Part shown: in pieces, positions 1 to 44,104 of the stretch
How positions within the stretch are numbered: the stretch's first letter is position 1
Layout of the letters: every line of letters begins with the position of its first letter
Origin: Pelagibacteraceae bacterium AG-325-F15
GTDB lineage: Bacteria; Pseudomonadota; Alphaproteobacteria; Pelagibacterales; Pelagibacteraceae
Direction: 5' to 3'
DNA: 44,104 bases
NCBI GenBank assembly: GCA_003282895.1
Contig: QBYI01000002.1
Span: 1-44,104 of the forward strand
Position numbers and translations under genes: made by a program
Notes under the pieces: generated by a model
What the model was told of the DNA's origin: nothing
Database searches by the model: none
Seen by the model: only the letters and a program-made list of their open reading frames with translations

Positions 1-2
1 TG

Positions 3-647
3 GGTATAGAAACTAATTTTGGTACTTATGTTGGAAAAATGGACATACTTTCATCATTAGCAACTCTAAGTTTTGATAAAAGGAGATCGGAATTTTTTAC
101 TAATGAGTTGTTAATATTACTAAATTTAATAGAAAAAAAACAAATTAATTATAAAACATTATATGGATCTTGGGCTGGTGCATTTGGATTTTTTCAATTT
201 ATGCCATCAACTATGAAAAATTATGCAATAGATTACGATGAAAATAATTATATAGATCTTAAAAATAATGTTGATGCATATGCATCTGCTGCTAATTATC
301 TAAAAAAAATAGGCTGGAAAATTAATCAACCATGTTTTTATAAAATAAATCTATCAAATGATATTCCAAAAAAATATCTTAACGTTTCAGCTAAAAAGCT
401 TAAAAATAAAAAAAAATTAAGATACTTTAGAAATTATATAAATAATAGTTCTTTTTTAAATCAAAATTTAGATGATTTAAATGTAGCGATTATAACTCCA
501 GACAAAGATATTATTCCAGATGCAGAAAATTTAAGCCCTGCATATGTAGTTTTTGATAATTATGAAATTATTCTTCAATGGAATAGATCTTTAAGATTTT
601 CATTAGCCGTATGCACTTTAAAGGATAAATTTAAAAATGAATTTTAG
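3..647 (+). CDS. mltB: Lytic murein transglycosylase, MltB family (5' partial)
   Basis: Cleaves the glycan strand of peptidoglycan to 1,6-anhydro-muropeptides in the periplasm. The frame is open from base 3, so the gene begins before the window. The first visible residues are GIETNFG, the family's catalytic-glutamate motif (Glu is residue 3 of the fragment), then FSFDKRRSEFF-type sequence. GSWAGAFGFFQFMPST near residues 57-72 matches the substrate-groove motif GSYAGAMGxxQFMPS. The C-terminal part (YEIILQWNRSLRFSLAV) is the usual end of the SLT_2 domain. An internal ATG at 39 lies after the catalytic Glu, so it cannot be the real start. The gene overlaps the next one by 11 bases. Family assignment is secure; the exact Mlt subtype is not. 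Confidence 0.88.
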   Translation, partial: GIETNFGTYVGKMDILSSLATLSFDKRRSEFFTNELLILLNLIEKKQINYKTLYGSWAGAFGFFQFMPSTMKNYAIDYDENNYIDLKNNVDAYASAANYLKKIGWKINQPCFYKINLSNDIPKKYLNVSAKKLKNKKKLRYFRNYINNSSFLNQNLDDLNVAIITPDKDIIPDAENLSPAYVVFDNYEIILQWNRSLRFSLAVCTLKDKFKNEF

Positions 648-1398
648 ATTTTTATTATTAATAATTACTTTTTTTATTTTGTCTGCATGTAACCAAGAAC
701 CTCTTAAAGATGAAAAAATAAATATTATTTCTGAACAAAAATATAAAAATACAGGATTTACTTTGGTTTATAGTAATAAACTTAAAAAAGAAAAAAAAAT
801 CTCAAAAAAAATTGATAATAGATCTTTATTTATATTCCATAAGAATTTAAAGAAAAATTCATTTGTTAAAATTACAAATCCGTCAAATCAGAAAACAATC
901 ATTGCAAAAGTTATATCAAATAATGTTAAATTTCCTGAATTTTATAACTCTGTGATTACCACTAGAATTGCCGAAGAGCTCACTCTTAACTTAGATGAAC
1001 CCTATATTGATTTAGTTTTAATATCTCAAAATTCAACATTTATCGCCAAAAAAGCAAAAACATTTGAGACAGAGAAAAGAGTTGCTGAAAAGGTACCTGT
1101 AGATGGGATTAAAATTGATAATTTAGGTACAGAAATAGAGAAAAATAAACAAAAAAAAATAGTGAGATTTTCGTATTCTATCAAAATTGCTGACTTTTAC
1201 TATAAGGACTCAGCAAACAATATGGTTAAAAGAATTAAGAATGAAACTAATTTAAAAAATTCCTTTATAGAGAAATTATCGAATACTAAATATAGGGTAT
1301 TATTAGGTCCATTTAATGATATAAAAAAAATTGAAGAGTCATTTAATGAAATGAAATCATTAAATTTTGAAAATTTAGAAATTTTAAAAGATGTTTAA
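637..1398 (+). CDS. RlpA-like septal lipoprotein with SPOR domain
   Basis: A probable outer-membrane lipoprotein of 253 residues. A hydrophobic signal ends in a lipobox LSAC with the lipidated Cys at residue 18. Residues about 80-135 resemble the RlpA double-psi barrel (VKITNPSNQKTIIAKV, then TRIAEEL), but the usual N-terminal GxASWYG segment and its catalytic Asp/His are not seen. Residues about 175-253 form a SPOR-like peptidoglycan-binding domain (YSIKIADF ... YRVLLGPFNDIKKIEESF). RlpA proteins act on denuded glycans at the septum. Here binding is plausible but catalysis is doubtful. It sits between a transglycosylase and a D,D-carboxypeptidase with 11- and 8-base overlaps, which fits a cell-wall operon. 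Confidence 0.72.
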   Translation: MNFRFLLLIITFFILSACNQEPLKDEKINIISEQKYKNTGFTLVYSNKLKKEKKISKKIDNRSLFIFHKNLKKNSFVKITNPSNQKTIIAKVISNNVKFPEFYNSVITTRIAEELTLNLDEPYIDLVLISQNSTFIAKKAKTFETEKRVAEKVPVDGIKIDNLGTEIEKNKQKKIVRFSYSIKIADFYYKDSANNMVKRIKNETNLKNSFIEKLSNTKYRVLLGPFNDIKKIEESFNEMKSLNFENLEILKDV

Positions 1399-2542
1399 AA
1401 AAATATTTATTTATATAATTTTTAGCTTACCCCTTGTTAGTTTTGCGTATGCAAATTTTGATGTAAAAGCTAGAACAGCAATATTGTTAGACTATCATTC
1501 GGGTGAAATTTTGTATGAAAAAGACCCAGATAGAAAAATTTTTCCTGCATCAATGACAAAAATTATGACATCAATAATTGCTTTTGATTTAATTAAAAAT
1601 GGCGAACTTAGTCTAAATGATAAGTTTATAGTTTCAGAAAATGCTTGGCGATTATCTGAGTCAGGATATTCATCAATGTTTATAATGGTTGGTGATCAAA
1701 TTTCAGTTGAAAACCTATTAAAAGGAATAATAATTTCTTCAGGAAATGATGCTTGTGTTGCTTTGGCAGAGGGTATTGCAGGTACAGAAGATGAATTCGC
1801 AATTTTAATGACTGAAAAAGCAAAAGAAATTGGCATGGAAAACACTAATTTTTCAAATTCATCGGGTATAAATTCGCCAGATAATCTTTCAACAGTTAGA
1901 GATATAATGATTATGTCCAAATATTTGATAAAAAACTATCCTGATTATTATGAATATTTTAAAGAAAAAAAATTTACTTGGGATAGGACAGGTGGTGATC
2001 CAATTACTCAAGGAAATAGAAATCCATTACTTTATAAAAACTTAGATGCAGATGGAATAAAGACTGGATATTTATCTTATGAAAAATATTCATTGGCATC
2101 ATCAATAAATAGAAATGGTAGAAGACTTATTGCTGTTGGAAGTGGATTTAATTCTAAAAATTCTCGTTCAAGAGAAAGTATTAAATTACTAACATATGGA
2201 CTTACAAACTATGATCTGGTTCAAATAACAAAGGCCAATGAACCTGTTTACAAAATAGATGTTTGGCTTGGTAAGGAGAATTTTGTTCAATCTTATACAA
2301 AAGAAGATATTTATAAAACTATAAAAAAAGCTAAAAAGAAATTATTAAAAGTCTCTGTCAATTATGATGGTCCTATAGAAGCACCAATAAAAAAAGATGA
2401 TAAAATCGCAACATTAAAAGTTGTTTATAATGATGAATTAATTGGTGAATATGATTTATTATCATCAAAAGAGGTTAAAAAAGTTAATTTTTTATCTAGA
2501 TTATTTAAATCTATAAATTATCTAATTTGGGGTGATGTCTAA
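1391..2542 (+). CDS. dacC: D-alanyl-D-alanine carboxypeptidase (PBP5/6 family)
   Basis: Serine peptidase that trims the terminal D-Ala from peptidoglycan pentapeptides in the periplasm. An N-terminal signal peptide (about residues 1-21, cleavage near FAYA-NFD) precedes the penicillin-binding fold. All three active-site motifs are present: SxxK as S54-M-T-K57, SxN as S117-G-N119 and KTG at 224-226. A C-terminal domain follows, with an amphipathic tail (about residues 360-383, FLSRLFKSINYLIW) that probably anchors it to the inner membrane. The length of 383 residues is normal. It overlaps the RlpA-like gene by 8 bases and tmk by 8 bases, so translation is probably coupled. The dacC/dacA symbol choice is by analogy. 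Confidence 0.9.
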   Translation: MFKKIFIYIIFSLPLVSFAYANFDVKARTAILLDYHSGEILYEKDPDRKIFPASMTKIMTSIIAFDLIKNGELSLNDKFIVSENAWRLSESGYSSMFIMVGDQISVENLLKGIIISSGNDACVALAEGIAGTEDEFAILMTEKAKEIGMENTNFSNSSGINSPDNLSTVRDIMIMSKYLIKNYPDYYEYFKEKKFTWDRTGGDPITQGNRNPLLYKNLDADGIKTGYLSYEKYSLASSINRNGRRLIAVGSGFNSKNSRSRESIKLLTYGLTNYDLVQITKANEPVYKIDVWLGKENFVQSYTKEDIYKTIKKAKKKLLKVSVNYDGPIEAPIKKDDKIATLKVVYNDELIGEYDLLSSKEVKKVNFLSRLFKSINYLIWGDV

Positions 2543-3149
2543 AAAACCTATTATCGTTTTTGAAGGCATAGAAGGTAGCGGCAAAAGTCACCATATATCT
2601 GTTGTTTCAAAATATTTAGATAAAAAAAAAATAGATTATATAAACATTCGAGAGCCGGGTGGAAATCCAAATTCTGAAAAAATTAGAAAACTTATACTCA
2701 ATAATGAATCTGATTTTAATCAGAATACTGATTTACTTTTATATTTAGCTGCTAGAAGTGAAAACATAAAAACTATTAAAAAATATTATAATAAGAAAAT
2801 TATATTAATAGATAGATTTACAGATTCAACGATAGCTTATCAACATTATGGAATGGGTATCGATATAAAAATAATTAATTTAATAAATAAATTTTTGTTA
2901 GAAAATATTTCTGTCAGCTTTACCTTTTTAAATCTTGTTAATAAAAAAAACTTATATTTAAGATTAAAAAAAAGAAAAAGATTAAATAGATATGATAAAT
3001 TCAATATGAATTTTTACAATAAAGTTCAAAATGGTTTTTTGAAATTAGCTAATATGAAAAAAAAATCATATCATGTGATAAACTCTAACTTGGATATCAA
3101 ATTGAATGAAAAATTAATCTTAAAAAAAATAGATGAATTAATTTTTTAG
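2535..3149 (+). CDS. tmk: Thymidylate kinase
   Basis: Phosphorylates dTMP to dTDP in the cytoplasm. The P-loop EGIEGSGKS lies at residues 10-18, REPGG near residue 40, and the DRF motif (IDRFTDSTIAYQHYG) near residues 94-108. A lysine/arginine-rich LID (KKRKRLNRYDKF) replaces the usual R-x-R-x-D-R type segment. The family normally carries DRY or DRF, so this is compatible with activity. I chose ATG at 2535; a GTG directly before it at 2532 is equally in frame. Either start overlaps the dacC stop. holB follows after 4 bases, and tmk-holB-metG-tatD-phnP is a common alphaproteobacterial gene string. Confidence 0.93.
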   Translation: MSKKPIIVFEGIEGSGKSHHISVVSKYLDKKKIDYINIREPGGNPNSEKIRKLILNNESDFNQNTDLLLYLAARSENIKTIKKYYNKKIILIDRFTDSTIAYQHYGMGIDIKIINLINKFLLENISVSFTFLNLVNKKNLYLRLKKRKRLNRYDKFNMNFYNKVQNGFLKLANMKKKSYHVINSNLDIKLNEKLILKKIDELIF

Positions 3150-3153
3150 ATAA

Positions 3154-4083
3154 ATGAAATTAGAACCTTCAAATCAAATAAGATTATTTTCTCATAAAGA
3201 ACAATTTGAGAATTTAATAAATTTATATTCCAAGAATAAATTGCCTAATAAAATACTTTTTTCTGGAGAAAAAGGTATTGGTAAATGTACTTTAGCTTAT
3301 CACATAGTTAATTATATACTATCCCAATGTGAAGAAAATCCTTATGATACTGATAATCTTCAAATAAATTCGGAAAATAAATCATTCAAATTAGTTCAAA
3401 ATAAATCGAGTCCAAATTTTGTATTAATTGATGTTTTGTTTGAAAAAAAAAATATTGATATAGACCAAATCAGAAATTTAATTTTATCACTTAATAAATC
3501 TTCTTTTAATGATAAGCCTAGAATTATATTAATAGATAATATTGAATTATTAAATATTAATTCTGTAAATGCTCTACTCAAAATTTTAGAAGAACCTAAT
3601 GATAATATTAATTTTATCTTAATTAATAATAATAAAAAAATTTTGCCTACTTTAAAATCACGGTGTTTAAATTTTAAGATTCAATTAAACTTTGACCAAT
3701 CTATTGATACTATTAATAAAATTCTAAATAATAATATTTTTGATTTATTAAATATAGATTTAATAAATTATTATAACACACCTGGGCAATTATTGAATTT
3801 AATAGACCTACAAAATCAATTTGTCTTAAACTTAAAAGAAATGAATTTAAAAGATTTAATATTTTTTATTATTAAAAATAAACATTATAAAAAAAATTTA
3901 AATATCAATGAACTAATCTACTCATTGATAGAATTTTATTTAAGATCAAATATTTCAGTTGATGATATTAATTTAATCAATATAAAAGATTATTTTTTAA
4001 AAAAAATTAATGATGTTAAAAAATTTAATTTAGATGAAGAAGCGCTTTTAATGGAATTTCAAGATAAAGTCTTAAATGGATAA
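3154..4083 (+). CDS. holB: DNA polymerase III delta' subunit
   Basis: AAA+ clamp-loader subunit of the replicative polymerase. The P-loop-like GEKGIGKC lies at residues 38-45; Cys replaces the usual Thr/Ser after the Lys, consistent with delta' being a non-hydrolysing subunit. Residues about 131-150 carry VNALLKILEEP, the family hallmark, and LKSRC (sensor-1/SRC motif) follows near residue 168. The CxxC-type zinc knuckle of the E. coli protein is not seen. At 309 residues it is slightly short and rich in Asn, Lys and Ile, like its neighbours. It ends 8 bases inside metG. Confidence 0.85.
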   Translation: MKLEPSNQIRLFSHKEQFENLINLYSKNKLPNKILFSGEKGIGKCTLAYHIVNYILSQCEENPYDTDNLQINSENKSFKLVQNKSSPNFVLIDVLFEKKNIDIDQIRNLILSLNKSSFNDKPRIILIDNIELLNINSVNALLKILEEPNDNINFILINNNKKILPTLKSRCLNFKIQLNFDQSIDTINKILNNNIFDLLNIDLINYYNTPGQLLNLIDLQNQFVLNLKEMNLKDLIFFIIKNKHYKKNLNINELIYSLIEFYLRSNISVDDINLINIKDYFLKKINDVKKFNLDEEALLMEFQDKVLNG

Positions 4084-5617
4084 AAATTACTACATAACAA
4101 CACCTATCTATTATCCTTCAGCAAAACCTCATATGGGTCATGCTTATTCAAGTATTATTGCTGACTTTTTTGCAAGGTTTAAAAAAATGGACGGTTTTAA
4201 TGTATTTTTTTTAACTGGAACCGATGAACATGGATTAAAAATACAAAGAGCTGCGGAAAAACAAAATATTGATACTTTAGAATTTTGTAATCAAATAAGT
4301 CAGACATTCAGGGATTTATCAAAAACCCTTAATTTAACTAACACAGATTTTATTCGAACTACTGAAGAGAGACATAAAAAAACAGTTCAATATTTATGGA
4401 AAGAGCTTGAGAAAAATGATGATATTTACTTGTCAAAATATTCTGGTTGGTATTCTGTATCTGATGAAGCTTTTTACAATGACGATGAAATCGAGACAAT
4501 AGATGAAAATAAAATTGCAATTTCTTCAAAATCGAAAGTTGAATGGATAGAAGAGGAGTCTTATTTTTTTCGTTTATCAAAATGGGAAAAGCCACTTCTT
4601 GATTATTACCAATCACATCCCAATTTTATTGCACCTGAGTCGAGAAGAAATGAAGTAATAAGTTTTGTTAAAAGTGGCTTAAAAGATTTATCCGTTAGTA
4701 GAAAAAGTTTCTCATGGGGTATAAAAGTTCCAAATAACAATGATCATGTAATTTATGTTTGGTTGGATGCTTTAACTAACTATTTAAGTGCTTTAAATTT
4801 TCCTAATACAAAAGATAAGTTATTTAAAAATTTTTGGCCAGCATCAATTCATCTAATTGGTAAAGATATACTTAGATTTCATGCTGTGTATTGGCCAGCT
4901 TTTTTACTGGCTGCTAAAATTGAATTACCTTCAAAAGTATATGGTCATGGTTGGATACTCTCTGATGATGAAAAAATGTCTAAATCAAAAGGTAATATAC
5001 TTGATCCATTAGAAATAATAAAAAAATATGGTTTAGATCCATTAAGATATTATTTAATTAAAGAAGTTTCATTTGGTAATGATGGAAATATTTCACAGAA
5101 TAGATTAGAAGATTGTATAAATAGTGATTTAGCTAATAACTTTGGTAATCTATGTCAACGTGTAACTGCTTTTACAATAAAAAATTGCGAAAGTAAAATT
5201 CCTAAACATATAGATTTCCAAAAAGAAGATTTAGAAATACTTAGCAAATATATGAATAATTTGGAAAATATTAGAGAAAGAATTGATAATCAAGATATTA
5301 ACTTTTATATTGATTATATTATCAATTCATTATTTGAAGCTAATAAATATTTTAATGATCAAGAGCCATGGAAAAAAAAAGATGATCAACTTAGATTAGA
5401 CACTATAGTTTACACAACATTAGAAATTGTGAGAAAGATAAGTTTTTTATTATTCCCAATAATTCCAAATTCATCATTAAAGGCTTTAAAAATTTTTAAT
5501 TTAACTGAAAAAGATATTAATTTTTCATCAATAAAAAATAACGATTTTTTAAAAAAAGGTAGTAATATTAATAATATAGATATTCTTTTTAAGAAAATAG
5601 AAAAAAATAATGATTGA
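4076..5617 (+). CDS. metG: Methionyl-tRNA synthetase
   Basis: Class I aminoacyl-tRNA synthetase that charges tRNA-Met in the cytoplasm. The HIGH signature appears as HMGH at residues 19-22 (PSAKPHMGHAYSS) and KMSKS at residues 300-304 (DDEKMSKSKGN). The TGTDEHG motif lies near residue 45 and the methionine-site region VWLDALTNYL near residue 230. At 513 residues it is the short form, without the C-terminal EMAP/Trbp111-like tRNA-binding domain. The first four codons overlap the end of holB; tatD starts 8 bases before its stop. Confidence 0.96.
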   Translation: MDKNYYITTPIYYPSAKPHMGHAYSSIIADFFARFKKMDGFNVFFLTGTDEHGLKIQRAAEKQNIDTLEFCNQISQTFRDLSKTLNLTNTDFIRTTEERHKKTVQYLWKELEKNDDIYLSKYSGWYSVSDEAFYNDDEIETIDENKIAISSKSKVEWIEEESYFFRLSKWEKPLLDYYQSHPNFIAPESRRNEVISFVKSGLKDLSVSRKSFSWGIKVPNNNDHVIYVWLDALTNYLSALNFPNTKDKLFKNFWPASIHLIGKDILRFHAVYWPAFLLAAKIELPSKVYGHGWILSDDEKMSKSKGNILDPLEIIKKYGLDPLRYYLIKEVSFGNDGNISQNRLEDCINSDLANNFGNLCQRVTAFTIKNCESKIPKHIDFQKEDLEILSKYMNNLENIRERIDNQDINFYIDYIINSLFEANKYFNDQEPWKKKDDQLRLDTIVYTTLEIVRKISFLLFPIIPNSSLKALKIFNLTEKDINFSSIKNNDFLKKGSNINNIDILFKKIEKNND

Positions 5618-6371
5618 TTCACATTGTCACTTAGATCACGAGCCACTTATAAATGATTTGCCGAATGTAATACAGAGATCAAAAAATATTGGTATAGAAA
5701 AATTATTAACTATTTCCACTTCTTTTGAAAGTTTTAATAGAGTTAAAAATATCGTAAATCTTGATGATATAATTTATGGTACTATTGGTATACACCCTCA
5801 TGAAGCAGACAGCGATATAATTACTTCAGATGAAATTGTTAAAAATTTAAATGAAAATCCTAAAATTATTGGTATTGGTGAAACTGGCCTAGATTTTTTC
5901 TATAATAATAGCGTTAAAGATAAACAAATAAAAAGTTTTTACAAACATATTGAAGCTGCAATAAAATCAAATGTTCCTTTAATAATTCACTCAAGAGATG
6001 CGGAAAAAGAAACATTTGAAATTTTGAATGAATATAAAAATAAAAATCTTAAAATATTAATGCATTGCTTTACGGGATCTTTAGAATTTGCAAATAAACT
6101 CCAAGCTCTAAATGTTTATTTTTCTGCAAGTGGAATAATCACATTTAAAAATTCTTTAGATTTACAAAACACTTTTAAATCTTTACCGTTAGATAAAATT
6201 TTGATTGAAACAGATAGTCCTTTTTTGGCACCTGTGCCTAATAGAGGTAAGAAAAATGAACCTTCTTTTATTCATCATACTGCAAATAAATTAGCTGAAA
6301 TTAAAGAAATTACTAAAGAAAAACTTATTAAAATCACAACTTCTAATTTTAATAATCTTTTTCTAAATTAA
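5610..6371 (+). CDS. tatD: TatD-family metal-dependent hydrolase
   Basis: TIM-barrel hydrolase; family members are DNA 3'-5' exonucleases or D-aminoacyl-type deacylases, so the substrate here is open. Metal ligands are visible in order: HxH at the N terminus (IDSHCHLD), Glu in GETGLDFF near residue 91, His in HSRDAEKE near residue 126, His in MHCFTGS near residue 150, and Asp in ETDSPFLAP near residue 200. The length of 253 residues is standard. It is embedded between metG (8-base overlap) and the PhnP-like gene (6-base gap), a conserved alphaproteobacterial order. Confidence 0.93.
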   Translation: MIDSHCHLDHEPLINDLPNVIQRSKNIGIEKLLTISTSFESFNRVKNIVNLDDIIYGTIGIHPHEADSDIITSDEIVKNLNENPKIIGIGETGLDFFYNNSVKDKQIKSFYKHIEAAIKSNVPLIIHSRDAEKETFEILNEYKNKNLKILMHCFTGSLEFANKLQALNVYFSASGIITFKNSLDLQNTFKSLPLDKILIETDSPFLAPVPNRGKKNEPSFIHHTANKLAEIKEITKEKLIKITTSNFNNLFLN

Positions 6372-6377
6372 TTTTAA

Positions 6378-7154
6378 ATGAAATTTATAATTTTAGGATG
6401 TGGGAGTTCAATGGGTGTTCCACGTCCAGATGGTTTTTTTGGAAACTGCGATCCTAATGAAAAAAAAAATTATAGAACTAGATGTTCAGCTCTTATTAAG
6501 ACCGATAAAGAGAATGTTCTTATAGACACCTCTCCTGATTTACGACAACAATTACTAAGACATAAAATCAGAAAAATTAATAAAGTTTTTTATTCTCATA
6601 TGCACGCTGATCAAACTCATGGTATTAATGATTTGCGCTCTTTTTATATTAATAATAAAAAACCAATCGAAGTTTTTGCTGATAAATCTACATCAGAATA
6701 TTTAAAATATAATTTTTCTTATTGTTTTAAAAGTTATTCAAAGGAATATCCAGCAACATTAAACTTAAATATGATTAATAAAAAAAATGATTTATTCGTT
6801 ACTAGTTCTCTAAAAAAAATTAATGTTAAACCAGTCTCAGTAACACATGGAAATGTTAACTCAATTTGCTATATAATAAATAGAGAATTAGCTTATATAA
6901 GTGACGTCAGTGATATTTTAAAAAAAGACTTAAAATATTTTAAAAATTTAAAATATCTTATCATAGATTGCCTTTGGTATAATTTTCACCCATCTCATTT
7001 AAATTTAGAAAAATCTTTAAATCTAATAAATTATCTTAAACCAAAAAAAGCTATCTTAACTAATCTTTCTCCGGAGCTTGATTATAAAGTATTAAAAAAA
7101 TTAATACCTAAAAATGTTATTCCAGCTCATGATGGACTAACAATAAAATTATAA
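6378..7154 (+). CDS. MBL-fold metallohydrolase, PhnP-like
   Basis: Metallo-beta-lactamase-fold phosphodiesterase or hydrolase. GCGSSMGVPRPDGFFG near the N terminus is typical of the PhnP/YycJ branch. The metal-binding HxHxDxTHG motif is SHMHADQTHG near residue 74, with further ligands in VTHGN (about 156), YISDVSD (about 174) and DCLWYNFHPSHLN (about 200). The length of 258 residues is normal. PhnP itself acts on cyclic ribose phosphates, but no phn genes are nearby, and this housekeeping copy always sits after tatD in alphaproteobacteria, so its physiological substrate is unknown. Its last 6 bases overlap the convergent glutathione peroxidase gene. Confidence 0.85.
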   Translation: MKFIILGCGSSMGVPRPDGFFGNCDPNEKKNYRTRCSALIKTDKENVLIDTSPDLRQQLLRHKIRKINKVFYSHMHADQTHGINDLRSFYINNKKPIEVFADKSTSEYLKYNFSYCFKSYSKEYPATLNLNMINKKNDLFVTSSLKKINVKPVSVTHGNVNSICYIINRELAYISDVSDILKKDLKYFKNLKYLIIDCLWYNFHPSHLNLEKSLNLINYLKPKKAILTNLSPELDYKVLKKLIPKNVIPAHDGLTIKL

Positions 7155-7691
7155 GATATTTTCAATGGCCCTTATTAATTTTTTTGACAAAGGTTTTGTA
7201 AAAGATGCAAATGTATCTTCAACCTTACCATCTTTATTAATTAAAATTTTATGAAAATTCCACTTAGGTTCGGCTGATTTACCATGATTTTCTTTAGCCC
7301 ATTTAAAAAGTTCATGTGAATTTTTACCTTTAACCTCTGTTATTGTTGTTAGTGGAAAGTTAATATTAAAGTTCATCTCACAAAATTCTTTGACATCTTT
7401 ATTGTTATTTTTTTCTTGATTAAACGAATTTGATGGAACACCAAGAACTATCAATCCTTTATCTTTATATAAATCCCACAATTCCTGTAATTCATCATAT
7501 TGTTTTGTAAATCCGCAATAACTAGCTGTATTTACAACTAAAATAACGTTATTTTTATAATCTTTAAGATTAATTTTTTCACCAGTTATACTTTCTATAC
7601 TGAAATCATAAAACTTTTTTTCATAATTTGCTGTTGCTGGTGTCTTAAAAAAAAACATAACTATAGATAATAAAAATATTACTTTTCTCAT
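7149..7691 (-). CDS. Glutathione peroxidase family protein, probably exported
   Basis: Thiol peroxidase of the GPx/BtuE family that reduces hydroperoxides. The peroxidatic cysteine is C59 in NTASYCGFT, followed by the Gln of NSFNQE and the Trp of KWNFHK that complete the catalytic set. It is a Cys rather than a selenocysteine enzyme. A hydrophobic N-terminal stretch (residues 1-21, ending ATA-NYE) looks like a signal peptide and suggests periplasmic action. Bacterial enzymes of this type usually draw electrons from thioredoxin rather than glutathione. At 180 residues the length fits a mature domain of about 160. It starts 4 bases inside the end of nhaA. Confidence 0.92.
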   Translation of the reverse strand: MRKVIFLLSIVMFFFKTPATANYEKKFYDFSIESITGEKINLKDYKNNVILVVNTASYCGFTKQYDELQELWDLYKDKGLIVLGVPSNSFNQEKNNNKDVKEFCEMNFNINFPLTTITEVKGKNSHELFKWAKENHGKSAEPKWNFHKILINKDGKVEDTFASFTKPLSKKLIRAIENIL

Positions 7692-8869
7692 TGATTTGGT
7701 TTATTTGGAGTCAATAATATTAAGAAATAACCAAATAAAGTAGATAATAATGATCCAGTTAATACTCCAATTTTTACACCATCCATATATTGCATATTTT
7801 CAACAAAAGCTAAATTTCCAACAAATAAACTCATTGTAAAACCAATACCTGTAAGAACACCAACACCATAAAAATTGTACCAACTTGTGTTATTAGGCAT
7901 TTGAGCTACTTTTAATTTTATAGATGCATAAGAAAATATAAATACTCCCAATTGTTTGCCTAAGAATAGTCCTAGTACTATACCCAGAGGAACTTTATCT
8001 AATAATGAAGCAAAAGTTAATCCTTCCAATGAAACACCAGCATTAGCAAAGGCAAATAAAGGCATTATACCAAAAGCAACATATGGACTAATTGCATGCT
8101 CTACTTTAATTAATAATGAAAAATCTTTTTCTTTTTTTCTATGAGGTATCGTCATAGCTAATAAAACTCCAGCTATTGTCGCATGTATACCTGAATTATG
8201 AGTAAAATCCCAAAGGAAAATTCCAACAATTAGATACGGTAAAAACTTTTTAATATTAAACTTATTAATTACTAACAAAATAACAAAAGCTAATAACATT
8301 AATGTTAAATATTTTACGCTTAAATCTCCTGAGTAGAAAAGAGCAATTATCACAATCGCTCCTAAATCATCAATTATTGCTAAAGCAGTTAAAAAAACTT
8401 TTAAAGATAATGGAACTCTTTTGCCAAGCAAAGATAAAACACCTAAAGAAAAAGCAATATCAGTGGCAGATGGTATTGCCCAACCATTTAAAGTTTCGCT
8501 ATCACTTAAATTTATGAAAACATAAAATAATGCAGGTACTAGCATTCCACCTACAGCAGCTATTATTGGTAATAAAGCCTGCTTAATATTTGAAAGTTCA
8601 CCCTGTAAAAACTCTCTTTTTATTTCTAAAGTAACAAAAAAAAAGAAAATAGCCATTAAGGCATCATTTATCCAATGTAATACAGATAATTTTAATCCAA
8701 AATTATTTATTCCTATAAATAGATATTTATTCAAAGTAGAAAAATATAATCCGGCTAAATTTGAATTACTAATAACCAAAGCAACTATCGCAGCAAAAAG
8801 CAATACCAGTCCACTTGCTGCTTCTAGTTTAAAAAACCACTTAAAAGGTTTAGATATGTAGTTAATCAT
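7688..8869 (-). CDS. nhaA: Na+/H+ antiporter NhaA
   Basis: Inner-membrane antiporter that exports Na+ for H+ and sets internal pH and Na+. About 12 hydrophobic segments are visible. The paired aspartates of the ion site are in ALAIIDDLGAIVIIALFYS near residue 165, and the N-terminal KWFFKLEAASGLVLL is characteristic. PSATDIAFSLGVLSLLGKRVP and GFTMSLFVGNLAF are strongly conserved family blocks. The length of 393 residues is standard. Na+ antiport suits a marine cell. It overlaps glutathione peroxidase by 4 bases and lies 6 bases after the zinc-ribbon gene, so the three minus-strand genes probably form one unit. Confidence 0.96.
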   Translation of the reverse strand: MINYISKPFKWFFKLEAASGLVLLFAAIVALVISNSNLAGLYFSTLNKYLFIGINNFGLKLSVLHWINDALMAIFFFFVTLEIKREFLQGELSNIKQALLPIIAAVGGMLVPALFYVFINLSDSETLNGWAIPSATDIAFSLGVLSLLGKRVPLSLKVFLTALAIIDDLGAIVIIALFYSGDLSVKYLTLMLLAFVILLVINKFNIKKFLPYLIVGIFLWDFTHNSGIHATIAGVLLAMTIPHRKKEKDFSLLIKVEHAISPYVAFGIMPLFAFANAGVSLEGLTFASLLDKVPLGIVLGLFLGKQLGVFIFSYASIKLKVAQMPNNTSWYNFYGVGVLTGIGFTMSLFVGNLAFVENMQYMDGVKIGVLTGSLLSTLFGYFLILLTPNKPNQ

Positions 8870-8875
8870 ATATAA

Positions 8876-9352
8876 TTAAGTTAGGTCTATAATAAATAGT
8901 TTGATATCTTGCAATGTTTCAAAAAGGTTAAATAGAAAGATTTCTAATTCAGGAAAGACATTAATTAACGGTGTTTTTAATGTATCTATTAGAATAACAA
9001 AAACAGCAAATGAAATAATTAAAACGATTATATATGATAAAAATTTACCAAATGTAATATTTTTAGATCTTTTAGGTAAATCGCTATTTTTAATGATATC
9101 TTCATTCTTAATATCTGTATCTAATTCTTGATCTAATTTTGCTTTTAATGGTTTAGGGTTATTGGAAATTGATACATTGTTTTCATTGGATTCAATTTTT
9201 TCTTCAATATTTTCTTCTAACTTAAGTGGTTCAGCAATTTTATAAAACCAATTATAATTACATGAACCACATTGAAGATTACGGCCTTTCGATGGAATTA
9301 AAGCATTTTCAATTTTAAATTTTTTATTACAAGAAGGGCAAGTGATAATCAT
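8876..9352 (-). CDS. MJ0042-type zinc-ribbon membrane protein
   Basis: A 158-residue protein that begins with a rubredoxin-like zinc ribbon (IITCPSCNKKFKI, then NLQCGSCNYNWF), matching the MJ0042/zinc_ribbon_4 family common in alphaproteobacteria. A low-complexity Glu/Asn/Lys linker (about 45-95) leads to a single membrane segment (about residues 103-124, FLSYIIVLIISFAVFVILI) and a short C-terminal tail. The function is unknown; the ribbon should be cytoplasmic. In many alphaproteobacteria this gene neighbours ftsE/ftsX, but here it neighbours nhaA. The start ATG follows an AAGAAG stretch. Confidence 0.8.
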   Translation of the reverse strand: MIITCPSCNKKFKIENALIPSKGRNLQCGSCNYNWFYKIAEPLKLEENIEEKIESNENNVSISNNPKPLKAKLDQELDTDIKNEDIIKNSDLPKRSKNITFGKFLSYIIVLIISFAVFVILIDTLKTPLINVFPELEIFLFNLFETLQDIKLFIIDLT

Positions 9353-9424
9353 TTCTTCTTATATAACAGATTTTCATAAAAAAACTTGATTTTTACTAAT
9401 CTTTACACTTTGAAATAATTAAAA

Positions 9425-9441
9425 TGTACTGTAATAGTACA
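9425..9441. promoter_or_regulatory. Palindrome just upstream of tRNA-Pro
   Basis: TGTACT (9425-9430) and AGTACA (9436-9441) form a perfect 6-bp inverted repeat around GTAAT, ending 6 bases before the mature tRNA 5' end. It may be a small hairpin in the tRNA 5' leader or a protein site in the tRNA promoter. The sequence alone cannot separate these. Confidence 0.4.
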
Positions 9442-9447
9442 TCGGAT

Positions 9448-9524
<77 letters not shown>

Positions 9525-9530
9525 TATATT

Positions 9531-9812
9531 ATGAATAAAGCAATAATTTATATTCCAAATAAAAATCCCATGCAATCTGGAATAGCTAAGAATGATAAAT
9601 GGATTTTAGAATTTAGAACTAAAAATCCCACAAAAAATCCATTAATGGGATGGGAAAGTTCATCAGATACATTAACAGAATTAAAATTAGAATTTTCTTC
9701 TAAAGAACTAGCTATAAATTATGCAAAAAAAAAGAAAATAGACTATGAATTAATTGAACCTAAAAAAAGAAAAACTGTAAAAAAATCATATGCAGATAAT
9801 TTTTTAAAATAA
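9531..9812 (+). CDS. NDUFS4-like NADH dehydrogenase (complex I) accessory subunit
   Basis: A 93-residue protein of the ETC complex I subunit family (NDUFS4/18-kDa), a supernumerary matrix-side subunit shared by mitochondria and alphaproteobacteria. The conserved core is visible: AIIYIPNKNPMQSG at the N terminus, WILEFRT, NPLMGWESSSDTL (usual LMGW-x-S-S-D-T) and LEFSSKELAINYAKKKKIDYEL. The C terminus is Lys/Arg-rich. The real mRNA, if the tRNA is excised, would have a 6-base leader and no Shine-Dalgarno sequence. It ends 3 bases before the SbmA-like gene. Assignment is firm; the role is structural or assembly. Confidence 0.88.
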   Translation: MNKAIIYIPNKNPMQSGIAKNDKWILEFRTKNPTKNPLMGWESSSDTLTELKLEFSSKELAINYAKKKKIDYELIEPKKRKTVKKSYADNFLK

Positions 9813-9815
9813 AAA

Positions 9816-10808
9816 ATGTTTAGATTTTTTAAATTAAAAAAATGGATTTTATGGTCTTGGTTGGGTTCGGCTATAATTTTATCATCATTATGGGTTCAAG
9901 TAAAAATAGATGTTAAAATTAATGAATGGTTTGGTCAGTTCTACGACATGATACAAAAAGCGTTAGGAGAGCCTAACGCAGTTACCATAGAGGAGTATTG
10001 GGCTAGCTTATTATCATTTATTACACTTGCCGCAATATATGTTGGGGTAGCTGTTATAGTAAGTTTTTTTACTTCTCACTACTTATTTAGATGGAGAACA
10101 GCTATGGTTGAATGGTACCATAGTGTATATGATAAAGCTCGTAAAATAGAAGGTGCTTCTCAAAGAGTACAAGAAGATACAATTAAATTTTCAAGAATAA
10201 TGGAGTCCTTAGGAACAAGTTTAATTGAAGCATTGATGATATTAGTTGAATTTATGCCCATTCTATTTGGTCTAAGTGTAAGCATACCCATATTCTTTTT
10301 TGGTGATTGGGACTATGGTTTAATCGTTGGTGCACTAATTTGGTCAGTAGGTGGAACAATATTTTTGATATTTTTAGGCTTGATTTTGAGATTAGTTGGT
10401 GTCGAGTATGACCTACAAAAAAAAGAGGCAGCTTATCGAAAGATATTAGTAGTAGCAGAAGATGACGGATCTGTGAGACCAAAATCAATTGAGGAGCTTT
10501 TTGATGGAGTAAAAGAGATACATTTTCTTAGTTATATTAGATATTTATATTTTAATATTGGTAGAATTGCTTATTTACAAGCGAATGTATTATCCGCATA
10601 CGTATTTTTAGCTCCAGCAATTGTGGCAGGTGCTGTAACTTTAGGAGTTATGCAACAAATAATAAGAGCCTTTGGAAGGGTAGAGGGCTCAATGCAATAT
10701 ATACTTAAAGCCTGGCCAACAATAATTGAATTAGCAAGTGTTTATAAACGATTAAGAGAATTTGAGTCAAAAATAAATCAGAATGATTTTGTCGATGAAA
10801 AAATTTAA
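9816..10808 (+). CDS. sbmA: SbmA/BacA-like peptide transporter
   Basis: Inner-membrane protein of the SbmA/BacA family, which imports peptide antibiotics and modified peptides using the proton gradient and affects very-long-chain lipid composition in rhizobia. Visible are YLFRWRTAMVEWY near residue 90, ASQRVQEDTIKFSRIMESLG near 113-132, and about six membrane segments (near 10-25, 68-88, 135-160, 165-195, 250-275). The sequence blocks match the ABC-membrane-like SbmA_BacA domain without an ATPase. At 330 residues it is shorter than E. coli SbmA (about 400). The stop overlaps the glpX start by one base. Confidence 0.85.
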   Translation: MFRFFKLKKWILWSWLGSAIILSSLWVQVKIDVKINEWFGQFYDMIQKALGEPNAVTIEEYWASLLSFITLAAIYVGVAVIVSFFTSHYLFRWRTAMVEWYHSVYDKARKIEGASQRVQEDTIKFSRIMESLGTSLIEALMILVEFMPILFGLSVSIPIFFFGDWDYGLIVGALIWSVGGTIFLIFLGLILRLVGVEYDLQKKEAAYRKILVVAEDDGSVRPKSIEELFDGVKEIHFLSYIRYLYFNIGRIAYLQANVLSAYVFLAPAIVAGAVTLGVMQQIIRAFGRVEGSMQYILKAWPTIIELASVYKRLREFESKINQNDFVDEKI

Positions 10809-11755
10809 TGGCATTAAGTAAAAATTTTATTGATCAATTTGTTAATGTTACAGTAAAAGCTGCTACTGAAGCTTCATATTTAATTGGCAAAATGGATAAA
10901 AATGCTGCTGATCAGGCTGCTGTTGATTCAATGAGAACTGAACTAAACAAAATTGATATGGTTGGTAAAGTTGTTATTGGAGAAGGTTCGCTTGACCATG
11001 CACCAATGTTATATACGGGTGAAATACTTGGAAACAAGACAGGTCCTGTATTAGACATAGCCGTTGATCCAGTAGAGGGAACAAACTTTGTAGCAAATAA
11101 CATGCCTGGTGGTATAGCTGTTTTAGCAATTGCAGAAAAAAATAATCTTTTCAATGCTCCTGAAACTTACATGAACAAAATTGCAACAGGTAAAATTGAA
11201 AAAGGTTTAATTGATTTAGATTTTACATTAGAAAAAAATATTAGAAATTTGTCTGATTTCAAAAATAAAAACATATCATCTATTACAGCTTGTATTTTGG
11301 ACAGACCAAGACATAAGAAAATAATTGATCAGCTTAAAGATTTAAATGTAAAGATTAAATTAATCACTGATGGTGATGTACTTGGAGCTCTTTTTGTTTC
11401 TGATCCAAAATACGATGTTGACATATTTCTTGGTATTGGAGGAGGGCCTGAAGGAGTTTTGGCTGCTTCTGCTTTAGACGCTTATGATTGTCATTTTCAA
11501 GGAAGATTTATATTTGACAATGAGAATGATATAAAAGAAGCAAGAAAAATGGGAATTAGTGACCTTAATAAAAAATATGAATTAAAAGAAATAGTTAAAG
11601 GTGACTCAATTTTTTGTGCTACAGGAATTACTGATAATTTAATTTTAGATGGTATTAAATTTGATAACAATAAGATTGTATCTGAGACTTTAGTAACTCA
11701 TAAAAGTTTAGATTTAAAAAAGATTATAAGAAAAGTTAATTTTATTAATGAATGA
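10808..11755 (+). CDS. glpX: Fructose-1,6-bisphosphatase class II
   Basis: Hydrolyses fructose-1,6-bisphosphate to fructose-6-phosphate in gluconeogenesis. Metal and substrate motifs of the GlpX family are present: NKIDMVGKVVIGEGSLDHAP (about residues 46-65), DIAVDPVEGTNFVANN (about 82-97) and GIGGGPEGVLAASALDAY near residue 220. The length of 315 residues is standard. The start codon shares one base with the preceding stop (TAATG), and recJ overlaps its end by 4 bases. In many alphaproteobacteria hom-glpX-recJ are contiguous; here hom is about 11 kb away on the other strand. Confidence 0.95.
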   Translation: MALSKNFIDQFVNVTVKAATEASYLIGKMDKNAADQAAVDSMRTELNKIDMVGKVVIGEGSLDHAPMLYTGEILGNKTGPVLDIAVDPVEGTNFVANNMPGGIAVLAIAEKNNLFNAPETYMNKIATGKIEKGLIDLDFTLEKNIRNLSDFKNKNISSITACILDRPRHKKIIDQLKDLNVKIKLITDGDVLGALFVSDPKYDVDIFLGIGGGPEGVLAASALDAYDCHFQGRFIFDNENDIKEARKMGISDLNKKYELKEIVKGDSIFCATGITDNLILDGIKFDNNKIVSETLVTHKSLDLKKIIRKVNFINE

Positions 11756-13455
11756 TATCTGTTTCAGGAAAAAAATGGATTGAAAAAAAAATTGATAAAA
11801 ATTCTATAGAAAAAATTAAACAAGATTTTAATTTTAGTGAGATACTTTCTAAACTAATAATTCTTAGAAATTTTGATCATAATGAAATTAGCAGTATTGA
11901 ACATCCTTTTATTGTCGTAAATGAATTTAAAAAAAATAAAGATTTTATTGAAGCAAGCTTACTTTTAGAAAAAAGTATTAATAAAAAAGATCTTATATGT
12001 ATTTTTGGTGATTATGATGTTGATGGATCAACAGCAACATCATTATTAGCTAAGTTTTTTGATTATATCAAACATCCTTATTTCTTCTATATTCCAGATA
12101 GAGAACGAGATGGCTATGGCCCTAGTATTTCTGTATTTAAAAGATTAATTCTAAAAAAACCAAAATTAATAATAATGGTTGATTGTGGATCTACATCCAA
12201 TCAATCTATAGCATATTTAAATACTAAGAAAATTAAATCAATAATAATAGATCATCACGAAATAAATAAACCATTTCCAAAAACAAATGTTCTTATTAAT
12301 CCTAAAAAGAATATTAATGATTTATCAAAAGATTATTATTGCGCAACTACTCTTACTTATTTTTTTTTAGAAATAATGATTAAAAAAATTAAATCATCTT
12401 TTCATCTTTCAAATTATTTAGTTTATGTTTTGTTAGCTTTAGTCTGTGATGTAATGCCATTAAGAAAAATTAATAGATACATAGCATTAAATATAATCAA
12501 AAATTTTAGGATAAAAGATAACATTGTATTTAAAACATTATATGAATTATGTGACAAAAAAAAGAATCTAACAGTTGAAGATTTAGGATTTTTAATTGGT
12601 CCAATAATTAATTCAGGTGGTAGACTATCTAGCTCACAAATTGCTGCTGATTTATTAATTTCTGAAAATTTACATATTGTAAAGAAAAAATCATTAGAAT
12701 TAATTAAACTTAATAAGATTAGAAAAGAAATTGAAAATAAAATATTAAATGAAATTAATTTTGATAAATTAGAAAAAGCAAATAAAGATGTAATTGTATA
12801 CTATAGTCCAAAAATTAAAGAGGGTCTTATTGGAATTATCGCTTCTAGACTTAAAGATTATTTTAATAAACCGTCAATAGTAATAACAACTTCACAAAAT
12901 AAACTTAAAGGATCAGCTAGATCTACAATTAATTACAATATTGGTAATATTATCAGAAAACTAATTGATAAAAAATTAATTGAGAGCGGTGGAGGACATA
13001 ATTTGGCTGCTGGTTTTTCAATGAAAAAAGATAAGCTTAAAGATTTAGAGAATTTTATTTTAGAAGATTTTGCAAAAAAAAATAGAAATCTAAATTTAGA
13101 TTATACGTATGATGCGGAAGTATCACCAACCGCAATTAATAAAAATTTAATAGATGAAATTAATAGAATAGGGCCTTTTGGTTATGGAAATCCTACTCCA
13201 ACTTTTTTAATAAAAAATTTAAAAGTTATTGAAGCAAAAACTATTAATGATAAACATATTAATGCAATGTTAAAACCTAGAGTAGGTAAATTTATTAAAT
13301 CGATATGCTTTAATTCATTAAATACACAACTTGGTAAACATCTTTTATCATATAAAAAAAATATCCATGTCGTAGCTCAAATTCATGAAAATTATTGGAA
13401 TAATAATAAGTATTTACAATTAAATATAAAAGATCTTTTTATTGAACTTAATTAG
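11752..13455 (+). CDS. recJ: Single-stranded-DNA-specific exonuclease RecJ
   Basis: 5'-3' single-strand exonuclease of recombination and mismatch repair, DHH superfamily. Catalytic motifs are in order: FGDYDVDGSTATS near residue 85, MVDCGSTSNQ near 142, IDHHEIN near 165, then the DHHA1 part with SGGGHNLAAGFS near residue 415. The C-terminal OB-like domain covers about 450-567. The length of 567 residues matches the family. The GTG/ATG choice is clear: ATG at 11752 overlaps the glpX stop as ATGA. About 40 bases of spacer then lead to tRNA-Glu. Confidence 0.95.
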   Translation: MISVSGKKWIEKKIDKNSIEKIKQDFNFSEILSKLIILRNFDHNEISSIEHPFIVVNEFKKNKDFIEASLLLEKSINKKDLICIFGDYDVDGSTATSLLAKFFDYIKHPYFFYIPDRERDGYGPSISVFKRLILKKPKLIIMVDCGSTSNQSIAYLNTKKIKSIIIDHHEINKPFPKTNVLINPKKNINDLSKDYYCATTLTYFFLEIMIKKIKSSFHLSNYLVYVLLALVCDVMPLRKINRYIALNIIKNFRIKDNIVFKTLYELCDKKKNLTVEDLGFLIGPIINSGGRLSSSQIAADLLISENLHIVKKKSLELIKLNKIRKEIENKILNEINFDKLEKANKDVIVYYSPKIKEGLIGIIASRLKDYFNKPSIVITTSQNKLKGSARSTINYNIGNIIRKLIDKKLIESGGGHNLAAGFSMKKDKLKDLENFILEDFAKKNRNLNLDYTYDAEVSPTAINKNLIDEINRIGPFGYGNPTPTFLIKNLKVIEAKTINDKHINAMLKPRVGKFIKSICFNSLNTQLGKHLLSYKKNIHVVAQIHENYWNNNKYLQLNIKDLFIELN

Positions 13456-13471
13456 ACTTGAAAAATATAAA

Positions 13472-13486
13472 CTTTTAAAATAAAAG
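13472..13486 (+). terminator. Weak A+T hairpin after recJ
   Basis: CTTTTA (13472-13477) and TAAAAG (13481-13486) form a 6-bp stem with an AAA loop in the recJ to tRNA-Glu spacer. There is no following T-run, so it may only mark the recJ 3' end or be chance in A+T-rich DNA. Confidence 0.2.
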
Positions 13487-13496
13487 ATCACCTCAT

Positions 13497-13571
13497 GGTC
13501 CCTTCGTCTATCGGTTAGGACAGCTGGTTTTCATCCTGCAAAGGGGGGTTCGATTCCCCCAGGGACCGCCA
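13497..13571 (+). tRNA. tRNA-Glu (anticodon TTC)
   Basis: A 75-base cloverleaf with encoded CCA. The acceptor GGTCCCT pairs with AGGGACC, the D-stem is GTCT/GGAC, the anticodon loop TTTTCAT gives TTC, the variable loop is AAAG, and the T-stem GGGGG/CCCCC holds TTCGATT. The discriminator is G. The anticodon stem GCTGG/CCTGC contains a central T-T mismatch, which is unusual. The gene sits at the left edge of the accessory region and reads into the GIY-YIG gene 17 bases downstream. Confidence 0.96.
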
Positions 13572-13588
13572 AATAGGCCTCACTTAAT

Positions 13589-13849
13589 ATGGTTCATTAC
13601 GTATATTTAATTAAAACTTTAAAAGGATACTTAGATAAATCATACGTTGGATATACAAACGATCTTAAAAAAAGGCTTAATAAACATAATTCTAATAAAG
13701 GTGCAAAATCTACCAAAGGTTATAAGTGGGAAATTGTTTATAAAAAAAGGTTTTTTTCAAAAAAAAAAGCTCTTTCATTTGAATACACTTTAAAAAAAGA
13801 TAGAAATGAGAGATTAAAATTACTTAATGATTTCAAAAAAAAAATATAA
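13589..13849 (+). CDS. GIY-YIG domain endonuclease-like protein
   Basis: An 86-residue stand-alone GIY-YIG domain of the YhbQ/UPF0213 type. The first motif is YVYLIKT (for GIY) and the second SYVGYTNDLKKRLNKHN (for YIG with the catalytic Arg). Downstream KGAKSTKGYKWEIVY and the Glu in SFEYTLKKDRNERL complete the family pattern. Such proteins are putative DNA nucleases of unclear physiological role, often found next to mobile or variable DNA. The C terminus overlaps the glycosyltransferase start by 23 bases, in a run of ten A residues. Confidence 0.85.
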   Translation: MVHYVYLIKTLKGYLDKSYVGYTNDLKKRLNKHNSNKGAKSTKGYKWEIVYKKRFFSKKKALSFEYTLKKDRNERLKLLNDFKKKI

Positions 13850-15950
13850 GATAGCTACTATTTTACCTTATAAAGAAAGCTACACTTTAGAAAATGCATC
13901 AGCTGTATCACTTTGGGTTTCAGAATTTTTTAAAAAATCAAAGTTTAAAAATGATAACTACATATTTGGAAATGCAAATTCTAGAAATTATTTAACCAAT
14001 AATTATATAAATGTACCTTTAAAGAATCTTAAATTAAAATTCAGAAGTACTTCAAATGAATATATTGAAAAATTATCTAAAAAACTTATCGAAAAAAAAT
14101 TTGATATTATTGAAATACATAATAGGCCCCTAGTTTTATTTAAACTTTTAAATAAGATTAATTCTAAATTTATTATGTATTACCATAATGATCCATTAAC
14201 TATGTCAGGATCAAAATTAATCTCTGAAAGAAAAGAAATATTAAAGAAAGTTGATAAATTAGTTTTTATAAGTAAGTGGGTTAAAAAAAGATTCTTTGAA
14301 GGTTTAGATGTCAAAGATAGCAAAACAGAAATAATTTATCATAGTGTATATAAACGTAAAAAAAAATTAAAAACTAATCAAATTGTTTTTGTTGGAAAAC
14401 TAAATCATTCAAAAGGATATGATTTATATAAAGATTCAATAATAAAAATTCTTGATGAATTTCCAAAATGGAATGCTTTATCTATAGGTGATGAAAGTAG
14501 AAGAAGTATATATATAAAACACAAAAATCATAAGGAATGTGGTTTTTTAAATCACAAAAAAACTTTAGATATATTAGATAAATCTGAAATTGCAGTCGTT
14601 CCGTCAAGATGGGAAGAACCTTTTGGTCGTGTTTCATTAGAAGCTACAGCATCAGGATGTGTAACTATAACATCTAATAAAGGCGGACTATTAGAAACAT
14701 CAAATCATACAATACCTATTAATAATATTGATGCTAATAAACTTTATAAAAATATTAAATCATTAATAAAAAATAAGATTAAAAGAAAAAAAATCCAAAA
14801 TTTGGCTCGAAATGACATCAATCATTTAATTGATAAAAATACTAAAAAAATTGATTTGATGAGAGCTAATATTTTCCCAGAATTTCAATTAAATTATCTT
14901 AAGAATAAATTAAAAATTATAAATTTATTTAACCAAGGACAGAAATCAAATTATAGATTATTTAATATTTCATTAGGAAAAAAATTTACTAATGGTTTTA
15001 TTAGAAATAATCATGATGTTGTAGAAATTAGTGATCGTGATTTTATCAAAAATAATCGTAATATATTAAATTTTAAATCTAATATAAACATGTTTCAAAA
15101 TCATTTAGTAGAAGTTGTCAAAAATTATAATCCTGATTTATTTTTATTTGGACATACAAATAATATAAATTTAGAAACAATTGATAAAATAAGGTCAATT
15201 AATAAGCAATTAATTATATCACAGTGGAATGAGGATCCACTTATGCCAGGGCTTGAATTCTCTAACAAAAATATTAAGAATATTGAGCCTTATGTGCCTC
15301 TAGTTGATCATAATTTTATAACAACTCATCCGTCTATTTTAAAAGATAAATTTAAAGATCAAAAATTTAATTTTTTTTTTATACCGGTAGATAAAAATAT
15401 TGAATGTTATAATGTTTACAACTTAAATCCCAAAAAAGATATATTCTATGCAATGAGCCATGGAGTAAATAGAGGTGTTTTAAAAAAAGGATTTGAAGAT
15501 AATAGAATTAATTTTTTAAATAAACTGATTAAAAAAATTCCTAGTTTAAATTATGATTTTCATGGTTTTGACAATAAACAACCCATTTGGGGGAATGATT
15601 TCAATAATGCATTAATTAATTCAAAGATGGGTTTAAATTTAAGCAGGGGAAAGCCAACTAAATATTATTCCAGTAATAGAATAGCGTCATTATTAGGCAA
15701 TGGACTGCTCACATTTATTGATAGAAAAACCAAATTAGATGATTTTTTTATAAATGAAAAAGATGTGATATTTTATAACGATATTAATGATCTAGCATCT
15801 AAGATTAAATTTTATAGCAAAAATGATAAATTAAGAAAAGAGATAGCCAAAAATGGTAAGTCAAAATATTTTAAACTTTTTGATGGAAATAAAATTTCAA
15901 AATATATTATCGATGTATCCTTAGGAAAAAAAACAGATTTATTTAGATGA
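13827..15950 (+). CDS. Two-domain glycosyltransferase (GT4-like plus CgeB-like)
   Basis: A 707-residue cytoplasmic protein with two GT-B units. Residues about 8-350 resemble GT4 enzymes: KIATILPYKESYTLENASA at the start, NQIVFVGKLNHSKGYDLY near 188-205, and the donor-binding EEPFGRVSLEATASG near 265. Residues about 370-707 resemble the CgeB/YkvP-type glycosyltransferases: QWNEDPLMPGLEF near 470, FYAMSHGVNRGV near 545, and NRIASLLGNGLLTFIDR near 620-636. It probably adds sugars to a surface polysaccharide or lipid; donors and acceptors cannot be read from sequence. It overlaps both neighbours (23 and 4 bases) within a surface-glycan cassette. Confidence 0.78.
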   Translation: MISKKKYKIATILPYKESYTLENASAVSLWVSEFFKKSKFKNDNYIFGNANSRNYLTNNYINVPLKNLKLKFRSTSNEYIEKLSKKLIEKKFDIIEIHNRPLVLFKLLNKINSKFIMYYHNDPLTMSGSKLISERKEILKKVDKLVFISKWVKKRFFEGLDVKDSKTEIIYHSVYKRKKKLKTNQIVFVGKLNHSKGYDLYKDSIIKILDEFPKWNALSIGDESRRSIYIKHKNHKECGFLNHKKTLDILDKSEIAVVPSRWEEPFGRVSLEATASGCVTITSNKGGLLETSNHTIPINNIDANKLYKNIKSLIKNKIKRKKIQNLARNDINHLIDKNTKKIDLMRANIFPEFQLNYLKNKLKIINLFNQGQKSNYRLFNISLGKKFTNGFIRNNHDVVEISDRDFIKNNRNILNFKSNINMFQNHLVEVVKNYNPDLFLFGHTNNINLETIDKIRSINKQLIISQWNEDPLMPGLEFSNKNIKNIEPYVPLVDHNFITTHPSILKDKFKDQKFNFFFIPVDKNIECYNVYNLNPKKDIFYAMSHGVNRGVLKKGFEDNRINFLNKLIKKIPSLNYDFHGFDNKQPIWGNDFNNALINSKMGLNLSRGKPTKYYSSNRIASLLGNGLLTFIDRKTKLDDFFINEKDVIFYNDINDLASKIKFYSKNDKLRKEIAKNGKSKYFKLFDGNKISKYIIDVSLGKKTDLFR

Positions 15951-16942
15951 AAATTTGTTTTATTGAGAATACAAAATTTAAATACTCTTTTTATGATAAA
16001 GATAAACCTTTTTTGAGAGGAGCAGAAACTACCTTAATTAATTTGAGCTATAATCTAAGTTTGCTTAATAATGAGGTCTACATTTTTAATAACTGTTCTA
16101 AAAAACTTAATCATAAAAATTATTTTTGGAATGATATCAATCAATTAGGTAACTCTGATATGTCATTTGATGTGGCTATATCAAATGGTGATATTAATCT
16201 ACTCAATAAAGTAAAGGCTAAAAAATATTTTTCAATTTCGTATAGTGTTCAAACAATTGAAAAATTTATTAGAAAAAATCAATTATTTAGCTATTTAAGA
16301 AATAAGCCAAAAATAATTTTAATTGGTAAATATCATAAAGAAAAAAGAAATATACTCACAAGACTTTGGGGTCATGATTTTTTAAATTTAGCGATTGACA
16401 ATAACTTTCTCAAAAGCAAAGTTAATATTGACATTAATGAATTAAGCAACCAAGCAATTTTTACTTCTAGACCAGATCGTAATGGTGAAAAATTGATTAA
16501 GATATGGAAAGAAAAGATAATTTCTCACAAAAATAATATTAAACTTTTGATTACACCGACAAGTGAAATGAAAGATTATAAAAAAATAAATATTTTTTAT
16601 AGAGAAATGAAAGATCAATTAAAACTAATTGATGATATTAAAAATTCAAGAATGATGCTTGTACCAGGTCATAAAGCCGAATTATTTTGTCTTGCTGCTG
16701 AAGAGGCTAGAGAGTTATGTGTTCCTATTGTTACTTTGGGCATTGGTTCTTTAAAAGAAAGAGTTGTTCATAATGAAACAGGTTTTATTGCTAAAAATGA
16801 AGAAGAATTTGCAAAATATACATTGGATCTTTTTAATGATAATGATTTGTGCGTGCATTTAAAAAAAAAATTATATAAACTCAGAAATTCTAATAACTGG
16901 ACCAAATCAACTGGTTATTTTTTAGAAGTATTAAAAAAATGA
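15947..16942 (+). CDS. Glycosyltransferase, GT-B fold
   Basis: A 331-residue glycosyltransferase. The N terminus FLRGAETTLINLSYNLSLLNNEVYIF has the acceptor-domain pattern of GT4-like enzymes (GGAE...L...L...GHEV). The C-terminal half carries AIFTSRPDRNGEKLI (a start-of-domain signature) and LAAEEARELCVPIVTLGIG, then GFIAKNEEEFA, the usual nucleotide-sugar pocket and tail. The sugar is not predictable. It overlaps the double glycosyltransferase and gmd by 4 bases each, so the three are probably translated together and serve one glycan. Confidence 0.78.
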   Translation: MKICFIENTKFKYSFYDKDKPFLRGAETTLINLSYNLSLLNNEVYIFNNCSKKLNHKNYFWNDINQLGNSDMSFDVAISNGDINLLNKVKAKKYFSISYSVQTIEKFIRKNQLFSYLRNKPKIILIGKYHKEKRNILTRLWGHDFLNLAIDNNFLKSKVNIDINELSNQAIFTSRPDRNGEKLIKIWKEKIISHKNNIKLLITPTSEMKDYKKINIFYREMKDQLKLIDDIKNSRMMLVPGHKAELFCLAAEEARELCVPIVTLGIGSLKERVVHNETGFIAKNEEEFAKYTLDLFNDNDLCVHLKKKLYKLRNSNNWTKSTGYFLEVLKK

Positions 16943-17961
16943 AAAGAAAAGCTTTAATTACAGGTATTATGGGACAAGATGGTGCATATCTTGCAAAATT
17001 TCTTTTATCTAAAAAATATAAAGTTTACGGATCTTATCGACGAAATTCTAATTATGAAAATAATAGACTAAGAAAATTAGGTATTGAAAATAAAATAGAA
17101 CTAATAGATTTAGAGATTAATGAATTTGCTTCAGTAAACTATGTTATCAATAAAATTAAACCAGATGAAATCTATAATTTAGCTGCAATGTCTTTTGTAG
17201 CTTCTTCTTTTGAACAACCTTTATATACAATTCATACAAATTTTTTTGCTTTGCTAAATATCTTGGAAGTAATGAAAAATTCTAAAAAAAAAATATCTTT
17301 GTATCAAGCCTCAACATCTGAAATGTTTGGAAATGAAACTCAAAAATCTATAGATGAGAATACAAATTTTGATCCTGCCAGTCCATACGGTGTTAGCAAA
17401 GTTGGGTCTCATTATTTAGTTAAATTATATAGAAAAGCGTATAATTTACATTGTTGCTCAGGAATTTTATTTAATCACGAATCTCCTCTTAGGGGTGAAG
17501 AATTTGTTACAAAAAAAATAGTTAAACAATTAAGTGAAATTTTAAACAATAAAAGAAAAATAATGTACTTAGGTAATATCTATGCCAAAAGAGATTGGGG
17601 GTTTGCACCAGATTATGTTGAAGCGATGTGGAAAATGTTACAATTAAAGAAAAAAGATGATTTTGTTATAGGTACTGGAATTTGTTACACTATTAAAGAT
17701 TTTGTCAATCTGACATGTAAATATCTGAAACTAAATACTAAATGGGTTGGAAAAGGAATAAACGAAAAATGTATAAATTTAAAAAATAACAAAACAATTA
17801 TAAAAATTAGTAAAAAATTTTATAGACCTCTAGATGTTAACCATCTAAAATCTAATCCTGCTAAAGCAAAAAAACAACTTAATTGGAAAGCAAATACTAA
17901 TTTAAAAACGTTAATCAAAAAAATGTGTGACGATCAAAATTTATTTATAAGTTTGAAATAA
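16939..17961 (+). CDS. gmd: GDP-mannose 4,6-dehydratase
   Basis: Converts GDP-D-mannose to GDP-4-keto-6-deoxy-D-mannose, the precursor of GDP-fucose, GDP-rhamnose and GDP-perosamine. The extended short-chain dehydrogenase fold starts with the NAD(P) motif TGIMGQDGAYLAKFL. The catalytic Thr is in STSEMFGN near residue 130, with Tyr and Lys in SPYGVSKVGSHYLV near residue 153. FNHESPLRGEEFVTKKI near 174-190 and RDWGFAPDYVEAMW near 214 are conserved Gmd blocks. The length of 340 residues is normal. No reductase, epimerase or aminotransferase for the next step lies in this window. Confidence 0.92.
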   Translation: MKRKALITGIMGQDGAYLAKFLLSKKYKVYGSYRRNSNYENNRLRKLGIENKIELIDLEINEFASVNYVINKIKPDEIYNLAAMSFVASSFEQPLYTIHTNFFALLNILEVMKNSKKKISLYQASTSEMFGNETQKSIDENTNFDPASPYGVSKVGSHYLVKLYRKAYNLHCCSGILFNHESPLRGEEFVTKKIVKQLSEILNNKRKIMYLGNIYAKRDWGFAPDYVEAMWKMLQLKKKDDFVIGTGICYTIKDFVNLTCKYLKLNTKWVGKGINEKCINLKNNKTIIKISKKFYRPLDVNHLKSNPAKAKKQLNWKANTNLKTLIKKMCDDQNLFISLK

Positions 17962-17970
17962 AGTCTTATA

Positions 17971-18726
17971 ATGAATTTTTTTTTTAAAATTTTACAAAAA
18001 TTTTCTAAATTTTTATTATTTTTGATCCCACTAGATTATAAAAAAAATCATAAGTTTTTAAACAGAAATCAAGTAACAAATACTGAAATTATCTTGTCTT
18101 TACTTGCAGATAAAATTAATCCAGAATATATTCTAGATATTGGCTGTGGACATGGTGAATGGTTTTTGAAATGTCTTAACTTTTTTCCAAATTCAAAATA
18201 TTTACTTTTTGATGGTAACAATCATAACGAAAAAAATTTATCTTTTTTAAAAAAAAAATATCATAATATTTCTTATAAAATCTGCCTTCTTTCTGATGCG
18301 ATTAAAGAATTAAAATTTTTCAATATGGGTTACGGGTCATCTGTGTATGAAGAAAAAACAAATTTTTCCAGAAAAGCTGAACTGATCACTTCATCTACAT
18401 TAGAAATTGAATTATCTAAATTAAATTTTAATTCCTCTAACAATATAATTAAACTTGATGTCCAAGGATCTGAAATTGACATATTGAAAGGTATGGGAAA
18501 AAAAATATCTTTCTTTGAAATAATTATTTTAGAAACATCAGTGAAAGAATATAATAAAGGATCTCCATTATTTATTGATGTTATAAATTATATGAATAAA
18601 TTAGATTATACTTTTTATGATATTTATGATCTTAAAAGATTAGGGAATTATAGTTCTTTTCTTGTTCAGTTTGATGCAATTTTTGTTAAAAATAATTCCT
18701 CTTTATTAAAATCTGAACTTATTTAA
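17971..18726 (+). CDS. FkbM-family methyltransferase
   Basis: A 251-residue SAM-dependent methyltransferase. A hydrophobic N-terminal stretch (about 1-22) may associate with the membrane. The SAM-binding motif I is YILDIGCGHGEWFLKC near residue 53. The FkbM signature block IIKLDVQGSEIDILKGM lies near residue 164, followed by IILETSVKEYNKG. FkbM-type enzymes O-methylate sugars or polyketides; here, at the end of the glycosyltransferase-gmd run, sugar O-methylation is the likely role. Its 3' end overlaps the convergent integrase by 21 bases. The gap to gmd is 9 bases. Confidence 0.85.
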   Translation: MNFFFKILQKFSKFLLFLIPLDYKKNHKFLNRNQVTNTEIILSLLADKINPEYILDIGCGHGEWFLKCLNFFPNSKYLLFDGNNHNEKNLSFLKKKYHNISYKICLLSDAIKELKFFNMGYGSSVYEEKTNFSRKAELITSSTLEIELSKLNFNSSNNIIKLDVQGSEIDILKGMGKKISFFEIIILETSVKEYNKGSPLFIDVINYMNKLDYTFYDIYDLKRLGNYSSFLVQFDAIFVKNNSSLLKSELI

Positions 18727-19662
18727 GGCGTTATTTTTAAATAAATTAGCATCTTTAATATATCTTCTAACCATTTCTGTAGACTTATGGCCTGTCATTG
18801 CCATTATACTTCTTTCCTCAGCTCCTGATTCAGCTGCAGATGTTGCAAAGCCTGATCTTAAGCTATGTCCGGAATAATTTTTACTTTCTATACCTGCTAA
18901 TTTTAAATATGATTTTATAAGTAATGCAACTGTTTGATCGGTTAATCTTTTTTCTGATAATTTTGGTCCTTTGGTAAACCTTTTAAATAGTGCTCCAGAA
19001 TTTATTTTTGAGATTTCAATCCATTTACGGATGGAAACAACCGGGCAATACTGTGAATTGACAAAGTAGGGAAGTCCTTTTATAGAGCCTTCTCCAAATT
19101 GGTCTGTTTTAGACCTCTTAAGATTGATTTTAACACCTTCTTCTACAAAATCTAAATCTTCATAGTCTAATGAAACTATCTCATTTCTTCTAAACCCTCC
19201 TGAAAAACCAATTAAGATAATTGATCTATCTCTAAATTTTTTGATCTCATCAATTTTTTGTTCATCAATTATATTAATAATTGATTTTAAACTATTGATT
19301 AATAATGGTTTTTTTCCTTTTTGAATGCTTCCTTTTCTTCTTTTAATACCCATTATATTTTCAATTATTGATGGGTGTTTTGTATCTAAGTAATGACCTT
19401 TAAGCTTATGTATAACTCCTATTGATACCAATCTTCGCTTTAAAGTGCTCATTTTAATCTCTTTAGTAGATAAATAAGTTAAGTATAGTGAAACTATTTT
19501 TGGTTCTGAGGGAAGAGATTTAAATCCATTTTGCGCACAGAATAGTCCAAAATCTCTAAAATCTGATTTATAAGCTCGTATAGTATTGTTTGCCTTAGAG
19601 CTTTGAAGATTTAATAATGTTTCTTCTTTTAACGCCTTTATACCTGTTATTACTTCATTCAT
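18706..19662 (-). CDS. Tyrosine recombinase (phage-type integrase)
   Basis: A 318-residue site-specific recombinase. The N-terminal SAM-like core-binding domain is about residues 14-105. The catalytic set is complete: R158 (SGGFRRNEI), K185 (KRSKTDQFG), H266 and R269 (GHSLRSGFATSAA), H292 (MTGHKS) and nucleophile Y301 (VRRYIKDA). It is therefore probably active. It lies opposite to the glycan genes and has its own promoter and palindromic motifs just upstream. No excisionase, phage structural gene or obvious attachment-site duplication is visible. It could be the remnant driver of the surface-gene island or an independent insertion. Confidence 0.93.
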   Translation of the reverse strand: MNEVITGIKALKEETLLNLQSSKANNTIRAYKSDFRDFGLFCAQNGFKSLPSEPKIVSLYLTYLSTKEIKMSTLKRRLVSIGVIHKLKGHYLDTKHPSIIENIMGIKRRKGSIQKGKKPLLINSLKSIINIIDEQKIDEIKKFRDRSIILIGFSGGFRRNEIVSLDYEDLDFVEEGVKINLKRSKTDQFGEGSIKGLPYFVNSQYCPVVSIRKWIEISKINSGALFKRFTKGPKLSEKRLTDQTVALLIKSYLKLAGIESKNYSGHSLRSGFATSAAESGAEERSIMAMTGHKSTEMVRRYIKDANLFKNNALNKFRF

Positions 19663-19735
19663 ATTTATTACTATTGATAATCATTAATTATCGTTAGTAA
19701 TATATTAAGTGATTTTTAATGTCAATAGTATAAAT
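19663..19735. repeat. Three inverted/direct copies of a 15-bp motif at the integrase start
   Basis: Copy 1 is ATTACTATTGATAAT at 19667-19681 on +. Copy 2 is ATTACTAACGATAAT on the - strand at 19687-19701 (13 of 15 identical, inverted, spacer CATTA). Copy 3 is the - strand of 19718-19732, sharing ACTATTGA with copy 1. Copies 1 and 3 extend into a longer imperfect inverted repeat beginning ATTTAT. They cover the integrase promoter and 5' leader, so they are candidate autoregulatory operators or recombinase core sites. Confidence 0.5.
19697..19725 (-). promoter_or_regulatory. Predicted integrase promoter
   Basis: On the - strand a consensus -35 box TTGACA (19725-19720) is followed after 17 bases by TATTAC (19702-19697); TATATT with 15-base spacing is an alternative. 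The box lies about 35-60 bases upstream of the integrase ATG and inside the repeated motifs, so motif binding could block transcription. Confidence 0.45.
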
Positions 19736-19744
19736 ATAAAAATT

Positions 19745-19921
19745 ATGGCAGGTTTAGATGGTAATATTGAACCTATATATTTTTTAATTACATCGATAGC
19801 ATTTATATTTTTGAGCATCATTCAATATAAAAAGTCAGGTAAATCAAAAGAAACAATTTACTTATCAATTTTATCAATATTTTTTTTATTTAGTTATTTT
19901 GCAATAATTTCAACTGGTTAG
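19745..19921 (+). CDS. Small two-span membrane protein, unknown function
   Basis: A 58-residue product from ATG 19745. It has two hydrophobic segments (about residues 10-26 and 36-56) joined by a short basic loop (QYKKSGKSKET), giving a hairpin topology. No family is recognised. An upstream in-frame ATG at 19709 would add 12 residues but would place the start inside the integrase promoter region, so 19745 is preferred. It points away from the integrase and ends 18 bases before the acetyltransferase, so it may share that transcript. Confidence 0.5.
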   Translation: MAGLDGNIEPIYFLITSIAFIFLSIIQYKKSGKSKETIYLSILSIFFLFSYFAIISTG

Positions 19922-19939
19922 ATTAATTATTTAATATTT

Positions 19940-20377
19940 ATGATTCGATTTTTAGATCAAAAAGATAAGGAAAATTGGTCTAAATTATACAATGGTTATG
20001 CTGAATTTTACAAAGTTCCGATGAATAAAGAGATTTTAGAGACTTTATGGGGATGGATACACGATGATAGTCATATTATTAATGGTATTTGCTATGAATT
20101 AGAAGATAGAATTGTTGGAATAGCACATTACAGAACAATGCCTCGTCCAATTAAGGGCAAATATATAGGTTTTTTAGATGATTTATTTGTAGAACCACAT
20201 TTTAGAGGTCAAAAAATAGCTCAAAAACTAATTAATCATTTAAAATCGTTATCTAAAGATAATAATTGGGATGGAATTCGTTGGATCACTCACTTTTCAA
20301 ATGGAAATGCTAAGAAATTATATGATAAAATAGCCAATAATACAGGATTTGAACTATATGAACTTAAAAGGGACTAA
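19940..20377 (+). CDS. GNAT-family N-acetyltransferase
   Basis: A 145-residue acetyltransferase that uses acetyl-CoA. The GNAT core is seen as RIVGIAHYRTM (beta 3), GFLDDLFVEPHFRGQKIAQKLINHL (beta 4 and the pyrophosphate-binding R/Q-G-x-G/A loop, here RGQKIA), and IRWITHFSNGNAKKLYDKI near the end. The substrate cannot be predicted; the single-domain, compact form resembles small amine or ribosomal-protein acetyltransferases. Its end overlaps the MGMT-type gene by 20-29 bases depending on the start. Confidence 0.85.
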   Translation: MIRFLDQKDKENWSKLYNGYAEFYKVPMNKEILETLWGWIHDDSHIINGICYELEDRIVGIAHYRTMPRPIKGKYIGFLDDLFVEPHFRGQKIAQKLINHLKSLSKDNNWDGIRWITHFSNGNAKKLYDKIANNTGFELYELKRD

Positions 20378-20636
20378 ATTTCAATTAAAAGTTTGGAATT
20401 ATTTAAAGAAAATACCGAAAGGTAAAGTTAAAACATACCTTGATGTTGCTAAAGCTATTAGACAACCTAGAGCCTTCAGAGCTGTTGCTAATGCTGTTGG
20501 AAAAAACCCCTATCCCCCTAAAATACCCTGTCATAGAGTAATTAGATCAGATGGTACCCTTGGTGGATACTCAGGAAAAGGTGGAATATCAAAAAAAAGG
20601 CAGCTTTTAAAGTCTGAAAAAGTGTTTATTAAATAG
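20358..20636 (+). CDS. MGMT-type DNA alkyltransferase, C-terminal domain only
   Basis: A 92-residue protein (from ATG 20358; an ATG at 20349 is also possible) matching the DNA-binding/active-site domain of O6-alkylguanine-DNA alkyltransferases. GTKFQLKVWNYLKKIPKGKV starts the domain, then RAFRAVANAV supplies the Arg finger, VGKNP the Asn hinge, and IPCHRVIRSDG the acceptor Cys (residue 58). The Cys is present, so it is not an alkyltransferase-like (ATL) protein with Trp. The N-terminal Ada/Ogt domain is missing; similar short proteins exist. It overlaps the GNAT gene. Confidence 0.85.
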   Translation: MNLKGTKFQLKVWNYLKKIPKGKVKTYLDVAKAIRQPRAFRAVANAVGKNPYPPKIPCHRVIRSDGTLGGYSGKGGISKKRQLLKSEKVFIK

Positions 20637-20685
20637 CATTTTATACCACTAAAGTTATCTAAAACCTTTATAAATAAACACTTTT
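20618..20685. repeat. 13-bp perfect inverted repeat at the MGMT stop
   Basis: AAAAGTGTTTATT at 20618-20630 and its exact complement AATAAACACTTTT at 20673-20685 flank 42 bases that include the MGMT stop codon. A further direct copy of TAAACACTTTTA lies at 20947-20958. It could form a long-range hairpin at the mRNA 3' end, but its A+T content makes chance possible. Confidence 0.4.
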
Positions 20686-21193
20686 AGCCGTTTTCATTAA
20701 TTTTTGCTATAAATAGTATCATGCACCCTTCAGTTGCACTAGATAACGATCTTTGCTTAAAATAAGGTACTCTATGGTCGTTTAAACTGTATATTCTCAG
20801 ACTGCATTGCTCTAGTTATAAACAATACTAATTGTTTTTACAGCTCAAAAAATTCCCTATTTTTCATTAACTTCAGTCTATATTTTAATACGCGACATAT
20901 ATAAAATTTAGAATTTTATTTATGGAGGTTAAAAACATATTGATATTAAACACTTTTAAGCAATCAAATATTTTTTTAATAATTTTTCCTAAAATGAATT
21001 TAATTTTTCTTAATTACTAAATTTATTCATATTTAATTCAGCCGCTTATTTTGTTTTTAATTGACATAGTAAGTTTTTATTTACTTTTTCAATACTTTTT
21101 GAATATAATTAGATAATTAAAAAATTTAATGAAAACAATATTTTATATATCATTGCTAATGTATTACATTATATATTAGTAAACAATTAATTA
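20637..21193. other. 557-base spacer without a convincing gene
   Basis: The longest gene-free stretch in the window. It holds the second arm of the 13-bp inverted repeat, a direct copy of that arm at 20947-20958, and a small hairpin AACAAT-ACTA-ATTGTT at 20821-20836 followed by Ts. The first half (about 20700-20830) is less A+T-biased and could be decayed coding sequence or an RNA gene, but I recognise neither. A GGAGG at 20924 overlaps an ATG and opens only about 31 codons. No tRNA 3' fragment is seen. Confidence 0.6.
20821..20839 (+). terminator. Possible weak terminator hairpin
   Basis: AACAAT (20821-20826), loop ACTA and ATTGTT (20831-20836) form a 6-bp stem followed by TTTA. The stem is A+T-rich, so strength is doubtful; it is about 185 bases past the MGMT stop. 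Confidence 0.2.
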
Positions 21194-22048
21194 CTATAAA
21201 ATAATTTTATTTTTAAGATATTCTCTTCTAGAAATATATAAGCCACTTAGGATTATTATGAATAAGCCAAGATAAGTCCAGTTATCTGGAAGTTCACTGA
21301 AGAAATAATAGCTTATAAGCACATTTGGTATTATCTCAGTGTAGCCCAAAGGAGCTAATTTAGAAGCATCAGCATATTTGAGAGATAATATTAAGAATAA
21401 ATGTCCTATACACGCGAAAACGCCTATACCAGCCATTAAAGACCATTGATTAAGTGATGGTTTTATCCAATAAAAAGGAATAATTATAGAAATAAGTGTG
21501 ACCCCTACCATTCCAGTCATTAAAAGCGTGAGTAGTGGATTATCTGAAGTGCTTAATTTTCGAGTTATTATTAAATAAAAGCCATAAAGAATACCTGTTC
21601 CTAAAGCTGCCAAACTAGCAAAATTTAACTCAACAAAACCAGGTCTAATTACTACTAATGAACCAATAAAACCAACAACAACAGCCGTCCATCTTCTAAA
21701 ACCAACTTTTTCTCCAAGCATAACAGGTGAAAATGCAGTTACAATTAAAGGTGCCACAAAAGCTAAAGTTAATGCTTTTGCTAAAGAGATTATAGATATT
21801 GCATAAAAAAAACAAATATTAGCTGATAGCAATATTAGACCCCTTAATATTTGCAATTTAGGTTTTTTGGACCATACCAGTTGTTTTTTAAAAAAAAATA
21901 TCATTATTGGAAGTGTAAAAACAACCGTAAAAAAATATCTTGCCCAAGTTATTTGTAAAATTGGAAGATCATCACTCAAAAATTTAGCAAAACCATCCAT
22001 GACAGGTAAAAACATCCATCCAAGTAAACTAAAAATTATGGCTTTCAT
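21194..22048 (-). CDS. EamA/DMT-family transporter
   Basis: A 284-residue inner-membrane carrier with about ten hydrophobic helices arranged as two EamA repeats (about 1-135 and 140-275). The N terminus (LLGWMFLPVMDGFAKFLSDD, LPILQITWARYFF) and AKALTLAFVAPLIVTAFSPV, LGEKVGFRRWTAVVVGFIGS are typical. Family members export or import amino acids, nucleotides or sugars; no substrate can be assigned. It is the last gene of the rplM-to-EamA minus-strand series, 17 bases after the AEC carrier. Confidence 0.88.
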   Translation of the reverse strand: MKAIIFSLLGWMFLPVMDGFAKFLSDDLPILQITWARYFFTVVFTLPIMIFFFKKQLVWSKKPKLQILRGLILLSANICFFYAISIISLAKALTLAFVAPLIVTAFSPVMLGEKVGFRRWTAVVVGFIGSLVVIRPGFVELNFASLAALGTGILYGFYLIITRKLSTSDNPLLTLLMTGMVGVTLISIIIPFYWIKPSLNQWSLMAGIGVFACIGHLFLILSLKYADASKLAPLGYTEIIPNVLISYYFFSELPDNWTYLGLFIIILSGLYISRREYLKNKIIL

Positions 22049-22065
22049 GAGCCAATTGATACAGT

Positions 22066-22968
22066 TTAATTGAAGTACTTTAAAGAAAAGAATACTACAA
22101 TGGGTATTGTAATAAATGACATTAGTGTTGAAACTACAATTGTGCTAGCAACGTTATCAACAATTTTTTTTGGTGAGTAAACTGATGCTATAAGATAATT
22201 TAATACCGCTGATGGCATTGAGCATTGAATTAGAAGAACACCAGCTGCAAATCCTGTTAAATTAAAATATTTTATTAATAAAAAGCCAACTACTGGACCA
22301 AAAATTACCCTACCAATTGATGAGATTAAAGCTTTTTTAAAAGAAAAAACTTTAAATCGAGTAAGTGCAATTCCCAATGACATTAATATTAAAAATATAG
22401 TTGCATACATTAATAAAAAAGTTGTGTTTTCAATAAAAACTGGAGTTTTAATTTCAAAATAAAGTAAAGGTACTGAAATAATGATTGCGTAGAAAGGAGG
22501 ACTTTTAACAATTACATCAAAATTAAATTTTCTAGCTGCAAGAAATATACCTAATGTGAAATGACTCAATATTATCAAGGCTGAGATTGCAGCTGCAACA
22601 CCTAAACCTTGAGATCCATAAGCAAACAAGCATATAGGTAAACCCATATTGCCAGTGTTTGGCATTATAAATGGAGGCAATTCACGAATAATATCTTTAG
22701 TATTAAGTAAAAATAAAAAAATTATGCCGATTAAAGAAAAAATTAAAATTGCAATCAAGTAATACCAAAAATAATTTTTGAAAATTTCAAATGACGTTCC
22801 TGTAGCTGTTAATGCATAAATAATCATTGCAGGTGTACCTACATTTGCAGCAAAATTTGTTATGAATGTTGTATCTATCTTTGGATTTTTTTTTCCAAGA
22901 TAGTAACCAATTCCAACAACAAAAAAAACAGGAAATAAAACTTCAAAAAGTTTAATATATAAATCCAT
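22066..22968 (-). CDS. AEC-family (auxin efflux carrier type) transporter
   Basis: A 300-residue permease with about ten membrane segments in two five-helix halves. The start (LFEVLFPVFFVVGIGYYLGKK) and the crossover regions TPAMIIYALTATG, MPNTGNMGLPICLFAYGSQGL (about 100-120) and IQCSMPSAVLNYLIASVY (about 245-262) match the AEC/MdcF/YfdV group. Known members move malonate, malate or other organic acids; the substrate here is unknown. It lies 2 bases after hom, so it is probably co-transcribed and might export a hom-pathway acid, though this is only inference. Confidence 0.85.
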   Translation of the reverse strand: MDLYIKLFEVLFPVFFVVGIGYYLGKKNPKIDTTFITNFAANVGTPAMIIYALTATGTSFEIFKNYFWYYLIAILIFSLIGIIFLFLLNTKDIIRELPPFIMPNTGNMGLPICLFAYGSQGLGVAAAISALIILSHFTLGIFLAARKFNFDVIVKSPPFYAIIISVPLLYFEIKTPVFIENTTFLLMYATIFLILMSLGIALTRFKVFSFKKALISSIGRVIFGPVVGFLLIKYFNLTGFAAGVLLIQCSMPSAVLNYLIASVYSPKKIVDNVASTIVVSTLMSFITIPIVVFFSLKYFN

Positions 22969-22970
22969 TA

Positions 22971-24263
22971 TTAATCTAGTAGTCTAATCAATATTGGATT
23001 TTTAAGTATATTCTTATTATTTTTAAAAATAGATAAGCAATTACTACAGTTTAGTTCTGAAGTTTTGTGTGAAATTATGACTATAGTAGCTTTATCATTT
23101 TTTTTATCTGGAGTTTGAATAATTCTTTTTATTGAAATTTTATACTTAGCTAAACGATTAGTAATTTGAGATAATACACCTGGTTTATCCTTAACTTCAA
23201 ATCTCAAATATAAAGAATTAACATAATTAGTTGAATTATATGGTTTTAGATTTTTAAGCTTTGAAGCACTGACACCAAATGGTCTTTTAATATTACCTCT
23301 TAATATAGATAAAAGATCAGACAATAGCGCAGAAGATGTAGGACCAGGACCAGCACCCTCACCTTGTAAAATACTTTCACCAACTGGTTTTCCTTCAATT
23401 ATAACCGCATTCATTACACCATTAACATTTCCTATATAAGATTTTTTACTGACAAGACATGGATGAACTGCCTCAAAAAGATGATTATTTTTTAACTCGG
23501 AAATGCCTAATAATTTAATTCTCAAATCTAATTGGTTTGCTATTTTAATATCTTTTAATTCAATTTTTTCTATTCCCTCCATTAGACATTTGTATGACGA
23601 GATTTTACTATGAAATGCCAAAGCAGATAAAATTCTAACTTTTGCAAAAGCATCAAATCCATTTAAATCTAATTTAGGATTACCAGGTTCTGCATAACCA
23701 AGTTTCTGTGCTTTTTTAAGAACGTCTGAAAAATTGAGATTTGAATTTTCCATTTCAGAAAGAATATAATTAGATGTACCGTTTAAAATTCCATATACTT
23801 TTGAAATTTTATTTGTCGCTAGTCCCTCTTTGATGGATCTCAATACAGGAATTCCACCTGCTACAGATGCCTCAAATTCAAGATTAACATTATTTTTTTC
23901 AGCAAGTTTCGCTAAGTTATTTCCATGTTTAGATATTAAAGCTTTGTTTGGTGTAATTACATGTGTTTTGTTTTTCAAAGCTTTTTCAACAATTTTTTTT
24001 GAAACACCATCAGATTGTCCAATTGCTTCAAACAATATGTCTACTTTTTTATTATTAAAAATTTCTAAAGGATTTTTAAAAAAAATTTTTTTATCAAATT
24101 TAAATTGTCTTTTTTTATTAATATTTTTTGCAGAAATAGCTACGACATTGATTTTTTTACCAGTTTTAATTTCAATATCTTTTTTTTTTAAATTTAATTC
24201 ATTTAAAAGATAAATTCCAACTTGACCCAAACCTACTACAGCAATATTAATTTTATTTTTCAT
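22971..24263 (-). CDS. hom: Homoserine dehydrogenase
   Basis: Reduces aspartate semialdehyde to homoserine, the branch point to threonine and methionine. The NAD(P) motif is VVGLGQVGIYLLNEL at the N terminus. The catalytic domain shows GILNGTSNYILSEM near residue 185 and LDLNGFDAFAKVRIL near 218, including the catalytic Lys. A C-terminal ACT domain (about 350-430, RFEVKDKPGVLSQITNRLA) points to threonine feedback. The length of 430 residues is normal. Homoserine made here also feeds metY, found 2.4 kb away with its own SAM switch. Confidence 0.95.
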   Translation of the reverse strand: MKNKINIAVVGLGQVGIYLLNELNLKKKDIEIKTGKKINVVAISAKNINKKRQFKFDKKIFFKNPLEIFNNKKVDILFEAIGQSDGVSKKIVEKALKNKTHVITPNKALISKHGNNLAKLAEKNNVNLEFEASVAGGIPVLRSIKEGLATNKISKVYGILNGTSNYILSEMENSNLNFSDVLKKAQKLGYAEPGNPKLDLNGFDAFAKVRILSALAFHSKISSYKCLMEGIEKIELKDIKIANQLDLRIKLLGISELKNNHLFEAVHPCLVSKKSYIGNVNGVMNAVIIEGKPVGESILQGEGAGPGPTSSALLSDLLSILRGNIKRPFGVSASKLKNLKPYNSTNYVNSLYLRFEVKDKPGVLSQITNRLAKYKISIKRIIQTPDKKNDKATIVIISHKTSELNCSNCLSIFKNNKNILKNPILIRLLD

Positions 24264-24487
24264 TGGCTTATATCTGGATATTTACTTTTTTTTGTATGGT
24301 CATCTATATAAATCTTATATTCCTCAAGTGTCATAGTTGTTATATCGTCTGCTTTTTTTAATATCTTTGATAATTTTTTTTGGTTTACTTTTCTTTTTTC
24401 TACATCTTCAGTCCAATATTTAGAATCTTTATTCAGTGAACAATTACTTAAAATAAATAACAAGGATAAAACAAAAATAAATTTCAT
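24260..24487 (-). CDS. Small predicted lipoprotein, unknown function
   Basis: A 75-residue protein with a signal sequence ending in the lipobox LSNC (Cys at residue 16). The mature part is charged and probably helical (KYWTEDVEKRKVNQKKLSKILKKADDI), with no membrane segment. I recognise no characterised family. It overlaps argC by one base and hom by four, so it is firmly embedded in the operon and is almost certainly translated. Confidence 0.7.
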   Translation of the reverse strand: MKFIFVLSLLFILSNCSLNKDSKYWTEDVEKRKVNQKKLSKILKKADDITTMTLEEYKIYIDDHTKKSKYPDISQ

Positions 24488-25506
24488 TACAATGCAGTTT
24501 TTAATGGAAAATTAAATTTCATATTTAAATTTTGTATAGCTTGGCCTGCTCCACCCTTAATAAGGTTATCAATAGCTGAAAGTATTATAATTTTGTTTTT
24601 ATGTTTAGTTTTACAAACAGATATATGGCAATTATTTGTATTAATCACATCGTTAGTACTGATTAAAGAATTTTTTTTTAAAATCTTAACGAAATTATCT
24701 TTTTGATAAAATGTTGAGAGTTCTTTAATAATATTTGCCTGTGTTACTCCATTTTCTAAATCTATATAAATAGTACTCAAGATTCCTCTAAACATAGGTG
24801 TTAGATGGGGTGTAAAAGTAAAATTAATTTCTTTTTTAGTATATTTTTTTAACATTTGATCTATTTCAGAATTATGACGATGAAACCCAACACCATAAGC
24901 ACTTAAAGATTCATAAAGATTTTTATCTTTATATTTTTTATGAACTCCTCTACCAGCACCCGAATAACCTGATTTAGAATCCATAATTATATTCTTTGCT
25001 TTTACTAAATTATTTTCAAAAAGAGGTATTAAGGGTAACAATATTGATGTTGGATAACAACCTGGGCATGAAATAATTTGATACTTGCTTAATTCTTTAC
25101 CGTTAATTTCTGGAAGAGAATATATACTTTTCTTTATTAAATTTTTTGCCTTATGTTTCTGCTTATACCATTTCAGATAATCGGATGTTTTTTCTAATCT
25201 AAAATCAGCAGCTAAATCAATTAAAGTAATATTTTTTGTTAAATATTTTGAAATATCTTGAGCTTCACCATTTGGAAGAGCTGTAAAAATAACATCTATA
25301 TCTTTTAAAAGGTTTTTATTAAATTTATTAATTTTAGGTAATGATTTATTTGATAATGATTTATCATAATAAGTAATTTTTTTTCCAACAGAAGTATTTC
25401 CACATAAATATTTAATATTAATATATTTATGTTTAATTAATAATTTTATTAATTGAATACCAATATATCCAGTTGATCCAGCAACTAATGCATTAAGCTT
25501 AGGCAT
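24487..25506 (-). CDS. argC: N-acetyl-gamma-glutamyl-phosphate reductase
   Basis: NADPH-dependent reductase, third step of arginine synthesis. The nucleotide motif is VAGSTGYIGIQLIKLL at the N terminus. The catalytic cysteine is in ISCPGCYPTSILLPL near residue 150, followed by IMDSKSGYSGAGRG near 175 and HRHNSEIDQM near 212. The C-terminal block DNLIKGGAGQAIQNLN is invariant in the family. The length of 339 residues is standard. It starts 33 bases after rpsI; rplM-rpsI-argC is a recurring alphaproteobacterial order. Confidence 0.96.
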   Translation of the reverse strand: MPKLNALVAGSTGYIGIQLIKLLIKHKYINIKYLCGNTSVGKKITYYDKSLSNKSLPKINKFNKNLLKDIDVIFTALPNGEAQDISKYLTKNITLIDLAADFRLEKTSDYLKWYKQKHKAKNLIKKSIYSLPEINGKELSKYQIISCPGCYPTSILLPLIPLFENNLVKAKNIIMDSKSGYSGAGRGVHKKYKDKNLYESLSAYGVGFHRHNSEIDQMLKKYTKKEINFTFTPHLTPMFRGILSTIYIDLENGVTQANIIKELSTFYQKDNFVKILKKNSLISTNDVINTNNCHISVCKTKHKNKIIILSAIDNLIKGGAGQAIQNLNMKFNFPLKTAL

Positions 25507-25539
25507 AATTTATTATAACAGTTAAAAATAAAAAAAAAA

Positions 25540-25977
25540 TTATCTTTTAGAGAACTGGAAACTTCTTCTAGCTTTTCTTCTGCCTGGTTTCTTTCTCTCA
25601 ACAGCCCTAGAATCTCGTGTGGTAAGCTTTTCAGTCTTTAATGTAGTTTTTAAATTCTCATCAAACATTACTAATGCTTTTGAAATTCCATGAACCATGG
25701 CTCCTGCTTGTCCAGTAGGGCCACCACCTCTAACACTACATCTTACATCGTATTCTGTAGATTGGTTTATGATATCAAACGGTCTTGTTATTTGAAGATG
25801 ATGGAATTCACTTGAAAAATATTTATTAAAAGGTTTGCCATTGACATATATCTTTCCTGTACCTTTTTTTAACCAAACTTTAGCTATTGAAGTTTTTCTT
25901 CTTCCAGTGGCGTATTTACTATCCTTAAAGTCTAGTTTTAATTTAGGTGATTTTGATGTTGATTGAGTGTTTTCCAT
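25540..25977 (-). CDS. rpsI: 30S ribosomal protein S9
   Basis: Small-subunit protein whose C-terminal tail reaches the P-site tRNA. YATGRRKTSIAKVWLKKGTG opens the conserved domain (about residue 22). VRGGGPTGQAGAMVHGISKAL and the final RRKARRSFQFSKR with the canonical SKR end are present. The protein is 145 residues with an N-terminal extension of about 20 Ser/Lys-rich residues. Two bases separate it from rplM. Confidence 0.98.
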   Translation of the reverse strand: MENTQSTSKSPKLKLDFKDSKYATGRRKTSIAKVWLKKGTGKIYVNGKPFNKYFSSEFHHLQITRPFDIINQSTEYDVRCSVRGGGPTGQAGAMVHGISKALVMFDENLKTTLKTEKLTTRDSRAVERKKPGRRKARRSFQFSKR

Positions 25978-25979
25978 AA

Positions 25980-26438
25980 TTAATTTCTTACTAGATTTTT
26001 GTTATTTAATTTTTCAATTTCAATCACTTTAGGATTTTGAGCTGAATGAGGATGATCATTACCAGAATAAATTTTAAGTTTAGTTAATTGTTTTCTTCCC
26101 AAGACTCCACCCGGTAACATTCTTTTTACAGCAAGTTTTAAAGTTTCACCTGGTTTTTTTTCATGTAATTTTTCAGGTGTTGCAACTTTAATTCCACCTG
26201 GATAACCAGTGTGTCTGTAATATTTTTTATCTTGAAATTTTTTGCCAGTAAACTTTGCTTGTTCTATATTTTTTACAACAACAAAATCTCCATGATCCAT
26301 ATGAGGCGTATAAGTAGTTTTGTTTTTTCCTCTTATAATCTTAGAAACAACAGTGGCTAGTCTTCCTACAACTGCATTAGTTGCATCTATTTCATACCAT
26401 AAAGAGTTTACTTGGTCTTTTTTTACAAATTTCGTCAT
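25980..26438 (-). CDS. rplM: 50S ribosomal protein L13
   Basis: Early-assembly large-subunit protein. WYEIDATNAVVGRLATVVSKI near the N terminus, GDFVVVKNIEQAKFTGKK, YYRHTGYPGGIK and AVKRMLPGGVLGRKQLTKLKIY are the standard conserved blocks. The length of 152 residues is normal. It heads the rplM-rpsI-argC-lipoprotein-hom-AEC-EamA minus-strand series, and its upstream region is shared divergently with the metY leader. A TTGACT with TATTAA 16 bases later lies just upstream but would leave almost no leader. Confidence 0.98.
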   Translation of the reverse strand: MTKFVKKDQVNSLWYEIDATNAVVGRLATVVSKIIRGKNKTTYTPHMDHGDFVVVKNIEQAKFTGKKFQDKKYYRHTGYPGGIKVATPEKLHEKKPGETLKLAVKRMLPGGVLGRKQLTKLKIYSGNDHPHSAQNPKVIEIEKLNNKNLVRN

Positions 26439-26489
26439 TGTGCCAGGATTAATACTATTATTAATTACAAAGTCAATTTGATATTTACC

Positions 26490-26517
26490 TTGTAAAATAA
26501 GTCTAATCTGATAATAG
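26490..26517 (+). promoter_or_regulatory. Predicted metY promoter
   Basis: TTGTAA (26490-26495), 16 bases, then TAATAG (26512-26517). Transcription would begin near 26523-26525, exactly at the start of the SAM-II-like aptamer, which supports the placement. Confidence 0.4.
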
Positions 26518-26520
26518 TTA

Positions 26521-26566
26521 TTAGCCGATTTGATCCTATTGCGGGCATAAAACTGCTAAAAAGGAA
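26521..26566 (+). promoter_or_regulatory. SAM-II type riboswitch aptamer
   Basis: The sequence follows the SAM-II pattern of marine metagenomic examples: GATTTGATCCTATTGC, a stem 3' side, then ACTGCTAAAAAGGA. The P1 stem pairs TTAGCC (26521-26526) with GGCATAA (26544-26550, one bulged A). The pseudoknot pairs TCC (26534-26536) with GGA (26563-26565) and GC (26541-26542) with GC (26555-26556). The aptamer binds S-adenosylmethionine. No T-run terminator is seen in the short gap before the second switch. Confidence 0.75.
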
Positions 26567-26581
26567 TTTCCAAAATATAAT

Positions 26582-26642
26582 CGGTAGGCATTTGAACTGT
26601 ATTGTGCGCCTAACATAAAGTTAAAGCACTAAAAAAGGAGTT
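26582..26642 (+). promoter_or_regulatory. SAM-V type riboswitch covering the metY ribosome-binding site
   Basis: The P1 stem pairs TAGGC (26585-26589) with GCCTA (26608-26612). The pseudoknot pairs GTGC (26604-26607) with GCAC (26626-26629), and CT (26597-26598) may reach AG at 26636-26637. The loop TTTGAACTGTATTGTGC and the 3' part AAAGTTAAAGCACTAAAAAA are the SAM-V pattern. The Shine-Dalgarno GGAG (26637-26640) is the 3' end of the aptamer, so SAM binding should block translation. Tandem SAM-II/SAM-V before metY is known in SAR11. Confidence 0.82.
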
Positions 26643-26646
26643 AAAA

Positions 26647-27975
26647 ATGACTACAAAACGAAACAATCCTGAGACAATTGCTATTCACGGTGGTGATTAC
26701 AGAAGCGATCCAACAACTAATGCTGTTGCTGTACCAATATATAGAACAACATCCTATGAATTTACTAGTACAGATCATGCGGCTAATCTTTTTGCATTAA
26801 AAGAGTTTGGAAATATTTATACAAGAATAATGAATCCAACTAATGATGCATTAGAAAAAAGAGTTGCAGCATTAGAAGGTGGTTTGGCATGTCTTACTGT
26901 TTCTTCGGGTCAAACAGCTTCCACGTTTGCAATTTTAAATGTAGCTCAAACTGGAGATAATATTATTAGCTCGACTGATCTATACGGTGGAACAGTATCT
27001 TTGTTTACTCACACATTAAGCAAATTAGGTATTGAAATAAGATATGCAGACCCAAGTGATCCTAAAAATTTTGAAAAATTGGTTGATGATAAAACTAGAG
27101 CTTTTTATGGTGAAACATTACCAAATCCTTATTTGAGAGTTTTTCCAATCAAAGAAGTTTCTGATATAGGTAGAAAATATAATATTCCATTAATTATGGA
27201 TAACACAGCTTCTCCTGTTATTTGTAAACCAATTGAACATGGTGCGGCTATAGTAATTCATTCTTTAACAAAATATATAGGCGGACATGGAACTGCTGTA
27301 GCAGGGAGTATTGTTGATAGTGGAAATTTTGATTGGACGGCTGATCCAAAAAGACAACCATTATTTAATGAACCAGATTCAAGTTATGGTGGAGCTATTT
27401 GGGGAAAAGTTGTGCCTGAGTTAACTGGGGCAAACATACCTTTTGCTGTAAGAGCAAGAGTTTGTTTATTAAGAGATTTAGGTTCAGCACTTGCTCCTGA
27501 TAATGCTTTCACTATTATTCAAGGTTTAGAAACTGTTGCTCTTAGAATGAAACAACATTGTGAAAATGCTCAAAAAGTAGTTAATTTCTTAAAAACACAT
27601 AATGAAGTTACAAAAGTTATTTATTCAACAGAACATGAAAAAATAATAGCTGATAGAGCTGCTAAATATCTTAAAGGTGGAAACGGACCAATGGTAGGTA
27701 TAGAATTAAAAGGTGGTATTGAAGCTGGTAAAAAGTTCATCGAGTCTTTAAAAATGTTTTATCATGTAGCAAATATCGGTGATGCTAGAAGTTTAGCTAT
27801 CCACCCTGCTAGTACTACACATAGTCAATTAAATGAAAAAGAATTAGCTGCTTCAGGTGTAACACAAAGTTATGTAAGACTTTGTATTGGTATTGAGCAT
27901 ATTGATGATATTATTGATGATTTAGATCAAGCTTTGAATAAATCTTCAAAAAATAATTTAAAAGCTGTTAGTTAA
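26647..27975 (+). CDS. metY: O-acetylhomoserine sulfhydrylase / aminocarboxypropyltransferase
   Basis: PLP enzyme that makes homocysteine from O-acetylhomoserine and sulphide (or methionine from methanethiol). PETIAIHGGDYRSDPTTNAV at the start, VPIYRTTSYEF near 30, YTRIMNPTNDALEKRVAALEG near 59-79, and the PLP-binding Lys in HSLTKYIGGHGTAVAGSIVDS near residue 205 are diagnostic. AIHPASTTHSQLN near 378 is also conserved. The length of 442 residues is normal. Two SAM-sensing switches precede it, matching its place in methionine synthesis. Its end overlaps convergent ctaA by 18 bases. Confidence 0.95.
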   Translation: MTTKRNNPETIAIHGGDYRSDPTTNAVAVPIYRTTSYEFTSTDHAANLFALKEFGNIYTRIMNPTNDALEKRVAALEGGLACLTVSSGQTASTFAILNVAQTGDNIISSTDLYGGTVSLFTHTLSKLGIEIRYADPSDPKNFEKLVDDKTRAFYGETLPNPYLRVFPIKEVSDIGRKYNIPLIMDNTASPVICKPIEHGAAIVIHSLTKYIGGHGTAVAGSIVDSGNFDWTADPKRQPLFNEPDSSYGGAIWGKVVPELTGANIPFAVRARVCLLRDLGSALAPDNAFTIIQGLETVALRMKQHCENAQKVVNFLKTHNEVTKVIYSTEHEKIIADRAAKYLKGGNGPMVGIELKGGIEAGKKFIESLKMFYHVANIGDARSLAIHPASTTHSQLNEKELAASGVTQSYVRLCIGIEHIDDIIDDLDQALNKSSKNNLKAVS

Positions 27976-28989
27976 TTTTTTATATTTAGAAATATAAAGA
28001 AAATATAGAGTTGTTAGTATAATAAAAATTGAATTTATCTGGTGTAAAGATGCATAAGTAATTTTTACTCCAGATAAAAGTGTCATCACACCTAGAATAA
28101 CTTGTAAGAATAGACTTATTCCAATCAATAAAATTGGCTTTATAAAAAATTTATTTTTTTCTTTAACAACCAGAAACAATAAATAGAAATAAATTATAAC
28201 TATTAAATATGCCAAGTTTCTATGAATAAATTGAACTATGGATGGGTTATCAAAAAAAGAAATATTTAAAAATTCTAATATTTTACTATCGTCGGGAAAA
28301 TATGAAGATCCCATTAAAGGCCATGTATTATAAACAGTGCCAGCATCCATACCTGATACAAATGCACCTATTATTAATTGTAAGAATAATAATAAAAGAA
28401 AAAACTTAATAAGATATAATCTAATTGAAATTTCAATTTTTTGTATATTTTTAATTTGAAGAATTTTCCAAAATATTACTGATAATATTATAAAAGCTGT
28501 AACTAAATGTAATGACAATCTATAATGGCTAACATCAACTCTATCTATTAAGCCACTTGAAACCATATACCATCCTATAAACCCTTGAAAACAAACTAGT
28601 ATAAAAATTATTCCATAGCTTTTTACAATCCATAAACCATGTTTAATTGTAAAATAAATTAATGGCAGTAATACGGTTAATCCAATTAGTCTTCCCAATT
28701 GTCTATGAATCCATTCCCACCAGAAAATTACTTTGAATTCATTTAATGTCATATTAAAATTTTGTTCACTAAATTCTGGTATTGTTTTATATAGATCAAA
28801 ATAATTAATCCATTTGTCATTAGATAGTGGAGGAACAAGACCTACAAATAGTTCCCATGTTGTAATTGATAAACCTGAATCTGTTAATCTTGTTAATCCA
28901 CCAACAAGAATTATCAAAATAACTAATCCTAATAATAAAAATAACCAAATCTTAAGTTGATAATTTAAATGACTATTCTGACTGTACAT
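27958..28989 (-). CDS. ctaA: Haem A synthase (COX15/CtaA)
   Basis: Inner-membrane monooxygenase that converts haem O to haem A for cytochrome aa3 oxidase. About eight membrane helices are visible. Haem-ligand histidines are in WWEWIHRQLGRLIGL (about 92), HYRLSLHLVTAF (about 155), QFIHRNLAYLIV (about 253) and YASLHQINSIF (about 315). GGLTRLTDSGLSITTWEL near residues 25-42 is a family signature. The cysteine pairs of the Bacillus type are absent, as in the alphaproteobacterial/mitochondrial COX15 class. The length of 343 residues is standard. Confidence 0.95.
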   Translation of the reverse strand: MYSQNSHLNYQLKIWLFLLLGLVILIILVGGLTRLTDSGLSITTWELFVGLVPPLSNDKWINYFDLYKTIPEFSEQNFNMTLNEFKVIFWWEWIHRQLGRLIGLTVLLPLIYFTIKHGLWIVKSYGIIFILVCFQGFIGWYMVSSGLIDRVDVSHYRLSLHLVTAFIILSVIFWKILQIKNIQKIEISIRLYLIKFFLLLLFLQLIIGAFVSGMDAGTVYNTWPLMGSSYFPDDSKILEFLNISFFDNPSIVQFIHRNLAYLIVIIYFYLLFLVVKEKNKFFIKPILLIGISLFLQVILGVMTLLSGVKITYASLHQINSIFIILTTLYFLYISKYKKLTNSF

Positions 28990-29032
28990 ATATAAATAAA
29001 TATAATAATTATTAATTAATCCAATAAATTAA

Positions 29033-29323
29033 ATGTCGCCAAAAAATAAAAAAAAATTAAATTCAATAAGAGTTAAGCTTGATAAATTAGACAATAAACT
29101 ACTTGATCTGATAAAATATAGAACTTCTCTTGTAAAAGAAGTGTTAAAACTAAAAGAATTTAAGAAAGAAATTGTAGATAAAAAAAGAATAAATTTTATA
29201 TTAAACAAGATTAAGGGCAAATCAAAAAAGCTTAATATTGATCCAAAAATAACAAATCGAATATGGAAAAATATGATTTGGTCTTATATTGACTACGAAA
29301 GACGAAACTTTAAAAAAAAGTAA
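29033..29323 (+). CDS. Chorismate mutase, AroQ type
   Basis: A single-domain, all-helical enzyme of 96 residues that converts chorismate to prephenate for Phe/Tyr synthesis. NSIRVKLDKLDNKLLDLIKYRTSLVKEVLKLK matches the first AroQ helix (IR..ID.ID..L..LL..R), with the active-site Arg/Lys in RTSLVKEV. DKKRINFILNKI follows, and the C-terminal helix ends YIDYERRNF. The low-complexity Lys/Asn composition is like its neighbours. It directly abuts the convergent rpmG stop, with no spacer. Confidence 0.85.
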   Translation: MSPKNKKKLNSIRVKLDKLDNKLLDLIKYRTSLVKEVLKLKEFKKEIVDKKRINFILNKIKGKSKKLNIDPKITNRIWKNMIWSYIDYERRNFKKK

Positions 29324-29515
29324 TTATTTACTATGAGGTGGGAGTTTTTTTTCCACAAACATCTCATGTTTTCGAGTATCAGGGTTATATTTTTTTGCTG
29401 AAAGTTTCACTTTAGCTTTTTCACCACCAGCTGGTTTTTTTACATAATAAAAAAATGAACTATCGGGTTTTGCTTCTGGAACCAGTCTTACTTTTACATG
29501 TGTTTTTTTTGCCAT
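29324..29515 (-). CDS. rpmG: 50S ribosomal protein L33
   Basis: A 63-residue large-subunit protein. The N-terminal MAKKTHVKVRLVPEA, central FFYYVKKP and C-terminal KYNPDTRKHEMFVEKK are the L33 blocks. The four-cysteine zinc ribbon is missing, so it is the cysteine-free form, as in most alphaproteobacteria. An insertion of about eight residues (PAGGEKAK) sits in the middle. The MerR-type gene ends 1 base upstream of its start. Confidence 0.95.
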   Translation of the reverse strand: MAKKTHVKVRLVPEAKPDSSFFYYVKKPAGGEKAKVKLSAKKYNPDTRKHEMFVEKKLPPHSK

Positions 29516-29516
29516 T

Positions 29517-29888
29517 TTATTTTAATTTTTTTATGTTTTTAATAATGTTCGAAATTTTGTTTAACTTATTTCTTAAATTATCAGCTTTTATAGAATTATT
29601 TGCCATTTCGTCAAGTTCTAAAGACTCTTCACCTTTAAGAACCTTTTTAACACCATTAATAGTCATACCCTTATCTTTTAATAAAAATTTAACTTTTTTT
29701 AATAAATTAATGGTTCCTTCATCATAATATCTTCTATTCGCGTTTAATATTTTGGGTTTAATTTGTTTAAATTGAGTTTCCCAGAATCTAATTGTATGAG
29801 TTGGTAAGACGCCTTTTTTTTTCGATTTTAATTGTAAAATTTTAGCTACCTCACCTATTGTTTTATAAGCACTATCTAATTTATTCAT
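29517..29888 (-). CDS. MerR-family transcriptional regulator
   Basis: A 123-residue DNA-binding protein. The winged helix-turn-helix covers about residues 10-80: YKTIGEVAKILQL, PTHTIRFWETQFKQIKP and NRRYYDEGTINLLKKVKFLL. The C-terminal part is a short, mostly helical dimerisation tail (about 90-123), with no Cys for metal sensing. This small MerR type regularly follows ihfA in alphaproteobacteria; its target is unknown. Its start overlaps the ihfA end by 8 bases. Confidence 0.87.
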   Translation of the reverse strand: MNKLDSAYKTIGEVAKILQLKSKKKGVLPTHTIRFWETQFKQIKPKILNANRRYYDEGTINLLKKVKFLLKDKGMTINGVKKVLKGEESLELDEMANNSIKADNLRNKLNKISNIIKNIKKLK

Positions 29889-30180
29889 TATCTTTTAAGT
29901 TTATAAAATCTTTAAATTCTTTTGAAGGTTTGAATAAAACAACATCTCTACTAGATATAATCTTAGATTCTTTGGTTTTTGGATTTCTTCCTATTCTTGA
30001 TTTTTTTTGTCTAATTGAAAATGTTCCAAATTTAGATAATTTTAATTTTTTTTCTGACTTTATATTTTTAACTATAGTAGATAAAAAATCTTCTATAAGA
30101 TTTTCTGATATTTGTTTAGAAAAACCAAGCTGCATATAAACTAAATTAACTAAGTCTTTTTTAGTTAAATTTATTCTCAT
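29881..30180 (-). CDS. ihfA: Integration host factor alpha / HU-family protein
   Basis: A 99-residue DNA-bending protein. LTKKDLVNLVYMQLGFSK starts the fold, KLSKFGTFSIRQKKSRIGRN covers the beta arm, and RNPKTKE carries the Arg-Asn-Pro tip that intercalates in the minor groove. VLFKPSKEFKDFIN closes the domain. Position between plsX and the MerR gene identifies it as the alpha subunit rather than HU, though sequence alone is less decisive. Confidence 0.9.
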   Translation of the reverse strand: MRINLTKKDLVNLVYMQLGFSKQISENLIEDFLSTIVKNIKSEKKLKLSKFGTFSIRQKKSRIGRNPKTKESKIISSRDVVLFKPSKEFKDFINLKDNE

Positions 30181-30184
30181 TGGC

Positions 30185-31186
30185 TTAAATATTTTGCTTA
30201 ATCTTTTCTATCAAATTCCCTCTAACAATTCTATGACAAACATCAAGTGAATTAGAAAAACCTATATAATCCGTTCCACCATGACTTTTTACTACAGGTG
30301 AGTCTAAACCAATAAAAATAGCTCCATTATATAGTCTTGGATCAAGACGTTTTTTAAATTTTCTTAGGTTTGAAATATTTAAAAAAGATGAAATTTTACC
30401 TATTAAAGTACCTGTCATTGCAGTTTTAAGCTCACCTGTTATGAAATTTGCTGTTCCTTCAGCAGTTTTTAATGCAACATTACCAGTAAACCCATCTGAT
30501 ACAATAACGTTAACTTCGCCATCCATTAAATGATTGCCCTCTATATAACCTTCAAAATCATAATTAATTGACTTTTTATCATTTAAGATTTGATAAGTTT
30601 CTTTTATGATTTCATTGCCTTTAAGTTCTTCTGAGCCAATATTTAATAATGCTACATTTGGTTTATCATTTGGATATAATGAAGTGTAAAGAGAAGCTCC
30701 CATAATTGAAAAGTCTAATAGGTTTTTAGAACTGCATTCAATATTTGCTCCCAAATCTAAAACTACGCTCATACCTTTTTTATTAGGCCATAAAGCTGAT
30801 AAAGCTGGTTTATCTATATTTTCGATCATTTTTAAATTTAATTTAGATATAACTAATAAGGCACCTGTATTCCCTGCAGAGACTACAATGTCCGCTTCTT
30901 TTTTTTTAACACTTTCAACAGCAAGCCACATACTCGTGTTTTTTCCTCTCTTGGCACCTTCCAAAGGGCTATCAGCACTTTTTACAACATCCTCAGTATG
31001 AAAAATTTCAAAAAAATCTTTATTTATTTTATCTTTGATAATTTCTGAAATTTTATTCTGATCACCAAAAATTTTATAACAAACTTCTTTATTAAATTGA
31101 TGATTATGAATAATACCATCTATTATTTTTTTTGGTGAATTATCTCCGCCCATTGCATCAACAGCAATTTTAATCATGTCTGACAT
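30185..31186 (-). CDS. plsX: Phosphate acyltransferase PlsX
   Basis: Makes acyl-phosphate from acyl-ACP for phosphatidic acid synthesis, a peripheral membrane enzyme. KIAVDAMGGDNSPKKIIDG at the N terminus, ADIVVSAGNTGALLVISKLNL near 97, DLGANIECSSKNLLDFS near 145 and VIVSDGFTGNVALKTAEGTA near 226 are strong family blocks. The length of 333 residues is normal. In many alphaproteobacteria plsX is followed by fabH and then ihfA; here ihfA follows after 4 bases with no fabH. Confidence 0.95.
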   Translation of the reverse strand: MSDMIKIAVDAMGGDNSPKKIIDGIIHNHQFNKEVCYKIFGDQNKISEIIKDKINKDFFEIFHTEDVVKSADSPLEGAKRGKNTSMWLAVESVKKKEADIVVSAGNTGALLVISKLNLKMIENIDKPALSALWPNKKGMSVVLDLGANIECSSKNLLDFSIMGASLYTSLYPNDKPNVALLNIGSEELKGNEIIKETYQILNDKKSINYDFEGYIEGNHLMDGEVNVIVSDGFTGNVALKTAEGTANFITGELKTAMTGTLIGKISSFLNISNLRKFKKRLDPRLYNGAIFIGLDSPVVKSHGGTDYIGFSNSLDVCHRIVRGNLIEKIKQNI

Positions 31187-31215
31187 TATAAATGATAGAA
31201 TTTAAGATTATAGTA

Positions 31216-31398
31216 TTATTCTTTTGGATCCAAAACTTGTCGACCCTTATACATACCAGTTTTTAAATCAAGATGATGAGAAAGTCTATATTCTCCAGAC
31301 TTTTTATCCTCAACTATATTTTTAGTTGAATATTTCATCGTTTGCGCTCTTCTCATTCCAGTTCTGGACGGGGTTTGTTTTCGTTTTGGTACAGCCAT
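31216..31398 (-). CDS. rpmF: 50S ribosomal protein L32
   Basis: A 60-residue ribosomal protein. [19 protein letters not shown] is the canonical L32 start, and [19 protein letters not shown] the usual C-terminal part; the zinc cysteines of some L32 forms are absent. It lies between the bc1 chaperone (2-base gap) and plsX (29-base gap). Confidence 0.97.
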
Positions 31399-31400
31399 AA

Positions 31401-31868
31401 TTAGGGGTTACTTACACTTTTTAGAAAAGAATTCAAAGTTTTTTTTGATAATTTTTCATTAAAATCTTCAAAATAATCAAGCAAATCATCAATATTGTTA
31501 AAATCACTCAAAAAAATAGAAAATTTTTTAAATTTCTCTGATTTATCTAAATTATCCCAAAAGTGAATTTCAGAAACCATTGAATGAAAAAGATTAATAT
31601 AGTCTTTCATCTTTTTATTAATAGACTGATCGCCATAACCAATTTCACGAATACTTAATTCGAGTTGTCTAAAATTAAAATCATATATTTCCTGTAAAAT
31701 AATCTTATTTTCTTCATTTTTATAGTTTTTAAGAAAAAACGAAAAATGTAATAAAAATAATGTTAGCCGATCAGCAAAATTATCTTCTCTATTTAAAGAT
31801 TTATACAAATCTTTATTTCTAGTGTAATTAATTAAATTGTTATAAATATAAAGGTATTTTTCATCCAT
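31401..31868 (-). CDS. Ubiquinol-cytochrome c chaperone family protein
   Basis: A 155-residue, mostly helical protein related to mitochondrial CBP3/UQCC1, which helps assemble cytochrome b into the bc1 complex. The conserved stretch is [18 protein letters not shown] near 33-50, then [20 protein letters not shown] near 60-79, and [19 protein letters not shown] near 80-98 (usual GDL-VPKKMK). The position next to rpmF/plsX and divergent to bamE is the normal alphaproteobacterial location. The starts of this gene and bamE overlap by 2 bases on opposite strands. Confidence 0.82.
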
Positions 31869-32352
31869 GATTAAAATATTATATATAATTTTTCTTTCAT
31901 TAGTAGTTGTAAATTGTTCTTTTAAAAATGTGGTAAAACATCATGGAGTACCCTTTTTAGAAAAAAAACAAGAAACTTTAATAGTAAATAAAACAAATAA
32001 AAATGATATTAGAGAAATTCTTGGAAATCCTTCAACTACTAGTAAATTTGATAATGATGTTTGGATTTACATTGAAAGAAAACAAACACAATCTGAATTA
32101 AAAAATTTAGGAAGAATGAAAATATATAAAAATGATGTTCTTGTTTTAGAAATTGATAAATATGGAATTCTTAAAAACAAAAAATTTTATAATAAAGATG
32201 ATATGGAAAATATCAAAATAGTTGAGACTACTACACAAGCAGGATTTAAAAAAAATTCTTTTATTTACGAATTCATGTCTAGTATGAGACAAAAGATTAA
32301 TGACCCTCTAGGTGTGAGGGCCAAAAAACGTAAAGAAATTAGCCAGCGATAA
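31867..32352 (+). CDS. bamE: Outer-membrane assembly lipoprotein BamE (SmpA/OmlA)
   Basis: Component of the BAM complex that inserts beta-barrel proteins. A signal sequence ends at Cys17 (VVNC). The SmpA/OmlA fold follows: [22 protein letters not shown] near 38-59 (usual G.t..dV...LG.Ps), [11 protein letters not shown] near 62, and [14 protein letters not shown] near 91-104. A basic C-terminal tail (about 140-161) is longer than in E. coli and may be disordered. Its last 14 bases overlap convergent hppA. Confidence 0.9.
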
Positions 32353-34444
32353 CAGCCAATAAAAGTAAAGCTACTATGTTAGTAATTTTGATCATTGGAT
32401 TTACTGCTGGACCAGCTGTATCTTTATATGGATCACCAACAGTATCTCCTGTTACAGCTGCCTTATGAGCCTCTGAACCTTTTCCACCATGGTTACCATC
32501 TTCAATATATTTTTTAGCATTATCCCATGCTCCACCACCTGCTGTCATTGAAACTGCAACAAATAGACCAGTTATAATTACACCTAATAACATTGCTCCA
32601 ACAGCCGCAAGAGCTGCTACTTGTCCACCTATTGACAGAATAATAAAGTAAAGAACTACAGGCGAAAGCACTGGTAATAAGGATGGAATGATCATCTCTT
32701 TGATTGCCGCAACCGTTAATAAATCAACTAATTTAGCATAGTCAGGTTTTTGTTTTCTTTTCATTATACCTGGAAATTTTTTAAATTGTCTTCTTACCTC
32801 AACAACAACTGCACCACCTGCTCTTCCAACAGCTTGCATTCCCATAGAACCAAATAAGTACGGTAGCATCCCGCCTACTAACAATCCAACAACAACATAA
32901 GGATTTGATAAGTCAAATGTTACTACTATGCCTTCTAATTTTGAACCAGCTACATTAGAAAAATGTTTAATATCCTCTACATAAGCAGCAAATAAAACTA
33001 ATGCACCTAATCCAGCAGATCCAATTGCATAACCTTTGGTCACAGCTTTAGTTGTATTTCCAACTGCATCTAATGCGTCAGTTGTTTTTCTAACTTTCTT
33101 ATCTAAGTTTGACATTTCTGCAATACCGCCTGCGTTATCTGTAACAGGACCATAAGCATCTAATGCAACAACCATTCCAGCAAGAGCTAGCATAGTTGTA
33201 ACAGCGATAGCTATTCCAAATAAACCAGCTATAGAATTTGTAACTAAAATACCTGCAACAATTATTAATGCAGGTATAGCTGTGGCTTCCATTGATACAG
33301 CCAATCCTTGAATAACATTAGTACCATGGCCTGTTGTTGAAGATGCTGCAACAGATTTTACTGGTCTATAACTTGTACCAGTATAATACTCTGTTATCCA
33401 AATTAACAGTCCTGTTATTATTAGACCAATTACTCCACAATAATATAAATTTAAACCATTAAAAGTTTTATTATTAACTGTGTATTCATTTGTAAAACCA
33501 ATAACATAATCTGTAACTGGATATAATATTGCTAATGAGGCAAGTGCAGAAACTATGAAACCTTTATATAAAGCATTCATAACGTTTTTGTCATTGCCAA
33601 GTTTTACAAAGAAAGTTCCAATTATAGATGTTAAAATACAAGCTCCACCAATAGTCAGTGGATAAATCATCATATTAATATCACCATGAAAGAAAATTGA
33701 AGATAAAACCATTGTAGCAACAATTGTAACAGCATAGGTTTCGAATAAATCAGCAGCCATACCAGCACAATCACCAACGTTATCTCCAACGTTATCTGCA
33801 ATTACAGCAGGGTTTCTAGGGTCATCTTCTGGAATTCCAGCCTCAACTTTTCCAACTAAATCTGCACCAACATCTGCACCTTTGGTAAAAATACCTCCAC
33901 CTAATCTTGCGAAAATAGATATTAAAGAAGCACCAAATCCTAATGCAACCAGTGCATTAACAATTTCTCTTTCATCAACACCATTTCTTAATAGAAAATA
34001 ATAATAAACAGCTATGGCTAATAATGCTAAACCAGCAACCAACATACCTGTAACAGCACCTGATTTAAAAGCTACAGACAAACCTTGAGCAAGACCTTTT
34101 CTTGAAGCTTCAGCTGTTCTAACATTTGCTTCAACAGAAACTAACATTCCAACATATCCTGCAATTCCAGATAATGCTGCACCTATTAGATAACCAAGTC
34201 CAACTAAAGGACTGAATGCTACACTAACAATAACTAAAACAACAACACCAACAATTGCAATTGTTTTATATTGTCTTGCCAGATATGCTTTTGCTCCAAT
34301 TTGAATAGCTGATGCAATATCTTGCATCTTAGCATTACCTGCACTTTGATTTAAAATATTTTTTCCAGTAAAAAATCCATAAATAATAGATAAGAATCCT
34401 GCTGCGATAGTGTATATTAGTATTGTCTCGACTGTTGTGCTCAT
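32339..34444 (-). CDS. hppA: Membrane-bound proton-pumping pyrophosphatase
   Basis: Pumps H+ across the inner membrane using pyrophosphate hydrolysis. A protein of 701 residues with about 16 membrane helices. The substrate site appears as [20 protein letters not shown] and then [18 protein letters not shown], near 200-240. KxxxAxxK positions are seen in [17 protein letters not shown]; the Lys after GNTT marks the K+-independent class, which pumps H+. [17 protein letters not shown] closes the protein. PPi-driven pumping is common in SAR11. It ends the rib-nusB-thiL gene run after a 78-base gap. Confidence 0.97.
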
Positions 34445-34447
34445 ATA

Positions 34448-34459
34448 AACCTTAAGGTT
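34448..34459. promoter_or_regulatory. 12-bp palindrome over the hppA ribosome-binding site
   Basis: AACCTTAAGGTT is a perfect palindrome ending 3 bases before the hppA ATG on the - strand and containing its AAGG Shine-Dalgarno element. It may be chance, a repressor site, or a dimerisation site that limits translation. Confidence 0.25.
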
Positions 34460-34522
34460 GTTGGTTATTAATTTTTAAGCCCGGACAATACAAAAAAAGC
34501 TAAAAAAGACAATAATTAACTT

Positions 34523-35482
34523 TTAAAATTGATGGGTGTAACCTTTGCTTTTAATCAGTATTTGCTTACCTTTTTGATTAATTATTGAAGAATTTTTTGA
34601 GCCTGAGATAATTTTTCCAATTTTAGTAATCTTAACTTGAAGAAGTTTTGATTTATTTTCTATGATTCTTGATTTGCTAGGACTAGCAGTAAATAAGATC
34701 TGATAATCATCACCATGAGATATAAGTTGAGATTTCTTTAATTTATGATCATTAATTACCATAGTTAAAATTTTAGAGATTGGAATTTTGTACTCATTGA
34801 TTTGATAAGATAAATTTTGATTATTTATCATTTTTTCTAAATCTGCAATTAAACCATCAGAAATATCTATAGATGAATTTGCTAATTTTAGTAATTCTTT
34901 ACTAAAATTAATTTGAATATTTGGTTCAAAATAATTTTTAACAAAGTAATCATTAATTTTTTTATTTAACTTAATTTTTTTTTTTAAGATCTGAAGGCCA
35001 ACATAACTATCACCTAAATTTCCAGTCACATAAATATCATCATTTAATTTTGCATTATTTCTATAAATAATATTTTTTGAGTAACCTATCGAGGTAATTG
35101 AAAAACTTAAATTTTTTGAATAAGTGGTGTCACCTCCACATAAAAAAATACCATATTTTTTTTGTTCATTTCTTAAAGATTTTGAGATTAGAGACAAATT
35201 TTTTTTGGAAAAAGATCTTTTATTTCCAGATCCAGCAATAAAGTAAAATTTAGGCTCAACACCTTTACAAATTAAATCTGAAATTGATGATCTAATTATC
35301 TTTTTCATTACTAGATCAGGATATTTAAAATCAATAAAATGATATCCTTCATTATAAGTGTCTATGGATATTGCTAATTTTTTTTTCTTATCAAAAAAAA
35401 CATCATCATTTAAATTAAGTGCAGATTTATTTTGTTTTACAATACTTGAAAAATATTTCTTAATTAATTGAAATTCATGCAT
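34523..35482 (-). CDS. thiL: Thiamine-monophosphate kinase
   Basis: Phosphorylates thiamine phosphate to the active diphosphate. The PurM-like fold starts FQLIKKYFSSIVKQ, with the metal-binding Asp pair in LNLNDDVFF (usual GDDAA), then ISIDTYNEGYHF (usual TTD.LvEgvHF) near 54-65, IFLCGGDTTYS near 112, SSIDISDGLIADLEKM near 205 and SHGDDYQILFTA near 258. The length of 319 residues is normal. nusB overlaps its start by 8 bases; nusB-thiL is a standard pair. Confidence 0.92.
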   Translation of the reverse strand: MHEFQLIKKYFSSIVKQNKSALNLNDDVFFDKKKKLAISIDTYNEGYHFIDFKYPDLVMKKIIRSSISDLICKGVEPKFYFIAGSGNKRSFSKKNLSLISKSLRNEQKKYGIFLCGGDTTYSKNLSFSITSIGYSKNIIYRNNAKLNDDIYVTGNLGDSYVGLQILKKKIKLNKKINDYFVKNYFEPNIQINFSKELLKLANSSIDISDGLIADLEKMINNQNLSYQINEYKIPISKILTMVINDHKLKKSQLISHGDDYQILFTASPSKSRIIENKSKLLQVKITKIGKIISGSKNSSIINQKGKQILIKSKGYTHQF

Positions 35483-35879
35483 TATTTGATCTTAATTTTT
35501 TACCAATATTATCTAATAAAGCATTAAGGTATTTTGTTTGAGAATTTTCTAAGAAAAAATTTGATGAGTTTAAATATTCTTTAATAATTATATTTATTGA
35601 AACATTCGGTTTATAAAGAAATTCATATGTAGCTGCCTTCAAAATTGTTTGAAATACTTTATCTAAATTTTCAAAGACAAATTCATTACCTAATTTAGTA
35701 TCTAGCTCAGAAAGAATTAAATCATTTCTTTCAATTGTTCCCAATACAATATCTTTAATAAATTTTTTAAATCTATGTTTTGGAAAATCTAAATCATTAT
35801 CTTCATTATAAAATTTTCCATATAATTTTTGTATTATAATTACTCTGGGATTATTCTTTGGATTAAAATGAGTTCTCAT
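35475..35879 (-). CDS. nusB: Transcription antitermination factor NusB
   Basis: An all-helical RNA-binding factor of rRNA antitermination. At 134 residues its N-terminal Arg-rich start (usual R-R-x-AR..A.Q.LY) is changed to VIIIQKLYGKFYNED. The C-terminal part matches better: ILKAATYEFLYKPNVSINIIIKEYLN (usual lrlg.yEl.....p..v.InE.ve.ak.f) and SQTKYLNALLDNIGKKLR. The position between ribH and thiL supports the call. It is somewhat divergent. Confidence 0.85.
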   Translation of the reverse strand: MRTHFNPKNNPRVIIIQKLYGKFYNEDNDLDFPKHRFKKFIKDIVLGTIERNDLILSELDTKLGNEFVFENLDKVFQTILKAATYEFLYKPNVSINIIIKEYLNSSNFFLENSQTKYLNALLDNIGKKLRSNNA

Positions 35880-36265
35880 TTTTGAGACAAAATTGAAATT
35901 ACAGCTTTTGCAGCTTCAGCACCTTTTTTCTTTCTTGCTTTTGCCTGTTTCATATTTAAGCAAGTAATAATTCCATTACCAATGGGTTTTTTACTTTTTA
36001 TTGACAAATCCATAATTGCATTAGTTGAGGCTTGTGAGATAAAATCAAAATGAGGGGTTTCACCTTTGATAACACAACCTAAGGCTAAAAACGCATCAAA
36101 TTCATTTATTCTTTTTGAAATAGTGATGGGTATTTCAAATACACCAGGAACAGTAATAATTTTAACAATGTTCGCTTTAGGAATTAATTCTAAAGCACTA
36201 TCAAGAAGACCTTTTGAAATATCCTCATAATAATTTGCAATGACTATCAAATATTTTTTTTTCAT
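35876..36265 (-). CDS. ribH: 6,7-dimethyl-8-ribityllumazine synthase
   Basis: Condenses the ribityl-uracil with dihydroxybutanone phosphate, the penultimate step of riboflavin synthesis. IVIANYYEDISKGLLDSAL at the N terminus, VPGVFEIPITISKRI near residue 40, ALGCVIKGETPHFDFIS near 63-80 with the catalytic His, and NGIITCLNMKQAKARKK near 98 are family motifs. At 129 residues it is slightly short. It shares 1 and 4 bases with its neighbours. Confidence 0.95.
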   Translation of the reverse strand: MKKKYLIVIANYYEDISKGLLDSALELIPKANIVKIITVPGVFEIPITISKRINEFDAFLALGCVIKGETPHFDFISQASTNAIMDLSIKSKKPIGNGIITCLNMKQAKARKKKGAEAAKAVISILSQK

Positions 36266-37365
36266 TAAATTAACTCCTGTTTGGTAATCTTTATACCATA
36301 TCCATCTAAACCAATAACTTTTTTAGGTGACTTAGTTATTAAAGTCATATTTTTTATCTTTAAATCTTTAATTATTTGAGCTCCAATACCATAATTTCTA
36401 ATTAATTTATCATTACCTTTTCTATAAAAATCTTTATTTTTATAATCTTTAAGTGTTTGAGTGACTGATTTTAGGTTTGTATCTTTTATGAAAACCAAAA
36501 CACAATTATTAAATTTTTTAAAATAATTTAGAGTTTTATTAAATGAGTTTGGTAATTGTTGATTAATCAAATAATTTTGAACTACATTGGAAGAAATAAC
36601 TCTTACTCTTGGTGTAATTCCTTTTTTAATATTTCCTTTAATTAAGGCAAAATGCTCTGAACCATCAAGTAAATTTTCATAAATTCTGATTTTATATTTT
36701 TGATTTTTAACACTTATAAAACTTTGTTTTTTTAATCTAATCAATTTTTCTTTCTTAAGCCTGTAAGCTATTAAATCTTCGATTTTACCAATCTTAAGAT
36801 TATGCTTTTTTGAAAAATCTATAAGATCTTGCCCTTTAGCCATTGATCCATCTTCATTCATTATTTCACAAATAACAGCTGAATTGTTTTTTTTTGCTAA
36901 TCTTGATATGTCAACAGAGGCTTCTGTATGACCAGCTCTAACTAATACACCACCATCCTTTGCAATTATTGGGAACACATGCCCTGGTGAAACAATTTCG
37001 TTCTTTTTTACATTTTTTTTTGATGCAATTTTAATTGTTTTAGCTCTATCTCTAGCCGAAATACCTGTTGTAATTCCTTTCTTTGCCTCGATTGACACAG
37101 TAAAGGCTGTTTTATTTCGAGACTGATTAATTGGTGACATCAAAGATAAATTTAATTTCTTAGCTTGTACATTATCAAGTGCTAAACATATCAATCCTCG
37201 GCCATACTTTGCCATAAAATTAATGTTTTTGGCATTACTGTCTGATGTTGAAATAATTAGATCTCCCTCATTTTCTCTTTTTTCGTCATCAACCAAAATA
37301 AACATCCCACCTTTTTTAGCAACTTGGATGATGCTTTCTATTGATGAAAAATTATTTTTTTTCAT
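36265..37365 (-). CDS. ribB: DHBP synthase fused to a degenerate GTP cyclohydrolase II domain
   Basis: Residues about 1-205 are a complete 3,4-dihydroxy-2-butanone-4-phosphate synthase: DDEKRENEGDLI near 26, GRGLICLAL near 54, VRAGHTEASVDISRLA near 143 and CEIMNEDGSMA near 165. Residues about 215-366 match GTP cyclohydrolase II only at the ends (EHFALIKGNI and RNYGIGAQIIKDL, PKKVIGLDGYG). The zinc cysteines of GDVFGSxRCDCG and the catalytic RQEGRGIG segment are replaced by unrelated residues. This is the RibBX-type arrangement, so a separate RibA is expected elsewhere. It overlaps ribE by 14 bases. Confidence 0.9.
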   Translation of the reverse strand: MKKNNFSSIESIIQVAKKGGMFILVDDEKRENEGDLIISTSDSNAKNINFMAKYGRGLICLALDNVQAKKLNLSLMSPINQSRNKTAFTVSIEAKKGITTGISARDRAKTIKIASKKNVKKNEIVSPGHVFPIIAKDGGVLVRAGHTEASVDISRLAKKNNSAVICEIMNEDGSMAKGQDLIDFSKKHNLKIGKIEDLIAYRLKKEKLIRLKKQSFISVKNQKYKIRIYENLLDGSEHFALIKGNIKKGITPRVRVISSNVVQNYLINQQLPNSFNKTLNYFKKFNNCVLVFIKDTNLKSVTQTLKDYKNKDFYRKGNDKLIRNYGIGAQIIKDLKIKNMTLITKSPKKVIGLDGYGIKITKQELI

Positions 37366-37945
37366 TAAAATAATTCCTAACGTATTTAGATAAGATATCT
37401 ATCTCAATATTTACCAAATTTGTTTTCTTAAGTTTTGATAAATTTGTCTCTTTGAAGGTGTGAGGTATTACCCAAATTTCAAAACCTTTTTTTGAAACTT
37501 TTGAAATGGTAAGCGATATTCCATTTACACAAATAGAAGCTTTTTCAATTAAATGTTTTCTCTCTTTTTTTGGCAGCTCAAAATGAAAAAGATATGATTT
37601 ATCTATTTTTTTAATACTTAAAACTTTGCCGACTGTATCAACATGACCTTGGCATATATGTCCAGAAATTTTGGTCCCATATTTAAGAGGTAATTCTAGA
37701 TTAATTTGGTCTTTTGTTTTTAAATACTTGAATTTTGATCTAACTATAGTTTCTTTGGATAGATAAAATTCCATAATTCTGGCTTTATATGAAATCAAAG
37801 TAAGACATACTCCGTCACAAGCAACGGATAATCCAATATCCTTGTTACTTAACCTAAAGTCACTTTTTACAAAGATATTTAAACCCTTTGGTCTTTTAAT
37901 AATTTTAGTAACTATTCCCTGATTATATATAATTCCATTAAACAT
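37352..37945 (-). CDS. ribE: Riboflavin synthase
   Basis: Dismutates two lumazine molecules to riboflavin. The two lumazine-binding repeats are seen: FNGIIYNQGIVTKII starting the first, with SVACDGVCLTLIS near 41-53, and GHICQGHVDTVGKVLSI starting the second near 95, with ICVNGISLTISKV near 137. It has 197 residues. The final helix (about 180-197) serves trimerisation. One base separates it from ribD. Confidence 0.94.
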   Translation of the reverse strand: MFNGIIYNQGIVTKIIKRPKGLNIFVKSDFRLSNKDIGLSVACDGVCLTLISYKARIMEFYLSKETIVRSKFKYLKTKDQINLELPLKYGTKISGHICQGHVDTVGKVLSIKKIDKSYLFHFELPKKERKHLIEKASICVNGISLTISKVSKKGFEIWVIPHTFKETNLSKLKKTNLVNIEIDILSKYVRNYFNEKK

Positions 37946-37946
37946 T

Positions 37947-39053
37947 TTAATTTTTATACAAAGTTATTGTATCCTTTCCAAAATTAGAGTGAATTTTCAA
38001 TCTTTTTTTATAATTCTTTTTTAAATTTTTTAATCCACTGAATTCTTTAAATTCGAATGATTTTGATAAATTTTTAGAACTTTTAAATAAAAAAAACTGA
38101 TTAAATATTTTATTATTTGTAAAATTTTTAGTGAGTTCATCACCTCCTTCAACTAAAACATTTCTGCATCCTAAAGTGTAGAGTTTTTTAAAAATTGTCG
38201 AAGGATTAAATTTTTTATTATAATTAATTTTCAATCTTATTACCGTAATCTTATTTTTTTTAAACTCTAAAATTTTTGACTTAGCAGCTTCATTATAGAA
38301 AAAAATAGTATTTTCTTTATTTGCTGTTTTGAATAAATAGCTCTTTGTATTTGTTTTCAATTTATTATCTAAAATAATTCTTTTTGGAGAAAATTTTTCT
38401 AGACCTTTTAATCTACAACTTAATTTTGGGTTATCTTTATTTAAAGTTTTATATGTAATTAATATAGAATCATTTTTATATCTTAAAAAATGTGTAAATT
38501 TATCAGATTTTATATTAGTAATTTTCTTATTTTTTTTACTATAAATTAATTTATTTTTTGAAATGGCAATTTTTCCACTAACATAAGGTAATTTTTTTTG
38601 TCTATTAAAGAAATATGGAACATAAAATTGTTTAACTTTTTCTTTTAATAAACCTGTGCGGACATTGATTTTTTTTGATTTTAATATTTTATATGTTTTA
38701 CCTTTAACTCTTTGATCAATATCAATAACTGAATAAATAACTTCTTTTAATTTTGATCTTATAATTGAATTTGTACAAGGGGGTGTTATACCATGATGAG
38801 AACAAGGCTCTAACGTTACATACATTGTTGCATCATTTAAATCTTCAACACTATTATTAATTGCATTAACTTCTGCATGAGGTCTACCTTTGAAAGATGT
38901 TTGACCAACTGAAATTATTTTATCATGTTTTACGATAACACAACCAACTGATGGATTGGTTCCAGTTAATCCTTCTCTAGATCTTGCTAAATCTAAAGCA
39001 AGATCCATAAAAAATTTATCTTTAATTGAAAATTTATCTTTTTTTGTAGACAT
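37947..39053 (-). CDS. ribD: Bifunctional riboflavin deaminase/reductase
   Basis: Deaminates and reduces the pyrimidine intermediates after GTP ring opening. The N-terminal deaminase has zinc motifs HAEVNAI near 54 and [12 protein letters not shown] near 78. The C-terminal dihydrofolate-reductase-like domain covers about 150-368 with [10 protein letters not shown] near 155 and [13 protein letters not shown] near 312. I chose ATG at 39053: it gives 368 residues, the family norm, and MSTKKDKF precedes the conserved [12 protein letters not shown] longer frame from 39131 would run 98 bases into nrdR and has no homology. It overlaps nrdR by 20 bases. Confidence 0.93.
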
Positions 39054-39492
39054 CAAGCTTGTCCACGAATTGAACGAAATCTTTTTCTTCTCTAAAGTTT
39101 CTATAGACTGATGCAAAACGAACATATGCAACTGGATCTAATTCTTTTAGTCCTTCCATAACCATAGTCCCTATTGTGTTTGTAGAAATTTCACTTTGTC
39201 CTAATTCCTCTAATGATCGTGAAATTTTACTAATAAATTTTTCAACAGTTTCGGTGTCTATTGGTCTTTTCTTGAGCGCTATATAAACTGATTTAGATAA
39301 TTTATCTCTGTCAAAAGATGACTTTCTTCCATTCTTTTTTACAACCATTATTTCTCTAAACTGAACTCTTTCAAATGTAGTAAAACGGGCTCCACAAACA
39401 CATAATCTTCTTCTTCTTATAGCTGTGCCATCTTCTGTAGGACGTGAGTCAACAACTGATGTCTCACCTTTTTTGCATATAGAGCAAATCAT
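39034..39492 (-). CDS. nrdR: Ribonucleotide reductase repressor NrdR, atypical zinc knuckle
   Basis: Zinc-ribbon plus ATP-cone repressor that tunes ribonucleotide reductase genes to dATP/ATP. The ribbon starts [20 protein letters not shown], then [17 protein letters not shown]. The ATP-cone is about residues 48-137 ([20 protein letters not shown] to [11 protein letters not shown]). The second zinc pair is C31-V-C33 rather than C-x-x-C, one residue shorter than in E. coli. The first pair C3-x-x-C6 is normal. The length of 152 residues is standard. It sits 3 bases after glyA. Confidence 0.95.
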
Positions 39493-39495
39493 TAA

Positions 39496-40803
39496 TTACA
39501 AATTTTTATAGATAGGAAACGAAGAAGTTAAAGATATGACTTCATTTCTCACCTCATCTTCAATTTTACTATTATCTGTTGGGTTTTCAGATAAACCTTT
39601 TATTGTTTTGGTGATTAATTCTCCTACTGTTTTGAATTCATTTAAACCAAATCCTCTTGTTGTAGCTGCTTGTGTGCCAAGTCTTATACCAGATGTTATC
39701 ATGGGTTTTTCTGTATCAAACGGTATACCATTTTTATTACAAGTTATATTGGCTCTTGATAAACTTTCGGCAGCCAAATTCCCTTTAACATTGTAAGGTC
39801 TTAAATCAACAAGCATTAAGTGAGTATCAGTTCCATCTGAATAAATTTTAAAGCCATTATTTTTTAATGTTTCTGCTAACATTTTAGCATTAGCTAAAAC
39901 TGATTGGATATAATCTTTAAATTCAGGTTGAAGTGCCTCTAAAAATCCAGCAGCCTTTGCAGCTATAATATGCATCAAAGGTCCACCTTGATATCCAGGA
40001 AATACAGCGGTGTTAAATTTTTTTGCTAAGTCTTCGTGATTAGTTAATATTATTCCACCTCTAGCACTTCTAAATACTTTGTGTGTTGTAGATGTTACAA
40101 CATGAGCGTGATCACAAGGATTTGGGTAACCTTTTCCGGCTACTAGACCAGAAAAATGTGCCATATCAACCATTAAGTAAGCTCCAACTTTATCTGCAAT
40201 TTCTCTAAATCTTTTAAAGTCAATTACTCTTGAATAAGCACTGCCCCCAGCTATAATTAACTTTGGTTTATGTTCTAATGCAAGTTTTTCTACATTGTCA
40301 TAATCTATAAGTTCTGACTCTTTATCTACATCATAACCTATTGCGTTAAACCATTTACCTGACATTGAAATTTTTAGTCCATGAGTGATATGACCTCCTG
40401 AATTTAAACTCATACCCATGAAAGTATCTCCGGGACTTAATAAAGCTAAAAATACAGCACCATTAGCTTGAGCACCAGAATGAGGTTGAGCATTTGCAAA
40501 TTTACAATTAAATAATTTTTTTAATCTTTCTATTGCTAGATCTTCTGCAACATCAACGTATTCACATCCATTATAATATCTTTTACCTGGATATCCTTCA
40601 GCATATTTATTTGTTAGCACAGAACCTTGTGCCTCTAATACTGCTTGTGAAACTATGTTTTCAGAAGCTATTAACTCAATGTGTTGTTGTTGTCTTAACA
40701 GCTCATCTTGAATAGCTTTATGTAATTCTGGATCCTTTTTTGATAAACTATCCTCAAAAAAACTTTTGTAATTATCATTTATATAATTTTTTTCACTAGA
40801 CAT
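39496..40803 (-). CDS. glyA: Serine hydroxymethyltransferase
   Basis: PLP enzyme that interconverts serine and glycine with tetrahydrofolate, a main one-carbon source. [20 protein letters not shown] near 37-56, [19 protein letters not shown] near 64-82, the PLP Lys in [16 protein letters not shown] near 238, and [17 protein letters not shown] near 268 are diagnostic. The length of 435 residues is standard. rpiB lies 2 bases upstream and nrdR 3 bases downstream; the rpiB-glyA-nrdR-ribD order is common in alphaproteobacteria. Confidence 0.97.
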
Positions 40804-40805
40804 AA

Positions 40806-41231
40806 TTAAATTTTCCTTACTCGTTTTAAGTGTCGACCACCATCAAATTTAGTTTTTAAAAAAATACCAACAAAATTCAAGGCATTTTTTTTTGAAATTA
40901 ATCTCGAACCCAATGTAATGATGTTTGCATCATTATGCAATCTTGATAATTTGGTTGATTTTATATTAAAACATTGAGCCGCACGTATATTTTTATGTTT
41001 ATTTGCAGCAATGTTCATGCCAGTTCCTGACCCACAAATCAAAATTCCAACATTGTTCTTGTTAACTTTTACCTTTTTCGCGACATTATGAGCATATATC
41101 GGATAATCTACGCTTTTATTATTCTCTGGTCCTAAATCTTGGAAAGTTAATTTCTTTTTTAATAAATATTTTTTAATTATCTCCTTTAAGTCAAATCCAG
41201 CGTGATCAGATGCAATGAATATTTTTCTCAA
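40806..41231 (-). CDS. rpiB: Ribose-5-phosphate isomerase B
   Basis: Interconverts ribose-5-phosphate and ribulose-5-phosphate in the pentose phosphate pathway. [19 protein letters not shown] near 4-22, [12 protein letters not shown] near 44 and [16 protein letters not shown] near 63-78 (phosphate/active-site loop with the catalytic Cys) are typical, as is [12 protein letters not shown] near 102. At 141 residues it is normal. It is 1 base from the upstream oxygenase gene. Confidence 0.95.
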
Positions 41232-41232
41232 A

Positions 41233-41871
41233 TTAGTTAAAATTATAGTCTAATACGCAAGCGACTAAGTGAATTCTGTTCTCTTCGCCACCGTTGAACG
41301 CATTATGATATTTAGTATTGTTGGTTATCCAAACTGATCCATCAGCTGGCATATGCCTTGCAACATTATCTATCACCATTATACATCCAGGATTTGTTAT
41401 TATAGGAATGTGGAGTCTTGGTTCAGGATCTCTATGCCAACTTAATGTTGATCTAGGTTCTTTAAGTAAAATTCTCATTCTACCTAATTTGTATTTTGAT
41501 GATAAAACATCAAACACATGTTTAAAATAAGTGTTTTCATAATCCTTTATAAACTCTGAATATGCTGACTCATCAATTGTTTCATCTCTAGTAACTTCTT
41601 TTCCAGATTTATCAGGTTTAGTCCAAAATATTCCTCGAGCTTTATTACCTTTTATAGAATCTGGATCTCCAGGGATCTGAGTTAATGATATTGCTCCAAA
41701 ATGTGTTACACCTGCATCCTCAAATTTTTTAATTTTGACAATTTGATGATAAGCCTCTTGTAATTTATCTATATCAAATTTTATTTCTTGTTTTTGAAAG
41801 TCACTGAAGTCCAACACCCTCTCATCTTTTTTTATATTTAGATCAATTACTTTTGTATTTTCTATATTCAT
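41233..41871 (-). CDS. Aspartyl/asparaginyl beta-hydroxylase-like 2OG oxygenase
   Basis: A 212-residue Fe(II)/2-oxoglutarate oxygenase-type protein. The iron ligands are probably the HRD of SWHRDPEPRLHIPI near 143 and the distal His of TKYHNAFN near 188. The Arg in ENRIHLVACVLD near 199 should hold 2-oxoglutarate. The spacing fits the AspH/double-stranded beta-helix family. The substrate is unknown; the gene starts the rpiB-glyA run, with 1 base to rpiB, which could be coincidental. It is divergent to hemB. Confidence 0.78.
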   Translation of the reverse strand: MNIENTKVIDLNIKKDERVLDFSDFQKQEIKFDIDKLQEAYHQIVKIKKFEDAGVTHFGAISLTQIPGDPDSIKGNKARGIFWTKPDKSGKEVTRDETIDESAYSEFIKDYENTYFKHVFDVLSSKYKLGRMRILLKEPRSTLSWHRDPEPRLHIPIITNPGCIMVIDNVARHMPADGSVWITNNTKYHNAFNGGEENRIHLVACVLDYNFN

Positions 41872-41944
41872 CGTGATTGCTTTGTACCCTTTTTATTGTA
41901 TATGTGTATATTACATTTGTCGCAATTTGGAAGAAAATTAAAAC

Positions 41945-42934
41945 ATGATTACTGGAAAATATCCTAACTTAAGACTAAGAAGAACTAGAAAACAGTCGTG
42001 GTCTAGAAGACTAATTCAAGAAAATACACTTACTGCAAATGACTTTATTTTGCCTGTATTTTTAATTGATGGATCTAATAAAAAAGAATCAGTAGCTACG
42101 ATGCCTGGCGTATATAGATATACAATCAATAGATTATCTCAAATCATTGATAAAGCATTAAAAATAGGTATTCCAATGGTTGCTCTTTTTCCAAAAACTA
42201 AAAATAGCTTGAAGAATGAAATTGGATCAGAATCGTTAAATGAAAATAATTTAGTTTGCAAAGCTATCATGGAAATTAAAAAAAAATATAAAAATCAAAT
42301 TGGGATAATGTGCGATGTGGCTCTTGATCCGTATACATCACATGGTCATGACGGATTGATTAAATCAAATCAAATAATTAACGATGAAACAATAGAAGTT
42401 TTGGTCAATCAATCTCTATTACAAGCAGAGATGGGTTGTGATGTATTGGCCCCTTCCGATATGATGGATGGCAGAATTGGAAAAATTAGAAAAGCTTTAG
42501 ATAAATTAAACTATCATAATGTTCAAATTTTGTCTTATGCAGCAAAGTATGCTTCAAGTTTTTATGGACCATTTAGAGATGCTGTAGGTTCTAAAGGATT
42601 GTTAAAAGGTGATAAAAAAACTTATCAAATGGATTTTAAAAATAGTGACGAAGCTTTAAGGGAAGTGGCACTTGATATTAAGGAGGGTGCAGACATGGTC
42701 ATGGTTAAACCAGGTATGCCTTATTTAGACATTATTAAATCGGTAAAAGAAAAATTTAAAATACCTGTATTTGCTTATCAAGTATCAGGAGAATATAGTT
42801 TAATTGCCAATGCTATAAAGAAAAAATTAGTTAACGAAGATATTATATATGAAAGTTTAGTAGGATTTAAAAGAGCTGGGGCAAATGCTATTGTTAGTTA
42901 TTACGCAGATAGGATAGATAAAATAATAAAATAA
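41945..42934 (+). CDS. hemB: Delta-aminolevulinic acid dehydratase (porphobilinogen synthase)
   Basis: Condenses two aminolevulinate molecules to porphobilinogen in haem synthesis. RLRRTRKQSWSRRLIQEN near the N terminus, VALDPYTSHGHDGL near 121, the Schiff-base lysines in SYAAKYASSFYGPFRDAVGS near 200 and MVMVKPGMPYLDI near 253 are diagnostic. The metal site has Asp residues (DVALDPYTSHGHD) instead of the three-cysteine zinc site, so it is the Mg-dependent type seen in alphaproteobacteria. The length of 329 residues is normal. Its stop abuts recO with no gap. Confidence 0.96.
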   Translation: MITGKYPNLRLRRTRKQSWSRRLIQENTLTANDFILPVFLIDGSNKKESVATMPGVYRYTINRLSQIIDKALKIGIPMVALFPKTKNSLKNEIGSESLNENNLVCKAIMEIKKKYKNQIGIMCDVALDPYTSHGHDGLIKSNQIINDETIEVLVNQSLLQAEMGCDVLAPSDMMDGRIGKIRKALDKLNYHNVQILSYAAKYASSFYGPFRDAVGSKGLLKGDKKTYQMDFKNSDEALREVALDIKEGADMVMVKPGMPYLDIIKSVKEKFKIPVFAYQVSGEYSLIANAIKKKLVNEDIIYESLVGFKRAGANAIVSYYADRIDKIIK

Positions 42935-43615
42935 TTATTTAAAAGAATTTAAAAACAATAATCTACTATTAGGATAATTTAAATTATTTGGTTTTAAAAT
43001 AGTTTTATCAAGATAATCTCCAACTAATTTTAAACCACTTAATAAAATTTTAATGTCATTAACTTCAATATCTTTTTCAATTAAAAAATTTGGAACATAT
43101 TTTTTTTCAGTTAAAGAACTTGCAAAATAAACTGTTTCATTTTTAACTTTATCTTTTTTTACTAGTTTTTCTAATTCAAGATCATACCCTAATAGTTTAA
43201 GTAATTCTAATTCCCAAAATACATATTTTTTAAGCCAGTCATTGTCTTTTAAAATCATAAAAAAATTCTCAATTATTCTATAAATCTTTAAATTTGCTTG
43301 AGATTCTGCTGTTAGAATTTTAATCAAATTTACTGCTGAAGTAATACATGAAAGCTTTTGTTTATGATCAAAATATAGTGGACTGAAAGCTTGTAAAATT
43401 TCAACTTTGAAATATCCAATCTTATTTTCATTTTTAGAGTTATAATTTACATGTAACTTATTGCCAATTTGAAGATAATTTTTAATCTTTTTAGAAGTTC
43501 CACCAAATATAATACCCACTACTTTGCCGTGATCTTTTGTGTAAATTTCAACGATTAAAGAATTTTCACTATATCTATTCTTGTTTATTAAAAAACCTTC
43601 ATCAATCCAATTCAT
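42935..43615 (-). CDS. recO: DNA repair protein RecO
   Basis: Mediates RecA loading and strand annealing in RecFOR repair. The N-terminal OB fold starts MNWIDEGFLINKNRYSENSLIVEIYTKDHG-like sequence, with KVVGIIFGGTSKK near 31-43. A helical C-terminal domain contains FWELELLKLLGYDLELEK near 143-160. The four-cysteine zinc module seen in many RecO proteins is absent. At 226 residues it is slightly short. It lies 7 bases after the rnc stop, so rnc-recO is contiguous, without the era gene that often lies between. Confidence 0.88.
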   Translation of the reverse strand: MNWIDEGFLINKNRYSENSLIVEIYTKDHGKVVGIIFGGTSKKIKNYLQIGNKLHVNYNSKNENKIGYFKVEILQAFSPLYFDHKQKLSCITSAVNLIKILTAESQANLKIYRIIENFFMILKDNDWLKKYVFWELELLKLLGYDLELEKLVKKDKVKNETVYFASSLTEKKYVPNFLIEKDIEVNDIKILLSGLKLVGDYLDKTILKPNNLNYPNSRLLFLNSFK

Positions 43616-43622
43616 TTTTCAA

Positions 43623-44036
43623 TTACTTAATACTTTTAAGACATTCAATTGCAGCATTTTGTTCAGCGTCTTTTTTTGATTTACCAAGAGAAATAAAATA
43701 TTTTGTATTAGGAAGTTTGACGCCAACTTTGAACAATGGTTTATGACGAGGACCTGTATTAGAAATTAATTTATAAATTGGAAGTTTTTTAAAATTTTTT
43801 AAAGCTAATTCTTGTAATTTTGTCTTAGCATCAATTTGGGTTACTACACTTTTTTTAATATGATTTTTCCATAAATTTAATATTATTTTTTCAGTATTGT
43901 TGAATCCCTTATCAAGATATAATGCACCAATTAAAGCCTCACAACAATCAGAAATAATTTTGTCTTCAATTTTTATTTTTTTATTATTAGGATTAAAAGT
44001 TAAAATATATTTTTCCAAATTTATATTTTTGGCAAT
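43623..44036 (-). pseudogene. rnc: Ribonuclease III, C-terminal part of a gene broken by an inverted junction
   Basis: Double-strand-specific endoribonuclease of rRNA processing. Visible are the second half of the catalytic domain (IAKNINLEKYIL, then EDKIISDCCEALIGALYLDKG with the catalytic Asp/Glu) and the dsRNA-binding domain (DAKTKLQELALKNFKK to SKKDAEQNAAIECLKS). The frame stays homologous to RNase III up to about 44036, beyond an apparent TTG start at 44018, then stops matching. The missing N-terminal part (with FLGDRVLG) appears on the other strand immediately beyond. Most probably the genomic gene is intact and the break is technical. Confidence 0.88.
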
Positions 44037-44104
44037 TTTTAGGTGATCGTGTTCTTGGATTAATTATAGCTAAAAAACTTTTAGAAATTTATCCTGATGA
44101 AAAA
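44036..44104 (+). pseudogene. rnc: Ribonuclease III N-terminal fragment in inverted orientation
   Basis: Reading the + strand from 44036 gives 23 residues starting FLGDRVLGLIIAKKLLEIYP and ending DEK, the first signature block of RNase III with the catalytic FLGD-(S/R)-VL. It runs to the window end. Its orientation is opposite to the rest of rnc at 43623-44036. The two parts meet at an A/T run (AATTTTT, 44034-44040), which could provide microhomology for a fold-back junction. Confidence 0.85.

Follow-up and report, generated by a model that had tools for sequence, protein, structure and literature searches.

An inverted piece of the RNase III gene at the end of a SAR11 contig: very probably a fold-back chimera of genome amplification

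The RNase III gene (rnc) at the end of the contig analysed here is encoded partly on one strand and partly on the other, which raises the question of whether a living SAR11 cell carries an inversion inside this gene or whether the contig end is a technical product. The window is the whole contig (C2), 44104 bases long, and its last base is thus the contig end; it belongs to a SAR11-type assembly (G000) of 75 contigs and 1,003,629 bases that is 70.5% complete. As outlined below, this end is almost certainly a technical artefact and not real biology, and very probably a fold-back (inverted) chimera produced by multiple displacement amplification (MDA).

Both pieces at the contig end belong to one rnc gene and lie on opposite strands (Table 1). 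The minus strand from 43623 to 44039 encodes 138 residues that match PF14622 (profile positions 67-122 of 128) and the dsrm domain PF00035; this part comprises the RNase III domain from the I of IAKN onward plus the dsRNA-binding domain. On the plus strand, positions 44036-44104 form 23 codons (FLGDRVLG...DEK) that run in the sense direction up to the contig end. Their translation, FLGDRVLGLIIAKKLLEIYPDEK, matches positions 5-26 of 102 of PF00636 with an E value of 0.0038 and a score of 18.4 bits, which lies under the curated cut-off of 27, as expected for a query of only 23 residues. In the initial annotation, the C-terminal coding sequence of rnc occupied the minus strand as far as roughly 44036, and the FLGDRVLG block the plus strand from 44036 onward. 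Both placements are borne out, the first by the Pfam matches and DNA collinearity with the nearest relative, and the second by the translation, the PF00636 match and the DNA match to the same relative (see below). The gene next after rnc is recO, and the context there is undisturbed. In the window (42935-44036) as well as in the relative AG-325-A21, recO follows rnc directly, without era between them; the usual gene order is rnc-era-recO.

Table 1. Features at the contig end (window positions)
Feature	Positions	Strand	Basis
recO	42935..43615	-	Pfam RecO_N and RecO_C; collinear with contig C3 of relative G041
rnc, C-terminal part (N-terminal part absent)	43623..44036	-	PF14622, PF00636, PF00035; collinear with L137 (AG-325-A21) at 94.6%
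Probable chimeric junction, switch somewhere in 3-5 shared bases (AAT or AATTT)	44034..44038	.	native sense and antisense of L137 and L138
Inverted internal rnc piece FLGDRVLGLIIAKKLLEIYPDEK	44036..44104	+	translation; PF00636; L137:2876-2946, plus strand, at 93.0%

The native arrangement of the gene can be read from related genomes. The nearest relative found, AG-325-A21 (locus L137), contains a complete rnc of 220 residues with which both window pieces are collinear. Window positions 42001-44036 align to this locus on the minus strand with 94.6% identity over 2036 nt, and positions 44034-44104 align to L137:2876-2946 on the plus strand (93.0%, E 4.6e-25). Because these DNA matches lie on opposite strands, the opposite orientation of the two pieces is real and not a chance resemblance. 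Eighteen codons (54 nt) between the two parts are absent from the window, and the parts are spaced equally in 94 of 94 distinct genes of relatives.

This native order is general among close relatives. A tblastn search of 98 loci (L108-L125 plus the best 80 of 324 from a second relatives search), in which a gene counted as uninterrupted when the match extended from residue 40 or earlier through residue 200 or later of 220, showed that 97 of them carry a single rnc without interruption on one strand, with 94 distinct DNA sequences; a stricter motif pattern matched rnc in 77 of the same 98 loci. The inversion of the window is absent from all 97 loci in which rnc can be traced through the stretch. 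The comparison with related genomes that the initial annotation had called for thus gives the native order in all loci except one at a contig edge (L113, relative G007), where rnc is cut by the contig end. That G007 shares the inversion was considered and ruled out, as the gene keeps its orientation from one of its contigs to the other, C14 and C20 (L219 and L220), which have exactly 127 bases in common. These two contigs constitute an unjoined break inside rnc. In addition, among 11 loci brought in by weak DNA matches (L126-L136), seven have one uninterrupted rnc and four have no rnc match. In 13 genomes both query pieces match a single contig in opposite query orientations, which is the native arrangement; the distance between the pieces is 52-57 bases in 11 of these genomes, and 109 and 114 bases in the other two, whose alignments ended early.

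The rest of the gene was not found in the assembly, which yielded no further RNase III match either; the other matches are short (14-34 bases) and are taken as chance. Upstream of rnc, AG-325-A21 encodes an ACT-domain protein, a phosphoribosyltransferase, pdxJ, acpS and a signal peptidase. Only bases 3 to 146 of this upstream region were found in the assembly, at the extreme end of contig C15, besides one 47-base match in C12. C15 stops at the position corresponding to L137:146, so that some 2.73 kb of native sequence next to the junction, up to L137:2876, was not found in the assembly. The second arm of a fold-back does not lie in the window either, as the reverse complement of positions 44034-44104 shares no 15-mer with it.

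An inverted join of this kind is well known from amplified DNA. Names with AG numbers follow a single-cell convention, and many near relatives of the source genome bear names of this type (AG-, SAG-MED); several titles, including that of AG-325-A21, say MAG. These names, the fragmented and 70.5% complete assembly and the fold-back-like contigs described below together suggest that MDA was used on the sample. According to Lasken and Stockwell (2007; PMC1855051), 406 of 475 MDA chimeras were inverted, which makes this the commonest class, and they mostly joined segments less than 10 kb apart. Of the inverted chimeras under 10 kb, 93.5% had short complementarity. The authors explain inverted joining by a 3' end that is displaced and then anneals to a displaced strand close by, and they argue against a major role of hairpin self-priming. 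For the contig end analysed here, a 3' end running antisense through rnc would come loose during amplification and pair through some 3-5 bases with a nearby site, whereupon copying would turn round. The sites involved would be the codons for IAKN and those for FLGD, which are separated by about 125 bases. The end could be freed at IAKN and prime at FLGD on the opposite strand; alternatively, it could already have reached FLGD and fold back on itself at IAKN; both jump directions yield an identical duplex, so that the contig is equally consistent with either. The product would read into rnc and back out again, and the contig would stop within the loop of about 125 bases, before the second arm.

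The bases shared at the junction are compatible with a chimera and no proof of one. The window agrees with the native sense strand of AG-325-A21 from 44034 onward and with its native antisense strand as far as 44036, which leaves AAT (3 bases) in common; with the locus L138 of a second close relative the common run is AATTT (44034-44038, 5 bases). The microhomology is therefore probably 3-5 bases long, as measured against relatives and not against the native sequence of the window itself. The initial annotation had proposed an overlap of seven bases, AATTTTT (44034-44040), which finds no support in either relative and would require the codon AAA at a site where one of 94 relatives has it. Counted from 44034 across the 94 relatives, the shared run is absent in 56, five bases long in 25 and one to three bases long in 13; counted outward from 44036 in 77 loci, it is five bases in 33, four in one, three in 13 and one in 30. 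The 56 relatives without a shared run mostly reflect divergence, and the microhomology still appears weak. Random inverted junctions drawn within 4 kb around rnc in L137 share at least 3 bases in 10.0% of cases, at least 5 in 1.6% and at least 7 in 0.2%. As a sign of the short complementarity (2-21 nt) expected of an MDA inverted chimera, the overlaps of 3 nt (L137) and 5 nt (L138) constitute weak evidence, given the many relatives without a shared run and the frequency of such overlaps at random junctions. The two junction points lie 128 nt apart in L137 (2876 and 3004).

Other contigs of the same assembly provide an additional line of evidence, since two of them look like fold-back chimeras themselves. 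The 150 contig ends were screened in a set that comprised half of the assembly, with 2 kb per end for C1-C20, so that fold-backs in the interior of these contigs would be passed over. In only two of the 75 contigs, C39 and C41, does one end recur as the reverse complement of the other. C39 (L070) has an exact terminal inverted repeat of 686 nt (1-686 and 8998-9683) with 8311 bases between the arms, and its arm carries the end of a glutamate-synthase-like gene. Its photolyase reading frame has only 183 aa and stops at the left inner arm edge; typical photolyases exceed twice this length. Compared with relative G041, C39 gives only three weak, uninformative matches. C41 (L072) has an exact terminal inverted repeat of 1707 nt (1-1707 and 7116-8822) with 5408 bases between the arms. 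Of its two acetyl-CoA synthetase copies, which occupy opposite ends of the contig, one is complete (679 aa) and the other is inverted and partial, with homology lost near the inner arm edge. In G041, parts of both C41 arms match a single site with 70% identity and in opposing orientations; this site is perhaps only a homologue. The rnc junction is invisible to such a screen because its second arm is not reached, and the assembly may contain more ends of this type.

The position at which the contig stops was compared with what is known of single-cell assembly. No terminal words of 20 to 77 bases common to different contig ends were found among the assembly ends screened, C39 and C41 matching only themselves, and the smallest contig has 2089 bases. 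The last word length of the published SPAdes procedure for single cells is presumably 55. Derivation of the exact end at 44104 from this procedure (100-base end trim, contigs >2000 bases kept; PMC5519541) was tried and rejected, as the end estimated by hand was off by about 10 bases at word length 55. The size of the smallest contig and the lack of shared ends are compatible with this procedure, the use of which for the present assembly is an assumption.

Two other explanations have to be weighed against an MDA fold-back. A chimera that arose while the library was prepared, or a join of low-coverage reads by the assembler alone, without any contribution of MDA, has a slight chance of being correct. 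Coverage was presumably poor where the contig end adjoins the hole of about 2.7 kb, and a library chimera still agrees with the data since the long arms of C39 and C41 leave room for one. However, these two contigs point, without being decisive, to a process that acted on the sample more than once. MDA has been well described as giving rise to exactly this inverted class (PMC1855051), and library chimeras could have the same effect. The chance is slighter still for a real local inversion of the FLGD-IAKN segment of about 125 bp by a site-specific flip or a replication template switch: here the contig would go on into the antisense of the rnc N-terminus, and the last 71 bases alone fit equally well because the contig ends before the segment is complete, but such an inversion would disrupt the one RNase III match that the assembly has, is seen in none of the traceable loci, leaves the contig end unexplained, is made improbable by the other fold-backs and, with a flanking inverted repeat of only 3-5 nt in two close relatives that is unconserved, gives no sign of an invertible element. 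It is accordingly most improbable that a living SAR11 cell carries about 125 bp flipped inside its only rnc and has RNase III switched off. The initial annotation had judged a technical artefact likelier than a real inversion, and the uninterrupted gene in 97 of 98 loci of relatives, the lack of a second RNase III match, the roughly 2.7 kb not found in the assembly and the C39 and C41 contigs all argue in the same direction. It had also named continuous read coverage across the junction, together with a full-length rnc elsewhere or the same inversion in independent genomes, as counter-evidence; no full-length rnc was found elsewhere in the assembly, and none of the traceable loci of relatives shows the inversion.

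The rnc case matters only as a warning. Contig ends from amplified single cells can bear short inverted tails that are annotated as broken or split genes. In the present contig, where the second arm is not reached, the tail is missed by an inverted-repeat search at contig ends and is caught by comparison with a relative. The last 70 or so bases of the contig are unfit for gene order, pseudogene calls or contig joining.

Compared with known systems, the locus resembles an ordinary SAR11 rnc between lepB and recO, as its sequence and neighbours are like those of AG-325-A21 (94.6% DNA identity), with the difference that the gene in the window is broken and an internal piece is turned round. Unlike a site-specific invertible DNA element, the rnc segment has no conserved flanking inverted repeats, and only the native orientation, not both, occurs in the 97 loci. 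The inverted MDA chimeras described in PMC1855051 differ from the present case in that the latter is known solely from the end of an assembled contig, which stops short of the second arm. They share with it the inverted joining of segments of one region, perhaps a few common bases at the junction, the closeness of the segments in the genome (128 nt in L137, and mostly <10 kb in the published chimeras) and, with C39 and C41, the presence of other apparent fold-backs in the same sample.
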